Source of the DNA: Polycyclovorans sp.
GTDB lineage: Bacteria > Pseudomonadota > Gammaproteobacteria > Nevskiales > Nevskiaceae
Direction of reading: 5' to 3'
DNA: 64,000 nt
Assembly: GCA_002706265.1 (NCBI GenBank)
Contig: PAKU01000006.1
Location: 1 to 64,000 of the forward strand
Both the position numbers and the translations under genes were made by a program. Below the pieces are notes generated by a model that was not told the DNA's origin, searched no databases, and worked only from the letters and a program-made list of their open reading frames with translations. Position 1 is the first letter of the stretch; each line of letters starts with the position of its first letter. This document shows, piece after piece, positions 1-64,000 of the stretch.

Positions 1-51
1 TCGGACGTCGCAAGACGACGAATCGCGATCCAAGACCTCGATTCTCGTCAT
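1..51 (-). CDS. N-terminal stub of an ORF running off the left edge (possible IS66-type TnpA)
   Basis: Seventeen codons are open from an ATG at 51 to the window edge, reading MTRIEVLDRDSSSCDVR. The opening MTRIEVL resembles the start of IS66-family accessory transposase proteins, which is a recollection of the family pattern only. About 55 bases upstream lies an inverted repeat (107-164) that might be an element end. With so few residues neither coding status nor identity is secure. Confidence 0.22.
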   Translation of the reverse strand, partial: MTRIEVLDRDSSSCDVR

Positions 52-106
52 CGCACCCTCGGCAGCGCTGTTCTGCAGGGGTTTTTCAGATGATCCTTAG
101 AGCCAT

Positions 107-164
107 GTGGGGTCAATTTCAGGCTGCCAGTCAAGATTGGCGGGATGACCGATTTTGACCCCAC
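107..164. repeat. 10-bp inverted repeat, possible mobile-element end
   Basis: GTGGGGTCAA at 107-116 is the exact reverse complement of TTGACCCCAC at 155-164, with 38 bases between. The half-motif TGACCCCAC occurs again at 168-176. It lies between the truncated ORF at the window edge and the tRNA genes. It could be the end of an insertion element or a long hairpin. The stretch 177-256 holds nothing I can recognise. Confidence 0.4.
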
Positions 165-256
165 TTGTGACCCCACTGCAAACGACGATTTTGGGCAGAT
201 CAGCAGCGACAGGTGGCTACTACTACAGACACTAAATTATTGTTTCATAAAGACAA

Positions 257-276
257 ATGGCGCCTTTCGGCGCCAT
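257..276 (-). terminator. Hairpin downstream of tRNA-Cys
   Basis: ATGGCGCC (257-264) and GGCGCCAT (269-276) form a perfect 8-bp stem with a 4-base loop, 15 bases past the 3' end of tRNA-Cys. Read on the minus strand it is followed by TTGTCTTT, a weak T tract, so it is a plausible factor-independent terminator of the tRNA unit. Confidence 0.6.
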
Positions 277-291
277 CTGAATTCATGCAAT

Positions 292-365
292 TGGAGGCTG
301 GGGTCGGAATTGAACCGGCGTACGCGGATTTGCAGTCCGCTGCATAACCACTCTGCCACCCAGCC
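292..365 (-). tRNA. tRNA-Cys (GCA)
   Basis: The minus strand folds as a 74-nt tRNA. The acceptor GGCTGGG pairs with CCCAGCC, the D arm is GCAGAGTGG..., the anticodon loop is CTGCAAA with anticodon GCA, and the T arm contains GGTTCAATTCC. The 3' CCA is encoded. It lies downstream of tRNA-Gly, the same gly-cys order found in many gammaproteobacteria, but here a terminator-like hairpin separates the two genes. Confidence 0.97.
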
Positions 366-401
366 GTTGAGACGGTGTCGCCAGAGACAATGCCCTGAGA
401 C

Positions 402-426
402 AAAAAAGCCCCGAACCTTCGGGGCT
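402..426 (-). terminator. Strong intrinsic terminator between tRNA-Gly and tRNA-Cys
   Basis: AGCCCCGAA (407-415) and TTCGGGGCT (418-426) form a perfect 9-bp stem. On the minus strand it runs straight into six T residues (complement of 402-407). It sits 7 bases beyond the 3' end of tRNA-Gly and would separate it from tRNA-Cys, or limit read-through into it. Confidence 0.8.
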
Positions 427-432
427 GTTTCT

Positions 433-508
433 TGGAGCGGGTAACGAGGCTCGAACTCGTGACCTCGACCTTGGCAAGGTCGCGCTCTACCAACTGAGCT
501 ACACCCGC
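433..508 (-). tRNA. tRNA-Gly (GCC)
   Basis: The minus strand gives a 76-nt tRNA. The acceptor GCGGGTG pairs with TACCCGC (one wobble), the D arm is AGCTCAGTTGGTAGAGC, the anticodon loop contains GCC within CTTGCCAAG, the T arm contains GTTCGAGCC, and CCA is encoded. A near-consensus sigma70 promoter lies directly upstream at 521-548 and a terminator directly downstream. Confidence 0.98.
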
Positions 509-520
509 ATCGTGGCGCGC

Positions 521-548
521 ATTATAGGCCGTCAGATCATTCCGTCAA
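521..548 (-). promoter_or_regulatory. Sigma70 promoter of the tRNA-Gly/tRNA-Cys unit
   Basis: On the minus strand TTGACG (548-543) and TATAAT (526-521) are separated by 16 bases. Transcription should begin a few bases before tRNA-Gly. The consensus -10 and 5/6 -35 match make this one of the clearest promoters in the window. Confidence 0.85.
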
Positions 549-706
549 CTGGTTTTTTCGAGGCGGTTTGATTGGCTAGTACATCGAGCCTTCGGGCTGG
601 CCGCTGGCAGGCGACATCGCTATTCTTGGCCGAAGACCCAGTGAACAAGGCCGGCAGCGTTTCGGCGGGGTCACACAAAATGTTGTTATCGAGGAGCGAG
701 TGCATT

Positions 707-1519
707 TTGAAAAGCATCATTGCCGTGGTGGGCATCGTCGGGGCGTTACATCTTCATGGCGCTGCCGCCCAGGACCCGGTCGATCGGGCCTTGGGCACCG
801 CCGAGCGCGCGCAGCGCGACGCGGCGGCTTCCCAGAAGCGTATCAACCAGCTTGATGACCAGACCCGGGCGTTGCTCGAACGCTATCGCGCGGCGACCTG
901 GCAGGCGCAGCAGCTCACGGTGTTTGCCGAGCAGCTCGAAGCGATTGCCGAGCGTCAGGAAGAAGAGAAGGCCTCGCTGCGGCGTCAGATCGACGCCATG
1001 CAGCGCACCGAGGTCGAATTGATGCCGCTGATGCTGCGCATGCTCGATACCTTTGAAGCCCTGATCGAACGCGACCTGCCGTTTCTTGAAACCGAGCGCC
1101 AGGAGCGCCTGACGCAAGTCACGCAGTTGATGAGCGATCCCGAGGCCTCACTGGCACAGAAGTACCGTCGGCTGCTGGAGGCTTACCAGATCGAGATTGA
1201 TTACGGCCAGGGTCTGGACGCAGAACGCGGCCAAGTGGGCGAGCGCACCATTGACATCCTGCGTGTGGGCCGGCTGGCCCTCTATGGGCTGACCCTGGAT
1301 GGCCGCGAGGCCTTCCGTTGGGATCGCGAAGCGGGCGAGTGGCAGCCTGCCGATTCCGGGTTGCGACGCACCATTCGCCAGGGGCTGCGCATGGCCCGCG
1401 ATACTGCGCCGATCGCATTGATGAAGCTGCCCGTGGAGGCGCCGGTAGACGTGGGCGCCATCGAATCTCTGGAGGGCGCGCTGCCCACCCTCGATGACAA
1501 CGCCGAGGGCACGCCATGA
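707..1519 (+). CDS. DUF3450 family periplasmic coiled-coil protein
   Basis: A 270-aa exported protein. A signal peptide (MKSIIAVVGIVGALHL, then AAAQ) is followed by a long helical, charged region with coiled-coil character around residues 25-110. This architecture and the position match DUF3450 proteins, which head TonB2-type motor operons. Their molecular role is not established; a periplasmic scaffold for the channel proteins is a reasonable guess. I chose the TTG at 707 because GAGGAG (691-696) lies 10 nt ahead. ATG 680 is the alternative and would add nine residues without a clear Shine-Dalgarno. Its stop overlaps the next start by 4 bp (ATGA). Confidence 0.85.
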   Translation: MKSIIAVVGIVGALHLHGAAAQDPVDRALGTAERAQRDAAASQKRINQLDDQTRALLERYRAATWQAQQLTVFAEQLEAIAERQEEEKASLRRQIDAMQRTEVELMPLMLRMLDTFEALIERDLPFLETERQERLTQVTQLMSDPEASLAQKYRRLLEAYQIEIDYGQGLDAERGQVGERTIDILRVGRLALYGLTLDGREAFRWDREAGEWQPADSGLRRTIRQGLRMARDTAPIALMKLPVEAPVDVGAIESLEGALPTLDDNAEGTP

Positions 1520-2880
1520 TCCGCGCATCCTGGAAAAATGCCGTGGGTCTGGCCGGTGTCGTGGCCCTGCTGGCCGTCGCGCCGCAGCTGGGCGCCCAGA
1601 GCCCCGACCTGAATGCCCTGCTGCGCGAAGTGGAGCAGGCGGCCAGACAGGGCGGCGAGATCAACCGTGAGCGCGAGGCGCGCTTCCTGCGCGACCGTTC
1701 CAAGCAACAGGCACTGCTGCGCGAGGCTGAGGCCGAGCAAAAGCAGGCACAGGCGCGCATCGATGCGATTCGCAAGCGATTCGAGGCGCAGCAGCAAGAG
1801 ATTCAGGCCCTCAAGACCCAGTTGCGGGACAACGTTGGCGAGCTGGACCAGATGTATGCCGGCATTCGCCAGACCGCCAGCGATCTGCGCAGCACCGCCA
1901 GTGAATCGCTGATCACCGCCCAGACGCCGGAGCGGCTGGACTTGCTTGATCGCCTCGCCGAACGCAACGAGCTGCCCGAGATCGGTGATCTGGAAGCGCT
2001 GTGGGTCACCATGCTCGAACAGGCCGTGGAAGCGGGGCGCAGCGTTCGCTTCGATGCCCAGGTGGTGCGGCCCGATGGTGTCGGCCAGACCCAGTCTGTG
2101 GTGCGGGTGGGGCCTTTCACGGCCATGTCGGACGGCGAATATCTCAGTCTGGACGCCGACGGCAGGCTGGTCGCCCTGCCGCAGCAGCCGTCGTGGGGCT
2201 GGGCGCGCACGGCGTCGGCCTTCGAGGCGGCAGATTCGGGCGTCGTGCCGGTGATGATCGATCCCTCACGCGGCACCTTGCTGAAGGTCGAGGGCGAGCG
2301 ACCGGACCTGCTGGAGCGCATCCGCCAGGGCGGCGCCGTGGGGTTCCTGATTCTGGTGATCGGCTTCATCGGTATCGTCATCGCCCTGGTGCAGTGGCGG
2401 TATCTGTCCAGTGCCGGCGGTCGCATGCGGCGCCAGCAGGCGGATCGCGCCAATCCCAAGCCCAACAACCCACTGGGGCGTCTGTTGCTCACATTTAGCG
2501 ACGACGCCGCGCCCACCGACGACCCGGAGCTGGTCGAATTGCGCCTGTCCGAAGCGGTGCTCAAGGAAACGCCGCGCATCGAGCGGGCGCAATCGCTGGT
2601 CAAGCTGTTCGCGGCCGTCGCCCCGCTGTTGGGGCTGCTGGGAACGGTGACGGGCATGATCGCCACCTTCCAGGCCATCACCGTGTTTGGCACCGGCGAC
2701 CCCAAGCTGATGGCGGGCGGCATTTCGCAGGCCCTGGTGACCACCGTGCTGGGGCTGGTAGCGGCGATTCCGCTGCTGTTCCTCAACTCGCTGCTGGTGG
2801 CGCGCGCCAAAGTGCTGATCCAGATGCTGGATGAAGAATCGGCGGTGATGCTGGCCGATCGCATGGAGCGTCAGCCGTGA
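1516..2880 (+). CDS. ttpC: TtpC-like MotA/TolQ/ExbB proton-channel protein
   Basis: A 454-aa inner-membrane protein. It has an N-terminal signal (residues 1-27), a long periplasmic coiled-coil segment (about 30-130), a periplasmic domain, a membrane segment (VGFLILVIGFIGIVIALVQW, near 275) and a C-terminal MotA/TolQ/ExbB domain carrying APLLGLLGTVTGMIATF and a second hydrophobic pair. This long form, next to a short ExbB, is the TtpC of TonB2 systems, which helps couple the proton-driven channel to TonB. Both flanking genes overlap it by 4 bp, so translation is probably coupled. Confidence 0.92.
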   Translation: MIRASWKNAVGLAGVVALLAVAPQLGAQSPDLNALLREVEQAARQGGEINREREARFLRDRSKQQALLREAEAEQKQAQARIDAIRKRFEAQQQEIQALKTQLRDNVGELDQMYAGIRQTASDLRSTASESLITAQTPERLDLLDRLAERNELPEIGDLEALWVTMLEQAVEAGRSVRFDAQVVRPDGVGQTQSVVRVGPFTAMSDGEYLSLDADGRLVALPQQPSWGWARTASAFEAADSGVVPVMIDPSRGTLLKVEGERPDLLERIRQGGAVGFLILVIGFIGIVIALVQWRYLSSAGGRMRRQQADRANPKPNNPLGRLLLTFSDDAAPTDDPELVELRLSEAVLKETPRIERAQSLVKLFAAVAPLLGLLGTVTGMIATFQAITVFGTGDPKLMAGGISQALVTTVLGLVAAIPLLFLNSLLVARAKVLIQMLDEESAVMLADRMERQP

Positions 2881-3416
2881 CCGACTGGCTGCTCGAACCC
2901 TGGTTGACGCTGCTGGCCTTCTTCGACACCGGCGGTCAGGTGCTGTTGGTGATCTTCGCGGCGGCCGTGCTCATGTGGATGCTGATACTGGAACGCGCCT
3001 GGTATTTCTGGCGCGTGCTGCCGCAGGTCGAGCGGGACGTGCGCGCCCATTGGTACAGCCGTCCGGAACGCAGCTCGCTGGCCGCGCGGCGGGTTCGCGA
3101 GGCGCTGCTGGAACGCATCAAGCTGTCGATGAGCCGCACCCTGCCGACCATTCAGGTGATGATCGCCATCTGCCCGATGCTGGGCCTGCTGGGCACCGTC
3201 ACCGGCATGATCCAGGTCTTCGATGTGATGGCGCTCAAGGGCACCGCCGACGCGCGCGCCATGGCCAGCGGCGTGTCGCGCGCCACCATTCCCACCATGG
3301 CCGGCATGGTGGTGGGGCTGTCGGGCCTGTTCTTCATTCACCGGCTTCAGGTGCGGGCGCAGCGTGAGGCCGAACACTTTGGCGACACGCTGAGCGTGCG
3401 CGAGATCACGGCATGA
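2877..3416 (+). CDS. exbB2: ExbB-like biopolymer transport protein
   Basis: A 179-aa polytopic inner-membrane protein. Membrane segments lie near residues 20-40, 100-125 and 135-155. The hallmark ICPMLGLLGTVTGMIQVFD of ExbB/TolQ channels is present. With ExbD it would form the proton channel that powers TonB. Translation starts at a GTG overlapping the upstream TGA (GTGA), and its own stop overlaps the exbD ATG. It is much shorter than the upstream TtpC-like paralogue; this pairing is typical of TonB2 operons. Confidence 0.93.
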   Translation: MTDWLLEPWLTLLAFFDTGGQVLLVIFAAAVLMWMLILERAWYFWRVLPQVERDVRAHWYSRPERSSLAARRVREALLERIKLSMSRTLPTIQVMIAICPMLGLLGTVTGMIQVFDVMALKGTADARAMASGVSRATIPTMAGMVVGLSGLFFIHRLQVRAQREAEHFGDTLSVREITA

Positions 3417-3823
3417 AGATCAAGCGCCACGCGCCACCCGGTGAAGAGACCGGCATCGACCTGACGCCCATGCTGGACGTCATTTTCATCATGTTGATCT
3501 TCTTTATCGTCACCACCTCATTCATTCGTGAGGCCGGCATCGAGATCAACCGTCCCAGCGCCGAGACCGCAGAGCGCGAGGAACGCACCAACATCCTCAT
3601 CGCCATTTCGCCCGAGGGCGCGATCTGGATTGATCGCCAGCAGGTCGACATTCGCGGCCTGCGCGCCGTGGTGCAGAAGCTCCGTGCCGAAGACCCGCAA
3701 GCCTCGGTGATCGTGCAGGCCGACCGGGATGCCCGGGCCGGACTGATGGTCGAGGTGATGGATCAGGCGCGCCTTGCCGGTGTGCGGGACGTGGCCATCG
3801 CCGCCGCGCCACCGGGCAAGTAG
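3413..3823 (+). CDS. exbD2: ExbD biopolymer transport protein
   Basis: A 136-aa protein with a short cytoplasmic N terminus, one membrane segment (MLDVIFIMLIFFIVTTSFI, residues about 24-42) and a periplasmic C-terminal domain. The Asp in the segment (LTPMLDVIF) is the residue expected to carry protons in ExbD/TolR. It partners the ExbB and TtpC-like proteins encoded upstream. Its ATG overlaps the exbB stop by 4 bp. Confidence 0.95.
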   Translation: MKIKRHAPPGEETGIDLTPMLDVIFIMLIFFIVTTSFIREAGIEINRPSAETAEREERTNILIAISPEGAIWIDRQQVDIRGLRAVVQKLRAEDPQASVIVQADRDARAGLMVEVMDQARLAGVRDVAIAAAPPGK

Positions 3824-3827
3824 CGTG

Positions 3828-4592
3828 ATGTCGACACCGGCCACATCCCAACCGACCTCGGCGCCGCTGGCCGCTTCGCTGCTGGACGACGGCAGCGGTC
3901 GCCGTCTCATGCTCGCCTCGATTGCTGCGCTGGGCGTGGCGATCGCGCTGTTCCTGTGGATGTCGTGGATGACGCGTTCGCCCGAGGCGCCGCTGGACGC
4001 GCAGCGGCGCACGCCGCCGGTCGAGATCGTCAAGGCGCCGGAAGAAACGCCCGAAACGGTGGAATCGATGTTCAGCCCCGAGGCCGAGCCGCCGCCGCCG
4101 CCCGCCGCGCCGCCGGGCCTGTCGGCGCCCAAGGCGCCGCAGGTACGGGTGCCCACGCTGGCGCTTAACACTGCGGCGATCGGTGACATTGCCGTTTCGG
4201 TCAATTCCGGCATCAACACCGGTGTGGGCCTGGCCAATGCGGGGGCATTCGCGGGCTTTGCCGGCAGCGGCAGCGGCACCGGTGGGGGCGGTGACGGCAC
4301 CGGTCGCGGCTTCACCGGCAAGCCGGTGGTGCCGTTGTCGACCGCCCGGCCGCAGATGCCCGAATGGGCGTGCGACAAGGGCATTCGCGGCTGGGTGGAG
4401 GTGATGTTCACGGTCATGCCGTCGGGCCTGGTGCGAAACGTGAAGCTGATCGATGCCGATCCGCGCGGGGTCTTCGAGGCCGCGGCCATCGAGAGCATCG
4501 GCAACTGGATCTACGAGCGCGGCAAGGTGGCCCGTGAGGTGAAGCAACGTGTGCCGATGAACCCCGAAGACTGCGCGTACAACTGGCGATGA
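3828..4592 (+). CDS. tonB2: TonB energy transducer
   Basis: A 254-aa protein. One N-terminal membrane anchor (LASIAALGVAIALFLWMSW, about residues 28-46) is followed by a Pro/Ala-rich periplasmic spacer with EAEPPPPPAAPPG, a Gly-rich stretch (about 145-160), and a C-terminal TonB domain (about 170-254) containing GWVEVMFTVMPSGLV. Two cysteines in the C-terminal domain may form a disulfide. It would carry energy from the ExbB/ExbD channel to outer-membrane receptors or partners. ATG 3828 is chosen because it follows the exbD stop by 4 bases; an upstream in-frame ATG at 3774 lies inside exbD. Confidence 0.9.
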   Translation: MSTPATSQPTSAPLAASLLDDGSGRRLMLASIAALGVAIALFLWMSWMTRSPEAPLDAQRRTPPVEIVKAPEETPETVESMFSPEAEPPPPPAAPPGLSAPKAPQVRVPTLALNTAAIGDIAVSVNSGINTGVGLANAGAFAGFAGSGSGTGGGGDGTGRGFTGKPVVPLSTARPQMPEWACDKGIRGWVEVMFTVMPSGLVRNVKLIDADPRGVFEAAAIESIGNWIYERGKVAREVKQRVPMNPEDCAYNWR

Positions 4593-7174
4593 GCATCATG
4601 CGTGGGCGGTCTCTGCGCATCTGGGGTGCGGCCTTGGCGCTGTGTGTCTGCGGCGGGGTGTCGGCGCAGCAATACCGCAGCGAGGTGCGTGAACTGCCCA
4701 ATCCGCCTGCCGAAGAGCGCCAGTCGGCGGAAGCCTTGCTGAAGCAGACCACCGATCCGTATCAACGGGCGCTGTTGCTGCGCGAGCTGGCGGTCAAGGC
4801 GGCCAAGGCCGGCGATCACCAGCGCGCCGCCGAACTTCTGAGCCAGGCCCTTGAAACCAACGCGCTGTCGGGCCCGGCGGCCGAGCAGATGCGCGAAATG
4901 CTGGGCCAGGTGCTGATGGCCGGCGGCGATTTCAAGCGCAACCAGCCCGCACTGGAAGCACAGGTGCGGCGTGGCAACGCACCGCCGGAAATCCGTGTGG
5001 CCCTGGCCGCCGCCTACCTGCAAGACCGTCGCCACGCCGATGCGATTCCCCTGCTGCGCTCGGCGATCGACGCGGTCGAGAATGCCGACATCAGTTGGCG
5101 GCGCGCGTTAATGGGCGCCTATCTGGCCACCAACCAGTTCAAGGCCGCCCTGCCGTTGCTGGAACGTCTGGTGCGGGAGGCCCCCGAAGCGCGGGACGAC
5201 TGGGCCCGCCTGGCGGCCGTCTACCTGCGCGTGGGCAACAAGCAGCGCGCGGCCGCGACCCTGGAGCTGGCGCAGCGGCTGGGCTACATGAACGAGGCCA
5301 GCGATCGCCTGCGATTGGTGGGGCTTGCGGCCGAGCTGGGCGCGCCGTTCGAGGCCGCATCGCTGTTGCAGGGCTGGATGGACAACCGGCAGTTGCCGAA
5401 TGATCGCGGCAATCGGCGGCTGCTGGCGCAGTTGTTCGTGGCGGCGCGCGAGGCGCAGTTGGCCCTGCCGGCAATCAGCCGCGCCCTGAAGGACGGCGCC
5501 GATGCCGAACTGCTGCGGGTGCAGGCGCAACTGCAAATGGAAAATGAGCGCTACGGCGACGCGGCGGAATCGATCAAGCAGTTGATCGCACTTGAAGGGC
5601 CTGAGCCCGACAGCCTCATGAGCCTGGCCACCGCCCAGTATCAGCAGGCAAATGTAGACGACGCCCTGGCCAACTTCCGCCGCGCCGCCGCCGCGCCCGG
5701 TCAACAGGCCGAGCTGGCGCGCGAATGGGTGAAGTATCTGGAGTCGGGACGCGCCCGCGAACTGGCCATGACCGCTGCCGCCGAACGCCGCGAACGTGAG
5801 GCCGGCGACGTGCGCCTGGCCTCGCGCATCGGCACGGGGGACGGCGCCATTCCCACGCGAGCGAACCGCCCGGCGGCGGGCGCCGATGCCGCAGGCCAGA
5901 GTGGTGGGGGGCGCTTCACCCCGGTGGGCGCCGAGCGCGCCGGCAATGCCAGTGGTGAAATTCCCGCATGGACGGGCGGCATCACGCCTGATCGGCGTCC
6001 CGCCGGATTCGTGAAGGGCAAGGCCCTGCCTGATCCCTATGCCGACGACGCGCCGCTGTTTGTCATCACCGCCGACAACATGGCCAAGCACGCCCAGCGG
6101 CTGACACGCTCGCACCAGCACCTGCTCAAGAAGGTGCCCGGGTACCGCTTGCCGGTGTACCCGACGCGGCGTTCGGTCAGCTATCCCAGCGCGATCTACC
6201 AGGCCACCGCGAAGAATGCCGAAACCGCGAAGCTGGAAAGTCCTGATGCCCTGAAAGACGCGCGTCTGGGGTTTCCGTTCCCGCAGCCGAGCAGCGGCGT
6301 CGAGATCATGTGGAATCACCGCACGCGCTACCGCGGCGACACCGTCAATCTCGAAAACGAGCAGGCGGTGGTGCAGAAAAGCGGTTCGTTCTCCAGCGAG
6401 CACACGCAGGTGTTCCGGGTGAATTTCCGCTACGCCAACATTCGTGACACGGCCGACCCCGAAACCGAGAACTACGTGGCCCTGGGCATCACCCACATTG
6501 CGCCCCCGGGCCGCATGCCCGATGTGGTGGCGCTGTTCCACGAAACGCTGGACTCGGAGCGCCAGCCGCGCAATATCTGGGTACTGCTGGCCGCTGCGGG
6601 GCGCATGTTCAGGGTGCCACCGCTGGGATACGACCAGCCCTTCCCCGGCTCTGACGGGTTGGAGTTCATCGACATGGTCGACATGTACAACGGCGCGTTC
6701 GACCGTTACGTGTGGAAGCTGGAAGGCAAGCGCGAAATGTACATTCCCTACAACGCCTACCGGCTCAATCTGCCGCCGTTGAAGAACGAAGACCTGTTGC
6801 AGCCGCTGGCCTTCGACCCCGAGCACACGCGTTACGAGCTGCATCGGGTGTGGGTGATCGAAGCCACCGAGCGCGGCGGCGAGCGTCACAGTTTCGGCAA
6901 GCGCGTGTTCTATGTCGATGAAGACTCATGGACGGTGGTGATGGTCGAAAACCACGATCGCAAGGGCAACCTCTGGCGCTTCCAGGAGGGCCATCTGGTG
7001 GCCGAGTACGACGTCCAAGCCGCCTGGACGCGGCCGGTGATCACCTACGACCTGAAGGACGGACGCTACTTCGCCAACCGTCTGTTCGCCGAGTCTCCGC
7101 ACATCGAGTACGGGCTCAAGTTCGGCACCAACGAATTCTTGCCGGCGGCGGTACGCCGCACGTACAGCCGCTGA
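4589..7174 (+). CDS. TPR protein fused to a DUF1329 domain
   Basis: An 861-aa exported protein with two parts. After a signal peptide (ending GVSAQ), residues about 45-385 are tetratricopeptide-like helical repeats, as in the TPR protein that normally closes TonB2 operons. A Gly/Ala-rich linker (about 385-440) leads to a full DUF1329 domain (about 440-858). That domain is recognised by FTPVGAERAGNASGEIPAWTG, YPTRRS, the segment around EIMWNHRTRYRGD, and VYDEDSW-type strands. DUF1329 proteins are usually separate, predicted LolB-like, and often sit near RND exporters or DUF1302 proteins. The fusion suggests that this TonB motor serves a DUF1329-dependent envelope process. The ATG overlaps the tonB stop by 4 bp. 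Confidence 0.88.
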   Translation: MSIMRGRSLRIWGAALALCVCGGVSAQQYRSEVRELPNPPAEERQSAEALLKQTTDPYQRALLLRELAVKAAKAGDHQRAAELLSQALETNALSGPAAEQMREMLGQVLMAGGDFKRNQPALEAQVRRGNAPPEIRVALAAAYLQDRRHADAIPLLRSAIDAVENADISWRRALMGAYLATNQFKAALPLLERLVREAPEARDDWARLAAVYLRVGNKQRAAATLELAQRLGYMNEASDRLRLVGLAAELGAPFEAASLLQGWMDNRQLPNDRGNRRLLAQLFVAAREAQLALPAISRALKDGADAELLRVQAQLQMENERYGDAAESIKQLIALEGPEPDSLMSLATAQYQQANVDDALANFRRAAAAPGQQAELAREWVKYLESGRARELAMTAAAERREREAGDVRLASRIGTGDGAIPTRANRPAAGADAAGQSGGGRFTPVGAERAGNASGEIPAWTGGITPDRRPAGFVKGKALPDPYADDAPLFVITADNMAKHAQRLTRSHQHLLKKVPGYRLPVYPTRRSVSYPSAIYQATAKNAETAKLESPDALKDARLGFPFPQPSSGVEIMWNHRTRYRGDTVNLENEQAVVQKSGSFSSEHTQVFRVNFRYANIRDTADPETENYVALGITHIAPPGRMPDVVALFHETLDSERQPRNIWVLLAAAGRMFRVPPLGYDQPFPGSDGLEFIDMVDMYNGAFDRYVWKLEGKREMYIPYNAYRLNLPPLKNEDLLQPLAFDPEHTRYELHRVWVIEATERGGERHSFGKRVFYVDEDSWTVVMVENHDRKGNLWRFQEGHLVAEYDVQAAWTRPVITYDLKDGRYFANRLFAESPHIEYGLKFGTNEFLPAAVRRTYSR

Positions 7175-7176
7175 GC

Positions 7177-7638
7177 TCAGACCTGCTCGGGCCGGGCGAT
7201 GACGCGGTCGATCAGGGTCGCCAGACCGGGCAGGATGCGCGCCACTTCGGCCTCGGCATTGCCGCGAAAGCGCGCGTAGGTCTTGCGAACCAGGTCGGAA
7301 CTGCCTTCGACGCGCTGGTCGGCCACGGCAATCAGGCGGGTGATGGTGGTGTCTGCATTGCCGAGCAGGGTGCGGCTGAAGGTTTCGGCGCTGCCGCCCT
7401 GTTGCAGGTGCTGTTCGAACAAGGGATTCAGCGCCTCGGCAAAGCCGGGCATCAGCTCGACGGACGCACGGCGCGCGGCGCCGGGTTTGGCCGCCTTGAT
7501 CATCGCGTAGCCTGTACGGTATGCCATGCCGGTGAGGCCGCCACGCTCGGCAATGGCTTTTTCGAGCAGTTCGGCGCCGCCGGCAATCAAGGCTTCGCGC
7601 TGGGGCGAGGCCAGTAGAATCTCTGACAAGGAAGCCAA
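7177..7638 (-). CDS. DUF6918-like conserved protein
   Basis: A 153-aa, helix-rich, soluble protein without a signal peptide or membrane segment. The pattern GGLTGMAYRTGYAMIKAA followed by LMPGFAEALNPLF resembles the DUF6918 family of unknown function. I chose the TTG at 7638 because GGAG (7649-7646) lies 7 nt ahead; a longer reading from TTG 7686 lacks a ribosome site. The gene is divergent from the ABC1 kinase and only 11 bases separate this start from the earliest possible kinase start, so the two genes probably belong together. It ends 2 bases from the DUF1329 stop (convergent). Confidence 0.7.
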   Translation of the reverse strand: MASLSEILLASPQREALIAGGAELLEKAIAERGGLTGMAYRTGYAMIKAAKPGAARRASVELMPGFAEALNPLFEQHLQQGGSAETFSRTLLGNADTTITRLIAVADQRVEGSSDLVRKTYARFRGNAEAEVARILPGLATLIDRVIARPEQV

Positions 7639-7694
7639 AAGGGAACTCCGTGGGCGATCAAGATGAGTCGGGATCAAGGGGCGCAAAATCTACC

Positions 7695-9068
7695 ATGTCG
7701 GCATTGAAAACCAAGCCCTTCGAGCGGAATCTGGCCCTCACCAAGCTGGGCATCGGCACGGGTGGGCGGTTCGTCGCGCACAGCATGGCCAATGCGTTCC
7801 GCAGTGCCGAGGGCCGCAAGGCGGCGGACCAGACGTTCTATGTGGAGCGCGCCACCGAACTGGCCGATGCCCTGGGCCAGCTCAAGGGCAGCGTGATGAA
7901 GGCCGGCCAGATGCTGTCGCTGTACGGGCAGTATTTCTTGCCGCCGGAGGCCGTTGCCGTGTTGTCGGGCCTGCAGGACGACACGCCCTCGGTGCACTGG
8001 CGCGTGGTGGCCCCGGTGCTCGAACGCGCCATCGGTCGCCAGCGCATGGGCGAACTCGACATCGAAGAAGTGCCGCTGGCGGCCGCCTCGCTGGGGCAGG
8101 CGCACCGGGCGCGGCGCAAGCAGGACGGGTTGGAGCTGGTCATCAAGATTCAGTATCCGGGCGTGGCCGATGCCATCGAAAGCGACATCCGCAGCCTCTC
8201 GCGGCTGGTTGGCCTGTCGCGGCTGGCGCCCAAGGGCGTGGACCTGGACCCGGTGTTCAATGAAGTCCGCGAGATGCTGCACCGCGAGGTCGATTACGAC
8301 AGCGAAGCCAACTTCACCAATGAATTCCAGAAGCGTCTTGCCGACGACAGCCGCTTCGTCGTGCCGCGGGTGTTGGGCGACTACAGCAACGACCGGGTGC
8401 TGACGACCACCTTCGAGTCGGGGGTGTCGGTGCGCCATCACGACATCCAGTCACTGGACCAGGCGCGCCGTGACCGGCTGGGCAAGCATTTTCTGGAACT
8501 GTTTCTGACCGAGTTCTTTGACTGGGGCATGGTCCAGTCGGACCCGCACTTCGGCAACTACCGCATACGGCCGCGCGATTCGGGCGAAGACCAGATCGTG
8601 CTGCTCGACTTTGGCGCCACCCGGCTGTTCGGCCGCAGCTTCATCGAGTCGTACAGCGACATCGTGATGGGCGCGCTGTCGCGCAATGCCGAGCAGATTC
8701 ATCGCGGTGCGATCGCCATTGGCCTGATGGACGATCACTTTCCGCCGCAGGTGGTGAAGGCCTTCGCCGAACTGTGCATTCAAATCGTGGAGCCGTTTGA
8801 AGCGCCCGACAGCGGGCGCATTCCGCAGGCGCTTCTGACCCCCGACGGCCGGTATCGCTGGCATGCGTCGGACCTGCCGATGCGCGCCGGCCGGATCGCG
8901 TCGCGCAATGCCCTGTCGGTGCATTTCCGGGTGCCGCCGCGCGAGATCATCTTTCTGCACCGGCGACTGGCGGGGGTGTTCATCATGCTCTCGACCCTGC
9001 GCGCCGAACTGGCGGCGCGCGATCAGTTGCTGCCGGTGGTGGCTGAACTGTCTTGGGACAAGCGCTGA
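7695..9068 (+). CDS. ABC1/UbiB-family atypical kinase
   Basis: A 457-aa protein of the AarF/UbiB/COQ8 family. Key motifs are KGSVMKAGQMLS (the KxGQ motif), the Ala-rich loop AAASLGQAHRA, VIKIQYPG with the invariant Lys, EVDYDSEA, QSDPHFGNY (catalytic loop) and LLDFGATR (DFG). Such proteins are ATPases/kinases linked to ubiquinone synthesis or lipid homeostasis. There are no ubi genes nearby and no C-terminal membrane helices, so it is likely a UbiB paralogue rather than UbiB itself. I prefer ATG 7695 (MSALKTKPFERNL); an in-frame GTG at 7650 with AAGGG upstream would add 15 residues. Confidence 0.88.
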   Translation: MSALKTKPFERNLALTKLGIGTGGRFVAHSMANAFRSAEGRKAADQTFYVERATELADALGQLKGSVMKAGQMLSLYGQYFLPPEAVAVLSGLQDDTPSVHWRVVAPVLERAIGRQRMGELDIEEVPLAAASLGQAHRARRKQDGLELVIKIQYPGVADAIESDIRSLSRLVGLSRLAPKGVDLDPVFNEVREMLHREVDYDSEANFTNEFQKRLADDSRFVVPRVLGDYSNDRVLTTTFESGVSVRHHDIQSLDQARRDRLGKHFLELFLTEFFDWGMVQSDPHFGNYRIRPRDSGEDQIVLLDFGATRLFGRSFIESYSDIVMGALSRNAEQIHRGAIAIGLMDDHFPPQVVKAFAELCIQIVEPFEAPDSGRIPQALLTPDGRYRWHASDLPMRAGRIASRNALSVHFRVPPREIIFLHRRLAGVFIMLSTLRAELAARDQLLPVVAELSWDKR

Positions 9069-9096
9069 CCGGCGGCACGCGGCACGCGGTTCATCG

Positions 9097-12000
9097 TCAA
9101 TGAAAATCGCGTGACAGGTAGGGCAGTTCGCCCACCCAGCGGGAACGGTCATGCAGGCGCCGCGCCATCAGGTGCACGATGCCTTCCTGGCGCTGCAGCA
9201 CGCCCTCGGCGATGACGAACTGCGCGGCCACCGCCGCTGCGCGCTGGGTGTCGACCAGCGCCGGGCGGACGATCAGATTGACGATGCCGGTTTCGTCTTC
9301 CAACGTGAGAAACATCACCCCTTTGGCCGAGCCCGGGCGCTGGCGGAACATCGCCAGCCCCGAGACGCGCACGCTGCGGCCATCGGCCACGGTGGCCAGT
9401 GCAGCGTTGGTGATCACCCCCAAGGGTTGCAGGCGCGGCCGCAGCAGGGCCACCGGATGGCGGCGCAGGCTCAGCCCGGTGCTCTGGTAGTCGGCCACGA
9501 TGTCGGCGCCCTCGCTGGGCGCGAGCAGATCGGCGTGCCCGGCTTCGGGCGGCGGGGCGTCGAACAGGTCGGCCTGGATGCTGCCGCGCCGCTCCATCGC
9601 CGCCCAGCGCGCGGCATGGCGGTGGCCTGCCAGGCCCTGAAGCGCGTCGGCCTTGGCCAAGGCTTCGAGCGTCTTGGTGTCCAGCCCGGCGCGGCGGGCC
9701 AGGGTCGGCACGTCGCGATACGGGTTGATACGCGCGGCGACGACGCGCTCGGCGCCGGGCCTGCCCAGGCCGTCGACCAGGGCCAGCCCCAGCCGGATGC
9801 CGGGCTGGCCCTCGGCATCGGGGACCAGCACACAGTCCACCTGGCTGTGCTGCACGTCTACCGGGCTGACCTGCACGCCCATGCGCTGCGCCTCGCGCAC
9901 CAGCATCGAGATCGGGTAGAAGCCCATCGGCAGGCTGTTGATCAGCCCGCAGAAAAACGCCGCCGGGTGATGGCATTTCAGCCACGATGAGAACCAGGTC
10001 AGCAGCGCGAAGCTGGCGGCGTGGGACTCGGGGAAGCCGTAAGCGCCGAAGCCGAGTATCTGCTGATAGATGCGCTCGGCAAAGGCGGGGTCGTAGCCGC
10101 GCGCGGCCATGCCGGCCATGAGTTTGTCGCGAAAATGCGCCAGCCCGCCCTTGCGCTTCCATGCCGCCATGGAGCGGCGCACCTGATCGGCCTCGCCGGG
10201 CGAGAAGCCGGCCGCCACCACGGCAATCTGCATCACCTGCTCCTGAAAGATGGGCACGCCGCTGGTGCGATCGAGCACGGCGCGCAGCTCGGGTTTGTCG
10301 GGCAGTTCGGGCACCGCCACGCCCTGCCGGGCCTTCAGGAAGGGATGCACCATGCCGCCCTGGATGGGACCGGGGCGGACGATCGCCACCTGGATGGTGA
10401 GGTCGTACAGCGTGCGCGGCTTGAGCCTCGGCAGCATGTTCATCTGCGCGCGGGACTCCACCTGGAACACGCCCAGCGACTCGCCGCGCTGGAGCATGGC
10501 GAAGGTGGCGTCACAGTGGCGGGGAATGTCGGCCAGCCCGCGGCGTCGTCCGTCCCAGCCGTGCAGGGCGTCGAAGCTGCGCCGAATGGCGGTGAGCATA
10601 CCCAGCGCCAGTACATCGACCTTGAGCAGGCCCAGTGATTCGAGGTCGTCCTTGTCCCACTGGATGATGCTGCGATCGGGCATGGCGGCGTTTTCAACCG
10701 GCACCAGATCGGCCACCGAGTGCTCGGCGATGATGAAACCGCCGACGTGCTGCGAGAGGTGCCGGGGCAGGCCGATCAGATCAACCGCCAGGGTCAGCCA
10801 TTGCCGCACGCGCGGGTCTTCGGGTGACACGCCAAGTTTGCTCAGGTGCAGGGGCCAGCGTTCCGGTGCATCCCACCAGGTATGGTTCCTGGCGAGTTGG
10901 TCAATGACGTCGCTGGGCATTTCCAGCACCTTGCCCACGTCGCGCAACGCCGAGCGCGGCCGCCAATGGATGACGGTGGCGGCCAGCGCCGCGCGGTGCC
11001 GCCCGTATTTGCGATAGATGTACTGAATCACTTCCTCGCGGCGCTGGTGCTCGAAGTCGACGTCGATGTCGGGCGGCTCGCCGCGCTCCTTCGACACGAA
11101 GCGCTCGAACAGCAGTTCGTTGAAATCGGGTGACACTTCGGTCACGCCCAGTGCGTAACAGACCACGGAGTTGGCGGCGCTGCCGCGGCCCTGGCAGAGA
11201 ATGCCCAGCCGTCTGGCCTCGCGGACCAGGTCTTCGACGGTGAGAAAGAAGCTCTCGTATTCCATCTCGGCAATCAGGGCAAGCTCGCGCTCTACGGTGG
11301 CCCGCACCCTGGCGGGCGCCCCTGCGGGCCAGCGTTGTTCGAGGCCCGCCTCGGTCAACGCGCGCAGGTGGGTGGTGGGCGTTGACCCCGGTGGCACCAG
11401 CTCGGTCGGGTATTGGTAGCGCAGGCTGTCAAGACCAAAGGTGCAGCGTTCGGCAATCACCTGTGTCTGGCGCAGCCAGGCCTTTGGGTACAGCGCCTGC
11501 AGTTCTGACAGGGAACGCAGATGGCGCTCGTGGTTGGGAAACAGGGCGCGGCCGCACTGGCTGACCGGCTTGCCCAGCCGCAGGGCGGTGACTACGTCTT
11601 GCAGGGGGCCTCGCTCTCGGCAGTGGTAATGCACCTCGCCCACCGCCACCGGGTGCAGGCCGAACTGTCGCGCCAGCGCCCTGGCCTGGGTCAAGCGTTG
11701 ATGGTCGTCGGCCTCACGATGACGCGCCAGGGCGAGGTGCACGTGGTCGAACCGCGCGCGCAGCCAGCCGGCGGTGTCGGGGTTCAGGTCGCGTCCCGGC
11801 GCCCACAACACCTGCAGGCCGGGCAGGGCCGGCAGGTCTGCCGCCGCAAGCCGATAGTGGCCTTTGGGCGTGTCGCGACGGGCGCGCGTGATCAGCTGGC
11901 TCAGCGTCTGGTAGCCCCGCAGATCTTCGACCAGCAGCACCAGGCGCGGGCCATCGGTGAGCTGAAGTTCACTGCCGACGATGAAGCGGAAGTTGGGGTG

Positions 12001-12168
12001 CTTTTTGGCTTCATCCCAGGCGCGCACCACGCCGGCCAGCGAGCACGCGTCGGTCAGTGCCAGGCCGCGATACTGCTGCGCGACGGCGGTGGCGGCCAGC
12101 TCATCCGGCGCGGAGGCGCCGCGCAAGAAGCTGAAGGATGAAAGGCAGTGAAGCTCGGTGTAATCCAT
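9097..12168 (-). CDS. dnaE2: Error-prone DNA polymerase DnaE2 (ImuC)
   Basis: A 1023-aa C-family polymerase. It has an N-terminal PHP domain (YTELHCLSSFSFLRGAS), the palm with catalytic acidic residues in PPDIDVDFEH (near residue 370), fingers, helix-hairpin-helix region and C-terminal OB fold (VRVSGLAMFRQRPGS...). Length and sequence fit DnaE2/ImuC, which works with ImuA and ImuB in SOS mutagenesis and lesion bypass. It is on the same strand as lexA-imuA-imuB but is separated from imuB by a metal exporter and a gene fragment. I see no LexA box directly in front of it, so induction would need read-through from lexA or a missed site. Confidence 0.95.
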   Translation of the reverse strand: MDYTELHCLSSFSFLRGASAPDELAATAVAQQYRGLALTDACSLAGVVRAWDEAKKHPNFRFIVGSELQLTDGPRLVLLVEDLRGYQTLSQLITRARRDTPKGHYRLAAADLPALPGLQVLWAPGRDLNPDTAGWLRARFDHVHLALARHREADDHQRLTQARALARQFGLHPVAVGEVHYHCRERGPLQDVVTALRLGKPVSQCGRALFPNHERHLRSLSELQALYPKAWLRQTQVIAERCTFGLDSLRYQYPTELVPPGSTPTTHLRALTEAGLEQRWPAGAPARVRATVERELALIAEMEYESFFLTVEDLVREARRLGILCQGRGSAANSVVCYALGVTEVSPDFNELLFERFVSKERGEPPDIDVDFEHQRREEVIQYIYRKYGRHRAALAATVIHWRPRSALRDVGKVLEMPSDVIDQLARNHTWWDAPERWPLHLSKLGVSPEDPRVRQWLTLAVDLIGLPRHLSQHVGGFIIAEHSVADLVPVENAAMPDRSIIQWDKDDLESLGLLKVDVLALGMLTAIRRSFDALHGWDGRRRGLADIPRHCDATFAMLQRGESLGVFQVESRAQMNMLPRLKPRTLYDLTIQVAIVRPGPIQGGMVHPFLKARQGVAVPELPDKPELRAVLDRTSGVPIFQEQVMQIAVVAAGFSPGEADQVRRSMAAWKRKGGLAHFRDKLMAGMAARGYDPAFAERIYQQILGFGAYGFPESHAASFALLTWFSSWLKCHHPAAFFCGLINSLPMGFYPISMLVREAQRMGVQVSPVDVQHSQVDCVLVPDAEGQPGIRLGLALVDGLGRPGAERVVAARINPYRDVPTLARRAGLDTKTLEALAKADALQGLAGHRHAARWAAMERRGSIQADLFDAPPPEAGHADLLAPSEGADIVADYQSTGLSLRRHPVALLRPRLQPLGVITNAALATVADGRSVRVSGLAMFRQRPGSAKGVMFLTLEDETGIVNLIVRPALVDTQRAAAVAAQFVIAEGVLQRQEGIVHLMARRLHDRSRWVGELPYLSRDFH

Positions 12169-12199
12169 CGGTGGGCCGCAGCGGGATCAGGGCCGGGGC

Positions 12200-12343
12200 T
12201 CAGGCCCCGACCCGGCGACTGCGAAAAATGAAAAAAGCCGCGCCCAAGATGCAAAGTCCCGCCCACAGATAATCCAGCTTGAGCGACTCTTTCATGTAGA
12301 AAAAAGCGAACGGCACGAACACGGTCAGGTTGATCTCGCGCAT
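12200..12343 (-). pseudogene. C-terminal fragment of a DUF486 (DMT-like) membrane protein
   Basis: A 47-codon reading frame gives MREINLTVFVPFAFFYMKE, then a segment containing LKLDYLWAGLCILGAAFFIF. This is the last third of DUF486 family proteins (about 115 aa), where MQEVITL.VFVPFAV.YMKE and LKLDYLWA are conserved. The frame remains open upstream only to the dmeF stop at 12371, so the first two-thirds are missing. It lies between dnaE2 and dmeF. It is best read as a decayed remnant, although translation of the hydrophobic stub cannot be excluded. Confidence 0.78.
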
Positions 12344-12370
12344 GCACAGGGCTCCGGGCGTGAAGGGGGA

Positions 12371-13306
12371 TCAGGTGAGGCGCTGGTCAGCGGGGCACAC
12401 ATGCACTTCGACCGCCACGTGGACCAGCCCCAGTGAGTCGGGGATCAGCGCTTTGTAGTCGGCTGGCGACAGCGGGTCGTGGGCCACGGCGGCAATCTGC
12501 GCGGAATAAATCTCGGGCCCGATCGACCACACATGCAGGTCGGTGACCCGCGTGTCCCCATGCGCTTCAATGGCGTGTCGAACCTGCTGGCGCAGGGGCT
12601 CCGGGGCCTGTCGGTCCAGCAGCACGGCGCTGGTGGCGCCCAGCAGGCCGTACGACCAGCGCGCCACCAGCACGGCGCCGATGACGCCCACCACCGGGTC
12701 CATCCAGACCAGGCCAAAGTGCTTGGCCGCCAGCAGGGCGACGATGGCGAGCACCGAGGTCAGGGCATCGGCAATCACGTGCAGGTAGGCAGACTTCAGG
12801 TTGTGGTCGTGCGCGTGCGCGTGGTCATGACCGTCACCGTGATCGTGGTCCTTGAAGCCAAGAATGAACACGCTGACCCCATTCACCACCAGCCCCAGCA
12901 CGGCCACGACAATGGCCTGGTCGAAAACGATGGCCACCGGATTCAACAGCCTCACCACGCTTTCGAAGGCCATGAACACCGCAAACAGCGCCAGCAGCAG
13001 TGCGCCGGTGAAGCCACCCAGCGCATTGACCTTGCCGGTGCCGAAGCTGAATTGATGGTTGCGGGCATTTTTTCGGGCGTAGACATAGGCAAACGCCGAA
13101 ATGCCGAGGGCGGCGGTGTGCGAGGCCATGTGCAGGCCGTCGGCCAGCAGGGCCATGGAGCCGAAGCTGACGCCGGCAACCAGCTCGATGACCATCATCA
13201 CGGCGGTGATGGCGATCACGATCAAGGTGCGCGACTCGCCCGGCCGTCGCCGGTCCTGCGCAAAGGTGTGGTCGTGCTGCCAGGGCTGGGTGTTATGACG
13301 GTGCAT
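12371..13306 (-). CDS. dmeF: CDF-family Co/Ni (DmeF-like) efflux protein
   Basis: A 311-aa cation diffusion facilitator. The His-rich N terminus (HRHNTQPWQHDHTF), LLADGLHMASH in TM2, HVIADALTS in TM5 (the HxxxD metal site), a cytoplasmic His/Asp-rich loop (DHDHGDGHDHAHAHDH) and a C-terminal dimerisation domain are all present. The N-terminal HDH motif and the ADGLHM.SH signature fit DmeF, the cobalt/nickel exporter, better than ZitB-type zinc exporters; the ion itself is inferred. No dmeR regulator is beside it. It interrupts the imuB-dnaE2 order, 107 bases after imuB. Confidence 0.88.
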   Translation of the reverse strand: MHRHNTQPWQHDHTFAQDRRRPGESRTLIVIAITAVMMVIELVAGVSFGSMALLADGLHMASHTAALGISAFAYVYARKNARNHQFSFGTGKVNALGGFTGALLLALFAVFMAFESVVRLLNPVAIVFDQAIVVAVLGLVVNGVSVFILGFKDHDHGDGHDHAHAHDHNLKSAYLHVIADALTSVLAIVALLAAKHFGLVWMDPVVGVIGAVLVARWSYGLLGATSAVLLDRQAPEPLRQQVRHAIEAHGDTRVTDLHVWSIGPEIYSAQIAAVAHDPLSPADYKALIPDSLGLVHVAVEVHVCPADQRLT

Positions 13307-13413
13307 GTTGGAGGGTCAGGTGGTGTGCGTGGGGCGGCCTGCGCGGGCAGGCGCTGCGGGTGCGGAAACGGGCTTTCATTCTGGCGGATTCGGTCATTGC
13401 GGCGCGGTCTGTT

Positions 13414-14853
13414 TCATCCGGCCCAGCCTTCGATCCAGGCGCGGTTGCCCAGCGGGTCGCCGCTGACATCGCGGCGCACCCAGGCCTGGCGGCCGTTGAT
13501 GTCGGCCCAGCCGTAGTCGGCGTCCAGCGGCGCAGGGGTCCACCAGCCGCCGGCAATGCGTTCGATGCCGGTTCGCGCAGGGCATTGCGCCAGAGGCTGC
13601 GGGCGGGGGTTCCACCACAACGGGCGCCGGGTGGTGGGCGCCGCCACGCCGCGGCTGCCGGGGGCGCCACGGTCTTGTGCAAAAGCGGGCCGGTGGTCAT
13701 CCCGGACCACGGGCGTCCACACCGCCGCTTCGCCGAGGCGGGCACGCAGGCGCTCCAGCGTGGCGGTCCAGTCCTGGGCCTGGCGGCTGGCGACAAAGGC
13801 ATCGATCTGGTCCGGGTGTGGGCGGGTACATTCGACGGCGATCAGACGCAGGGCGCGTACCGGCGCCGGCGGCGGGCGCTGCATCAATTGTTCGCGCAGC
13901 GGCGGCAGCAGGCGGTCACGGTGACGGGCCGGGCTGAGCAGCTGCAGTTCCAGCGGCGCGCCCTGCGCTGACGGCTGCGCGCCTTCGCCCGCCCATGCCA
14001 GTTCCAGCTCCAGCCGCAGCCTGAGCACGGCAAGGTCATGCGCGGCAAGAAACCCCAGCAACTCGCCCAGTAACCGCTGCAAGGGGAACAGCAGCGTTTC
14101 AACGTGGGCAATTTCTTCCAGCAGTTCCAGCCGCACGTTGAACTGGCTGGGCGGGGTGATGGCCTGAAACGGCTCGGGCGCGCGGCCATGAAGCTGGTCC
14201 AGCGCCCGCAGGCATCCGGCCCCCAGGCGGCGCAGCAAGCCTTCGCGCGGCAGCTGCCACAGCTGGCCCACGCGGTGAATGCCGATGCCCTGCAGCGGTT
14301 CGCGCCAGGCCTTGGGCCAGGGCAGGGCGGCAATCGGCAGGGTTGCCAGCCGCGCCGGAAGATCGGCGCTGTGCAGGCAGGGCGCGGTGTCGCCGACCTG
14401 GGCCAGCAGGGCGGCGGCGGCGCGTGCCGGGGCAATGCCGATACGGGCCTGCACGTCGGCCTCGATCAGCACGCTGCACAGTTGATCGCGCAGCGCCTCC
14501 AGACCGCCAAACAGGCGCTGGCTGGCGCCAATCTCGACCCAGACGCAGGCCTGCGGCACGGCATGGGGTTCGGCGATTTCCAGCCTCTCGGCGACTACCG
14601 GGCTGCCGATGCCATAGGCCATGGCGGCGCGGCTGGCCAGCAATGCCTGTTCGGCCTGCGGTTGCCGTGACAGGCCCAGGGCCTCGGGCGCGCGCAGGCG
14701 GGCCATGCTCACCGGCATGCCGGGGGTGATGGCACCGCAGGTGCTGACCGCCCACTGATGGGCGCCATGCCGGGCCATGACCCAGTGCCGCTGCGCGTCA
14801 CCGCCCACGGCGTCCAGGGCCAGTTGCGGAAAGCTCAGGCAGAGCCACAGCAT
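13414..14853 (-). CDS. imuB: ImuB, inactive Y-family polymerase of the SOS mutasome
   Basis: A 479-aa Y-family polymerase homologue. It starts MLWLCLSFPQLALDA, where active Y polymerases have an Asp-containing DxDxF/Y motif, so the catalytic acids are absent as is known for ImuB. Later parts include an HhH-like region (IGIHRVGQLWQLPREGLLRRL) and a C-terminal region rich in Trp/Arg ending in WIEGWAG. ImuB acts as a hub binding the beta clamp, ImuA and DnaE2. The ATG at 14853 follows the imuA stop by one base; the longer frame upstream lies inside imuA. Confidence 0.93.
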   Translation of the reverse strand: MLWLCLSFPQLALDAVGGDAQRHWVMARHGAHQWAVSTCGAITPGMPVSMARLRAPEALGLSRQPQAEQALLASRAAMAYGIGSPVVAERLEIAEPHAVPQACVWVEIGASQRLFGGLEALRDQLCSVLIEADVQARIGIAPARAAAALLAQVGDTAPCLHSADLPARLATLPIAALPWPKAWREPLQGIGIHRVGQLWQLPREGLLRRLGAGCLRALDQLHGRAPEPFQAITPPSQFNVRLELLEEIAHVETLLFPLQRLLGELLGFLAAHDLAVLRLRLELELAWAGEGAQPSAQGAPLELQLLSPARHRDRLLPPLREQLMQRPPPAPVRALRLIAVECTRPHPDQIDAFVASRQAQDWTATLERLRARLGEAAVWTPVVRDDHRPAFAQDRGAPGSRGVAAPTTRRPLWWNPRPQPLAQCPARTGIERIAGGWWTPAPLDADYGWADINGRQAWVRRDVSGDPLGNRAWIEGWAG

Positions 14854-14854
14854 T

Positions 14855-15445
14855 TCAGGCGGCCAGCAGGCACCGTGCGTGTGGACGGCCGCCCCGCACC
14901 TTGAGTACCGCGGCGCCGTTGCCGTCCACCCGCAGCCTGAGCGCGGCGGTGGACGGCGCGCCGTGTGCGGCGGTATGGCGCATCCACAGGGCAAACGCCT
15001 GGGCGGTTTCGGCGGCCAGGGTCAGACGCCGGGTGTCGATTTCATTGAGCCTGACGACCCACAGACACACCGCCGCCGCGCCGGCCTGCAAGAGCTGGCA
15101 GGTGGTGTCGAGCGCCTGCGGTGCGGGCGCCTCGATGACGATGAGCTGTGACAGGTCTACGCCGGCCTGCGCCCAGCCCGGCGCGTAAGGCAGCAGCGGC
15201 GGGGCCACCAGGGCAACCGGACGGCCCTGCTGGGTCAGGCGTGCCAGCAGCGGCAACACCAGCCGCAGCTCGCCGCTGCCGGGAGCGGCGTGCACCACTT
15301 CACTGAGCGCGCCGCGCGGCCAGCCGCCACCGGGCAGCACGGCGTCGAGGGCGGCATGTCCGGTGGGCAGGGTGTGCACCGTGCGCGGCACGTGACCCCG
15401 CCACAGGCGGCCTTGATCGATCAATTGGGCGAGGGCGCTGCTCAC
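14855..15445 (-). CDS. imuA: ImuA, RecA-like SOS mutagenesis protein
   Basis: A 196-aa protein of the ImuA/SulA-like RecA fold family. The region HTLPTGHAALDAVLPGGGWPRGALSEV is typical, and the P-loop is degenerate (HAAPGSGELRL). It is needed with ImuB and DnaE2 for damage-induced mutagenesis. It starts with GTG overlapping the lexA TGA (GTGA), so lexA, imuA and imuB form one translationally coupled unit under the LexA boxes at 16090-16139. Confidence 0.9.
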   Translation of the reverse strand: MSSALAQLIDQGRLWRGHVPRTVHTLPTGHAALDAVLPGGGWPRGALSEVVHAAPGSGELRLVLPLLARLTQQGRPVALVAPPLLPYAPGWAQAGVDLSQLIVIEAPAPQALDTTCQLLQAGAAAVCLWVVRLNEIDTRRLTLAAETAQAFALWMRHTAAHGAPSTAALRLRVDGNGAAVLKVRGGRPHARCLLAA

Positions 15446-16074
15446 AGGTTGCGGGCCATGTCCCCGGCGCGGATCAGGCCCACGGCGCGGCCCTCGATGA
15501 CCAGTTCCTGGCGGTTGAGGTCGATGCGGATCGGCGCGTAGGCGCTGTTGGCGGGCAGCAGTTCGGCGATGGTCTCCCGCAGCCGCAGGCGCTTGACGGT
15601 GATTTCGTCATCCAGCCGGGCGACGACGATCTGGCCACTCTCGGCCACGGGCGTGCGGTGCACGGCCAGCAGGTCGCCATTGAAGATGCCGGCGTCGCGC
15701 ATCGACTCGCCGTGTACGCGCAACAGGAAATGTGCGCGCGGGGAAAAGAAGCCCGGCTCCACCGGCACCCAGCGTTCGATACCGGCGTCGGACATGATCG
15801 GCTGGCCAGCGGCAACCCGGCCGACGATGGGCAGACCGGTGGGGGCGTCGGAGCGATCGGCCAGCACGCGAATGCCGCGCGCCGCGCCGGGCAGCAGTTC
15901 GATGGCGCCCTTGCGGGCCAGGGCTTTCAGGTGGTCGTCGGCGGCCGTGGGTGAACGAAAGCCGAAGCGCGCCATGATGTCGGCACGGGTCGGTGGGGCG
16001 CCGCGGTCACCCAGGTGTTCGTGGATGAAATCGAGAATGGCTTGCTGGCGGTCGGTCAGCGGAGCGATGGTCAT
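15442..16074 (-). CDS. lexA: LexA repressor (cassette-linked)
   Basis: A 210-aa SOS repressor. The N-terminal winged helix (LTDRQQAILDFIHEHL ... PPTRADIMARFGF) is followed by the Ala-Gly self-cleavage site in GRVAAGQPIM, the catalytic Ser in GESMRDAGI and the catalytic Lys in EITVKRLRL. ATG 16074 has AGGA 6-9 nt upstream; the longer frame would run through both operator sites. It heads lexA-imuA-imuB and should repress its own unit. Whether it is the main LexA of the cell or a second, cassette-bound copy cannot be told from this window. Confidence 0.95.
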   Translation of the reverse strand: MTIAPLTDRQQAILDFIHEHLGDRGAPPTRADIMARFGFRSPTAADDHLKALARKGAIELLPGAARGIRVLADRSDAPTGLPIVGRVAAGQPIMSDAGIERWVPVEPGFFSPRAHFLLRVHGESMRDAGIFNGDLLAVHRTPVAESGQIVVARLDDEITVKRLRLRETIAELLPANSAYAPIRIDLNRQELVIEGRAVGLIRAGDMARNL

Positions 16075-16089
16075 GGCAGGTCCTGGTAT

Positions 16090-16105
16090 CTGGCTAAACA
16101 TACAG
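16090..16105 (-). promoter_or_regulatory. LexA box 1 upstream of lexA-imuAB
   Basis: On the minus strand CTGTATGTTTAGCCAG fits CTG-N10-CAG, the SOS box form of most gammaproteobacteria. It ends 15 bases before the lexA ATG, in the position of an autorepression operator. The left half (CTGTATG) is identical to that of box 2. Confidence 0.75.
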
Positions 16106-16123
16106 TCCCCCGATTGCCGGGAG

Positions 16124-16139
16124 CTGTCAATCCATACAG
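16124..16139 (-). promoter_or_regulatory. LexA box 2 upstream of lexA-imuAB
   Basis: CTGTATGGATTGACAG on the minus strand is again CTG-N10-CAG, with TGTATG in the left half. Its centre is 34 bases from that of box 1, about three helical turns, which would allow cooperative binding on one face. It is also 93 bases from the argD start on the other strand. Confidence 0.85.
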
Positions 16140-16231
16140 CGACAAGCGCTTGATTCAGGTCATGATTCGCCTTCGGCGCGTGCGCTCGTGATAATGCGCG
16201 CCCTTTTTCACAAGGCTTTTCCGAGGTTTGA

Positions 16232-17428
16232 ATGATGTCGATCAGTCGCGATGTATTCGATACGGTCATGGTGCCGAACTACGCCCCTTCCGCCATCATT
16301 CCGGTGCGCGGTGAAGGCGCGCGCTGGTTTGACCAGAATGGTCGCGACTATCTCGATTTTGCCGCGGGCATTGCCGTCAATACGCTAGGACACGCGCATC
16401 CCGCACTGGTTGCAGCGATCACCGAGCAGGCGCAGAAGCTGTGGCACGTGTCCAACGTGCTGACCAATGAGCCGGCCTTGAAGCTGGCGCAGAAACTGGT
16501 GGCCAACACCTTTGCCGAGCGCGTGTTCTTCTGTAATTCCGGCGCCGAGGCCAATGAGGCGGCATTCAAGCTGGCGCGCCGCGTGGGCAACCTCAAAGAC
16601 CCGGGCAAGAACCGCATCGTGGCGTGCATCAACGGCTTTCATGGCCGCACCCTGTTCACCGTGAGCGTTGGCGGGCAGCCCAAGTACGCGCAGAGCTTCG
16701 AGCCGCTGCCCGGCAATATCGAACACGTGCCGTTCAACGACGTGGCGGCGCTGGAAGCGGCCATGGGTCCGGACGTCTGCGCCTTCGTGGTCGAGCCGAT
16801 CCAGGGTGAAAGCGGCGTCATGCCCGCTGCTCAGGCTTATCTGCAACGCGCCCGTGAACTGACCACCCGGCACGACGCCCTGCTGATTTTCGATGAAGTG
16901 CAGACCGGCAACGGCCGCACCGGGCATCTGTATGCCTATCAGCATTTCGGCGTGGTGCCCGACGTGCTCAGCACCGCCAAGGGCCTGGGCGGCGGCTTCC
17001 CGATTGGCGCCATGCTGACCACCGACGCGCTGGCGCAGACCCTGCAGCCCGGCACCCACGGCTCGACCTATGGCGGCAATCCGCTGGGCTGCGCCGTGGC
17101 CGGCGCGGTGCTCGACGAAGTGCTCAAGCCGGCACTGCAGGCCAACGTGCAGGCCCGTCACCGGCAGCTGGTCGCCGGCCTTGCCAGCCTGCAGCACGAC
17201 TTCGGCCTCTGGACGTCGGTGCGTGGACTGGGCTTGCTGATCGGCGCGGTGCTGGCCCCGGGCCGGACCGCCGCCTCGCTGGTCGCCGCCGGCCTGGAGG
17301 CCGGGGTCTGGATGCTGCAGGCCGGCCCCGAGGTGCTGCGCTTTGCGCCGCCGCTGAACATCACCGAGGCCGAAATGGCAGAAGGTCTGGCCCGCCTGCG
17401 TGTGGCCTGCAAGGTCGTTCAGGGTTAG
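16232..17428 (+). CDS. argD: Acetylornithine aminotransferase
   Basis: A 398-aa class III PLP aminotransferase that converts N-acetylglutamate semialdehyde to N-acetylornithine in arginine synthesis; it may also act in lysine synthesis. It shows FCNSGAEANEAAFKLAR, IFDEVQTGNGRTG and the PLP-binding Lys in LSTAKGLGGGFPIGAM. Two consecutive ATGs occur; GAGG lies 5 nt before the first and 8 nt before the second, so either may serve. It is transcribed away from lexA, and the 92-base gap up to the LexA boxes holds its promoter. It is convergent with the efflux operon; 17429-17631 contains no recognisable gene. Confidence 0.94.
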   Translation: MMSISRDVFDTVMVPNYAPSAIIPVRGEGARWFDQNGRDYLDFAAGIAVNTLGHAHPALVAAITEQAQKLWHVSNVLTNEPALKLAQKLVANTFAERVFFCNSGAEANEAAFKLARRVGNLKDPGKNRIVACINGFHGRTLFTVSVGGQPKYAQSFEPLPGNIEHVPFNDVAALEAAMGPDVCAFVVEPIQGESGVMPAAQAYLQRARELTTRHDALLIFDEVQTGNGRTGHLYAYQHFGVVPDVLSTAKGLGGGFPIGAMLTTDALAQTLQPGTHGSTYGGNPLGCAVAGAVLDEVLKPALQANVQARHRQLVAGLASLQHDFGLWTSVRGLGLLIGAVLAPGRTAASLVAAGLEAGVWMLQAGPEVLRFAPPLNITEAEMAEGLARLRVACKVVQG

Positions 17429-17631
17429 CCCGCGCGGCGGCAAAAGGCGGACCTTATCCGTCTGCGCCACCTGACGTCCGAACCGGCGAACAGGCCGAGA
17501 GCGCCTGTGCCTTTCTGGCAAAGCGCAAGCCTGATCAGTTCGTTTCGCTGAAGCGCAGCACGGCGTGGCAGCAGTCTTGCGTGGGCGGCGGCTGGCATGC
17601 CGAATCCGCGGGGGCGGCAGGACTTCGCCTG

Positions 17632-19095
17632 CTACCGCCCGGCGGTGGCTCTGACCAGGGTCTGCTCGTTCCAGCCGCCGCCGAGTGCCTTGTAAAGCGT
17701 CACCAGATTCTGCAGCCGCGCGAGCCGGGTGGAGAGGTAGGCCTGCTGCGCCGAATACAGAGAGCGCTGCGCATCAAGCACGGCGAAGTAGCTGTCGACG
17801 CCGGCGCTGAAGCGCATCTCGGCGAGCCGGTGGCTGTCCTGGGTCGCCTCGACCAGGGCCTGCTGGGCCGCGAGCTGCTCGTCCAGCGTGCCCCGCGCGA
17901 CCAGCGCGTCGGCCACCTCGCGAAATGCGCTCTGTATTGCCTGCTCGTAGCGAGCGATGTCGATGTTCCTGAGGACCTCGGCGAGTTCGAGGTTGGCACG
18001 GTTGGCGCCCCCAGTGAAGATTGGCACCGTGATCGACGGCACGAAGCTCCAGGCGCTCGAGCCGCTGTCGAACAGCCCGTCCAACTCCGTGCTCATGGTG
18101 CCGTAGCTGCCGGTCAGCGTGATGCGTGGAAAGAAGGCGGCGCGTGCCGCGCCGATGTTGGCATTGGCGGCGATCAGGCGGTGTTCCGCGGCGCTCACGT
18201 CGGGACGCTGCGTCAACACCTCGGACGGCACGCCGGCCGGAAGCTCGGTCAGCAGTTGCTGTTCGTCCAAACTTTTCGGGGCGGGCAGATCGGCTGGCAG
18301 CGCCGGCACGCCCAGCAGCAGCAGCAGCGCGTTGCGGTCCTGCTGGACCAGGCGCCGGAACCGCGCGAGGTTGACACGCGCGGTCTCCAGCGTCGTCTGC
18401 GCCTGGCGCAGGTCTACGGCGCTGGCGGTCTCGGCCTCAAAGCTGCGCTGCGTCAGCTCGTAGGACGCCTGCTGACTGGTGAGGGTGTCGGCGGTCATCT
18501 CGAGCAGTGCCTGGTCGGTGCGTTCGCTGAGGTAGGCGCTGGCCACCTCGGCCACCAGCGCGATCTGCACGCTGCGCCGGGTCTCCTCGACACTCAGGTA
18601 CTGCTGCAGCGCGGCGTGACTCAGGCTGCGAACGCGGCCGAACAGGTCGAGTTCATAGGCGGTGATGCCCAGGTTGGCGCTGTAGGTGTGAGTGGTGCTG
18701 GGCTGACCGGGAACCGTGAGCGCGTCCGGCAGGCCCTGCGCCGTTTCGGAAGCGCTGGCATCGACCCCAGGCAGCAACTCGGAGCGCTGGATCCGGTAGC
18801 GCGCGCGCGCCGCTTCGATGTTGAGCACGGCCACGCGCAGGTCGCGGTTGTTGTCCAGCGCGATCTCTATCAGTCTCTGCAGGCGCACGTCGGAAAAGAA
18901 GTCGCGCCAGCCTATGTCGGCGGTTGCGGTTGCGGTTGCGGTTGCGGCTGCGGTTTGCGGGTCAACCGGCGCCGGGGAGGGCTGTGGGAAAGCCGCGACG
19001 ACCGGGGCATCGGGCCGTTCGTAGGGCGGCTCCAGCGCGCAGGCGGTCAGTGTGGCCACTGCGGCGATGGCACTGAGCATTCGGATCGGCTTCAT
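17632..19095 (-). CDS. OprM/TolC-like outer-membrane efflux lipoprotein
   Basis: A 487-aa outer-membrane factor of the NodT/OprM family. It has a lipoprotein-type signal (TLTAC), two outer-membrane efflux repeats, and typical segments such as [13 protein letters not shown] and [14 protein letters not shown]-like near the C terminus. It should form the exit channel for the RND pump encoded immediately upstream. Its ATG overlaps the RND stop (ATGA) and GGAGGA stands in front. A hexanucleotide repeat lengthens its N-terminal linker. Confidence 0.93.
18921..18956. repeat. Hexanucleotide tandem repeat inside the OprM-like gene
   Basis: Four perfect CGGTTG units (18921-18944) are followed by CGGCTG and CGGTTT. 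On the coding strand this gives alternating Ala-Thr dipeptides just after the mature lipoprotein N terminus. Slippage would change linker length without shifting the frame. Confidence 0.85.
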
Positions 19096-22000
19096 TGTGA
19101 ACGCTCCTCCACCTGTGTATCCGCGGGTGCCGGGCTGCCGTGCATCCGTACCTTGCCGCGCTCGACCAGCCGGCGGACCCAGACGAAGAACACCGGCACG
19201 AATAAGACCGCCAGCACGGTTCCGCCCAGCATGCCGCCGATGACGCCGGTACCGATGGCATTCTGGCCGCCCGAGCCGGCGCCGGTCGAGATGGCCAGCG
19301 GCAGCACGCCCAACATGAACGCAAGCGAGGTCATTAGGATCGGGCGCAGGCGCTGGCGCGCAGCTTCCACCGTTGCTTCGATCAGCCCCATGCCCTGCTC
19401 GTAATTGGCCTTGGCGAATTCGATGATGAGAATGGCGTTTTTCGCCGACAGGCCGACGGTGACCAGCAGACCCACCTGAAAGTAGACGTCGTTGTCGAGG
19501 CCGCGCATCAATGTCGCCAACACCGCACCGAGCACGCCCAGCGGCACGACCAACATCACCGACAGCGGGATCGACCAGCTTTCGTAGAGCGCCGCCAGGC
19601 ACAGGAACACCACCAGGATCGAGATCGCGTACAAGGCCGGGGCCTGGCCGCCGGCCCGTCGCTCCTCGAAAGAAAGACCGGTCCACTCATGGCCGATGCC
19701 CGCCGGCAGCTTTGCGATCAGCGATTCGACTTCCTGCATTGCCGCGCCGGTGCTGTAGCCCTGCGCCGGCTCGCCAAGAATCTGCGCAGAAGGGATGCCG
19801 TTGTAACGCTCGAGCTTGGGTGAGCCGTAGACCCAGCGCCCGCTGGAAAACGCCGTGAACGGCACCATCTCTCCCGCCGAGTTGCGCACGTACCACTGCC
19901 CGAAGTCTTCGGGACTCATGCGTGACGGCGCATCGCCCTGAACGAAAACCCGCTTGACGCGACCGCGGTCGATGTACTGGTTGACGAACACGGATCCCCA
20001 TGCGGCAGACAGCGTGTTGTTGATGTCGTTGACCGTCAGGCCGAAGGCGCTGGCCTTCTCCCAGTCGATATCGACCTTGTACTGAGGTTCGTCGGACAGG
20101 CCGTTGGGGCGGGTGGCGGCCAGCGCCGGGCTCTGCGCCGCCATGCCCAGCAGCTGGTTGCGGGCGTTCAGGAGTTTTTCGTGGCCGAGTCCACCCCTGT
20201 CCTGTAACACCACGTCGAAGCCGGTGGCGGTGCCCAATTCCATGATGGCCGGCGGGGCGACCGCGAAGACTTTTGCATCGCGATAGCCGGAGAAGTGCTC
20301 CGTGGTACGGCTGGCGAGCGCCTGTACGCGGTTGTGCGCGCCCGGGCGCTCTGCCCAGTCCTTGAGCCGGACGAAGGCCATGCCGGCATTCTGGCCGCGG
20401 CCGCTGAAGCTGAAGCCGCTGACCGTGAACACCGACTCGACGATCTCGCCCTCCTCGTTGAGCAGGTAGTCCCTCGCCTGCGCCAGCGCCGCCTCGGTGC
20501 GGCTGCTGACCGCTCCCGGCGGTGCGGTGACCAGGAGGAACATCAGGCCCTGGTCCTCATCGGGCAGAAACGCGGTCGGGATGCGCGTGTAAACCCAGCC
20601 CATCGCCACCACGATGGCGAGGTAAATCACCATGCCGCGACCAGCGCGCTGCACCATACGCTGCACGCCGGACTGGTAGCGGCGGTTGCTGGCATCGAAG
20701 CCACGGTTGAAGGCGCCGAAGAAGCCGCGCCGCGGCGCGTGACCGCCGTGCGCGGAGGGCTTCAGGACCGTCGAGCACAGGGCCGGTGTGAAGATTAGCG
20801 CGACCAGCACCGACAGCGCCATCGCCGAAATGATGGTGATCGAGAACTGGCGGTAGACCACGCCGGTCGAGCCGCCGAAGAAGGCCATCGGCAGGAACAC
20901 CGCCGACAGCACCAGGCCGATGCCGATCAGCGCGCCGGTGATCTGCCGCATCGACTTGCGCGTCGCCTCTTTCGGCGACAGGCCTTCCTCGGCCATCACG
21001 CGTTCGACGTTCTCGACCACGACGATGGCGTCGTCCACCAGCAGGCCGATCGCCAGCACCGTGGCGAACATGGTCAGCGAATTGATCGTGAAGCCGGCCG
21101 CGGCGAGCACGGCGAAGGTGCCGAGCAGCACCACCGGAACCGCGATGGTGGGGATGAAGGTGGCGCGCAGGTTCTGCAGGAACAGGTACATCACCAGGAA
21201 GACCAGCACCACGGCCTCGAACAGCGTCTTGACCACTTCCTCGATCGACAGGCGCACGAACGGTGTGGTGTCGTAGGGGTAGACGACGTCCAGGCCCTGG
21301 GGGAAGTTCGGCCGTAGCTGCTCGATGGTCGCGCGCACGGCATCGGCGGTATCGAGGGCGTTGGCGCCGACCGCCAGGCGGATGGCGATGCCCGATGCCG
21401 GCTGGCCGTTGTACAGCGCATTAATCGACTCGGACTCGCCACCCAAGGCGACGCGTGCGACGTCGCGCAGGCGCACCTGCGCACCGTCGGCGCTGACGCG
21501 CAGCAGAATGTTTTCGAAGTCCTCGATGGTCTGCAGGCGCGTCGGGCCGATCACCGTGGCATTGAGCTGCTGGCCTTCGACCTGCGGCTTGCCGCCGATC
21601 TCGCCGGACGAGATCTGCACGTTCTGCGCACGGATCGCGGCGACGACATCCACCGGGGTGAGCGAATAGCTGTGCAGCCTCGCCGGATCCAGCCAAATGC
21701 GCATCGCGTAGGCCGAGCCGAACACCTGGTAGTCGCCCACGCCCGGCGTGCGGCTGAGCGGATCCTGCACCGTGGAGACGACGAAGTCCGAGATGTCGCT
21801 GCGGTTCATGCTGCCGTCGGTGGAGACGAAACCGACCACCATCAGGAAGTTGCGCGTCGCCTTGGCCACGCGCAGGCCCTGCAGCTGGACCTCCGTGGGC
21901 AGCTGCGGCGTGGCCAGCGAGAGCTTGTTCTGCACCTGCACCTGCGCGACGTCCGGATCGGTCCCCTGCTCGAAGGTCAGGGTGATCGCCAGGGTGCCGT

Positions 22001-22253
22001 CCTTGTTGCTCTCCGACGAGAAGTACAGCAGGTTGTCGAGCCCCGACATCTGTTGTTCGATGACCTGGGTCACCGTGTTCTGCACGGTTTCGGCCGAGGC
22101 GCCGGGATAGTTGCCGGTGATGGCGATCGATGGCGGCGCGATCGCCGGGTACTGCGCCACCGGCAGCGTGCGGATCGACAGGAGACCCAGCAGCATGATT
22201 ACGATGGCGATCACCCAGGCGAAGATCGGGCGGTCGATGAAGAAGTTGATCAT
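19092..22253 (-). CDS. RND (HAE1) multidrug efflux pump, AcrB/MexB type
   Basis: A 1053-aa inner-membrane proton/drug antiporter. It begins [20 protein letters not shown], has twelve predicted membrane helices with two large periplasmic loops, and carries the TM4 acidic pair in [19 protein letters not shown]. Length and sequence are those of hydrophobe/amphiphile efflux-1 pumps. The genes run MFP-RND-OMF with 4-bp overlaps, so the whole tripartite system is made together. Substrates cannot be inferred from sequence alone. Confidence 0.96.
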
Positions 22254-23437
22254 TTAGTGTGCTCCGCGGCAGCAGTCGATGCCGTCGCTGGCGCCGCGTC
22301 TGCCGCGCGCTCGATGGCTTTGACTTCCGCGTCCGCTGTGACCTTGAGCACGCCCTCGACAATCACGCGTTCTCCGGGCTCAAGCCCTTCCGTGACCAGC
22401 CATTGATCGCCGATGGTGCGCTCGGTCTTGAAGACGCGTGTCTCGACCTTGTTTTGGTCATTGACCACCATCGCGGTCGCCTCACCGCGCGGCGTGCGCG
22501 TCACCGCCTGCTGCGGCACCAGAATCGCGGACTCCACGACGGCTTCCTGGACGGTCTGGTGCACGAACATGCCGGGCAGCAACAACCGCTGCGGGTTCGG
22601 ATAGACGGCGCGCAACGTCACCGAGCCGGTGTTGGGGTCGACCTCCACCTCGGAGAACTGCAGTTTGCCAGGATGTTCGTAAAGACCGACATCCTCCAGC
22701 CTGAGCCTGACCTCGGCCTGCTGCTCGCCGACGCTCTTGATCTGACCGCTGGCCAGCTCACGTTGCAGACGCAGCAGGGTCCTGCTGGGTTGCGTGGCGT
22801 CGACGTAGATTGGATCGAGCTGCTGGATCGTTGCCAGCGCGGTGGCTTGACGCGCCGTTACCAGTGCGCCCACGGTCACCGCGGAACGGCCGATGCGCCC
22901 CGAGATCGGCGCCAGCACTTTGGTATAGCGCAGATTGATGCGCGCGGTTTCGAGCTGGGCCTCGGCCCTGAGCTTGGCCGCGACCGCATCGTCATAGGTC
23001 TGCCGGCTGATCGCGTTGGCATCGATCAGGAGCTGGTAGCGCTCGGCCAGTCCGGCGGCGGCGGCGGCATCCGCCTTGGCGCTTTTGTAGGCGGCCTCGT
23101 AGAGCGCCGGGTCGATCTGGTAGAGCGGCTGGCCGGCCTTGACCTCGGCACCCTCGGTGAACAGGCGCTTGAGAATGATGCCATCCACCTGTGGCCGGAC
23201 CTCGGCGATGTGGTAGGCCGTGGTGCGGCCCGGCAGTTCGGTGGTCAGCTGCACGGTCTGCGCCTTGAGCGTGACCACGGTGACCTCGGGTGGCGCCGCC
23301 GCCGGGGCGGGCGGCGCTTCACCGCCGCAGGCGGTCGCCAGCAGCGTGATTGCGACGGCCGCCAGGGTGCCGAGATTTCGGCAAGCCGCTGCGGTTGGGG
23401 CTTCGATCGGGGACATGGCCTTGGAATCCGTAGACAT
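22250..23437 (-). CDS. RND periplasmic adaptor (MFP, AcrA/MexA type)
   Basis: A 395-aa membrane-fusion lipoprotein. The signal ends at LLATACGG (probable lipidated Cys). Then come the half-lipoyl segments ([29 protein letters not shown] and [20 protein letters not shown]-type), a coiled-coil hairpin, beta barrel and membrane-proximal domain. It joins the RND pump to the outer-membrane channel. I took ATG 23437; an in-frame TTG at 23455 and ATG at 23413 are alternatives. It is divergent from tetR across a palindromic operator and is probably repressed by that protein. Confidence 0.93.
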
Positions 23438-23534
23438 GACAAGTGGATTGGCCAAACCACCGGGGTCGTGCTCGGGGGCGTTTGCGGCACCTGGGGTGAC
23501 GCATGCTCAGGAGACGGCAGTTAGGTGGTTTGAT

Positions 23535-23552
23535 AGAATAAGCGTTCATTCT
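23535..23552. promoter_or_regulatory. Palindromic operator between efflux operon and TetR gene
   Basis: AGAATAAGCGTTCATTCT is an 18-bp imperfect palindrome (7 of 9 positions per arm match, AGAAT/ATTCT ends exact). It lies in an AT-richer patch about 98 bases from the MFP start and 55 bases from the TetR start, as expected for the binding site of a divergently encoded TetR-type repressor. Confidence 0.65.
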
Positions 23553-23607
23553 AAATGTGACGGCGCCTGAATGGAAGCCCGAACTTCGTATCAGGAGACC
23601 CGAGTCC

Positions 23608-24237
23608 ATGAGTAACTTTGCAAAGCCGCAGCCGTCCGAACGCAGCGAGGAGCGGTGCCGCCAGATTCTCGATGCCGCGACTGAGTGTTTCCAGCGGCAC
23701 GGCTTCCACAACGCCAGCATGGCGGTGATCTCGAAGACCGCCGGCATGAGCGTCGGCCACATCTATCACTACTTCGAGAACAAGGAGGCGATCATTCGCG
23801 CAATGGTCGAGATTCAGGCGCGGGAGCTGGTCAACAGGATGGACGAAATCCGCCGCCACCCGGACGTGCTTGTGGCGCTTGTTGAGCGGGTCGATGATGG
23901 GATGGCAAGGAATACGCTGCCCAGCAGTGCGGCGCTCAAGATCGAAGTGCTCGCCGAAGCGGCGCGCAACCCCGACATTCTCAATACCCTGTGGGCGTCC
24001 GATCGCGTGGCAATGGCGAAGCTCAAAGAGACTCTGATCGCCGCCTTTCCGCCGCTGGCCGCCGAGCCCGCGCATCTCGATGGTCGTGCCAACCTGATCA
24101 CCGCGCTGTTCGACGGGCTCGCGATCCGCGCGCTGGTCAACCCCGAGTTCGACCGCGAGGGTCTGCTCGCTGCGCTGCGGCTGACCATTCAAACGCTGCT
24201 GCGCGAGAGTCCTGTCGGCCGGTCCGGCGCGACCTGA
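23608..24237 (+). CDS. TetR-family regulator of the adjacent RND pump
   Basis: A 209-aa repressor. The N-terminal helix-turn-helix domain reads RQILDAATECFQRHGFHNAS and then VISKTAGMSVGHIYHYFENKEAII, a typical TetR DNA-binding domain; the C-terminal region should bind a ligand. ATG 23608 has AGGAGA about 10 nt upstream; a longer frame from GTG 23557 would start only 4 bases beyond the operator and is unlikely. Position suggests it represses the efflux operon and itself. The stretch 24238-24445 holds no recognisable gene. Confidence 0.92.
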   Translation: MSNFAKPQPSERSEERCRQILDAATECFQRHGFHNASMAVISKTAGMSVGHIYHYFENKEAIIRAMVEIQARELVNRMDEIRRHPDVLVALVERVDDGMARNTLPSSAALKIEVLAEAARNPDILNTLWASDRVAMAKLKETLIAAFPPLAAEPAHLDGRANLITALFDGLAIRALVNPEFDREGLLAALRLTIQTLLRESPVGRSGAT

Positions 24238-24445
24238 ATCTGGCCCATCGCGGCAGTGTCGCCTCAGCGCGTGTGATGCTTGCTACTGCTGAGCCTTCCC
24301 AGAGGAGTGCCTGTTTTGCCCTCTGCCCGGAATGAAGCCGTCAACTGAGCCCAGGTGGTTGGCGTCAGCAGACCAAATGCATTTGCACCCCGTCCACGCT
24401 CTCCGAGACAACCCGATGTGCCCGTGACGAGGGTACCCGCTCGGG

Positions 24446-25288
24446 TCAGCCCGGCCGCTGGATCAGCACCTTCTGCCCGTCGACGTCGATCACCAGGCCG
24501 CGCGGGGCAATTTCCAGCAGGCGGTGGCCCCCTTCGAGGGTGCTGCCTTCACCGAACCGCTCACCGCGGATCAGGATGAAGCGGCGCGCCGGATCGTCGT
24601 TGTACACGTGCACGTCGATGGCGTAGTCGGGAATCCGGTCGCGCACCGCGGCGGGCAGGTCGCGGCGCGGCGTCACATCACGCGGCAGTGGGGGCGGTGC
24701 GGCGGCGGGCGGCGGGGTGCTGACGGGCACTTCGGCCAGCGGCGGCAGAAACGCGGAACTGGGCGTGGGCGTCACCGCCGCCTCGTCCGCCGTTGCCTCG
24801 GTCACCACCAGTGCGGGCACCGAGGCCACGGTGGCCGACGGTGGGGTGTCCACCGGTTGCAGGGCCGGCATGGCCAGTGCATCGAGCGAGTACAGGGTTT
24901 CGGGGGTTTCGGGGGTTTCGGCGGACTCGAAGCGATCCAGCGTTGCCGGCGGCGGCGCTGCGTCAAGGGTTGCCGGTGCCGTGCTGGGGGCGGGGGCCAA
25001 GGCTGCGGTGGGCATCGGCGTGGGGGCCGCGAGTTCGGAGGCGGCCTTGCCGACGTTCGGCGCCCGTTGCCAGACCACCAGCGCCAGCAGCAACACGGCA
25101 ATCAAGATGCCCCAGAGCACGGCCAGCAGCGCGCGCTGGGAGCCGGCCGGTTTGGAGGGCTGGACGGCTGCAGCACGCGGTTCGGCACGCGGGGTGTCGG
25201 GCGGGGGCGGCTCGTCGAAAGGATTCAGCGGCTGGCCGCTGCGCCGTTCCCGGTCGGCCTTGCGCAAGGCATCAAGGAGCAGTGACAT
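24446..25288 (-). CDS. gspB: GspB-type protein (ExeB partner of ExeA)
   Basis: A 280-aa inner-membrane protein. It begins MSLLLDALRKADRERR, has one membrane helix (LLAVLWGILIAVLLLALVVW, near residue 50), a long Pro/Ala/Thr-rich periplasmic linker and a C-terminal GspB domain (YAIDVHVYNDDPARRFILI ... GLVIDVDG). In Aeromonas the ExeA-ExeB complex remodels peptidoglycan so that the type II secretin can assemble. ATG 25288 lies inside the 3' end of exeA (17-bp overlap). The linker contains a short 9-bp repeat near 24897-24923. No other type II secretion genes are in the window. Confidence 0.9.
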   Translation of the reverse strand: MSLLLDALRKADRERRSGQPLNPFDEPPPPDTPRAEPRAAAVQPSKPAGSQRALLAVLWGILIAVLLLALVVWQRAPNVGKAASELAAPTPMPTAALAPAPSTAPATLDAAPPPATLDRFESAETPETPETLYSLDALAMPALQPVDTPPSATVASVPALVVTEATADEAAVTPTPSSAFLPPLAEVPVSTPPPAAAPPPLPRDVTPRRDLPAAVRDRIPDYAIDVHVYNDDPARRFILIRGERFGEGSTLEGGHRLLEIAPRGLVIDVDGQKVLIQRPG

Positions 25289-26960
25289 GGGCCGGGGGCT
25301 CCAGATTGGGCGTGGCGGGCAACCCTTGGGTGAGGACGATGAGGGTTTGCGAGCCCACCACGCCATCGACCTGTAATTGCTTCTCGGACTGGAAGCGGCG
25401 CACCCGGCGGGCCATGTCGGCATCGAAGCGGCTTGGCGCAGGGCGGGCATCTTCGCCCAGCAGGGTGGTGAGCCGCTCGTGCAGCCAGACCAGGTCTTCA
25501 CCCTGGGTGCTGCTGTCGAGCCGGCGTGATTCGGTGGGCCGGGCGAACAGGGTCAGGAACGCACCGGGGGCCAGAATCTCCAGGGTCTCGCGGTCCACGG
25601 CAATGGGGCCCTCCGGGGTGAACAGGCCGGCCTCGGTGGCCGACAGCCACAGCACCAGCACGTGGCGGGTCTGATCAAGAATGCTCAGCTCGACGATGGC
25701 CGGGCGCCCCAGTTGGGTGAGCCGGGTGAAGCCGCCGGTGTCGCGGTGGCATTCATAGCCGGCGGGCTGAAGGTCCAGACACAGGGTGCTGGCCTTGGGC
25801 GGCGTCAGGGTGTCATCCCAGGTGGCGACCAGCGCGCGCAGCAGGGTGGGCAGGGGCAGCATGGCGCTGTCGAAGTCACTCAGGCCCGCAGCCTCGGGTT
25901 CAGGCAAGGGCGCCTCGGGCCCGGGGGTGATCACGGCCGGCGCGATCGGGAGCGCGCTGACCTCCACGGCAGCCCCTTCAGGCAGGGCAGGTTCGGGTGG
26001 TGGCGAGACAAACAATGCCGGCATGCAACTGCGCAGCAACAGGACCGAGGCCAGCAGCAGCGCGATGACCGGCAGGGCGCGTTCCAGCCACGGCAACCAG
26101 GCGCGGCGCGCCGCCGCTGCGCCGGGGCGGGCGGGGGGCGTTGTCTTGCAGTGCGGGTGTCCAAGCGCTTCTTCGGCTGCGCGGGATACCAGCTCGCTGT
26201 CGATCTGCAGCCGGTGCTCGGCGTAGGCGCCGATCAACGCGCGGTCGGCAATAACGTTGATCAGGCGTGGGGTGCCGCCACTTTCGTGGTGCAGAGTGGC
26301 CAGTGCCTCGGGGGTGAAAATGGGTCCGCGCGCGCCGGCCACCCGCAGGCGGTGGCGGACGTACTCGGCGGTCTCGTTGGCCGCCAGTGGGGTGAGGTGA
26401 AAGCGTGCGGTGATGCGCTGCGCGAGCTGGCGCAGATCGGGCCGTGCCAGCAGTTCGTTGAGCTCGGGCTGCCCCACCAGCATGATGCGCAGCAGCTTTT
26501 CCTTGTGCGTTTCGAGGTTGGTCAGCAGGCGCACCTGCTCCAGCAGGGCGGGATCGAGGTTCTGCGCCTCGTCGATGATCAGCACCGTGCGCTTGCCGGC
26601 CGCGTGGGTCTTGAGCAGATGCGTGTTCAGGGTGCCGATCAGGGCCCGCAGGCTGTCGTCGGCGCTGGCGGCAATGCCCAGCTCGTCGCAGACCGAGGCG
26701 AGAAATTCGCGCTCCGACAGGCGGGGGTGATGCACCATCGCCACGTCGACATCGGCAATGGGCTGTGCCAGCAAGGCGCGAATGACCGTGGTCTTGCCGG
26801 TGCCCACCTCACCCGTCAACTGGACGAACCCCCCATATTGGCCGGTGCCGTAGAGCAGGTGGCCGAGGGCTTCCTGGTGCTTGGGCGACAGGTACAGGTA
26901 CGCCGGATCGGGCGTGATGCTGAAGGGCATCTCCTGTAGGCCAAAGTGCGAGAGGTACAC
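25272..26960 (-). CDS. gspA: ExeA/GspA-type AAA ATPase with peptidoglycan-binding domain
   Basis: A 562-aa membrane ATPase. The AAA domain (residues about 1-270) has Walker A GEVGTGKTT and Walker B TVLIIDEAQN, a membrane helix follows near 290-310 (ALPVIALLLASVLLL), then a periplasmic part ends in a peptidoglycan-binding fold (RRVRRFQSEKQLQVDGVVG). This is the ExeA arrangement: energy from ATP drives insertion of the secretin through the cell wall. It overlaps gspB by 17 bp and the two form an operon. Confidence 0.93.
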   Translation of the reverse strand: MYLSHFGLQEMPFSITPDPAYLYLSPKHQEALGHLLYGTGQYGGFVQLTGEVGTGKTTVIRALLAQPIADVDVAMVHHPRLSEREFLASVCDELGIAASADDSLRALIGTLNTHLLKTHAAGKRTVLIIDEAQNLDPALLEQVRLLTNLETHKEKLLRIMLVGQPELNELLARPDLRQLAQRITARFHLTPLAANETAEYVRHRLRVAGARGPIFTPEALATLHHESGGTPRLINVIADRALIGAYAEHRLQIDSELVSRAAEEALGHPHCKTTPPARPGAAAARRAWLPWLERALPVIALLLASVLLLRSCMPALFVSPPPEPALPEGAAVEVSALPIAPAVITPGPEAPLPEPEAAGLSDFDSAMLPLPTLLRALVATWDDTLTPPKASTLCLDLQPAGYECHRDTGGFTRLTQLGRPAIVELSILDQTRHVLVLWLSATEAGLFTPEGPIAVDRETLEILAPGAFLTLFARPTESRRLDSSTQGEDLVWLHERLTTLLGEDARPAPSRFDADMARRVRRFQSEKQLQVDGVVGSQTLIVLTQGLPATPNLEPPAHVTAP

Positions 26961-27014
26961 GGGTGACGGGGGCTGTGCGGTTGCGGCGGAGCGGCAGTAT
27001 AGGCCGCGTGGCCT

Positions 27015-28844
27015 TCAGCTTTTGGTCTGGCGGGTGGCGGCAGCGGCGCTGGGGTCGATGACCTGGCCCTCTTGGCGCGGCGGAATCAGGGGGGCCGCGG
27101 GCAGGGTGTTGTTGGCCAACAGGTCTTTGCCCGCGTACAGGTCGCCAAGGGTCTGCAGTTCCAGCCGCTCGGCATCGCGCCGCCGCATGTCATCGCTCAC
27201 GGCTCTGGCGGTGTCGTCGGCCACGCCCAGGGCCCGCAGTGCGGCCTCACCGAACACGAACGCCGATTCGGCCGTTTCCCGCAACTGGAAATCGACCCCC
27301 TGCTTGATCAACTGCAGCGCATGTCCCCGGTCGTAGGCCCGGGCCAGAACCTTGACCAGCGGAAATTCCGACTTCAGCAGCTGAACGATGTGACTGGTGG
27401 TGCCGGCGGCGTCGGTGCAGACCAGAATGGCGTCGGCATGCCCGGCGCCTGAGGCGTGGAGAATGTCGAGGCGGGTGCCGTCGCCGTAGTAGATCTTGAA
27501 GCCGAAGCGGGCGGCATCGCGGATGCGATCGGGATTGGACTCGATGATCGACACCTGGATGCCATGCGCCAGCAAAGACTGACTGGCCACCTGGCCAAAG
27601 CGGCCAAAGCCGATGATCAGCACCTGACCGTGCAGCCCGTTGGCCGATTCCACCCCGTTCAGGTCGTGGGCGGCGGCGGGCGGCTTCAGGCGCGCGCCCA
27701 TCAGCAGCACCAGCAGGGGCGTCAGCACCATCGACAGAATCACCGTGGCGGTGAGCAGAGCGTTGGTTTCGGCATTCAGAACGCCATTGCCGGCGGCGGC
27801 GGCGAACAACACAAAGGCGAACTCGCCGCCCTGGCCGAGCATCACCGCGCGGTACAGCCCTTCACGGTGCGGGGCGCGCAGCACCCTTGCGACGCCGTAG
27901 ATCGTCAGCATCTTGATGCCGCTCAGGCCCACGACCCAGAGCGCCACCATGAGCCAGGCCTGCTGCACCACCCACAGGTTGAGCGACATGCCCACGGCCA
28001 GAAAGAACAGCCCCAGCAGAATGCCGCGAAACGGCTCGACATCGGCCTCCAGTTGATGGCGAAAGGTGGACTCGGACAACAGCACGCCCGCGAGGAATGC
28101 GCCCATGGCCATCGACAGGCCGCCCAGTTCCATCAGCAGCGCGGCGCCGAGGACGATCAGCAGGGCCGCCGCCGTCATCACCTCGCGCGCCTTGGCGGCG
28201 GCCAGTACGCGGAACAACGGATTGAGCAGCCAGCGGCCGATCACCACCAGCGCCACGATGGCGCCGAGGGCCAGGACGATTTCCTGGATGCGTCCAGCGG
28301 CGGTCGTCTGCGGACCGCCGGGCGCCAGAAACGCCACCAGTGCCAGCAGCGGCACGATGGCCAGGTCTTCGAGCAACAGGATGGACACCACGCGCTGGCC
28401 GTGCGGGGTGGCGGTTTCGCCGCGCTCCCCCAGCATCTGGAAAACGATGGCCGTTGACGACAGGGTGAAGCCCATGCCGCCCACGAAGGCCACCAGCGGC
28501 GGCAGGCCGAGCATGACGCCGGCGCCGGTCAGCAGCGTGCCACAGGTCGCCACCTGGGCGGCGCCGAGGCCAAAGATTTCACGGCGCAGTTTCCACAGCT
28601 TGGAAGGCTGCATCTCCAGGCCGATGACAAACAGAAACATCACCACGCCCAGTTCGGCGACGTGAAGAATGGCGTTGGGGTCGTTGAACAGCCGCAATCC
28701 GAACGGACCGATGACCACGCCGGCGACGATGTAGCCCAGCACCGAGCCCAGGCCCAGCTTGCGGAACAGCGGCACGGCCACCAGCGCCGCGCCCAGCAGC
28801 GAGACGGCCTGGGTCAGTTCGGGAATGTAGCCTTCGGCCGCCAT
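27015..28844 (-). CDS. CPA2 monovalent cation:proton antiporter (KefB/KefC type) with RCK domain
   Basis: A 609-aa protein. The N-terminal part (about 1-385) has about twelve membrane helices of the Na/H exchanger fold (LGSVLGYIVAGVVIGPFGLRL). The C-terminal cytoplasmic TrkA-N/RCK domain reads VLIIGFGRFGQVASQ, with ESNPDRI as the dinucleotide-binding acidic end. Such proteins export K+ in exchange for H+, often under electrophile stress. ATG 28844 has GAGG 5 nt upstream. It lies 14 bases after osmC, on the same strand as the pirin gene, which suggests a small stress operon. Confidence 0.92.
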   Translation of the reverse strand: MAAEGYIPELTQAVSLLGAALVAVPLFRKLGLGSVLGYIVAGVVIGPFGLRLFNDPNAILHVAELGVVMFLFVIGLEMQPSKLWKLRREIFGLGAAQVATCGTLLTGAGVMLGLPPLVAFVGGMGFTLSSTAIVFQMLGERGETATPHGQRVVSILLLEDLAIVPLLALVAFLAPGGPQTTAAGRIQEIVLALGAIVALVVIGRWLLNPLFRVLAAAKAREVMTAAALLIVLGAALLMELGGLSMAMGAFLAGVLLSESTFRHQLEADVEPFRGILLGLFFLAVGMSLNLWVVQQAWLMVALWVVGLSGIKMLTIYGVARVLRAPHREGLYRAVMLGQGGEFAFVLFAAAAGNGVLNAETNALLTATVILSMVLTPLLVLLMGARLKPPAAAHDLNGVESANGLHGQVLIIGFGRFGQVASQSLLAHGIQVSIIESNPDRIRDAARFGFKIYYGDGTRLDILHASGAGHADAILVCTDAAGTTSHIVQLLKSEFPLVKVLARAYDRGHALQLIKQGVDFQLRETAESAFVFGEAALRALGVADDTARAVSDDMRRRDAERLELQTLGDLYAGKDLLANNTLPAAPLIPPRQEGQVIDPSAAAATRQTKS

Positions 28845-28858
28845 GCGCGCCTCGTGGG

Positions 28859-29266
28859 TCAGTCGCTGCGCCGGGTACGGATGCGGGCGCCGGCCATCAG
28901 CGTCTTGGTGACCGGCGTTTTGCTGCAGATGTCGAGCAGGCGTTCCCACTGTTGCGGGCTGAGTTCGGCACTGCACCGCAGGTCGCGTTCAATGTGCGTG
29001 ACGCCGTCGTCATCCTTCAGCAAGCGCAGGTCCATCTCGATGTGGCCAAGCTGCCAGCCCTTGCGTTCGGCGTACATGGTGAGGGTCATCACCGTGCAGG
29101 CGCCCAGGCCGGCCAGAATGTACTCATAGGGTGCCGGGCCGGCATTCCGGCCGCCGGCGGAAGTGGGCTCATCGGCCACCAGCGCATGGGAGCCGGCGGT
29201 GATCTCGTTGCGGTAGGGCGGGGCATCGGCGGCAGCGCGAACCGAGGTGGTGGCAATCGATTTCAT
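28859..29266 (-). CDS. OsmC-family peroxide-detoxifying protein
   Basis: A 135-aa protein of the OsmC/Ohr superfamily. Both reactive cysteines are visible: GLGACTVMTLTMYAERKGW and DICSKTPVTKTLMAG. These proteins reduce organic hydroperoxides with thiols. Start ATG 29266 lies 5 bases after the pirin stop. The short form and sequence are closer to the YhfA/OsmC-like group than to classical Ohr, but the substrate is unknown. Confidence 0.92.
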   Translation of the reverse strand: MKSIATTSVRAAADAPPYRNEITAGSHALVADEPTSAGGRNAGPAPYEYILAGLGACTVMTLTMYAERKGWQLGHIEMDLRLLKDDDGVTHIERDLRCSAELSPQQWERLLDICSKTPVTKTLMAGARIRTRRSD

Positions 29267-29271
29267 GAGGT

Positions 29272-30228
29272 TCACCGTGACGTGAGCTGGATGCCGGAAA
29301 GATCGGGCGCGGTCAACCGGGGGGACGGGCTGCCGCTCACCGCTCCGAACCCCAGGCCGGCGTTCCAGTCGTCGGTGGCCTTTGCAATGTCGGCAGGATC
29401 GCGGCCGACAAAGTTCCACCACAGCAGCACCGTTTCATCGAAGGGCTCGCCGCCAATGAGCAGCAACTGGCAGGCGGCATCGGCCAGCACCGCCAGGGTG
29501 GCACGGCCAATGCCGAGGTACAGCAGCGTGCCGGGGGCCAGCGGTTCGCCCAGCACCGTGGCAGTGCCGCTCAGCACCAGCAGGCCGTGCTCAAAGTTGG
29601 GATTGAGCGGGATGGCGATCTCGGCCGCGTCGGTGCAGCGCAGGTCCAGACCCAGCAACGGGCTGTAGACCCGGGCCGGCGAGGTCTGCCCGTAGGCCGC
29701 GCCCGCGAGGACGGTGACCCGGAAGCCGCCATCCTCGACCACCGGCAGTTCGGGGTGATGATCGAACGCCGGTGCGCGGTGGCGTTCGGCATCGGGCAGG
29801 GCGATCCACAGTTGCGCGGCGTGCAGGTGGCCGGGATCGTCGTTGACCGCGTCCTCGGCGTGCGAGATGCCGCGCCCGGCGGTCATGATGTTGACCTGCC
29901 CGGGGCGGATCACCTGCGCATAACCGAGGCTGTCGCGGTGCATCATTTCGCCTTCGATCATCCAGGTGAAGGTCTGCAGTCCGATATGCGGGTGCGGCCC
30001 CACCGCTATGCCCTGACCACGCCCGTAGTCGCGCGGGCCAATGTGATCGAGAAAGCACCAGGCGCCGATCATGCGGCGCTGCGGGTTGGGCAGTGCGCGG
30101 CGAATCATCAGGCCGGTGCCGATTTGGCCGTCGCGGGTGGCGATCCGCTCGAGCACCGGTTGATCCGGCGTGGCAGGACAGTCGCGCGAGTCCGAAAGGT
30201 TCTGCGATGTGGGCTGGGTATTGCTCAT
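29272..30228 (-). CDS. Pirin family protein
   Basis: A 318-aa bicupin. The N-terminal metal site is seen in GPHPHIGLQTFTWMIEGEMMHRDSLG, followed by GISHAEDA, and the C-terminal cupin by FDETVLLWWNFVGRD. Pirins bind Fe and some act as quercetinases or regulators. The start at 30228 follows the preceding gene on this strand by 43 bases. It is the first gene of the pirin-osmC-kef group. Confidence 0.93.
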   Translation of the reverse strand: MSNTQPTSQNLSDSRDCPATPDQPVLERIATRDGQIGTGLMIRRALPNPQRRMIGAWCFLDHIGPRDYGRGQGIAVGPHPHIGLQTFTWMIEGEMMHRDSLGYAQVIRPGQVNIMTAGRGISHAEDAVNDDPGHLHAAQLWIALPDAERHRAPAFDHHPELPVVEDGGFRVTVLAGAAYGQTSPARVYSPLLGLDLRCTDAAEIAIPLNPNFEHGLLVLSGTATVLGEPLAPGTLLYLGIGRATLAVLADAACQLLLIGGEPFDETVLLWWNFVGRDPADIAKATDDWNAGLGFGAVSGSPSPRLTAPDLSGIQLTSR

Positions 30229-30271
30229 GTCCGCTGCGGCTCCGATAAGGGATCGGTGCGGCAGTGTGCCA

Positions 30272-31228
30272 TCAGTCCTGGGGCGTGTCGGCCAGATACT
30301 TTTCAACGTAGGCCACGCGGGTCTCCACCGGCGCCTTGGCATCGCCATCCCGCTCGATCTTGCGCAGGTAGGGCGCCAACCCGGTGCCGTTGGCGATCTG
30401 GATGGCAAGACCCGGCCGGGCGTTGAGTTCGAGAATCAGCGGCCCCTTGTCGGCGTCGAGCACCACGTCGACCCCGAGGTAGCCGAGGCCGGTCAGTTCG
30501 TAACAGCCGGCCGCCAGCCGCAGCAGCACGTCCCACTGCGGAATGGCGTGGCCGCCGATGGGATGGCCGGTGTCGGGGTGATGGTCAATCTTCAGGCTGT
30601 TGAACACGCCGTGATGCGTGACCCCGGTGGCGATGTTGATGCCGGCGCCGACCGCGCCCTGGTGCAGGTTGGCCTTGCCGTCCGACGTGCGGGTGGGCAG
30701 GCGCACCATGGCCATGACCGGGTAACCCTTGAAGACGATGGTGCGGATGTCGGGCACGCCCTGAAAGGTGATGTCTTTGAACAGCGGGTCGAAGCGCACC
30801 CGGTATTCGATCATGGCGTGGTCGGGCTGACCGCCGAGGCTGTACATGCCGCTGAGAATGTTGCCGACGTGGTGTTCCAGTGACGCCAGGGTGACCAGCT
30901 GGCCGCTGGCCTTGCGGAACAGCTTGCCCTGACGACCGTCGACCACCACGATGCCTTCGCCGCCCGAGCCGTGGGCGGGTTTGATGACGAAGTCCTGATA
31001 CGGCGCCAGCAGGCTGGCCAGGCGCTGGGCGTCGTGGTTGGTCTCGACCACCGCGTAAAGCTCGGGGACGGCGATGCCGGCACTCACCGCCAGTTGCTTG
31101 GTGATCAGCTTGTTGTCGACCTTGGGGTAGTCGCTGCGCCGATTGAGTTTGGAAATGTAGTCGCCATTGCGTTGATTGAGGCCGACCACGCCCAATCGCT
31201 TCAGCTTGCCCGGTGGCGCGAAGAACAT
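30272..31228 (-). CDS. RimK-related ATP-grasp ligase (alpha-L-glutamate ligase-like)
   Basis: A 318-aa ATP-grasp protein matching the RimK-related ligase family TIGR02291. It starts with the conserved GVVGLNQRNGDYI, has the ATP-binding Lys segment FVIKPAHGSGGEGIVVV and the Mg-binding LILELNARPG. RimK relatives add amino acids, often Glu, to proteins or peptides. It is the last of three tightly spaced genes (retropepsin, inactive transglutaminase-7TM, ligase); its ATG abuts the stop of the transglutaminase gene. The substrate is unknown. Confidence 0.9.
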   Translation of the reverse strand: MFFAPPGKLKRLGVVGLNQRNGDYISKLNRRSDYPKVDNKLITKQLAVSAGIAVPELYAVVETNHDAQRLASLLAPYQDFVIKPAHGSGGEGIVVVDGRQGKLFRKASGQLVTLASLEHHVGNILSGMYSLGGQPDHAMIEYRVRFDPLFKDITFQGVPDIRTIVFKGYPVMAMVRLPTRTSDGKANLHQGAVGAGINIATGVTHHGVFNSLKIDHHPDTGHPIGGHAIPQWDVLLRLAAGCYELTGLGYLGVDVVLDADKGPLILELNARPGLAIQIANGTGLAPYLRKIERDGDAKAPVETRVAYVEKYLADTPQD

Positions 31229-32743
31229 TTACTTGGCCAGGTCGCGGAAGCGGCGCAATTCGGTGAGGCGGTAGCCGGTGTAACGGCCCACCAGCAAGGT
31301 GATGCCCAGCACGATCAGCATCAGCTCGGGGAACACGAACACCAGATGCTCGACCTGCGGATGGAACATCAACAGGTAACAGGCGGCCGCGACGAGGAGG
31401 CTGCCAAAGCCTTGGCGAATGGCATCGCCAGCGCCCAGTTCTTCCCAGACGATCGACATGCGCTCGATGGTCATCGCCAGAATGACCATGGGGAACAGGG
31501 CGACCGACAGGCCGATTTCGAGGTTCATGCGGTGCGAGGCGATGGTCACCAGCGCCATCAGCAGGATCACCGTGATGACCACCGCCGCCAGCCGCGGAAC
31601 CAGCAGCAGTTTCAGACGCTCCAGGTAAAAGCGGATGATCAATCCGAGCGCGACGATCAAAGTGAACAGAATCACGCCGCTGACCAGCTGCGTTTCGCGG
31701 AACGACAGTGCGATCAGCACCGGCATGAAGGTGCCAAAGGTCTGTAGACCAATGATGTTGCGCAACACCACGATCAGCAGCGCGCCGAGGGGCACCAGCA
31801 GCAGCACCCGGTAGAGGTTCTGGGTCTGCACGGGCAGGTCGAGCAGCGAGATGTTCGCCAGCGAGGCGTTTTCGGCGCGTGAGCGTGAGGCGGCGGTGCT
31901 CAGGGCGGGCTCGACGCTCTTGATCGCGGAGAACTGCACGGTTGCATTGCGCGAGCGGGTGACATCAAACAGCGGCTCTTCACCGACCCACCACAGCAGC
32001 ACGTCGTCCGGCAGGCCGGGGGTGCCGGTGAGCGGGTCCAGGGTCAGCCAGCGCTCGCCGTTGTTGACCTGCAGCCAGGTGCGAGGCTGGATGTCGCGGG
32101 CGCCATCGACCAGGGGTAATCCGTAGACCGCGCGCGCCGGAATGCGCGCACTGGCCAGCATCTTCACGGCCAGCGCCGCCCGTTGCTGTGGCGAGGTGGC
32201 CTCGTTGACCAACAGCGTCACGTTCGGGCCGGGCGGTGTGGCGTTGATTTCTTTCACCAGTGCGGTGGCGAACGAGAAGATGTCGGCGCTGCGCGCCCGC
32301 ACATCATCGAGCACGGCGAGCACGGCGGCGCCGAAGGGTTCTTCGTATTCGGGCACGTCGGCCAGCGCCGGAACCCCGATCGGTGGGCGCGGCTCGGAAC
32401 TGCGGACCACGCGCGCACGGTAGTACAGCGCCTGGTTGCCCGAGGTGCGGCGGGTGGTCCACACCGCCTGCCGTGAGGCCTCGGCCGATTCCGTGGCCAG
32501 GCCGTAGCCACGCGAGATGAAATTTTCGTCCAGCACGGTATAGCCGGGCGGGTCGATGGGCACCTTCAAGGTCGCACGGGTGGCCCCCCCAATGGCCTCG
32601 AAGCCCAGCTTGGCCTCCACCAGCCAGGTGTCGATCGAGGCCTCAGGGGTGATGGGGTATCCCAGCACTTGCGACTTGTAACCGGCGATGCCGGTCGCGG
32701 TTGCAATCAACAGCGCCGCCAGTGCGGGAACGTGCCATTGCAT
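31229..32743 (-). CDS. Inactive transglutaminase fused to seven membrane helices
   Basis: A 504-aa membrane protein. An N-terminal anchor is followed by a periplasmic domain of about 250 residues with a transglutaminase fold, and then about seven membrane helices (from near residue 285: LLLVPLGALLIVVLRNIIGLQTFG onward). Where active enzymes have Cys and His, this one has RAALAVKMLASARIPARAVYG without Cys and TWLQVNNGERWLTLDP with Thr in place of His, so it should be catalytically dead and bind rather than cut peptides. It is known in association with the flanking retropepsin and ATP-grasp ligase families. The start overlaps the upstream stop by one base (TGATG). Confidence 0.9.
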   Translation of the reverse strand: MQWHVPALAALLIATATGIAGYKSQVLGYPITPEASIDTWLVEAKLGFEAIGGATRATLKVPIDPPGYTVLDENFISRGYGLATESAEASRQAVWTTRRTSGNQALYYRARVVRSSEPRPPIGVPALADVPEYEEPFGAAVLAVLDDVRARSADIFSFATALVKEINATPPGPNVTLLVNEATSPQQRAALAVKMLASARIPARAVYGLPLVDGARDIQPRTWLQVNNGERWLTLDPLTGTPGLPDDVLLWWVGEEPLFDVTRSRNATVQFSAIKSVEPALSTAASRSRAENASLANISLLDLPVQTQNLYRVLLLVPLGALLIVVLRNIIGLQTFGTFMPVLIALSFRETQLVSGVILFTLIVALGLIIRFYLERLKLLLVPRLAAVVITVILLMALVTIASHRMNLEIGLSVALFPMVILAMTIERMSIVWEELGAGDAIRQGFGSLLVAAACYLLMFHPQVEHLVFVFPELMLIVLGITLLVGRYTGYRLTELRRFRDLAK

Positions 32744-33270
32744 CAGCCTTCATCGCCTTTCGAGGGTTTGCATTCGGGCTTGGTTTCGAAGCGGCTGCCG
32801 GAGTCCACGACGATATGTCCTTTCAAGAAATTGCGGCCGACCAGGACTTGGTAGTTGAAATTGGATCGGTCCGCGAGGGTGAATTGTGCCATCTGGTGCA
32901 CATGGCCGACGCACATGCCCAGTTCCACCACTGGCCGCACGTGTGGCGTGCCGCCGTGGCGGCGGATGCGCACCGTGCGGACCACGGGGGCTTCGAAAGT
33001 CACCAGGTTGTCTTCGTCCTCGGGGTCGATCACGTCGAAGCGGATCCACTCCTTGCCATCTTTCTCGAAGCTTTCCTTGTTCAGCGCGTTCAGCGACGAC
33101 GTGGTCGCGCCCGAGTCGAGCTTGGCGTTGAGTTCGATCGGCGGATTGTCGAAACGGACCTTTTCGATGTAACCCAGAATTTCCAGTTCGCCCGGCTTGC
33201 TCTTGGCGTAGGCCCCGATGGGCAGCGTCGGCAAGAGCGCAGCAAGGGCGAATGCGAGCCAGTTTTTCAT
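32743..33270 (-). CDS. Exported retropepsin-like aspartic peptidase (RimB/Zn_protease family)
   Basis: A 175-aa protein with a signal peptide (MKNWLAFALAALLPTLPIGAYA). The aspartic-peptidase motif LDSGATTSS lies near residue 51, and VLVGRNFLKGHIVVDSG is the typical family end. The family was once called ATP-dependent zinc protease but has a retropepsin fold. Being exported, it would act in the periplasm, on the same side as the transglutaminase-like domain encoded next. ATG 33270 gives a good signal peptide; the longer frame does not. Confidence 0.9.
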   Translation of the reverse strand: MKNWLAFALAALLPTLPIGAYAKSKPGELEILGYIEKVRFDNPPIELNAKLDSGATTSSLNALNKESFEKDGKEWIRFDVIDPEDEDNLVTFEAPVVRTVRIRRHGGTPHVRPVVELGMCVGHVHQMAQFTLADRSNFNYQVLVGRNFLKGHIVVDSGSRFETKPECKPSKGDEG

Positions 33271-33344
33271 TGGAGTGATTTTGATGTTGGGACTGGAGGC
33301 AAAGCATGTGCGGCCCCTCCCGCACCGTGCCTTAACCCTGATGC

Positions 33345-33758
33345 TCAATCGTCATTCTGTGCCTTGTATTCGCCTTCTAGGATGACAGGACGGCGCAGGT
33401 CCGGTCGAGCCTTGGCGATACCACTTTGCAGGCGGCCGGCCAGACGCTCGCGCAGACTGCCGCCGAGCACCAGCGTTGCGCCGATCACGTCCGAGAGGAT
33501 GCCGGGCAAAAAGAACATCAAGCCCCCCACCAGCTTCATCAGGTCTGCCAGCGGCGACGCCGATGGCAGCTCACCCTGCGCGGCTGCCATCTGCACCCGC
33601 CTCAGCGCCTGTAATCCGGTCTGCTTGATGGTCCAGATGCCGAACAGGCCGGTCAGGAACATCCACGCAAACATCGGCGCGGCCCCAAAGCGGTTGATCA
33701 GCTCGACCAACAGCCAGATTTCGGTGGCGACGAAGATGAACAGCATCAGCAGCGGCAT
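33345..33758 (-). CDS. fxsA: FxsA family membrane protein
   Basis: A 137-aa inner-membrane protein with hydrophobic segments at about residues 1-20, 25-45 and 75-95, including LVGGLMFFLPGILSDVIG, the family signature. E. coli FxsA overproduction relieves F-plasmid exclusion of phage T7; its normal role is unknown. Its ATG shares a base with the valS stop (TAATG), so the two are coupled. Confidence 0.9.
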   Translation of the reverse strand: MPLLMLFIFVATEIWLLVELINRFGAAPMFAWMFLTGLFGIWTIKQTGLQALRRVQMAAAQGELPSASPLADLMKLVGGLMFFLPGILSDVIGATLVLGGSLRERLAGRLQSGIAKARPDLRRPVILEGEYKAQNDD

Positions 33759-36583
33759 TACATGGCCTCGATGGTGTGGCGCTGGGCCGCCAGTTGTGCC
33801 AGATCGGCGTCCTGTCTGGCCAGCAGGTCACGCGCCTGTTGCTGCACGTGTTCGGGCGCCTTGCCGAAGTTGGGGTTGTTGACCCGCACCAGGGTTTTCT
33901 CGCGGTCGCCGCCGAGTTTGGCGATGGCCTTGTCGAGCCGCGCCAGTTCGGCCTCCTTGTCGATCAGGCCCGCCATGGGTACCAGCAGCTTCATCGTGCC
34001 GCACAGCGCCACGGCCGATTTGGGTGCGTCATCGCCCACCTGCTCGATCGACTCGACCCGAGCCAGAAAGCGGATCGAGCCGTCCAGCCGCTGCAGTCGC
34101 GCCTGGTCGGCAGATGTGGCGTTCTGGATGAGCAGCGGCAGCGGCTTGCCGGGCGACAGGTCCATCTCGCCGCGAATCTGGCGGATGCCCAGAATCAGGG
34201 TCTTGAGCCAGTCGATGTCGGCTTCGGCGGTGGTATCGATCTTGCGGTCATCGGCCACCGGATAGGGCTGATGCATGATGGTTTTGCCCTGGCGCCCGGC
34301 CAGGGGCGCAGTCACGGTCTGGTTGCGCCCCGCAAGCGGGGCTACACGCTGCCAGATGTCCTCGGTCAGGAACGGCATGATCGGGTGCAGCAGCCGCAGT
34401 GCGGTTTCCAGCACCCGTACCAGGGTGCGGCGGGTGCCCCGCTGCTCTTCCGCCGTGCCCTGCTGCAGGGCCGGCTTGGAGAGCTCCAGATACCAGTCGC
34501 AGTATTCGTTCCAGATGAACTGGTAAAGCGCGGTGGCCAGCAGGTCGAAGCGATAGGTCTTGAAGTGCTCGGCGGCGTCCCGTTCCAGGCGCTGAAGCTG
34601 GCTGATGATCCAGCGGTCGGCGGCCGAGAGGGTATAGGGCAGGGTGGTGTCGAGCCCCACGTCGGCGTTCTCGCTGTTCATCAGCACGAAGCGCGCGGCG
34701 TTCCAGATCTTGTTGCAGAAGTTGCGATAGCCCTCGGCGCGGCCGGCGTCGAAGCGGATGTCACGGCCCTGCGTGGCCAGCGCCGAAAAGGTGAACCGCA
34801 GTGCGTCCACACCCACGGCGGCGATGCCGTCGGGGTAGTCCTTGCGGGTTTTCTTCTCGATCTTCGCCGCCATGCCGGGCTGCATCAGCCCGGTGGTGCG
34901 CTTGGCCACCAGATCGTCCAGCGCAATGCCGTCGACCACGTCCAGCGGGTCCAGCACGTTGCCCTTGGACTTGGACATCTTGTTGCCTTCGGGGTCGCGC
35001 ACCAGGCCGGTGATGTACACCTCGCGGAACGGCACGTCCTGCTGGAAGTACTGCCCCATCATCACCATGCGGGCGACCCAGAAGAAGATGATGTCGAAGC
35101 CGGTGACCAGCACGCTGCCGGGGTAGTACTTGGCCAGCTCCGGTGTTTTCTCGGGCCAGCCCAGGGTGGCGAAGGGCCAGATGTCGGACGAGAACCAGGT
35201 GTCGAAAACGTCTTCGTCCTGGGTCAGCGGGGCATCGCCCAGCCCGTGCCGGGCACGCACGTCGGCCTCACTGCGCCCCACGTAGACATGACCTGCATCG
35301 TCGTACCACGCGGGAATGCGATGGCCCCACCAGAGCTGGCGGCTGATGCACCAGTCCTGGATGTTGTTGAGCCAGTGGTTGTAGGTGGTTTTCCAGTTGT
35401 CGGGCACGAACTGAATGCGGCCCGAGGCCACGGCGTCGAGCGCGGGTTGGGTGATCTTGGTCCAGCCGCCGTCGGGCGTCTTGCGGGTCAGATCCACGAA
35501 CCATTGGTCGGTGAGATAGGGCTCCAGCACGGCGCCGCTGCGGTCGCCGCGCGGCACTTTCAGGCCGTGGTCTTCGATCTTGTCGAGCAGGCCCAGCGCG
35601 TCGATGTCGGCCTCGATCTGCTTGCGGGCGTCGAAGCGGTCGAGGCCGCGATACGCCGCCGGCACGTCATCGGTGATCTGGGCTGTGCGGGTCAGCACGT
35701 TGATCATCGGCAGCCCGTGCCGCAGGCCAATCTGGTAGTCGTTGAAATCGTGCGCGGGCGTGATCTTCACGCAGCCGGAGCCGAATTCGGGATCGACGTA
35801 ATCGTCACCGATGATGGGGATGTCACGGTCCACCAGCGGCAGGCGAATGGTTTTGCCGATCAGGTGCTTGAAGCGTTCGTCTTCGGGATGCACCGCCACG
35901 GCGGTGTCGCCGAGCATGGTTTCCGGGCGGGTGGTGGCCACCACGAGATGGCCGCTGCCATCGGCCAGTGGGTAGCGGAAATGCCAGAGATGGCCTTTCT
36001 CGTCTTCCTGCACCACCTCCAGATCGGAGATGGCGGTCTGCAGCACCGGGTCCCAGTTGACCAGGCGTTTGCCGCGGTAGATCAGCCCGTCTTCATGCAG
36101 CTTGACGAAATGCTCGATGACCGCGGTGTTGTAGCCGGGGTCCATGGTGAAGGCCTCGCGCGACCAGTCCACGCTCGAGCCCATGCGGCGAATCTGCTCG
36201 CTGATGGTGCCGGCGGAGTAGCGCTTCCAGTCCCAGACCTTTTCAAGGAACTTCTCGCGGCCCAGTTCGGCACGACCCGCGTCGCCCGCCTGCTTGAGGT
36301 TGCGCTCCACCACCATCTGCGTGGCGATGCCGGCGTGATCGGTCCCCGGCTGCCACAGCGTGTCCTTGCCGCTCATCCGCGCGTGGCGGACCAGCGCATC
36401 CATGATGGTGTGCTGGAAGGCGTGGCCCATGTGCAGGGTGCCGGTCACGTTCGGCGGCGGAATCATGATGCTGTACGGCGCACCATCGCCGGGGGTGTGC
36501 TGGCCGGCGGCGAAGCAGCCGTCAGCCTCCCAAGTCTGGCGCCAACGGGCTTCTACAGCGGCGGGTTCAAACGTCTTTTCCAT
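33758..36583 (-). CDS. valS: Valyl-tRNA synthetase
   Basis: A 941-aa class I aminoacyl-tRNA synthetase that charges tRNA-Val. The HIGH-type motif is [14 protein letters not shown], the KMSKS motif is [13 protein letters not shown], the editing domain lies between, and the C terminus ends in the Val-arm coiled coil ([20 protein letters not shown]). Length is normal. In many relatives valS follows pepA-holC; here those genes lie 3 kb upstream on the same strand, separated by four minus-strand genes and one plus-strand gene. The 179 bases upstream of the start hold its promoter region. Confidence 0.97.
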
Positions 36584-36762
36584 GAGGACCGGTCGTTGGG
36601 CGCGAACCTGCAGGCCCGCGCAACCTGAAAATGAAGGCCGCGAAGTTTACGCGCTGCGCCGGGGCGCAAAACAGGCCCCCAGTCCAGCAGGCACATTTAT
36701 CCATGTCGTGCCGGCGCGCACCACGGGCCCATGACCGCTCGCCCTGGGCCACAAGACCGATC

Positions 36763-37710
36763 CTACGGCCAGAAGATCCACGCCAGAAGGGCGGCCAGCA
36801 GCAGGTACTTGAGGGTGTAGTACAGACGGCGGTTGTAGGCCTTCAGGCGCTTGCCGCCGATGCGCAGCGCGTAGACATACTTGAAGCCATGGTTGAGTGC
36901 CCCCAAGGGCTCGCCGGGACGGTTGCGCGAGGCCGAACCTGCCGCCAGCGTGCGTCCCACCAGCCAACTGAGGGCGCGGGCCAGGGGATTGTTGAGCGGC
37001 CGTTCGACGTCGCAGAACAGAATGATGCGGTCTTGCCCGCTTTGATTCTCGGCGGTGTGGATATAGGTTTCATCGAACAGCAGGTCTTCGCCATCACGCC
37101 AGCTGCGCGTCTGGTCGTCGACGAGGATGCGACAGGCGTCGGAGTTGGGCGTGATCAGCCCGAGGTGGTAGCGCAGCGAGCCCGCCCAAGGGTCGCGGTG
37201 CAGGGGGAGCCGGGCGCCGACCGGCAACAGGGTGAACATTGCCGCCTTGATCCTCGGCGCCTGTTCTAGCAGTGCGCTGGTGTGCGGGCACAGCTCGCGG
37301 GCGGACGGGAGAAAATTTCCGTACCAGTGAAAATAGAACCGGCCCCAGCCTTTCTTGAAGAAAGAATTGAAGCCCAGATCGTTGAGGCCGTCGGACTGGC
37401 CGATGGCGCCCACGCCATACAACGCTGCCGCCTCGTCCCGAATCACCTGCCAGTTGTCGCGCAGCAGGGTCAATTCGGGAAAGTCGCGCGGGTCCAGCAT
37501 GGGCGTGCGTGGCACGCTGGATGACAGGTAGACCAGCGCATTGAGCGGCGCCAGAAAGGTGGAATGATCCATCAGTTGGCGTGGCAGGCGATGCCGAACC
37601 CGGCCTCTGAAATGCACATAGGTGATGCTCAGCAGGCCGTAAAAAGCGAGCAGCCATTGCGGCGTCAGCAGGGTAGTTGCCCAGGGGGCCAGTGTCGGGC
37701 TCATGAGCAT
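36763..37710 (-). CDS. LpxO-like aspartyl/asparaginyl beta-hydroxylase
   Basis: A 315-aa membrane-bound 2-oxoglutarate/Fe(II) oxygenase. It has an N-terminal helix, the catalytic core with metal ligands in LPLHRDPWAGSLRYHLGL and FDETYIHTAEN, and a C-terminal hydrophobic end (LKYLLLAALLAWIFW). LpxO 2-hydroxylates lipid A acyl chains. The two membrane ends and general sequence support that assignment over a protein hydroxylase, but it is an inference. The start may be ATG 37710 or 37704. Confidence 0.85.
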   Translation of the reverse strand: MLMSPTLAPWATTLLTPQWLLAFYGLLSITYVHFRGRVRHRLPRQLMDHSTFLAPLNALVYLSSSVPRTPMLDPRDFPELTLLRDNWQVIRDEAAALYGVGAIGQSDGLNDLGFNSFFKKGWGRFYFHWYGNFLPSARELCPHTSALLEQAPRIKAAMFTLLPVGARLPLHRDPWAGSLRYHLGLITPNSDACRILVDDQTRSWRDGEDLLFDETYIHTAENQSGQDRIILFCDVERPLNNPLARALSWLVGRTLAAGSASRNRPGEPLGALNHGFKYVYALRIGGKRLKAYNRRLYYTLKYLLLAALLAWIFWP

Positions 37711-37885
37711 TGCCCGCCGGTAGCGGGCAGGTGGCGTGCGGCAGTGGCGGCGTGCAAGGCCTGGCTCCTCCGGTGTGGGCCGTTGTCATCGGCTCGAATC
37801 ATTGAGTCCGAAAAATAACCGAGTCCGTTTGCCGCGGGAAGGCGTTTCCTCCCGCCCCGACGTTGCCCGTAATCGTCCTCCGCAC

Positions 37886-38647
37886 TCACCCTGCGCGCAG
37901 CAGCGCCAGGTAGCCTGGGTCAGCGCTGATGGTGTTGTGCCGGGTGCCGGGAATGACGTGCAGGGTGGCGATGCCGGGGCTGAAGTGACGCAGCAGCGCA
38001 TCGGTATGCAGCCGCGGAATGACGTCATCGTGCTCGGCCGCGAGGATGCGGGTGGGGGCCGTGATCTGCGGTGCGTAGCGCCACGATTCGTATTTGTCCA
38101 GCAGCAGCCAGTGCACCGGAAACATGGGCAATCGCCCGGCGGCCACGTTGGCGATGCTGTCGTAGGGGGTGATCAGCAGCAGCCGGCTCACGGGCCGCTG
38201 GCTGGCCAGGTAGGTGGCGATGCCGCTGCCCAGACTGCGGCCGATCACGGTGATCTGCGAATGCCGCGCCATGACCTGTTCATGCAGCGCGAGGGCGTCG
38301 GCGAACAGGTGGGCTTGCGAGGGGCTGCCGGTGCTGCCGCCGTAGCCACGGTAATGCATCAGGTAGAGCGCGTGGTCGGGAAAGGCGCGCGCAAAGCCTT
38401 TAAGGCTGGCCGACACGTCTTCGGCATTGCCGCCGAAGTAGATCAGCGCCTTGCGGCCGCGATGCGCGCGATGGCTGACCGCGACCTCGGCCCCCGCCAC
38501 CGACAGGGTGATGGCGCTGTTGGCGTGCGCCACCGATGCGGCGCGCGGGATGTAGATGAACGATGACTGGGTCACGAACAGCAGCGCACACAGGCCCAGG
38601 TAGATCAGGCCGCTCAACATCACCAGGCTGACGGCGGCGCGTTTCAC
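37886..38647 (-). CDS. Membrane-anchored alpha/beta hydrolase
   Basis: A 253-aa protein with an N-terminal membrane segment (VSLVMLSGLIYLGLCALLFV) and an alpha/beta-hydrolase domain. YRGYGGSTGSPSQ is the oxyanion/loop region, IGRSLGSGIA holds the nucleophile Ser, and AEHDDVIP and GTRHN hold the acid and His. It resembles the YfhR/BEM46 group, whose substrates are unknown. No operon partner is obvious. Confidence 0.88.
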   Translation of the reverse strand: MKRAAVSLVMLSGLIYLGLCALLFVTQSSFIYIPRAASVAHANSAITLSVAGAEVAVSHRAHRGRKALIYFGGNAEDVSASLKGFARAFPDHALYLMHYRGYGGSTGSPSQAHLFADALALHEQVMARHSQITVIGRSLGSGIATYLASQRPVSRLLLITPYDSIANVAAGRLPMFPVHWLLLDKYESWRYAPQITAPTRILAAEHDDVIPRLHTDALLRHFSPGIATLHVIPGTRHNTISADPGYLALLRAG

Positions 38648-38750
38648 CTGAGGTCAGCGTGGTGTTGAAGAAGGTGCATGGCGTGTCCTTTCGTTATGAA
38701 CCGTTATGAACGGTGTCGTTCGGGCAAGTTCACCCTGAGTGTGACGCGGT

Positions 38751-39191
38751 CTAATCCAGCGGCGTCACGCGCACCCGGGCCACGCCACTGTCGATCATGT
38801 CGAGCTTTTCGGCGGCGCGGTGCGACAGATCGATGATGCGGCCTTTCACGAAAGGGCCTCGGTCGTTGATGCGCACCGTCACCTCGCGGCCGTTCTGCAG
38901 GTGCTGCACGCGCACCCGGGTGCCAAAGGGCAGCGTGCGGTGGGCGGCGCTCATGCCGTGTCGGTCGAACAGTTCGCCGCTGGCGGTTTTGCGGCCGTGG
39001 TGACGGTCGCTGTAATAGCTGGCAATCCCGACTTCGCTGGCGCCCGCGCCGGGCCGCAGTGAGCGGCTGGCGCAACCACTCGCAAGCACGGCCAGCGTGA
39101 GCGCCGGCAGCAGCCACCACAGGCGGTGCCGCGGCCAAGGGCGCGCGGGCGGCCATACGGACGGGGAGAGGTGCGGGGTCCAGACGGTCAT
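38751..39191 (-). CDS. rlpA: RlpA-like septal ring lipoprotein without SPOR domain
   Basis: A 146-aa lipoprotein (lipobox LASGC near residue 40) with a double-psi beta-barrel RlpA domain: [19 protein letters not shown], then LPFGTRVRV and [16 protein letters not shown]. The Asp and His of RlpA-type lytic transglycosylases that act on denuded glycan are present. The C-terminal SPOR domain found in many RlpA proteins is absent, so septal targeting by naked glycan binding is unlikely. The N terminus is long before the lipobox; a later in-frame start is possible. Confidence 0.85.
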
Positions 39192-39301
39192 GTCGCTAAG
39201 GTAGCGGAGCTTGGCCGATCAGCGTTGATTCACGTGGTGCAGGTACTGTGATGTCGGTCACCCGTCCGGTGGCTGAAACCAAGTCTATAAGGAGCGCACC
39301 C

Positions 39302-39553
39302 ATGGGCATTCTTTCCTGGATCGTGTTGGGGTTGATTGCGGGGCTGCTGGCCAAATTGCTGCTGCCCGGTCGTGACCCTGGCGGATTCATCATCACGATT
39401 CTGCTGGGCATTGGCGGCGCCTTCGTCGGCGGCTGGGTCGGAACGCAGCTCGGCATTGCCAGTTTCACCGGCTTTACCGTGCAGGGCGTGCTGGTCGCCA
39501 CCGCCGGCGCAGTATTGCTGCTGGTCTTGTACCGGCTGTTGCGCAAAGCCTGA
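39302..39553 (+). CDS. GlsB/YeaQ/YmgE family small membrane protein
   Basis: An 83-aa protein with three hydrophobic segments, beginning MGILSWIVLGLIAGLLAKLL and containing GGFIITILLGIGGAFVGGW. The family, once called transglycosylase-associated protein, is often stress induced; function is unknown. ATG 39302 has AAGGAG 7 nt upstream. It is a single-gene unit closed by a strong terminator. Confidence 0.92.
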   Translation: MGILSWIVLGLIAGLLAKLLLPGRDPGGFIITILLGIGGAFVGGWVGTQLGIASFTGFTVQGVLVATAGAVLLLVLYRLLRKA

Positions 39554-39573
39554 GCCAAGGCGTGACGACCCCG

Positions 39574-39609
39574 AACCGGGCGTTGGCCGTGCCAGCGCCC
39601 GGTTTTTTT
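39574..39609 (+). terminator. Intrinsic terminator after the YeaQ-type gene
   Basis: A 14-bp stem (AACCGGGCGTTGGC with GCCAGCGCCCGGTT, one G-T pair, loop CGT) is followed by TTTTTTT ending at 39609. It lies 21 bases after the stop codon. Confidence 0.9.
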
Positions 39610-39662
39610 GTGCGCGGTGACGGGCGGTGGCCCAGCGCCGGCCGAGTGCCGGGGCGGCAGGC

Positions 39663-40088
39663 TCAAAGCTCGTGGGTTTGCAGCGGGAAGCCTTTGTCCC
39701 GATAGGCCTTGAAGCGGACTCTTGAGGCGGCGCGCTGGGCGGCGTCGCCCGAGACCAGCTCCAGCACGCGCTCGAACCGGCCAAACCAGGCCGGAATGTC
39801 GGTGCCCAGGTTGACCAGCACGTCGAGGTGGGTGTCGGGCGGCTCGGCCTCGCCCATCAGCACGGCGGGCTGCGGTGCGGCGATGGCCTGGCCGCTCCAG
39901 GTTTCGTGGGCAATAAAACTGCCCTGGCGGGTGCTCCACAGCGCGCCATCGAGCGCCACCTGCTGGTCGGGCGGCGCGCGCACGTAGACCTTCTGGCCTT
40001 GCGCGGCCGCCTTGTCGCAGAGCTTGCAGACCGTGGCCACCGGATCGGCCACCGCGGCGCCGAGCACGTAAAAATCAACCCGCGTCAT
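39663..40088 (-). CDS. holC: DNA polymerase III chi subunit
   Basis: A 141-aa protein beginning MTRVDFYVLG, with KVYVRAPPDQQVALDGALW and PAVLMGEAEPPDTHLDVLVNL, typical of HolC. Chi links the clamp loader (through psi) to SSB. The start overlaps the pepA stop (ATGA), the usual pepA-holC arrangement in gammaproteobacteria. The longer reading frame upstream lies inside pepA. Confidence 0.9.
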   Translation of the reverse strand: MTRVDFYVLGAAVADPVATVCKLCDKAAAQGQKVYVRAPPDQQVALDGALWSTRQGSFIAHETWSGQAIAAPQPAVLMGEAEPPDTHLDVLVNLGTDIPAWFGRFERVLELVSGDAAQRAASRVRFKAYRDKGFPLQTHEL

Positions 40089-41581
40089 TTGGCGGCCTGA
40101 TCCACCAGAAACTGCGTCACCATCGCCACCGGGCGGCCGGTGGCCTTTTTGCCGACCCAAGACGAGGCCGCAATGTCCAGGTGCGCCCAGCGCATGTTCT
40201 TGGCGAAGCGCTGCAGGAACATGGCGGCCACGATGGCGCCGGCCTCACCCGCGCCGCGGGTGGCGATGTTGGGAATGTCGGCGAAGTCGCTGAACAGCTG
40301 ATCGTCGTATTCCTCCCACAGCGGCAGGCGCCAGGCGCGGTCGGCCGTGTCGGTGCCGGCCTTGAGCAGCGCCTCGGCCAGCGGGTCGTCGTTGCTGAAC
40401 AGGCCGCTTGCCGGATGCCCCAGCGCGACCACGCACGCCCCGGTGAGGGTTGCGAAGTCGATGCACATCTCGGGCGCGTGGAATTTTTCGGCGTAGGTCA
40501 GCGCGTCACACAGAATCAGGCGGCCTTCGGCGTCGGTGTTGAGCACTTCGATGGTGATGCCGGCCATGGAGGTGACGATGTCGCCGGGCTTGTTGGCGGC
40601 GCCGTCCGGCAGGTTTTCGGAGGCAGGCACCAGTCCGACGAGGTTGATCGGCAGCTTGAGCAGCGCCGCCGCCTTGATTGCCCCGAACACGGTGGCACCG
40701 CCGCACATGTCGAACTTCATCTCGTCCATCTTGCCGGCGGGCTTGATGGAAATGCCGCCGGCATCGAAGGTCAGGCCCTTGCCGACCAGCGCGATGGGCT
40801 TGGCGTCGTCCGGCCCGTTGCGGTATTCCATGATGATGAACTTGGGGGGCTGGCGTGAGCCTTTGGCCACCGACAGCAGCGCGCCCATGCCCAGCGCCTC
40901 CATGTCGGACTGTTCGAGAATGCGGGTGGCGATGGGCAGTTCGGCCGCCAGTTGCTCGGCGGTTTCGGCCAGATAGGTGGGCGTGCAGAGGTTGCCGGGC
41001 AGGTTGGCCAGATCCTTGGCCAGCTTGATGCCCGCGGCGGTGGCCTTGCCCTGGGCAATGCCCCGTTCGATGGCCGCGGCCTCTGCGGCCGCCCCGGTCA
41101 GGATCAGGCTGCTGAGCTTCGGGGGCGTGATCTTGGCCTGCGCGGCCTCGCCCTTGCACTGGTCCATGCGATAGAGCGCGTCCTCGCCAAAGCGCACCAC
41201 GCGCTCAGCCAGAGGTTGGGCGGCCAGCGCGCCCGGCAGGTGGGCGAGGTCCAGTTGCGCACTGGCGGCCGTGGTGCCCTTCAGGCCGCTGTAGACGGCG
41301 CCGATGATTTTCTTCAGCGCTTTGTCAGAAGCCTCATTCTTGCCCGTGCCGACCAGCAGCACGCGCGGCGCCGGCGCCTCGCCATCGGCACCGAGCAGCA
41401 GCAGTTGCGTGGTCCCCAGCTTGCCGGTGAAGTCGCCGTCCTTGCGCGCGCGCTCCACCTGATTGCGCACGGCGGGCGGCAGCGCGGCGATCACCCGCAG
41501 TGCCGCATCGCCCTCGGGCAAAGGGAGCACCAGGCAGTCGGTTCGGGGGGCATCAGCGGCGGTGGAATAGCGGAAGTCCAT
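40085..41581 (-). CDS. pepA: Leucyl aminopeptidase (cytosol aminopeptidase, M17)
   Basis: A 498-aa dimetal exopeptidase. GKGLTFDAGGISIKP and NTDAEGRLILCDAL are the M17 active-site and metal motifs, and the C-terminal catalytic half is intact. PepA removes N-terminal residues and in E. coli also binds DNA. It is divergent from lptF, as in many gammaproteobacteria, and is followed by holC. ATG 41581 matches the family start; the extended frame upstream is not conserved sequence I recognise. Confidence 0.96.
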   Translation of the reverse strand: MDFRYSTAADAPRTDCLVLPLPEGDAALRVIAALPPAVRNQVERARKDGDFTGKLGTTQLLLLGADGEAPAPRVLLVGTGKNEASDKALKKIIGAVYSGLKGTTAASAQLDLAHLPGALAAQPLAERVVRFGEDALYRMDQCKGEAAQAKITPPKLSSLILTGAAAEAAAIERGIAQGKATAAGIKLAKDLANLPGNLCTPTYLAETAEQLAAELPIATRILEQSDMEALGMGALLSVAKGSRQPPKFIIMEYRNGPDDAKPIALVGKGLTFDAGGISIKPAGKMDEMKFDMCGGATVFGAIKAAALLKLPINLVGLVPASENLPDGAANKPGDIVTSMAGITIEVLNTDAEGRLILCDALTYAEKFHAPEMCIDFATLTGACVVALGHPASGLFSNDDPLAEALLKAGTDTADRAWRLPLWEEYDDQLFSDFADIPNIATRGAGEAGAIVAAMFLQRFAKNMRWAHLDIAASSWVGKKATGRPVAMVTQFLVDQAAK

Positions 41582-41736
41582 GGGGTGCAAGGTCCTGAAT
41601 GTGGGTGTGCGGCCGGGCGAGCGGGCAGCAGGGAAGCAGCTATGAGGCAGTGTAAGCAGTCGCTTCAAGACGCGCTGATCGCGGTGTCGGCCGACAAACA
41701 TCGCGCGCATCACACCGGATTCAGTCCCGGCACGGG

Positions 41737-41742
41737 CATAAT
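41737..41742 (+). promoter_or_regulatory. -10 box directly in front of lptF
   Basis: CATAAT lies 6 bases before the lptF ATG, in an otherwise GC-rich stretch and with no Shine-Dalgarno sequence. A start of transcription 7 bases past this box would coincide with the A of the ATG, implying a leaderless mRNA. The -35 is weak. Confidence 0.5.
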
Positions 41743-41748
41743 TTGGCG

Positions 41749-42828
41749 ATGACCCGTGCGCGCCTGTTCGAACGCTACCTGCTGCGTGAAGTGACCCAGA
41801 GCTGGCTCGCGGTGACCGTCGTGTTGCTGGCGATCATGCTGGCGACGCGTTTCGCACGCTTTCTCGGCGATGCCGCCAGCGGACAGTTGCCCAAGGAGTT
41901 GCTGTTTCAGGTGGCGGGGCTGTCGAGCATGCAGTACCTGATCGTGCTTACCCCCATTTCGCTGCTGCTGGCCGTGATGATGGCGCTGGGGCGCCTTTAC
42001 CGTGACCAGGAGATCACCGCCTTGTTGGCCTGCGGCGTTCCGCTGACCACGCTGTATCGGCCGGTGATGCTGCTGGCAGCCGGCATCTGCGTGCTGACGG
42101 CGGTGATGTCGTTCGAGCTTGGCCCCTGGGCGGGGCGGACGGCCGATCGTCTGGTGGCCGATGCCGCGCGCAACAATCGCTACAACCCGTTCGAGGCCGG
42201 GCGCTTCACCGATGTCGGCGCGGTGAACGCCACGCTTTATACCGGCCAGGTCAGCAGTGACGGCAGCGAGATCCGCAATTTCTTCGCGGTGCAGCGGCTC
42301 GCCGACGGCAGGGTGGCCGTGGTGGTCTCTGACGGCGGCGGCAGTGCCGCCGATCCGGCGACCGGCGCGCGCATCGTCACCCTGGAAAGCGGCCATCGCT
42401 ATGAGGGGCGGCAGGGCGAGTCGGCCTTCGATGTCATCGGCTTTGACAGCATCACCGTGCGGATTCCGCCACCGGCGTTCGCCGAGCTCAGCAACAAGCG
42501 GAAGCTGGCCCCCAGCGCCGAGCTGAGACAGTCCGAAGCGTTGCCCGACCGCGCCGAGTGGGCATTCCGCATCGCCGTGCCGATTTCGGTGCTGATCTTG
42601 GCGCTGCTGGCGGTGCCGCTGTCGCACGTGCGGCCGCGCAGCGGTCGTTATGGCCGCATGGTGATCGGCGTGGTGCTGTATCTGGTGTACAGCCAGACCA
42701 TCACCCTGGCCCAGGTGTGGATTGCCAACGGCACCCTGCCGCCGATGCTGGGCATCTGGTGGGTGCACGCCATCTTCGCGGCCCTGGCCCTGGCGCTGAT
42801 CGCCAAGCAGGCGGGGTGGCGCACGTGA
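41749..42828 (+). CDS. lptF: LPS export permease LptF
   Basis: A 359-aa YjgP/YjgQ family permease with three membrane helices on each side of a periplasmic beta-jellyroll domain. It opens LFERYLLREVTQSWLAV and ends with GIWWVHAIFAALALALI. With LptG and the LptB ATPase it extracts LPS from the inner membrane. The gene overlaps lptG by 4 bp (GTGA). ATG 41749 is chosen; a TTG two codons earlier is possible. Confidence 0.94.
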   Translation: MTRARLFERYLLREVTQSWLAVTVVLLAIMLATRFARFLGDAASGQLPKELLFQVAGLSSMQYLIVLTPISLLLAVMMALGRLYRDQEITALLACGVPLTTLYRPVMLLAAGICVLTAVMSFELGPWAGRTADRLVADAARNNRYNPFEAGRFTDVGAVNATLYTGQVSSDGSEIRNFFAVQRLADGRVAVVVSDGGGSAADPATGARIVTLESGHRYEGRQGESAFDVIGFDSITVRIPPPAFAELSNKRKLAPSAELRQSEALPDRAEWAFRIAVPISVLILALLAVPLSHVRPRSGRYGRMVIGVVLYLVYSQTITLAQVWIANGTLPPMLGIWWVHAIFAALALALIAKQAGWRT

Positions 42829-43901
42829 GGCGCTATGACCGGTACATCGCACGTCACGTGATGACCATGAGCGGCCTGGTGGCGCTGGTGCTGATCGCCC
42901 TCTTCAGCTTCATCAGTTTCATCGGCGATGTCGATGACGCCGGGCAGGGCAGCTTCGGCCTGTTGAAGCTCGGCGCCTTCACGGTGTTGATGATGCCCAC
43001 GGCGCTGTACACCCTGCTGCCGGTGATTGCGCTGCTCGGCACCATGGCCGGGATGGGGGTGCTGTCATCGCAGAGCGAACTGACTGCGTTGCGGGCGTCC
43101 GGCATCTCGACGTTCCGGCTGGCCGGGTCGGCGTTGATGGCGGGGGTGATTACCGCAACAATGGCCGTTGCCCTGGGCGACTTCGTGGCGCCGTGGACCG
43201 CCGATCGCGCCGAGCGCCTCAAGGCCAGTGCCCGGCTGGGCGGCGGCGGGGCAGCGGTCGAGGTTCAGCGGCCTGCCTGGTTGCGGGTGGGCAATGACGT
43301 GGTGCACGCGCTCAATATCCAGTCCCCGGAGGTGATGGGGCCGGTCGAACTGTTCGAGCTGGACGGCGCTGGTGCGCTGCTGGCGTGGTCCCAAATAGAT
43401 GAAATGCGCTACGACGCCAGCCGCCAGCGCTGGCAATTGTCCGGCGTGAGCCGCACCGAGTTTGCGGATGAGCGGGTGCGCTCAAACACCGAGGCGGCGG
43501 CCGAGTGGGGCGGCGATCTGTCGCCCGAGGTCTTGCAGCTCTTGCTGCTGGAGGCCGACAGCACGTCGATCCGCGGCCTGATGCGACTGGTGGACTATCT
43601 CGATGCCAACGCGCTCGACACGGTGCGCGCCGAGCGTTCGCTGTGGCGCAAGCTGATGGTGCCGTTCACGGTGCTGGCGATGACGTTTTTCGCGGTGCCC
43701 TTCGTGTTTGGCTCGATGCGGGACAGCGGCATGGGGCAGCGACTGTTTCTCGGTGTGCTGATCGGCGTGGCCTTTTTCGTCATCAACGAGGTGTCGCTCA
43801 GTATCGGCCAGCTGTTTGGCTGGCCGGCCATTGTCGGCGCCGGGCTGCCCAGTCTGGCGCTGGTGGTGGCCGGTTTCTGGAAGCTGCGACGCGCGCGTTG
43901 A
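42825..43901 (+). CDS. lptG: LPS export permease LptG
   Basis: A 358-aa partner of LptF with the same six-helix plus periplasmic-domain architecture. It opens RRYDRYIARHVMTMSGLV and includes ALYTLLPVIALLGTMAGMG. It begins with GTG overlapping the lptF stop, although an unrelated longer frame runs back into lptF. The gene is convergent with the RDD protein, 10 bases away. Confidence 0.94.
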   Translation: MRRYDRYIARHVMTMSGLVALVLIALFSFISFIGDVDDAGQGSFGLLKLGAFTVLMMPTALYTLLPVIALLGTMAGMGVLSSQSELTALRASGISTFRLAGSALMAGVITATMAVALGDFVAPWTADRAERLKASARLGGGGAAVEVQRPAWLRVGNDVVHALNIQSPEVMGPVELFELDGAGALLAWSQIDEMRYDASRQRWQLSGVSRTEFADERVRSNTEAAAEWGGDLSPEVLQLLLLEADSTSIRGLMRLVDYLDANALDTVRAERSLWRKLMVPFTVLAMTFFAVPFVFGSMRDSGMGQRLFLGVLIGVAFFVINEVSLSIGQLFGWPAIVGAGLPSLALVVAGFWKLRRAR

Positions 43902-43911
43902 CGCCGGCCGG

Positions 43912-44337
43912 CTACGCGGCTTCGTCTTCCATCACCCTGACCACGCGGGTCCCGGCGATCACGTCGTGCAGGGCGCGACGATCTGCCGAACTGAAGCTCC
44001 AGACAACGCCCAGCGGGATCCAGGTGATGCCAGCGGTGAACCGCAGCATCGCGGTCGGCCAGTTGATCAGGGTGCCGGCGGGGGTTTCCACCCGCAGTTT
44101 CCAGGCGCGGCCCCCCAGGGTCTGGCCGCCGTGGGTCCAGCTCCAGCCGAAGAAGGCGAAGGCGACCAGAATCAGCAATGCCCGCAGCAGATCGGGCGGG
44201 CGCGGCAGGCCGGCGGCGTCGGTGACGACCACGGTCAGCAGGGTGGTCGACATCCACAGCGCCAACAGCAGCAGGCCGTCGTAGAGCGTTGCGGCCAGAC
44301 GTCGACGCAGCGAGGCGGGAACAGGGACCTTGCTCAT
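43912..44337 (-). CDS. RDD family membrane protein
   Basis: A 141-aa protein with an N-terminal RRRLAATLYDGLLLLALW, the RDD motif pattern, and two to three further hydrophobic segments. It ends with RRALHDVIAGTRVV, the conserved RDD family end. Some family members have been linked to Na+/H+ exchange, but the function here is unknown. Its ATG overlaps the upstream hydrolase stop (ATGA), so it is downstream in a two-gene operon. Confidence 0.9.
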   Translation of the reverse strand: MSKVPVPASLRRRLAATLYDGLLLLALWMSTTLLTVVVTDAAGLPRPPDLLRALLILVAFAFFGWSWTHGGQTLGGRAWKLRVETPAGTLINWPTAMLRFTAGITWIPLGVVWSFSSADRRALHDVIAGTRVVRVMEDEAA

Positions 44338-45035
44338 GCGCGTGCCAGCCTAAGGGCAATGATCTCGATCACCTCGGGGGCGAGGCACAGCCCGAGGTGA
44401 GATGCGTTGACTTCGCGGTAGGTGACCTCGGGATGGTGCGGGTCGTGGCTGGCGCCCGGGTGGACCATGCCGTCATGCGGCGTGAAGACGCTGAGCAAAG
44501 GACAGGGCAGGGCGTGGCTGGATTCGAAGTCGTCCACCTTGCGGGCCATCGCGTCGAGGTCCATGCCCTTGCGCGCATACCAGGGCGCCGTGAAGGTGAA
44601 TTTGGGGCCGCCGACCAGGGGGGTTCCAAGGGCGATGATGTCGTTCACCAGCCCCGGCTGCTGGCGCGCCACTTGACGGGCGATCACCCCGCCCAGGCTC
44701 CAGCCGATCAGCGTCACCGGTCGGTCGCGACGCGCGACGATGGCCTGCAGCTTGGGCATCAGGCGCTCGGCATCGCGCCCCAGTTGACCCCTGTTGATGC
44801 CCAGGCCCCAGCCGTACACGTGGTGACCGAGGCGCGACAGGCGGCCGCGCAGAATGCCGGTGGCCCAGTCTCCGGCACCGAAGCCGGGAATCACCATCAC
44901 CGAGGCCTGGCCGCGCGGCAGGTCGCTGAGGCTGCGATCGGCGGCGTAGGCGGCGAGGTCCTTCAGCAGGCGCCATTCACGCAGCAGGTCAGACGGTTTC
45001 AGGGCTTCCGGCGTCATCATCGGAATCTCGGACAT
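44334..45035 (-). CDS. Alpha/beta hydrolase (lipase/PGAP1-like)
   Basis: A 233-aa soluble hydrolase. VMVIPGFGAGDW gives the oxyanion loop, LIGWSLGGVIAR the nucleophile Ser, TPHDGMVHP the acid, and NASHLGL the His. The pattern with ALGTPLVGGP is seen in lipases and PGAP1-like esterases. I use ATG 45035 (MSEIPMM); earlier in-frame starts are possible but the upstream residues look non-conserved. Confidence 0.85.
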   Translation of the reverse strand: MSEIPMMTPEALKPSDLLREWRLLKDLAAYAADRSLSDLPRGQASVMVIPGFGAGDWATGILRGRLSRLGHHVYGWGLGINRGQLGRDAERLMPKLQAIVARRDRPVTLIGWSLGGVIARQVARQQPGLVNDIIALGTPLVGGPKFTFTAPWYARKGMDLDAMARKVDDFESSHALPCPLLSVFTPHDGMVHPGASHDPHHPEVTYREVNASHLGLCLAPEVIEIIALRLARA

Positions 45036-45148
45036 CAAGGGGGGTTCCTGGGCGGTGCGCATCGTCAAGAGATGCGGCGAAAAGGGGCGACCGATACTAT
45101 AAGGCGACACGCGGTCGATTCCGGCCGTCGTGGTCAAATCAAGACCTC

Positions 45149-45163
45149 GAGGGTGTCACCATC
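45149..45163 (+). promoter_or_regulatory. Shine-Dalgarno and probable AUC start codon of pcnB
   Basis: GAGGG (45149-45153) is followed after 7 bases by ATC (45161-45163), in frame with pcnB. The 20 codons from here to the first ATG (45221) encode RRIPRADHPVSR, a segment conserved at the start of poly(A) polymerases, and no ATG, GTG or TTG lies in frame upstream as far as I read (to 45062). E. coli pcnB is known to use an AUU start, so rare starts in this gene have precedent. Confidence 0.6.
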
Positions 45164-46480
45164 ACTTCTGCCTTAGAACCTCGGCGCATTCCGCGCGCCG
45201 ATCATCCGGTTTCACGTTCGATGTTGTCGGCGGCGGCGCTGAGAACCCTTTACACCCTGCGCGATGCCGGGTTCGAGGCGTACCTGGTCGGCGGTGGGGT
45301 CCGCGACATCCTCGCCGGCATCACGCCGAAGGATTTCGACATTGCCACCAACGCGCATCCCGAACAGATCAAGCCGCTGTTCCGCAGTTGCCGGCTGATC
45401 GGACGCCGCTTCGTGATCTGCCACGTGCGTTTTGGCGGCGAAGTGATCGAGTTGACCACCTTCCGCGGCGCCATCAGCGACAGCATGGAGCGTGACGACA
45501 CCGGCCGCATCCTGTCGGACAACGTGTACGGCACGCTGGAAACCGATGCCTTCCGCCGCGATTTCACCGTCAACGCCCTGTATTACGACATCAGCGACTT
45601 CAGCATCGTCGACTACTGCGGCGGGCTGGACGACCTGCAGGCCCGGGTGATTCGCATGATTGGCGATGTCGAGTCGCGGTATCGCGAAGACCCGGTGCGC
45701 ATGCTGCGCGCGGTGCGCATCGCCAACAAGCTGCACTTCGAACTGGCCGCCGACACGGCCGAGCCGATTGCCCGCCTGGCCCCGCTGCTGCGCGAAATCC
45801 CGGCCGCGCGGCTGTTCGATGAGGTGTTGAAAATTCTGCAGAACGTCGATGCCGTGGCCAATTACGAGAGCCTGGCGCACTTCGGCCTGTTTACCGAGCT
45901 GTTTCCCGACACCGACCGGCTCTGTGATCGCGACGACATGGCCGATGATTTCGTGGCCCTGGCGCTGTCGAACACGGCCGAGCGCATTCGCAATGATTTG
46001 CCGGTGTCGCCCGCGTTTCTCTATGCCGCGCTGCTCTGGCCGCCGGTGCTGCAGCGCTATCGGCAGACGCTTCGCCGTGAGCGTCCCAGCCCGGCGGTGG
46101 TGATGCAACAGGCGGCCGAGGAGGTTCTGGGGCGGGCCATTCGCCGTGTGGCGATTCCCAAGCGCTTCTCCATTCCGATGCGCGAAATCTGGCTGATGCA
46201 GCCGCGCTTCGAGCAACAGAGTGACGGCCGTGCGCGACGTCTGATGGGCCATCCGCGGTTCCGCGCCGCATACGACTTTCTCCTGTTGCGCGCCGAAGTG
46301 GGCGAGGTGCCGCAAGCCCTTGCCGACTGGTGGACCGAGGCGCAAACGCGACTCACCGCCGAGCGCGGCGATGACGACATCGGGGTTTTCGATGACGCCG
46401 TGCCGGTCGATGACGACGCGCCGCCGCGCAAGCGCCGTCGCCGCAGACGGGCGCGGACGCGGTCTGAAACCCCTGCCTGA
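45161..46480 (+). CDS. pcnB: Poly(A) polymerase I
   Basis: A 439-aa class II nucleotidyltransferase-fold enzyme that adds poly(A) tails to RNA and promotes decay. It has YLVGGGVRDILAG, the catalytic DFDIATNA, RRDFTVNALYY, and REDPVRMLRAVR; the C-terminal half is the RNA-binding region. It ends with a basic tail (PPRKRRRRRRARTR). The usual ATG call is 45221 (419 aa), but conserved residues precede it, so I place the start at AUC 45161. A possible -10 (TACTAT, 45095-45100) lies upstream. folK follows 10 bases after the stop, the common pcnB-folK pairing. Confidence 0.92.
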   Translation: MTSALEPRRIPRADHPVSRSMLSAAALRTLYTLRDAGFEAYLVGGGVRDILAGITPKDFDIATNAHPEQIKPLFRSCRLIGRRFVICHVRFGGEVIELTTFRGAISDSMERDDTGRILSDNVYGTLETDAFRRDFTVNALYYDISDFSIVDYCGGLDDLQARVIRMIGDVESRYREDPVRMLRAVRIANKLHFELAADTAEPIARLAPLLREIPAARLFDEVLKILQNVDAVANYESLAHFGLFTELFPDTDRLCDRDDMADDFVALALSNTAERIRNDLPVSPAFLYAALLWPPVLQRYRQTLRRERPSPAVVMQQAAEEVLGRAIRRVAIPKRFSIPMREIWLMQPRFEQQSDGRARRLMGHPRFRAAYDFLLLRAEVGEVPQALADWWTEAQTRLTAERGDDDIGVFDDAVPVDDDAPPRKRRRRRRARTRSETPA

Positions 46481-46490
46481 GTCCGGCCGG

Positions 46491-47012
46491 ATGAATGTCG
46501 GCGGCGCGCGCCAAGCCTGGATTGGCGTGGGCAGCAATCTGCAAGGGACCTGGGGCGCCAGCCCCGACCGGCAGGTTGCGGCCGCGATGCAGGCCATCGA
46601 CCGCTTGCCCGGCACCCGGGCGTTGGCGCAGTCCTCGCTGTACCGCAGCCCGCCCATGGGCCCTTCCGACCAGCCGGACTACGCCAACGCCGTCATGCGG
46701 ATTCAGACCCGCCTTGCACCGGCGACCCTGCTGCGCCTGTTGAAGCGCCTGGAGCGCCACGCCGGGCGTGATCCGCACGGGGTGCGCTGGGGCCCGCGCG
46801 CACTGGACCTTGACCTTCTGCACGTGGAGGGCTGGGCCAGCACCGACCCTGCCCTGCAGTTGCCCCATCCCGGTATCGCCCAGCGTGCGTTCGTGTTGCG
46901 GCCGTGGGCCGAAATTGACCCCGCCCTGCAGGTGCCCGGCGCGGGGACGGTGGCAGAATGCGCGGCCCGCGTGGCGCCCGTGGGCATTGCGTTGTGGTCC
47001 GCCACGCCCTGA
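46491..47012 (+). CDS. folK: 6-hydroxymethyl-7,8-dihydropterin pyrophosphokinase
   Basis: A 173-aa HPPK of folate synthesis. WIGVGSNLQG, YRSPPMGPSDQPDYANAV and the RWGPRALDLDLL segment are the family motifs. It transfers pyrophosphate from ATP to the pterin alcohol. It sits between pcnB and panB, 20 bases before the latter, in one probable transcription unit with the pantothenate genes. Confidence 0.93.
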   Translation: MNVGGARQAWIGVGSNLQGTWGASPDRQVAAAMQAIDRLPGTRALAQSSLYRSPPMGPSDQPDYANAVMRIQTRLAPATLLRLLKRLERHAGRDPHGVRWGPRALDLDLLHVEGWASTDPALQLPHPGIAQRAFVLRPWAEIDPALQVPGAGTVAECAARVAPVGIALWSATP

Positions 47013-47032
47013 TCGACTGAACTGGAGTTGCC

Positions 47033-47872
47033 ATGAGTTCCCCGAACGCCTCGACCGCCCGTCCGCTGAACTGCGGTGATCTGCGCGCCATGCGCGAAGC
47101 GGGTGAAAAGATCGCCTGCCTGACGGCCTATGACGCCAGTTTCGCGATGATCGCCGACGAAGCCGGTATCGACGTGGTGCTGGTGGGCGATTCGCTGGGC
47201 ATGGTGCTGCAGGGGCGCGGCAGCACCACCGCGGTGACGGTGGATGACGTGGTGTATCACAGTCGCTGCGTGGCGCCGATGCTCAAGCGTGCCTTTCTCA
47301 TGGCCGATCTGCCGTTTCTCAGCTACGCCACGCTGGAGCGCGCGCTCGATGCCAGCCAGCGGCTGATGCAGGAAGGCGGCGCAAAAATGGTCAAGCTCGA
47401 AGGTGGCCAAGAGCAGGCGGCCATTGTCGAGTACCTGTCGATTCGCGGCGTGCCGGTCTGTGCGCACCTGGGCTTGCAGCCGCAGTTCATCCACAAGATG
47501 GGCGCCTTCAAGGTGCAGGGCAAGGATGCCGCCCAGGCCGAAAAGATGCTCAGCGACGCGCGGGCGCTGGTGGCCGCCGGCGCCGATTGCCTGTTGCTGG
47601 AGTGCATTCCGTCGCGACTCGCGGCCGAGATTCACGCGGCGGTGGACGTGCCGGTGATTGGCATTGGCGCCGGCCCCGCGGTGGACGGTCAGATTCTGGT
47701 GATGCACGACATTCTGGGCATCTCGCCGATGGTGCGCCACGGCCGCACCCCGCGCTTCGTCAAATCCTATCTGGTCGAAGGCCGCGACATTGAAGGCGCG
47801 TTCTCGGCCTATGTGGCCGAGGTGAAATCGGGCCGGTATCCGGCGCCCGAGCACAGCTTCGGCGCGCCATGA
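47033..47872 (+). CDS. panB: Ketopantoate hydroxymethyltransferase
   Basis: A 279-aa enzyme that makes ketopantoate from 2-oxoisovalerate and methylene-THF, the first step of pantothenate synthesis. [23 protein letters not shown] and GCEAVKLEGG-type (here [11 protein letters not shown]) segments are present. Its stop overlaps the panC start (ATGA). Confidence 0.96.
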
Positions 47873-48714
47873 GCCTGCGCACGGTCAACTCCGTGCTGGC
47901 CCTGCGTGCGGCGGTGGCTGCGGCACGGGCCGGCGGCGCGCGCATTGCGCTGGTGCCGACCATGGGCAACCTGCACGCGGGGCACCTGAGGCTGGTGGAA
48001 ACCGCCCGTCAGCACGCCGACTTCGTGGTCGCCAGCGTGTTCGTCAATCCCTTGCAGTTTGGCCCCAACGAAGACTTCGACCGCTACCCGCGCACGCTTG
48101 CCGCCGACACCGAAGCCTTGGTCGGCGCGGGCTGCGATCTGCTGTTTGCCCCGCCGGTGGAGGCGATGATTCCGCCGGGCGCGCCGACCACCCGGGTGAC
48201 CGTGCCGCAGGTGACCGAGACGCTGGAAGGCGCGCAGCGGCCGGGGCATTTCGACGGCGTCACCACTATCGTCAGCATCCTGTTTCATCAGGTGCAGCCC
48301 GATGTTGCCTGCTTCGGGCAGAAGGATTACCAGCAACTGGCCGTGGTGCGGCGCATGGTGGGCGACCTGCACCTGCCGGTAGACATCATCGCCGTGCCCA
48401 CCGAGCGCGCCGCCGATGGGCTGGCCCTGTCCAGCCGCAATCAGTATCTGGACGAGCATGCACGGCGTGTGGCGCCGCAGCTGTTCCAGACCCTGCAGGC
48501 GCTCGGCGAGGCCCTGCGCGCCGGGGCGACCCCCGGCGCGGCGCTGGAAGACGGCGCCATGGCGCGTCTGCGGGCGGCGGGTTTTGAGCCCGAGTACGTC
48601 GCCATTCGGGCGCCCGATCTGTCCGATCCGACGAATGGTCCCTGGGTGGTGCTGGCAGCAGCCCGTCTGGGCGGCACGCGATTGATTGACAATTTATTGA
48701 TTTCAAACACATAA
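47869..48714 (+). CDS. panC: Pantothenate synthetase (pantoate-beta-alanine ligase)
   Basis: A 281-aa ATP-dependent ligase joining pantoate and beta-alanine. [14 protein letters not shown] (HIGH-type), [24 protein letters not shown] and LSSRNQYL are the family motifs. It is coupled to panB by a 4-bp overlap. Its end is followed by a 228-base non-coding stretch before panD that carries a direct repeat. Confidence 0.96.
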
Positions 48715-48837
48715 AAATCAATGAATGTCGGCGCCGAACGGCCGTTGAAGCATATTGTTCATCAGGTTTTAACAATCGGCTGAATCGACTAGACTAGCCG
48801 CCCGTTCGGCCAATCCAATCGCGAATCCGTCGGGGAT

Positions 48838-48914
48838 CAGGGTGCATGTCTTAGTGGGCCACCCCATCTTGAAACAGACGCGTGACCAGGGTGCATGTCT
48901 TAGTGGGCCACCCC
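48838..48914. repeat. 28-nt direct repeat, two copies 49 bp apart, before panD
   Basis: The same 28 bases (starting CAGGGTGCATGTCTTAG and ending CCACCCC) occur at 48838-48865 and 48887-48914. Each contains the small palindrome GTGGGCCAC, and GGGTG/CACCC at the ends could pair. The second copy ends 28 bases before the panD ATG, in the likely leader. It may be a duplicated regulatory site, an RNA structure or a mobile-element trace. Otherwise 48715-48942 holds only possible promoter elements (TTAACA ... TAGACT near 48770-48795). Confidence 0.9.
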
Positions 48915-48942
48915 TTGCGCAACCTTCCAAGAGTCATCTCTC

Positions 48943-49326
48943 ATGCAACTCAACCTGCTCAAATGCAAGCTGCATCGTGCACGTGTGACACATGCCGAAC
49001 TCGACTACGACGGGTCCTGCGCCATAGACGGCAAGCTGCTGGATCTGGCGGGTATTCTCGAATTCGAGCAGATCGACATCTACAACGTCACCAACGGTGA
49101 GCGTTTCACCACCTACGCGATTCGTGCCGAAGAAGGTTCGGGCATCGTCTCGGTCAATGGCGCTGCGGCGCACAAGGCCCGGGTCGGTGACCGCGTGATC
49201 ATCGCCGCGTATGCGCAGATGGATGAAGCCGCCGCCCGTGTTTACAAACCGCGTCTGGTTTATTGCAACGATGACAACGGCGTGGCGCGCGCCAGCAACG
49301 TGATTCCGGTCCAGAAAGCCGCTTGA
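48943..49326 (+). CDS. panD: Aspartate 1-decarboxylase precursor
   Basis: A 127-aa pyruvoyl enzyme making beta-alanine for pantothenate. The self-cleavage site Gly24-Ser25 lies in [11 protein letters not shown]; Ser25 becomes the pyruvoyl group. Also seen are [17 protein letters not shown] and [19 protein letters not shown]. It completes the pathway branch with panB and panC but is set off from them by the repeat-containing region, so it may be regulated separately. A terminator follows. Confidence 0.97.
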
Positions 49327-49347
49327 CGCCCTTTCTGGTTTGACGAG

Positions 49348-49373
49348 CCCGCAGCCCCGCTGCGGGTTTTTTT
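49348..49373 (+). terminator. Intrinsic terminator after panD
   Basis: CCCGCAGC and GCTGCGGG form an 8-bp stem with a CCC loop, followed by TTTTTTT (49367-49373). It lies 21 bases after the panD stop and directly abuts the ATG of the next gene, which therefore needs its own transcription or translation signals. Confidence 0.9.
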
Positions 49374-49994
49374 ATGCCCGATTCCATGACTGAAGCCCAC
49401 TTTGCAACCCTGATCTACCGCGCGCCACTGCTCACCCGGGGGCTGAGGGCGATCAACGCCGATCTGGCCGAGGAGTGCGGCAAGATCCGCGACTTCGACG
49501 TGCCGGGGCAGCGCTGGTCGAAAGACAATTACCCCGGTGGCTACACCAGCTACGGGTCGATGGATCGGCTGCATCGGTTTTCATCGACCTTCGACACCCT
49601 GCGTCGGCGCATCGACCGGCACGTGGCGCGCTATGCCGACGCGCTGGAGTGGGACGTGACCCCCGATCAGCTGGCGATGACCGACTGCTGGATCAACCTG
49701 ATGCCGCGCGGCTGCGCGCACAGTTTTCACGTGCACCCGCAGTCGGTGATCAGCGGCACCTACTACGTACAGACCCCGCGCGGCGCCAGCCCCATCACCT
49801 TTGAAGACCCGCGGCTCACCAAGATGATGGCCGCGCCGCGCCGTCGGGCCGAGGCGGTGCAGCGCTCGCATGTGCGCCTCAAGCCGCGTGCCGGAGACGT
49901 TCTGCTGTTCGAAAGCTGGCTGCGCCACGAAGTGCCGCCCAGCCGTATCGACGCCCTGCGCATCAGCGTGAGTTTCAACTACCACCTGCGCTGA
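49374..49994 (+). CDS. TIGR02466-type putative 2OG-Fe(II) oxygenase
   Basis: A 206-aa protein of the conserved TIGR02466 family, with the double-stranded beta-helix oxygenase fold. Possible metal ligands are in HSFHVHPQSVISGTYYVQTP and ESWLRHEVPP, and the C-terminal Arg-containing strand is RISVSFNYHLR. Substrate unknown. ATG 49374 abuts the panD terminator and has no clear ribosome site; ATG 49386 (MTEAHFATL) is an alternative start. Confidence 0.8.
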   Translation: MPDSMTEAHFATLIYRAPLLTRGLRAINADLAEECGKIRDFDVPGQRWSKDNYPGGYTSYGSMDRLHRFSSTFDTLRRRIDRHVARYADALEWDVTPDQLAMTDCWINLMPRGCAHSFHVHPQSVISGTYYVQTPRGASPITFEDPRLTKMMAAPRRRAEAVQRSHVRLKPRAGDVLLFESWLRHEVPPSRIDALRISVSFNYHLR

Positions 49995-50072
49995 GGGCTG
50001 CGCCGGCGAGGTCGGGCAGGGACCAGGGAATTGGTTACGCTCGTGCCCGTATTCGAACCTGGTGATCGCCTT

Positions 50073-51710
50073 ATGCCTGTCATGCCGTCCCCGCAGCTTC
50101 CCGAATCGCTGGCGCAGCGTGCGCAAAACCCCATCGACCTGCGACGGGTGCTGGTCGATGACCCCGGCCGTGCGGCGCGGTTGCAGGTCAGTGCCGCCGG
50201 ACTGACGCTGGACCTGGCCACCCAGCGGGTTGATGGCCCCGTGCTGCAGGCCCTGACCGCACATGCCGAGCAGCAAGGCCTGATCGAGGCCCGGCGCAGC
50301 CTGTTTGCCGGCGCCCGCGTCAATGTCACCGAAGACCGCGCCGCGGCCCACATGGCGCTGCGTGCCCCGCGCGATGCGGGCTTCACGGTCGATGGCGCCG
50401 AGGTCTCGGGCGATGTACACGCCGTGCTCGATGCCATGACCGTCTTCGCCGAAGCGGTGCGCAGCGGCACCTGGCGCGGCCACACCGGCGAGGTGATCAC
50501 CGACGTGGTCAACATCGGCATCGGCGGCTCCGACCTGGGGCCGCGAATGGTGGTGACGGCCCTGGCAGGGCAGGTCGCGGCGGTGCGCGCGCACTTTGTC
50601 GCCAATGTCGATGCCATTGAGCTGCGCGACGTGCTCGCTGGCCTGGATCCGGCGCGCACCCTGTTCGTGATCACCAGCAAGACCTTCACCACGGTCGAGA
50701 CCATGACCAACGCGCGGCTGGCCCGCGACTGGCTGTGCCAGCGCCTGCCCGACGCGGCGGTGGGTCAGCATTTCGTTGCGGTCTCGACCCATCTCGATGC
50801 GGCCGCGGCCTTCGGTATTCCCGGTGAACAATGCTTCGGCTTCTGGGACTGGGTTGGCGGCCGCTATTCGGTCTGGAGCGCCGTCGGCCTGAGCGCGATG
50901 ATCGCGCTGGGCCCGCAGGCCTTCGCCGATTTGCGGGCCGGCGCCTGGGCGATGGATGAGCATTTTCGCGACGCGCCGCTGGCCGACAACCTGCCGGTGC
51001 AGATGGCGCTGGTGGCCTGGTGGAACCGCGAAGCCCTGGGCCTGCCGACCCAGGTGGTCGTGCCCTATCTGCAGCGCCTGATTCATTTTGTGCCGTGGCT
51101 GCAGCAGCTTGAAATGGAGTCCAACGGCAAAGGCGTGCGTCGCGATGGCACGGCCGCCCTCAGCAGCACGCCGCCGCTGTGGGGTGACGTGGGCACCAAC
51201 GGGCAGCACGCGTTCTTCCAGATGCTGCATCAGGGTCCGCAGGCCCAGCCGGTGGACTTCATCGTGGCGGCGGCGCCGGTGTCTGACGACCCCGCCGATG
51301 TCGCCTCCCATCGCCTGCTGCTGGCCAACGCGCTGGCGCAGCGCTCGGCGCTGAGCTTCGGCAAAAGCGCGGCGACGGTCGAGTCAGAACTGACGGCACA
51401 GGGCCTCGATGCCGCGCAGCGCGCGGCCATGGCGCCGCATCGCATTTTTCCGGGCAATCGCCCCAGCAGCCTGCTGGTGATGCCAAGACTTGATGCTTTT
51501 CACCTCGGCGCCCTGATGGCCGCCTACGAGCACCGCACCTTCGTGCTCTCGGTGCTGTGGGGTGTGCTGCCCTTCGATCAGTGGGGGGTCGAATTGGGCA
51601 AGGCCATCGCCAAGACCATCGACCGTGCGCTGGCGACCGGCACCGATGGCGCGCCCCTGGACGCCGCGACCGCTTATTGGGTCGAACGGTTCAGGCAGAC
51701 TCAAGCTTGA
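50073..51710 (+). CDS. pgi: Glucose-6-phosphate isomerase
   Basis: A 545-aa enzyme interconverting glucose-6-P and fructose-6-P. Motifs include GIGGSDLGPRMV, ITSKTFTTVETM, DWVGGRYSVWSAVGL, ESNGKGV and GTNGQHAFFQM; the active-site Glu, His and Lys segments are intact. ATG 50073 is my choice; TTG 50031 is in frame upstream but lacks a ribosome site. Confidence 0.95.
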   Translation: MPVMPSPQLPESLAQRAQNPIDLRRVLVDDPGRAARLQVSAAGLTLDLATQRVDGPVLQALTAHAEQQGLIEARRSLFAGARVNVTEDRAAAHMALRAPRDAGFTVDGAEVSGDVHAVLDAMTVFAEAVRSGTWRGHTGEVITDVVNIGIGGSDLGPRMVVTALAGQVAAVRAHFVANVDAIELRDVLAGLDPARTLFVITSKTFTTVETMTNARLARDWLCQRLPDAAVGQHFVAVSTHLDAAAAFGIPGEQCFGFWDWVGGRYSVWSAVGLSAMIALGPQAFADLRAGAWAMDEHFRDAPLADNLPVQMALVAWWNREALGLPTQVVVPYLQRLIHFVPWLQQLEMESNGKGVRRDGTAALSSTPPLWGDVGTNGQHAFFQMLHQGPQAQPVDFIVAAAPVSDDPADVASHRLLLANALAQRSALSFGKSAATVESELTAQGLDAAQRAAMAPHRIFPGNRPSSLLVMPRLDAFHLGALMAAYEHRTFVLSVLWGVLPFDQWGVELGKAIAKTIDRALATGTDGAPLDAATAYWVERFRQTQA

Positions 51711-51750
51711 GCGCCGTAAGCTGCGGCGAGTTTATCCACAGGGAGTCACC

Positions 51751-52134
51751 ATGCAAGCTAAATATCTGATTCGTCGCGTTCTTTTGGGGTTGTCACTGGC
51801 CGGGGTCATGGTCGTGAGCGTGCCGGCTCAGGCCGAGACCTTGCTGTCGACCGAAGCCTTGGTGGCTGAAACCACGCAGCAGGATCTTCGCGCCGACATT
51901 TCAGCAAAACTGGCCCGCGAAGACGTGGCCCAGCAGTTGACCGCGTGGGGCGTGGATGCCGCCACCATCGACATGCGTCTGGCGCAGTTGTCCGAGCAGG
52001 AACTGCAGGCTTTCGCCGCCGAGCTTGACCAGGCACCGGCCGGTGCCGGCGCGCTGGCCGTCGTGGGTGTTGTCTTCGTGGTGCTGTTGGTGCTGGAACT
52101 GGTCGGCGTGATCAACGTGTTCAACGCGATCTGA
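51751..52134 (+). CDS. PA2779-family secreted small protein, possible protease substrate
   Basis: A 127-aa protein. A Sec signal peptide (YLIRRVLLGLSLAGVMVVSVPAQAE) is followed by a helical polar segment, then QLSEQELQAFAAELDQAPAGAG, then a very hydrophobic C terminus (ALAVVGVVFVVLLVLELVG, about residues 101-119). The pattern resembles PA2779-family proteins. LSEQEL followed by a GAGA stretch looks like a double-glycine leader. The next gene encodes a C39-like lipoprotein peptidase, so this could be its substrate; that is inference. ATG 51751 has GGGAG 5 nt upstream. It would otherwise be a small single-helix periplasmic/membrane protein. Confidence 0.82.
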   Translation: MQAKYLIRRVLLGLSLAGVMVVSVPAQAETLLSTEALVAETTQQDLRADISAKLAREDVAQQLTAWGVDAATIDMRLAQLSEQELQAFAAELDQAPAGAGALAVVGVVFVVLLVLELVGVINVFNAI

Positions 52135-52144
52135 TCGAGTCACC

Positions 52145-53107
52145 TTGCGCTTTCCATTGTTGAATCTGCGGTGGTGCGCGCTGTTGCTGGCGCTCACCAC
52201 CGCAGGATGCGCCACGCGGGGCCCGGTGCCGCCGGTGGCGCCCGCGCAGAGCGCCGCTGAAATCAGTCGTACCCCATTTTTTCCGCAGGACGCGTATCAA
52301 TGCGGCCCTGCCGCGCTGGCCACCCTGCTCGGTGCCAGCGGCGTGGAGGTGGCGCCCGAGGCGCTGGTGTCCGAGGTGTACATTCCCGCCCGCAAGGGCA
52401 GCCTGCAGGCCGAAATGCTCGGCGCCGCGCGCAAGCGTGGGCGGGTGCCGGTGCAGTTGCCCACCGGGCCGGGCGCTTTCGAGGCTCTGGCCGAGGCGCT
52501 GCGTGCTGACCAGCCGGTGCTGGTGATGCAGAACATCGGCCTGAAGATGTTGCCGGCCTGGCATTACGCGGTGGTGGTTGGCGTCGACACCTCGAGCCAG
52601 AACGTCACGCTGCGCTCGGGCACCGAGCCCCGGCTGCGGACGCCGTTCAAAGCCTTCGCCAAGAGCTGGGCAGCCAGCGACACCTGGGGCGTGACCCTGC
52701 ACCCGCCCGACGCGCCGCCGCCGTGGGCGGCGCTTGAAGACTGGATGCAGACCGTGGCCGTCTGGTCACGCACCGCGCCGGCCGCCGCCGCAGTAGCCGC
52801 CGAAGCCGCGACCCGGCGGTGGCCCGATCATCCCGCCCCGTGGTTGGCGGCCGGCAACGCACGCTATGCAGACGAGGATGTGGCGGGCGCGGTGCAGGCC
52901 TTCCGCCACGCCCAGGCGCTGCGGCCCTCGGTGGGGGGTGCGCACAATCTTGCGATCATCCTGGCGTCGAATGGCTGTTTCGATGCGGCCGACGATGCGC
53001 TGCAGGCGGTCGATGCCGCGCAGGCCCGTCATCCGGCGATGCTGAGCGCCCGCGACCGGGTGCGCAGCCTGTCGACTCAGGTTGCGGCCCGCGACTGCCC
53101 TTTTTGA
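52145..53107 (+). CDS. PA2778-family C39-like cysteine peptidase lipoprotein with TPR
   Basis: A 320-aa lipoprotein (lipobox TTAGC at about residue 21). The papain-like C39 domain (about 45-175) has the Cys in FPQDAYQCGPAALATLLG and the His in AWHYAVVVGVD; TPR-like helices follow (about 230-310). The Gln before the Cys also fits a C39 active site. It is recognised as PA2778 family and pairs with the preceding PA2779-type gene, 10 bases away. A TTG start with GAG upstream is used. Its last 31 bases overlap the convergent queG gene. Confidence 0.85.
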   Translation: MRFPLLNLRWCALLLALTTAGCATRGPVPPVAPAQSAAEISRTPFFPQDAYQCGPAALATLLGASGVEVAPEALVSEVYIPARKGSLQAEMLGAARKRGRVPVQLPTGPGAFEALAEALRADQPVLVMQNIGLKMLPAWHYAVVVGVDTSSQNVTLRSGTEPRLRTPFKAFAKSWAASDTWGVTLHPPDAPPPWAALEDWMQTVAVWSRTAPAAAAVAAEAATRRWPDHPAPWLAAGNARYADEDVAGAVQAFRHAQALRPSVGGAHNLAIILASNGCFDAADDALQAVDAAQARHPAMLSARDRVRSLSTQVAARDCPF

Positions 53108-54162
53108 CGCTGCTCGTCCATCGCCCAGTCGATGTGTTCGGCCACCAGCGCATCGGCGCCTTCACGGCCCTGTTCCAGCGCGCTGAGCACCTGCTCGCTG
53201 AACGGTGCGTTGCCCAAGGCCACCGCGAGATTGCGACGCCAGCCTGACCAGCCGGCCCGGCGCAGGGCCATGCCCTCGGTTCGGGCGTGCCAGTCGGCCT
53301 GTGTCCAGGCCCACAGGTCAAGCAGGGCAGGCCGGTCCAGCCCATGTCGCGGCGCAAAGTCGGGCGCCTGGCTGCGCTGCGCATAGCGGTTCCAAGGGCA
53401 CACCAGCTGGCAGTCGTCACAGCCAAAGATGCGATTGCCGATGGCCCGGCGCAGGGGCTCGGGAATGCTGCCGCGTTGCTCAATGGTCAGGTAAGAGATG
53501 CAGCGTCGCGCGTCGAGGCGGTAGGGCCCGACAAAGGCGTTTGTGGGGCAGATTTTCAGGCAGGCCTGGCAGCGCCCGCATTCAGCGGGCACCGGGTCAG
53601 TGTCGGCCGGGGGCAAGACGAGATCGGTATAAATTTCACCGAGAAAGAAGAACGAGCCGGCATCACGGTTGAGCAGCAGGGTGTTCTTGCCGATCCAGCC
53701 CAGGCCGGCGTTGCGGGCCAGCGCTTTTTCCAGAGACGGCGCGCTGTCGCAGAACACCCGGTAGCCGTGCGGTGCCAGCGCCTCTGCCATCCATTCGGCC
53801 AGGGCTGCGAGCTGCTTGCGCATGCGCTTGTGATAGTCGCGCCCCAGCGCGTAGCGCGACACATAGGCGCGTTCCGGATCACGCAGCGTGTCCATGGCGC
53901 GCTCGACCGTGTCGCTGAGATACGGCATGCGCAATGACAGCACGCTGAGGGTTCCGGGCTGCAAGGCGGCAGGGCTGGCGCGCAGCGCGATGTTGCGGGC
54001 CAGGTAGTCCATCTCGCCGTGGAAGCCCGCCTCCAGGTAGGCATCGAGGTGGGCGAGGTCTTCGCCCAGGTCAAGATGGGCCACGCCCACGTCTGCGAAA
54101 CCCAGGGTTCGGGCGTGACGGCGGATGTCGTCGAGTGCCATGGGGTGGGGCGTCGGCGCCAA
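53077..54162 (-). CDS. queG: Epoxyqueuosine reductase
   Basis: A 361-aa cobalamin/iron-sulfur enzyme for the last step of queuosine synthesis in tRNA. Two 4Fe-4S clusters are visible: CGRCQACLKICPTNAF and the CDDCQLVCPWNRY segment; HGEMDYLARN and AGLGWIGKNTLLLN are also typical. TTG 54162 is preceded by GGGAG at 5 nt, the same signal used by the PA2779-type gene; ATG 54141 would shorten it by 7 residues and lacks a ribosome site. It is divergent from nnrD, only 22 bases away. Confidence 0.93.
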   Translation of the reverse strand: MAPTPHPMALDDIRRHARTLGFADVGVAHLDLGEDLAHLDAYLEAGFHGEMDYLARNIALRASPAALQPGTLSVLSLRMPYLSDTVERAMDTLRDPERAYVSRYALGRDYHKRMRKQLAALAEWMAEALAPHGYRVFCDSAPSLEKALARNAGLGWIGKNTLLLNRDAGSFFFLGEIYTDLVLPPADTDPVPAECGRCQACLKICPTNAFVGPYRLDARRCISYLTIEQRGSIPEPLRRAIGNRIFGCDDCQLVCPWNRYAQRSQAPDFAPRHGLDRPALLDLWAWTQADWHARTEGMALRRAGWSGWRRNLAVALGNAPFSEQVLSALEQGREGADALVAEHIDWAMDEQRQKGQSRAAT

Positions 54163-54172
54163 GGTGACTCCC

Positions 54173-54178
54173 TATAAT
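54173..54178 (+). promoter_or_regulatory. Consensus -10 (TATAAT) directly before nnrD
   Basis: TATAAT ends 6 bases before the nnrD ATG, so transcription would begin at or next to the A of the start codon. No Shine-Dalgarno lies between them. It falls in the 22-base gap shared with queG. The -35 region (around 54150-54156) is poor. Confidence 0.6.
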
Positions 54179-54184
54179 CCAGCG

Positions 54185-55660
54185 ATGACCAAAGCGATCG
54201 AGACGGCATTGTACGAGGCTCGGGCCGTGCGCCAGATTGACGCGGCCGCCATCGCCGGGGGCATTCCAGATTCGGCGCTCATGCAGCGTGCAGCCGAGGC
54301 GGCATGGCAGGCGCTGCGGGATCGCTGGCCCGAGGCGCGCCGCATCGGCGTGCTCTGCGGGCCGGGTCACAACGGCGGCGATGGCTATGCGCTCGCGGCC
54401 ATTGCCCGTGATGCCGGCTGTCAGGTGCGCTTGTACCAGTGGGGGTCGGTGCCCGACACCGACACGGCGCGCCCTTTCGTCAGGGCCTGGCGATCGGCCG
54501 GCGGTGAGGTTGCGCCCCTTCAGGCCGCGCTGGAAGCGTCGGCCGATGTTTGGGTCGACGGGCTGCTCGGCATCGGGTTGGACCGCCCGGTCGACGATGA
54601 GGTGCAGGGGGTGATCAATGCCTTTAATGCACGCCGGCACGCGGTGCTGGCGCTGGACCTGCCGTCCGGCCTCAACGCCAGCACGGGGCAGGTGATGGGC
54701 GCCGCCTTCGAGGCGCAACTGACGGTCAGCTTCATCGCCCACAAGCTCGGGCTCTGGACCGGGTCGGGGCCGCATGTGGCGGGCCGGCGTGTGCTGGCCG
54801 ATTTGTCGGTTCCGTATTCCGCCGTGCAGGGCGTCGCGCCAGCCGCGACCTTGATCCCGGCGATCACCGCTGCCGACCTGCCGCGACGGCGCGCCGATGC
54901 CCACAAGGGCCAACATGGCCATGTGCTGGTGATCGGTGGCAACAATGGGGCGATGGGCGCGGCCCTGATGTGCGCCCGCGCGGCGCTGCGCAGCGGTGCG
55001 GGGTATGTGAGTGTCGCCACCCGCGGCGCGCATGCGGGCGTCATGGTTGCGGCCCAGCCTGAATTGATGGTCAGCGCGGCGGAGTCGCCCGCCGTGCTGG
55101 CCACGCTGATTCGGCGCGCCAGCGTGCTGGCCGTGGGGCCAGGGCTTGGGCAGGACGATTGGGCGCGCTGGGTGCTGGACGCCGCGCTGGCCGCAGGGTT
55201 GCCGGCGGTGCTCGATGCCGATGCACTGAACGGACTTGCGCAGCGGCCGCAGCGTCTGGGCGGCACCGTGATGACGCCGCATCCCCGGGAGGCGGCGCGG
55301 CTGCTGCGCTGCGCGCCTGGCGCCGTCGAGGCCGATCGCGCCGCCGCAGTCCGTCAGTTGCAGCAACGGTTTGGCGGAGCGGTGGTGCTCAAAGGCGCCG
55401 GCACGCTGGTGGCGAGCGGTGCAGCGACGCTGCGCTGTTGTCCGGCCGGCAACCCGGGCATGGCGGTGGCCGGCATGGGCGACGTGTTGACCGGCGTCAT
55501 CGCCGCTCTCATGGCCCAGGGCATCGCGCCGGACGCCGCGGCGGCGCTGGGCGTGCGTGCCCACGCCGACGCGGGCGACCGGGTCGCGGCCCGCATCGGC
55601 CAGCGCGGCATGATCCCCAGCGACCTCATCGATGCGCTGCCGGGCGTGTTGAATCCATGA
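54185..55660 (+). CDS. nnrD: Bifunctional NAD(P)H-hydrate epimerase/dehydratase
   Basis: A 491-aa fusion that repairs hydrated NAD(P)H. The N-terminal YjeF_N epimerase domain (about 1-210) has CGPGHNGGDGYALA, and the C-terminal ribokinase-like dehydratase domain (about 220-490) has VGPGLGQ, the segment around TPHPREAARLL, and GNPGMAVAGMGDVLTG. It begins the cluster nnrD-tsaE-amiC-mutL-miaA-hfq. Its stop overlaps tsaE (ATGA). Confidence 0.94.
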   Translation: MTKAIETALYEARAVRQIDAAAIAGGIPDSALMQRAAEAAWQALRDRWPEARRIGVLCGPGHNGGDGYALAAIARDAGCQVRLYQWGSVPDTDTARPFVRAWRSAGGEVAPLQAALEASADVWVDGLLGIGLDRPVDDEVQGVINAFNARRHAVLALDLPSGLNASTGQVMGAAFEAQLTVSFIAHKLGLWTGSGPHVAGRRVLADLSVPYSAVQGVAPAATLIPAITAADLPRRRADAHKGQHGHVLVIGGNNGAMGAALMCARAALRSGAGYVSVATRGAHAGVMVAAQPELMVSAAESPAVLATLIRRASVLAVGPGLGQDDWARWVLDAALAAGLPAVLDADALNGLAQRPQRLGGTVMTPHPREAARLLRCAPGAVEADRAAAVRQLQQRFGGAVVLKGAGTLVASGAATLRCCPAGNPGMAVAGMGDVLTGVIAALMAQGIAPDAAAALGVRAHADAGDRVAARIGQRGMIPSDLIDALPGVLNP

Positions 55661-56148
55661 GCGGCCTGACCCAGACCCTGGTGTTGCCCGACCCGGATGC
55701 CACCGACGCCCTGGGTGCGGCGCTGGCCGCGGGCCTGGGCCCGCAGCCCTTGGGGCTGATCGCCCTCGAGGGCGGGCTGGGGGCAGGAAAGACCCACCTG
55801 GTGCGCAGCCTGCTGCGGGCGCTGGGGGTTGCCGGGCCGGTGAAGAGCCCCACCTACACCCTGGTCGAGCCCTACGATCTGCCCGGCGGCGGCCGGGTTC
55901 TGCACCTTGACCTCTACCGCCTGGCTGCGGTGGAGGACTGGTGGGGGCTGGGGCTTGAAGACGAGCCGCCCGATCAGTCGCTGTGGTGCGTGGAGTGGCC
56001 TTCGATGGCCGGCGACGCCCTGCCGGCCGCGCGGTTGACGATCAGCCTCGAAGCCGCTGCCGGCGGGCGTGTGGCGCGGCTGCGCTGGAAGGACGCTGGG
56101 GACGGGGCCGCGAAGATCGTCACAACTCACATGAAGATTGTGGTGTAA
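55657..56148 (+). CDS. tsaE: tRNA threonylcarbamoyladenosine synthesis ATPase TsaE
   Basis: A 163-aa P-loop ATPase of the TsaB-TsaD-TsaE complex that makes t6A37. EGGLGAGKTHLVR is Walker A, KSPTYTLVEPY the switch region and LHLDLYRL the following strand; CVEWPSM carries the conserved Trp. The start is the ATG overlapping the nnrD stop; a much longer frame lies inside nnrD. Confidence 0.93.
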   Translation: MSGLTQTLVLPDPDATDALGAALAAGLGPQPLGLIALEGGLGAGKTHLVRSLLRALGVAGPVKSPTYTLVEPYDLPGGGRVLHLDLYRLAAVEDWWGLGLEDEPPDQSLWCVEWPSMAGDALPAARLTISLEAAAGGRVARLRWKDAGDGAAKIVTTHMKIVV

Positions 56149-56165
56149 CACGCTATATATAAATT
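56138..56165 (+). promoter_or_regulatory. AT-rich promoter region before amiC
   Basis: TTGTGG (56138-56143) and TAAATT (56160-56165) are 16 bases apart, within a run containing TATATATAAATTAG that stands out from the GC-rich surroundings. It probably drives amiC and the genes after it. TATATA or TATAAA may be the true -10. Confidence 0.5.
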
Positions 56166-56224
56166 AGAAAAATCTTGCGTTGCCGGGCAATCAGCGCTAT
56201 AAGCGCTGCATCAGGGAGTCAGTG

Positions 56225-57412
56225 GTGACGATGACGCGACACTTGCTAGTGATGTTGAGCCTCTTGGTCGTGATGACGCGGCCTGCCGTGGCCGCCGAGC
56301 TGCGCGACGTACGGCTGTGGGCGGGGCCGGAATCGACCCGCGTCGTGTTCGACCTTGATGGCGCCGTGCAGCACAGTGTTTTCACCCTGGACAATCCGCA
56401 TCGCATCGTCATCGACCTGCACGGCATGTCGCCCGAAAGCGTGCGTGTCGCCAACCGGGCGGCCGGCCAGGGCGTGGTGCAGCGCATCCGCTCGGGCAAG
56501 CGCGACGAAAAAACCGTGCGCGTGGTGCTGGACGTGAACCAGCCCATCACGCCGCGCAGTTTCAGCCTCACGCCCAGCGACCAGTTTGGCCACCGCGTGG
56601 TGCTGGACCTCGATGTGCCGCTGTCGATGCCCACCGCGCGCGTGCAGAAGCCCGCCGTCACCCTGGGCGAAAAACTCATCACCATCGCGGTGGATGCCGG
56701 TCACGGCGGCGAAGACCCCGGCGCCATCGGTCCGGCGGGCACGCGTGAAAAGGACGTGTCGCTGGTCATGGCGCGCCGCCTCGCCGCGTTGATCGACGCC
56801 CAGCCCGGCATGCGCGCGGTGCTGACACGCAGCGGCGATTACTCCGTGGGCCTGCAGCGCCGCGTCGAGGTCGCCCGTGAGTACCAGGCAGACCTGTTCG
56901 TCTCGATCCATGCCAACGCCTTCCGCAAGCGCGAGCTGCGCGGCAGCTCGGTTTATGTGCTGTCGAACCGGGGCGCGTCCAGTGAGCATGCCCGCTGGCT
57001 GGCGCGACGCGAGAACGCCGCCGACCTGGTGGGCGGCATCGAGATCGCCAGCAAGGACAGCGACCTCGCGTCGGTGTTGATCGATCTGTCGCAGAGCGCC
57101 TCGCTGGAAGCCAGTTTCGATCTGGGCGGCCGCATCCTCAATTCGCTGGGGCAGATCAACCGCCTGCAGAAAACGGTGGTGCAGCAGGCCGGCTTCATGG
57201 TGCTCAAGGCGCCCGACATTCCCTCGGTGCTGGTCGAAACGGCGTTCATCAGCAACCCGCAAGAAGAGCGTCTGCTGCGCGACCCCAAGCATCAGGAGCG
57301 GTTTGCCAAGTCCATCATGGCGGGCATCCGTGGCTACTTTGACCATTACCGGCCGCAGATGCCGGTGGTGCAATCGGCCGATTCCAGCCTGATCATGCGC
57401 GACCTGCCCTGA
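56225..57412 (+). CDS. amiC: N-acetylmuramoyl-L-alanine amidase, AmiB/AmiC type
   Basis: A 395-aa periplasmic zinc amidase that splits septal peptidoglycan. After the signal peptide comes an AMIN domain (about 25-125) and the Amidase_3 domain with Zn ligands in DAGHGGEDPGA, REKDVSL and SIHANA; VLVETAFISN has the catalytic Glu. GGGAG (56214-56218) is 6 nt before GTG 56225; ATG 56231 is the next choice and gives nearly the same protein. No LysM domain is present, so it is closer to AmiC than AmiB. Confidence 0.93.
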   Translation: MTMTRHLLVMLSLLVVMTRPAVAAELRDVRLWAGPESTRVVFDLDGAVQHSVFTLDNPHRIVIDLHGMSPESVRVANRAAGQGVVQRIRSGKRDEKTVRVVLDVNQPITPRSFSLTPSDQFGHRVVLDLDVPLSMPTARVQKPAVTLGEKLITIAVDAGHGGEDPGAIGPAGTREKDVSLVMARRLAALIDAQPGMRAVLTRSGDYSVGLQRRVEVAREYQADLFVSIHANAFRKRELRGSSVYVLSNRGASSEHARWLARRENAADLVGGIEIASKDSDLASVLIDLSQSASLEASFDLGGRILNSLGQINRLQKTVVQQAGFMVLKAPDIPSVLVETAFISNPQEERLLRDPKHQERFAKSIMAGIRGYFDHYRPQMPVVQSADSSLIMRDLP

Positions 57413-57489
57413 GCTGATACTCATGAGGCCCCGGGCAACGGCCTTGCCCGCGTAAACTGGCTGGCCCGATTCGCCGACCGCTTGCGCCC

Positions 57490-59325
57490 ATGACTGCCAT
57501 CGCCATCCTCCCCGACCTGCTGATCGATCAGATCAAGGCCGGAGAAGTGGTCGAGCGGCCTGCTGCAGTGGTCAAGGAACTGGTCGAGAACAGCCTCGAT
57601 GCCGGTGCGCAATCGATCGTGATCGACGTGGTCGAAGGCGGCCTCAACCGGATCCGCGTGACCGATGACGGCTGCGGCATCCCGGCCGAGGCGCTGGTTG
57701 GCGCGCTTGCGCGCCACGCGACCAGCAAGATTCGCGTCTTGGCAGATCTGGAATCGGTGGCCAGTCTCGGCTTTCGTGGCGAAGCCTTGCCCAGCATTCT
57801 GTCGGTCTCGCGCCTGCGCGTGACCAGCCGGCCCCAGCAGGCCGCGCACGCCCACCAGGTTCACGGGGAGGGCCGTCTGGCCGATGACATGGTCGGCGAG
57901 CCGGCTGCCCACCCGGTCGGCACGACTATTGACGTGCGCGACCTGTTCTTCAACACCCCGGCCCGTCGCAAGTTCATGCGCAGCGCGGCGGCGGAGTTCC
58001 GGGCCATTGTGCAAGTGGTGCACAAGCTGGCCCTGTGGCGCCCGGCGATGCGCATCGAACTGCTGCACAACGGCCGCTGCACGCTCAAGTTGCCGCCCCA
58101 GTCGCAGGCGGCCCGCATTGCCGCGCTGCTGGGAGATGCCTTCCTGACCGAGAGCGTGGCGGTTGACGAGGCGCGTCTCGGCCTTCATTTGCAGGGCTGG
58201 GTGGGCCTGCCCGCCGCGGCCCGGGCGCGCGCCGACTGCCAGCATGTGCATGTCAATGGCCGTCCGGTGCGTGATCGGGTGATGGCCTCGGCGATTCGCC
58301 GTGCCTATGCCGATGTGATGCACAGTCAACACCACCCGGCCTTTGTCCTGTCGTTGGCGCTGGACCCGGCGGCGGTCGATGTCAACGTGCATCCGCAGAA
58401 GACCGAGGTGCGCTTCAGGCGCTCGGCCGAGGTCCACGACTTTATCTTCGGTGTGATTCATCATCAATTGCGGGCGGTTCGACCCGAGCCAGATCGCCAC
58501 CACCAGATTCGGCCCGACGACCCGGCGCCGCAATGGCAGGTTCCCTTGGCGCTGGGGCCGCTGCCGCCGAGGGCCGGCGCCGCGTCATTCGTGCCGCAGT
58601 ACGCGGTCGGCGGCGGGCCGCCTTTGGCATTCCAGGTTGAAGATCGTGCCGACGGTGAGGCCTGCCCAGACCCGGCCGCAGCCCCGCCGTCGCCTTGGCG
58701 TGCAGCGGCGGCCCAGGTGGAGGCGGCAGCCCCGCTGGGGCATGCCATCGCGCAGCTCCACGGCATTTTCATTCTGGCCGAGAACACCGATGGGCTGGTG
58801 GTGGTCGATGCCCACGCCGCCCACGAGCGCGTGTTGTACGAGCGCCTCAAGCAACAGCTCGCGTCGGGGCAGGCGGCGAGCCAGCGTTTGCTGGTGCCGG
58901 AGCCGGTGGCGCTCGACGAAGTCGCCGTCGAGACGCTGATGGCGCAGCGTGAGGCCCTGGCGTCCGTTGGTTTCGAGCTGGACCAGACCGGGCCTGATTC
59001 GCTGTGGGTGCGCGCGGTTCCAGCGCTGTTGCAGCGGACGCCGGTGGCCGGCCTGCTCAAGCGCTGGGCGGGCAGCGGTGATGCCGGCGACGATGAACTG
59101 CACCGCATCGATGATGGCGCCCAGAGCGCCCAGCAACGGGTGCTGGCTGAGGTGGCGTGCAAGGCGGCCATCAAGGCCAACCGGCGTCTGACGCTGCCCG
59201 AGATGAATGCGCTGCTGCGTGACATCGAAGGCACCGAGCTGTCGGGCCAATGCAACCATGGTCGGCGCACCTGGGTGCAGATTCCGCGCGGCACGCTCGA
59301 CCACTGGTTTCTGCGAGGCCGATGA
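57490..59325 (+). CDS. mutL: DNA mismatch repair protein MutL (endonuclease type)
   Basis: A 611-aa GHKL ATPase. The N-terminal motifs are ELVENSLDAGA, TDDGCGIPAEA and FRGEALPS; the C-terminal domain has VDAHAAHERVLYERL, close to the DQHA(X2)E(X4)E endonuclease motif with Ala replacing Gln. This suggests a nicking MutL, as in bacteria without MutH, rather than the E. coli type. The gene overlaps miaA by 4 bp. Confidence 0.95.
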   Translation: MTAIAILPDLLIDQIKAGEVVERPAAVVKELVENSLDAGAQSIVIDVVEGGLNRIRVTDDGCGIPAEALVGALARHATSKIRVLADLESVASLGFRGEALPSILSVSRLRVTSRPQQAAHAHQVHGEGRLADDMVGEPAAHPVGTTIDVRDLFFNTPARRKFMRSAAAEFRAIVQVVHKLALWRPAMRIELLHNGRCTLKLPPQSQAARIAALLGDAFLTESVAVDEARLGLHLQGWVGLPAAARARADCQHVHVNGRPVRDRVMASAIRRAYADVMHSQHHPAFVLSLALDPAAVDVNVHPQKTEVRFRRSAEVHDFIFGVIHHQLRAVRPEPDRHHQIRPDDPAPQWQVPLALGPLPPRAGAASFVPQYAVGGGPPLAFQVEDRADGEACPDPAAAPPSPWRAAAAQVEAAAPLGHAIAQLHGIFILAENTDGLVVVDAHAAHERVLYERLKQQLASGQAASQRLLVPEPVALDEVAVETLMAQREALASVGFELDQTGPDSLWVRAVPALLQRTPVAGLLKRWAGSGDAGDDELHRIDDGAQSAQQRVLAEVACKAAIKANRRLTLPEMNALLRDIEGTELSGQCNHGRRTWVQIPRGTLDHWFLRGR

Positions 59326-60272
59326 GCACGCCAGACCGATTGCCGCTGCTGGTGATTGCCGGTGCCACCGCGAGCGGCAAGTCGGCGCTGGCCATGGCGC
59401 TGGCCCGGCGGATGCCGGTCGAGCTGATCAGTGCCGATTCGGCGCAGGTGTATCGCGGCATGGACATCGGCACCGCCAAGCCGAGCGCGCTTGAGCAGCA
59501 GCAGGTGCGGCATCACCTGCTGGACCTCTGCGACCCTGCAGACCCCTACTCTGCGGCCCGGTTCGCGGTGGACGCGACGCGCGCCATTTCAGAGGTGCGG
59601 GCGCGGCGCCATTTGCCGGTGCTGGTGGGCGGCACCCTTCTGTACCTCAAGGCCTTGCTGGGTGGCCTGAGCCGATTGCCGTCGTCTTCGCCGGCGCTGC
59701 GCGCCACGCTGCAAGCCGAGGCCGATGAGCGCGGCGTGGCCGCCATGCATGCCGAGCTGGCGACGCGCGACGCAGAAACGGCAGAGCGCCTGCACCCCAA
59801 CGACTGGCAGCGCATTCAACGGGCGCTGGAGATTGTTCGCCTCACGGGCCAGCCGGCGAGTCAGGCGTACCGGGTGCCGGTGCCGGCGCCCGACCTGGGT
59901 CCGGTCTGCCGGGTTGCGGTGATGGTTGCCGATCGCAGCGTGCTGCATCAGCGTATCGAGCAGCGCTTTCACCAGATGATGGAGGCCGGTCTGCTGGACG
60001 AGGTAGAAGCATTGTTCCGGCGCGGAGATCTGCACGACGCGCTGCCGTCGATACGCAGCGTCGGCTATCGGCAGCTTTGGGCCACGCTGGCTGCGGATGT
60101 GGCCTTGCCGGTGGCGGTGGAGCAGGGCGTTGCGGCCACCCGACAATTGGCCAAACGGCAGTTGACCTGGTTGCGCAACGAGCCTGGCTGGCAGCTACTG
60201 CACGGCGGGCTGGCAGGGCAGCTCGACGAGGTTGCCCGCACCTTGAAAACCCTGGGGCGCTGCCCAGAGTGA
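59322..60272 (+). CDS. miaA: tRNA dimethylallyltransferase
   Basis: A 316-aa enzyme that prenylates A37 of tRNAs reading UNN codons. [11 protein letters not shown] (P-loop), [18 protein letters not shown] and the [11 protein letters not shown] segment are the family motifs. ATG 59322 overlaps the mutL stop; hfq follows after 160 bases. Confidence 0.95.
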
Positions 60273-60432
60273 CAGGGGCAGGCGGTCATCCGCGCGTTGC
60301 GCTGCTGCTGAAAGTCGTCGGCCGATCAATGGCTTGACAACGGCGAAAACAAGGTGTCCGGTGTACACTGCCGGCCTACCCTCGGGTGGCAGAGTTGCGC
60401 AAGACAACAATCACGAAAACAGGGGTCGCCGC

Positions 60433-60699
60433 ATGTCGAAGGTTCACACACTGCAAGAACCATTTCTCAATGTGCTCCGTAAAGAACGCATTCCAGTTTC
60501 CATTTATCTGGTCAACGGCATCAAGCTGCAAGGCCAGATCGAGTCATTTGACTCATTTGTGGTGCTGCTGAAGAACACCGTCAGCCAGATGGTTTACAAG
60601 CACGCCATTTCGACGGTGGTGCCGTCGCGTCCGGTCCGTCTCTACGACCCGGAAGCCGACGCGGCCACCGCAGACGACCAGGGCGCACCGGCAGCTTGA
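60433..60699 (+). CDS. hfq: RNA chaperone Hfq
   Basis: An 88-aa Sm-like protein. [21 protein letters not shown], the Sm1 motif [19 protein letters not shown] and the Sm2 motif [14 protein letters not shown] are intact, followed by a short acidic/Ala tail. It forms hexamers that pair sRNAs with mRNAs. ATG 60433 has AGGGG 8 nt upstream. The 160-base gap after miaA, with TTGACA and TACACT separated by 24 bases, may hold an hfq promoter, but the spacing is not canonical. Confidence 0.97.
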
Positions 60700-60723
60700 T
60701 CATCCCGAGTTCACATCGCTTGC

Positions 60724-62049
60724 ATGTTTGAGCGCCCCAAAGCCGGACAGCAAGCGGTTCTGGTGCATCTCGACCTGCCGGGTGGCGATTACGAGGCAGA
60801 CCGTCTTGAGTTCATAGAACTGGCCCGGGCTGCCGGCGCCGAGGTGTTGTCGGTGATCGGCGGCAGCCGGCGTCAGCCTGATGCCGGGCTGTTCGTCGGC
60901 ACCGGCAAGGCCGAAGAAATTGCCGAGAGCGTTCAGGCGCAGTGCGCCGAACTGGTGATCGTCAACCACCCGCTGTCGCCCAGCCAGGAGCGCAACCTCG
61001 AGCGTTGCGTGAAGTGCCGTGTGGTCGGGCGTTCGGGGCTGATTCTCGACATCTTTGCCCAGCGCGCCCGCACCCACGAGGGCAAGCTGCAGGTCGAGTT
61101 GGCGCAGTTGCAGCACATGTCGACCCGACTGATCCGCGGCTGGACCCACCTTGAGCGCCAGCGCGGCGGCGGCATTGGCCTGACCGGGCCGGGTGAAACC
61201 CAGCTGGAGCTCGACCGCCGCATGCTGCGTGACCGCATTGCCACGCTCAAGCGGCACCTCGAGGGCGTTCGCGCCCGCCGCGCCCAGAACCGCCAGGCCC
61301 GGACGCGCAACGAAATTCCCATCGCGTCGCTGGTGGGCTACACCAATGCGGGCAAGTCGACGCTGTTCAATGCGCTGACACACCAGCAGGTGTTTGCCTC
61401 CCGGCAACTCTTCGCCACCCTGGACACCACCGTGCGACGCGTGGAACTGCCGGGCCTGGAACACGCGGTGCTGGCCGACACCGTGGGTTTTATTCGCGAC
61501 CTGCCGCACGATCTGATCGCCGCCTTCCGAGCCACGCTGGAGGAGGCCCGCAACGCCGATCTGCTGGTGCATGTGGTGGACGCGGCAGACCCCGAGCGGG
61601 CGGCGCGCATCGAGCAGGTGGTGGCGGTCATCGACGAAATTGAAGCCGAGTCGGTGCCGCGTCTGCTGGTGTTCAACAAGATCGACCAGCGCGAAGGCGA
61701 GTTGCCGCGCGTCGAGCGCGATGATGCCGGCGTGGCGCAGCGGGTATGGGTGTCGGCGCTGACCGGCGAGGGCCTGGACACGCTGCGCGAGGTGCTGGCC
61801 GAACGTCTCGCCGAGCGTGACCTTGGCACCTACACCTTGCGAATTCCCAGCAGGGCGGGACGACTTCGGGCACAGTTGTTCGCCCATCGATCGGTCCGGG
61901 CCGAGCGCCTGCTCGAAACTGGCGATCTGGAAATCGACGTTGAAATGCCGTTCGAACGCCTGCGCGGTCTGTGCGTGGCCGCGGGCATCGACCCGCCGCC
62001 AGATCCAGGTCCGGTTGAGGCGTGGGAAGCGGACAACGTAAAATCATGA
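60724..62049 (+). CDS. hflX: GTPase HflX
   Basis: A 441-aa ribosome-associated GTPase that splits stalled ribosomes. The N-terminal HflX domain has GLFVGTGKAEEIAESV and LILDIFAQRARTHEGKLQVE; the G domain has GYTNAGKSTLFN (G1), DTVGFIRDLP (G3) and NKID (G4). It lies 24 bases after hfq and 88 bases before hflK, the classic order. Confidence 0.96.
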   Translation: MFERPKAGQQAVLVHLDLPGGDYEADRLEFIELARAAGAEVLSVIGGSRRQPDAGLFVGTGKAEEIAESVQAQCAELVIVNHPLSPSQERNLERCVKCRVVGRSGLILDIFAQRARTHEGKLQVELAQLQHMSTRLIRGWTHLERQRGGGIGLTGPGETQLELDRRMLRDRIATLKRHLEGVRARRAQNRQARTRNEIPIASLVGYTNAGKSTLFNALTHQQVFASRQLFATLDTTVRRVELPGLEHAVLADTVGFIRDLPHDLIAAFRATLEEARNADLLVHVVDAADPERAARIEQVVAVIDEIEAESVPRLLVFNKIDQREGELPRVERDDAGVAQRVWVSALTGEGLDTLREVLAERLAERDLGTYTLRIPSRAGRLRAQLFAHRSVRAERLLETGDLEIDVEMPFERLRGLCVAAGIDPPPDPGPVEAWEADNVKS

Positions 62050-62136
62050 GTTCGCGTGCCGCCGTTTCGGGCGGCCACGACAGCATCCTCAGCCCGGGCA
62101 TTCGCCTGGGCCACCAACCTGAAGGACAGCAACACT

Positions 62137-63297
62137 ATGGCTTGGAATGAACCCGGCCCCAACAAGGACCCTTGGAATCAGGGCCCCAAGAAAGGCGGCG
62201 GCGGGGGCAAGCCTCCCGATCTTGACGCACTGTTCAAGCGCTTCAAGCAGTCCTTGGGGGGCGGCAAGGGCAATGGCACCGGCTTGCCGTCGTCGGGCGG
62301 GGGCGGCGGCATTTCCCGCGGGCTGGTGTTGTTGCTGGTCGGCGCGCTGGTCGTGCTCTGGGGCCTGTCCGGCTTCTATGTGGTCGATGAACAGCAGCGC
62401 GGCGTGGTGTTGCGATTTGGTCAGCATATTCAGACCAATGAGCCGGGCCTGCGCTGGCATGTGCCGTGGCCGGTCGACACCGTGGAAGTGATCAACGTCA
62501 CCGGCGTTCGCTCGGTGGCCGAGAACTCCACCATGCTGACCCAGGACGAAAACATCGTGGATGTGGAGTTGACGGTGCAGTACCGCCTCTCCGACGTCGA
62601 AAAATTCCTCTTTGCGGTGGCCGAGCCGGATCGCGCACTGCGCCAGTCCACGCAATCGGCCGTGCGCGAGGTGGTGGGCACCTCGACGATGGATTTCATC
62701 ATCACCGAAGGCCGGCAGGAGGTTGCGGAGCGCACCAAGCTGCTGTTGCAGCAGAAGCTCGACAGCTACGGCACGGGCCTGTTCATCACCGAGGTCAACC
62801 TGCGTGCGGCACGGCCTCCGGCGCCGGTGCAGAGCGCGTTTGAAGACGCCATCAAGGCCAGAGAAGACCAGGTTCGTCTGGTCAATGAAGCCCAGGCCTA
62901 TGCCAACGATCGCCTGCCGCGTGCCCGCGGTGCGTCAGCACGTCTGGTTGAAGAAGCGCGCGGTTACAGCGAACAGGCCGTGGCCCGCGCCGAAGGTGAT
63001 GCGTCGCGCTTCAGCGCGCTGCTGACCGAATACAGGCAGGCGCCGGCGATCACCCGTGAACGTCTGTATCTGGACGTGATGAGCGAGGTTTTCGGACGCA
63101 CGACCAAGGTCATCATCGACGTCGACTCCAACGCGCCGCTGATGGTCTTGCCGCTGGATCAGCTACGCGGCGGCATGGCCGGCGGCGATGCGCGTGGCGA
63201 TCGCAGCGCCTCGGGCGGCGGTGATCCCGCAGCCGCGCCCAGGGGCGGCGCCACGCCGCAAGATCCCAACCGCGCCTCGCGCGACCGGAGCCGTTGA
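62137..63297 (+). CDS. hflK: FtsH protease modulator HflK
   Basis: A 386-aa SPFH/Band 7 inner-membrane protein. It has a Gly/Pro-rich N terminus (KKGGGGGKPPDLDALF), one membrane helix (RGLVLLLVGALVVLWGLSGFYVV, near residue 60) and the SPFH domain, then a Gly/Pro-rich tail. With HflC it cages FtsH. ATG 62137 gives the family start (AWNEPGPNKDPWNQG); AAGGA is 10 nt upstream. hflC follows after two bases. Confidence 0.95.
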   Translation: MAWNEPGPNKDPWNQGPKKGGGGGKPPDLDALFKRFKQSLGGGKGNGTGLPSSGGGGGISRGLVLLLVGALVVLWGLSGFYVVDEQQRGVVLRFGQHIQTNEPGLRWHVPWPVDTVEVINVTGVRSVAENSTMLTQDENIVDVELTVQYRLSDVEKFLFAVAEPDRALRQSTQSAVREVVGTSTMDFIITEGRQEVAERTKLLLQQKLDSYGTGLFITEVNLRAARPPAPVQSAFEDAIKAREDQVRLVNEAQAYANDRLPRARGASARLVEEARGYSEQAVARAEGDASRFSALLTEYRQAPAITRERLYLDVMSEVFGRTTKVIIDVDSNAPLMVLPLDQLRGGMAGGDARGDRSASGGGDPAAAPRGGATPQDPNRASRDRSR

Positions 63298-63299
63298 TC

Positions 63300-64000
63300 A
63301 TGAAAAATCCTATTGTTTGGCTGGCCATTGCGCTGGTCCTGTTGCTGACCATCTCCAACGCCTTTTTCGTGGTGGACCAGCGTGAACGTGCCGTGCTGAT
63401 CCAGCTGGGCGAATTCAAGGGCGCCGACTATCCGCCCGGCCTGCACCTGAAGATTCCCTTCATTCAGGAAGTGCGCAAGTTCGATCGCCGCCTGCTGATT
63501 CTCGACAGCGGCACCGAGAGCTTCCTGACGTCCGAAAAGAAAAACGTGGACGTCGATTACTACATTCTGTGGCGTATTGCCGATACCCAGGCCTTCATTC
63601 GTGCCACGGGGGGGCAGCAATTGGTCGCCGCCGACCGGCTCTCGTCCATCGTCAACCGCGGCCTGCGTGACCAGTTCGGCTCGCTGACCATTCAGCAGGC
63701 GGTGTCAGATGAGCGCGACAGCATCACCAACACGGTGATCAAACAGGCCAGCAACAACCTGGTCGAGCTGGGCATCGAGTTGGCCGACGTGCGCGTCAAG
63801 CGCATCGATCTGCCGCGGGGGGTCAGTGAATCGGTGTTCGACCGCATGCGTGCCGAGCGTTTGCGGGTGGCCTCTGACCTGCGGGCCCGCGGTGCCGAAG
63901 AAGGTGAGCGCATTCGTGCGGATGTGGACCGCGAGGCACAGGTGTTGTTGGCCGAGGCCTATCGTGAAGCCGAAACGCTGCGCGGTGAGGGCGATGCCAA
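63300..64000 (+). CDS. hflC: FtsH protease modulator HflC (partial, cut by window end)
   Basis: The first 233 codons read KNPIVWLAIALVLLLTISNAF (membrane helix), then VVDQRERAVLIQLGEF and the SPFH domain through REAETLRGEGDA. The protein is usually about 290 aa, so roughly 60 residues lie beyond the window. It pairs with the preceding hflK to regulate FtsH. Confidence 0.95.
   Translation, partial: MKNPIVWLAIALVLLLTISNAFFVVDQRERAVLIQLGEFKGADYPPGLHLKIPFIQEVRKFDRRLLILDSGTESFLTSEKKNVDVDYYILWRIADTQAFIRATGGQQLVAADRLSSIVNRGLRDQFGSLTIQQAVSDERDSITNTVIKQASNNLVELGIELADVRVKRIDLPRGVSESVFDRMRAERLRVASDLRARGAEEGERIRADVDREAQVLLAEAYREAETLRGEGDA

Follow-up and report, generated by a model that had tools for sequence, protein, structure and literature searches.

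Organization of the PA2779-PA2778 locus

The window, i.e. the whole 64,000-nt stretch of Polycyclovorans sp. DNA that was analyzed, contains a bicistron on its plus strand. The first gene (51751-52134, +) starts with ATG, is preceded by AGGGAG and encodes a 127-aa protein of the PA2779 family, which we consider a candidate precursor and substrate. After a spacer of 10 bp follows the second gene (52145-53107, +), which starts with TTG and encodes a 320-aa C39-like TPR lipoprotein of the PA2778 family, the proposed peptidase. The pgi gene precedes the pair by 40 bp, and a search for a sigma-70-like promoter between pgi and the pair found none. At the other end, the 3' end of the PA2778 gene overlaps by 31 bp (53077-53107) the 3' end of a convergent minus-strand gene (53077-54162) that, judged by sequence, encodes epoxyqueuosine reductase. 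A terminator-like hairpin (53080-53096) is located within this overlap, which is no more than expected by chance.

Profile searches confirmed both gene calls of the earlier note. The PA2779 protein scored 93.2 bits against NF033919 (cut-off 40) and 67.4 bits against DUF6627, PF20332 (cut-off 27), while the PA2778 protein scored 265.8 bits against NF033920, the PA2778 family cysteine peptidases (cut-off 150). The scores of the latter against the Pfam families Peptidase C39 (PF03412, 17.1 bits) and PF13529 (23.8 bits) fall below the respective cut-offs of 22 and 24. Both proteins therefore belong to NCBIfam families that are already annotated in public records. The literature search returned no function study of either family, and no description of the site or of the pairing logic presented below. 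Published observations include the regulator gene bswR located divergently to PA2779 in P. aeruginosa (PMC3985676) and the loss of the PA2778 start codon in one P. aeruginosa clone (PMC3697988).

Joint distribution and genomic context

Presence of the two families was scored above the family cut-offs across the class, in a sample of 274 genomes. Both families were found in 64 genomes and neither in 207; PA2778 never occurred alone, and all 64 PA2778-containing genomes fall within the 67 genomes that possess PA2779. The three genomes with PA2779 only are explained by truncation at contig ends (G011 and G210) and by a PA2778 gene broken across frames (G185). In the latter case, the PA2778 sequence is spread over three frames next to a PA2779 gene that is intact (L131:5501-6520), representing either a pseudogene or a sequencing error.

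The gene order is conserved as well. In a separate collection, PA2779 lies directly upstream of PA2778 in all 80 loci found, among them one locus each with the label Desulfocapsa, Nitrospirota and Rhodospirillales, and the pair is kept in 30 of 30 loci examined from the window's own family and order. The intergenic distance has a median of 7 bp, with the two genes overlapping in 37 of 137 pairs. No other gene recurs beyond a few of the approximately 70 loci in which a third operon partner was sought.

Eight loci contain two tandem PA2779 genes in front of one PA2778 gene, and several genomes encode additional PA2779 paralogues elsewhere, in trans. Such an arrangement looks like an enzyme acting on one or several substrates and less like a stoichiometric complex of fixed composition. 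Plasmid carriage is rare (2 of 72,556 records). Anti-phage defence libraries gave no match, and phage libraries gave weak matches with E-values of 0.025 or worse. A weak PA2779-like match in a genome lacking PA2778 (G064) was rejected as a methyl-accepting chemotaxis protein. Mutual-information coupling between the two proteins, computed over 137 pairs and that of the window, was uninformative: signal-peptide residues were among the top pairs, so that the signal is dominated by relatedness.

Domain organization of PA2779 and its candidate cut site

The PA2779 protein of the window reads LSEQELQAFAAELDQ-APAGAG-ALAVVGVVFVVLLVLELVGVINVFNAI, in agreement with the second-half sequence reported earlier. 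Its first 28 residues (51751-51834, +) form a Sec signal peptide that ends with PAQA and is modelled as a helix at residues 3-22. The Ala-x-Ala type of signal is conserved, being present in 115 of the 159 aligned family members. The mature helical leader-like domain follows at residues 29-94 (51835-52032, +) with model helices 34-54, 57-65, 70-79 and 82-94. This domain includes two invariant residues, G67 (158/158) and R76 (159/159), and the near-invariant E84 (155/159). When compared with the PDB, the PA2779 model matched no fold at E <= 0.001.

The proposed cut site APAGAG comprises residues 95-100 (52033-52050, +), with P96, A97, G98 and A99 at its core. P96 is conserved in 152 of 159 proteins, A97 and G98 in 155 each. 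Residues 98-99 are GG in 84 proteins, GA in 42 and GS in 23, followed by GE (4), GQ (2), AG (2) and AS (2). Altogether, 149 of 159 family members carry one of the first three pairs, as in the cut sites of double-glycine leaders. GG, GA and GS represent the usual spectrum of cut sites accepted by C39 peptidases. Conservation of the small-residue site had been proposed as a check on the processing idea; at about 95% it is far beyond chance in proteins that are otherwise of low identity (mean column identity 28%, alignment A3). The conserved PAG could alternatively reflect a structural hinge.

In the model, the site forms a non-helical break (residues 95-98) between an amphipathic helix (82-94) and a membrane-like helix (99-118). 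Large hydrophobic residues occupy positions 85, 88, 92 and 95, i.e. -4/-7/-11/-14 for a cut after residue 98 or -5/-8/-12/-15 for a cut after residue 99, which we compared with the -4, -7, -12 (-15) spacing of double-glycine leaders. This spacing is consistent with C39 leaders without being decisive, as any amphipathic helix would look similar. The leader peptidase LahT recognises Val-4, Leu-7 and Leu-12 and binds positions -1 to -3 in extended form (PMC6363468). On the other hand, the LSxxEL motif that the earlier note took for a double-glycine leader block does not fit this role: E84-L85 precede the cut by 13-15 residues, where 7-8 would be expected, and the canonical LSxxEL register directly upstream of the site (-12 to -7) is absent.

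The hydrophobic C-terminal peptide or membrane helix spans residues 100-127 (52048-52131, +) and coincides largely with model helix 99-118. Most tails in the family have 28-32 residues, a conserved acidic residue and an FPF-like end. The tail had been described as purely hydrophobic; hydrophobic it is, but not purely so, given that the window protein has a Glu late in the stretch at residue 116 (52096-52098), where 143 of 155 aligned members have Asp or Glu. At least 14 PA2779 proteins stop after a short unrelated hydrophobic run, and in nine loci such a tail is found on the sole PA2779 protein adjoining PA2778. Subfamilies therefore differ in the type of tail but retain the helical part and the PAG site, which identifies the leader and the site as the shared parts of the partners of PA2778. 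Pseudomonas-type tails (L176, L191, L195, L207) possess two conserved Cys residues (LCATDIFSFIKC) that are absent from other genera.

In contrast, close relatives differ less in the tail than in the leader. Comparison with a locus of the same genus (L268) revealed 32 identical residues out of 33 (95-127), with dN of 0.014 and dS of 1.28. Such strong constraint, judged from these substitution patterns, makes the hydrophobic peptide a probable functional product, as opposed to ballast.

Fold, active site and predicted location of PA2778

PA2778 begins with a lipoprotein signal, whose lipobox Cys22 (codon 52208-52210, +) is present in 65 of 65 homologues. It is followed by the C39-like peptidase domain at residues 36-191 (52250-52717, +), delimited by fold, conservation and profile alignment and carrying Q48, C53, H140 and S158. 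TPR-like helical repeats at residues 197-312 (52733-53080, +) were recognised from model helices and from matches of the family profile to solved TPR proteins. The AlphaFold model (pLDDT 93.0) combines the C39 fold with the TPR. All parts of the claimed architecture, a lipoprotein with a C39-like Cys and His plus TPR repeats, were thus recovered. No exporter was found among the recurrent neighbours, so PA2778 does not have the arrangement of a cytoplasmic domain of an ABC exporter.

The best PDB fold for the peptidase domain is the C39-like peptidase 3erv (Z 17.2), and the domain also matches the leader-bound double-glycine peptidase LahT (6mpz, Z 16.4, 2.0 A over 133 residues) and ComA (3k8u, Z 16.1, 2.0 A over 132 residues). 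The PA2778 profile matches FapD-like and exporter C39 domains with a probability of 97. Nearby papain-like folds include the pseudomurein endoisopeptidase 8z4h (Z 16.0), and this neighbour leaves room for PA2778 acting elsewhere, on peptidoglycan cross-links, bacteriocins or other proteins, with PA2779 serving as its membrane partner or as a pseudo-substrate inhibitor. We consider this reading decidedly unlikely, in that the best-matching subset consists of double-glycine peptidases whose specificity the PA2779 site fits, and that no further conserved neighbour points to another target.

Conservation of the catalytic Cys and His, another check suggested for the processing idea, turned out to be complete or nearly so. 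C53 and H140 are present in all 71 homologues and the oxyanion Q48 in 70 of 71; in the set of 65 homologues, Cys53 of the QCGPAAL motif was found in 64 and His140 of WHYAVVVG in 65. However, Ser158 stands where the profile alignment places the catalytic Asp of C39 peptidases, with Ser in 70 of 71 proteins, so the activity of PA2778 is not assured. A second copy in which Gly takes the place of the catalytic Cys, a rare case, was observed at L136:6286-7362; it has no adjacent PA2779 gene, and the same genome also has an intact copy.

The loss of the triad Asp is also compatible with a stable complex formed without cleavage, where the C39-like domain would merely bind the leader or hinge of PA2779, PAG would be a hinge preceding the membrane helix, and PA2779 would anchor or regulate the lipoprotein. 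Inactive C39-like domains that bind substrate exist in some RTX exporters, and the near-identity of residues 95-127 noted above is what a functional membrane helix would show. Such a complex nevertheless appears rather unlikely to us, since binding alone would make the conserved Cys53, His140 and Gln48 needless, and since two PA2779 genes per PA2778 and paralogues in trans argue against it.

The predicted addresses of the two proteins present a further difficulty. Position +2 of the PA2778 lipobox is usually Ala, Gly or Ser and never Asp among recognised lipoboxes. Under the E. coli rule PA2778 would accordingly go to the outer membrane, whereas PA2779 is predicted to sit in the inner membrane because of its hydrophobic segment. 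This likely disagreement, derived from sequence features of both proteins, counts against the pair reading.

Comparison with known systems

A processing pair meeting in the periplasm had been regarded as unusual, but FapD, which acts as a periplasmic C39 protease in the Fap amyloid system of Pseudomonas, already provides a precedent (PMC5557850). FapD is Sec-exported and requires its active-site Cys for function, with the target left unsettled in that paper (PMC5557850). Both FapD and PA2778 are exported C39-like cysteine peptidases placed in the periplasm, in the case of PA2778 by prediction. FapD belongs to the fap operon, whereas no fap-type genes recur around PA2778 in about 70 loci. Moreover, PA2778, unlike FapD, is a TPR lipoprotein whose Asp position is taken by Ser, and it is paired with a small dedicated partner in which a site is conserved. 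A link to the fap operon via a nearby Marinobacter C39 gene was rejected, as the genes around it seem to form a cluster of another kind. L235 (9415-12972), L236 (7500-10110) and L229 contain a further C39 peptidase gene that is FapD-like and of Sec type. In L235 it is followed by genes for an exported protein of about 334 aa and for an outer-membrane protein resembling FadL, and L236 has comparable genes; these C39 genes possibly belong to a separate periplasmic C39 system that has partners of its own.

The C39 domains of AMS/PCAT/ComA exporters (LahT 6mpz, ComA 3k8u, PCAT1) have the fold and the Cys, His and Gln residues in common with PA2778, and their substrates share with PA2779 a Gly-Gly/Ala/Ser site after an amphipathic leader helix. 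In contrast to PA2778, which has no exporter, these domains are cytoplasmic, fused to ABC exporters and equipped with Asp in the triad. Unlike the exporter precursors, PA2779 carries a Sec signal, and its leader domain is much longer.

In sortase and rhombosortase systems, enzyme and target are jointly present or absent and often adjacent, and the target carries a motif, a hydrophobic helix and often a basic end (PMC3237569). The LPXTG/sortase and GlyGly-CTERM/rhombosortase pairs resemble PA2778/PA2779 in their joint presence and in the motif followed by a hydrophobic helix. PA2778 itself is a soluble C39-like lipoprotein, neither a rhomboid nor a sortase, and its candidate targets form a single homologous family, in place of the many unrelated passengers of those systems. 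We think it improbable that PA2778 is a Gram-negative sortase-like enzyme with a C39-like fold and a Cys-His-Ser site that attaches a helical envelope protein to a second envelope molecule or releases the hydrophobic peptide as a signal. Its transfer version, in which a thioacyl intermediate at PAG would move the helical domain onto an envelope amine of peptidoglycan, lipid or protein and the tail would be discarded, is quite improbable. Many family members do combine LPAGG, a hydrophobic helix and a basic end like tripartite C-terminal sorting signals, joint presence with a single enzyme fits, and a PA2779-family gene ranks in the top 3% of Stutzerimonas (Pseudomonas) stutzeri DSM4166 transcripts under four conditions (PMC10155442). 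However, the PA2779 protein of the window lacks a basic C-terminal cluster and indeed any basic C-terminal residue, and 38 of 159 members have no K/R among the last 10 residues. No unrelated passengers with the same tail were seen among the matches, all of which belong to the PA2779 family. The stronger conservation of the tail among close relatives would also be odd for a discarded part. If the sortase-like reading were true, PA2778 would cut an abundant small envelope protein at LPAG(G/S/A) and add a further enzyme fold to C-terminal sorting.

Proposed processing and its significance

The explanation that we favour, at about even chances, is that PA2778 cuts PA2779 at PAG(G/S/A), so that the helical leader and the hydrophobic peptide come apart. 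PA2779 would be an exported precursor composed of the Sec signal, a helical leader of about 66 residues and a hydrophobic peptide of about 28 residues, the latter two joined by the conserved site. PA2778, as a lipid-anchored periplasmic C39-like peptidase, would bind the amphipathic leader helix and cut behind either G98 or residue 99, which would free the leader from a hydrophobic and probably membrane-embedded peptide. The original reading of the pair as a leader-cutting enzyme and its substrate gains from conservation and co-occurrence, while its LSxxEL register did not hold and FapD sets a precedent for a periplasmic C39 peptidase.

Periplasmic C39-like peptidases such as FapD and jointly present pairs of the sortase and rhombosortase type are already known. 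What is new is the combination of a TPR lipoprotein C39-like enzyme having a Cys-His-Ser site with a dedicated exported GG/GA/GS precursor. If the proposed cleavage is true, double-glycine processing would move from ABC exporters to the periplasm, carried out by a dedicated lipoprotein peptidase with an unusual triad. Two families of unknown function could then be tested directly as enzyme and substrate at a predicted cut site, and the pair would represent an overlooked, widespread envelope processing system in about a quarter of the sampled genomes of the class, including Pseudomonas.
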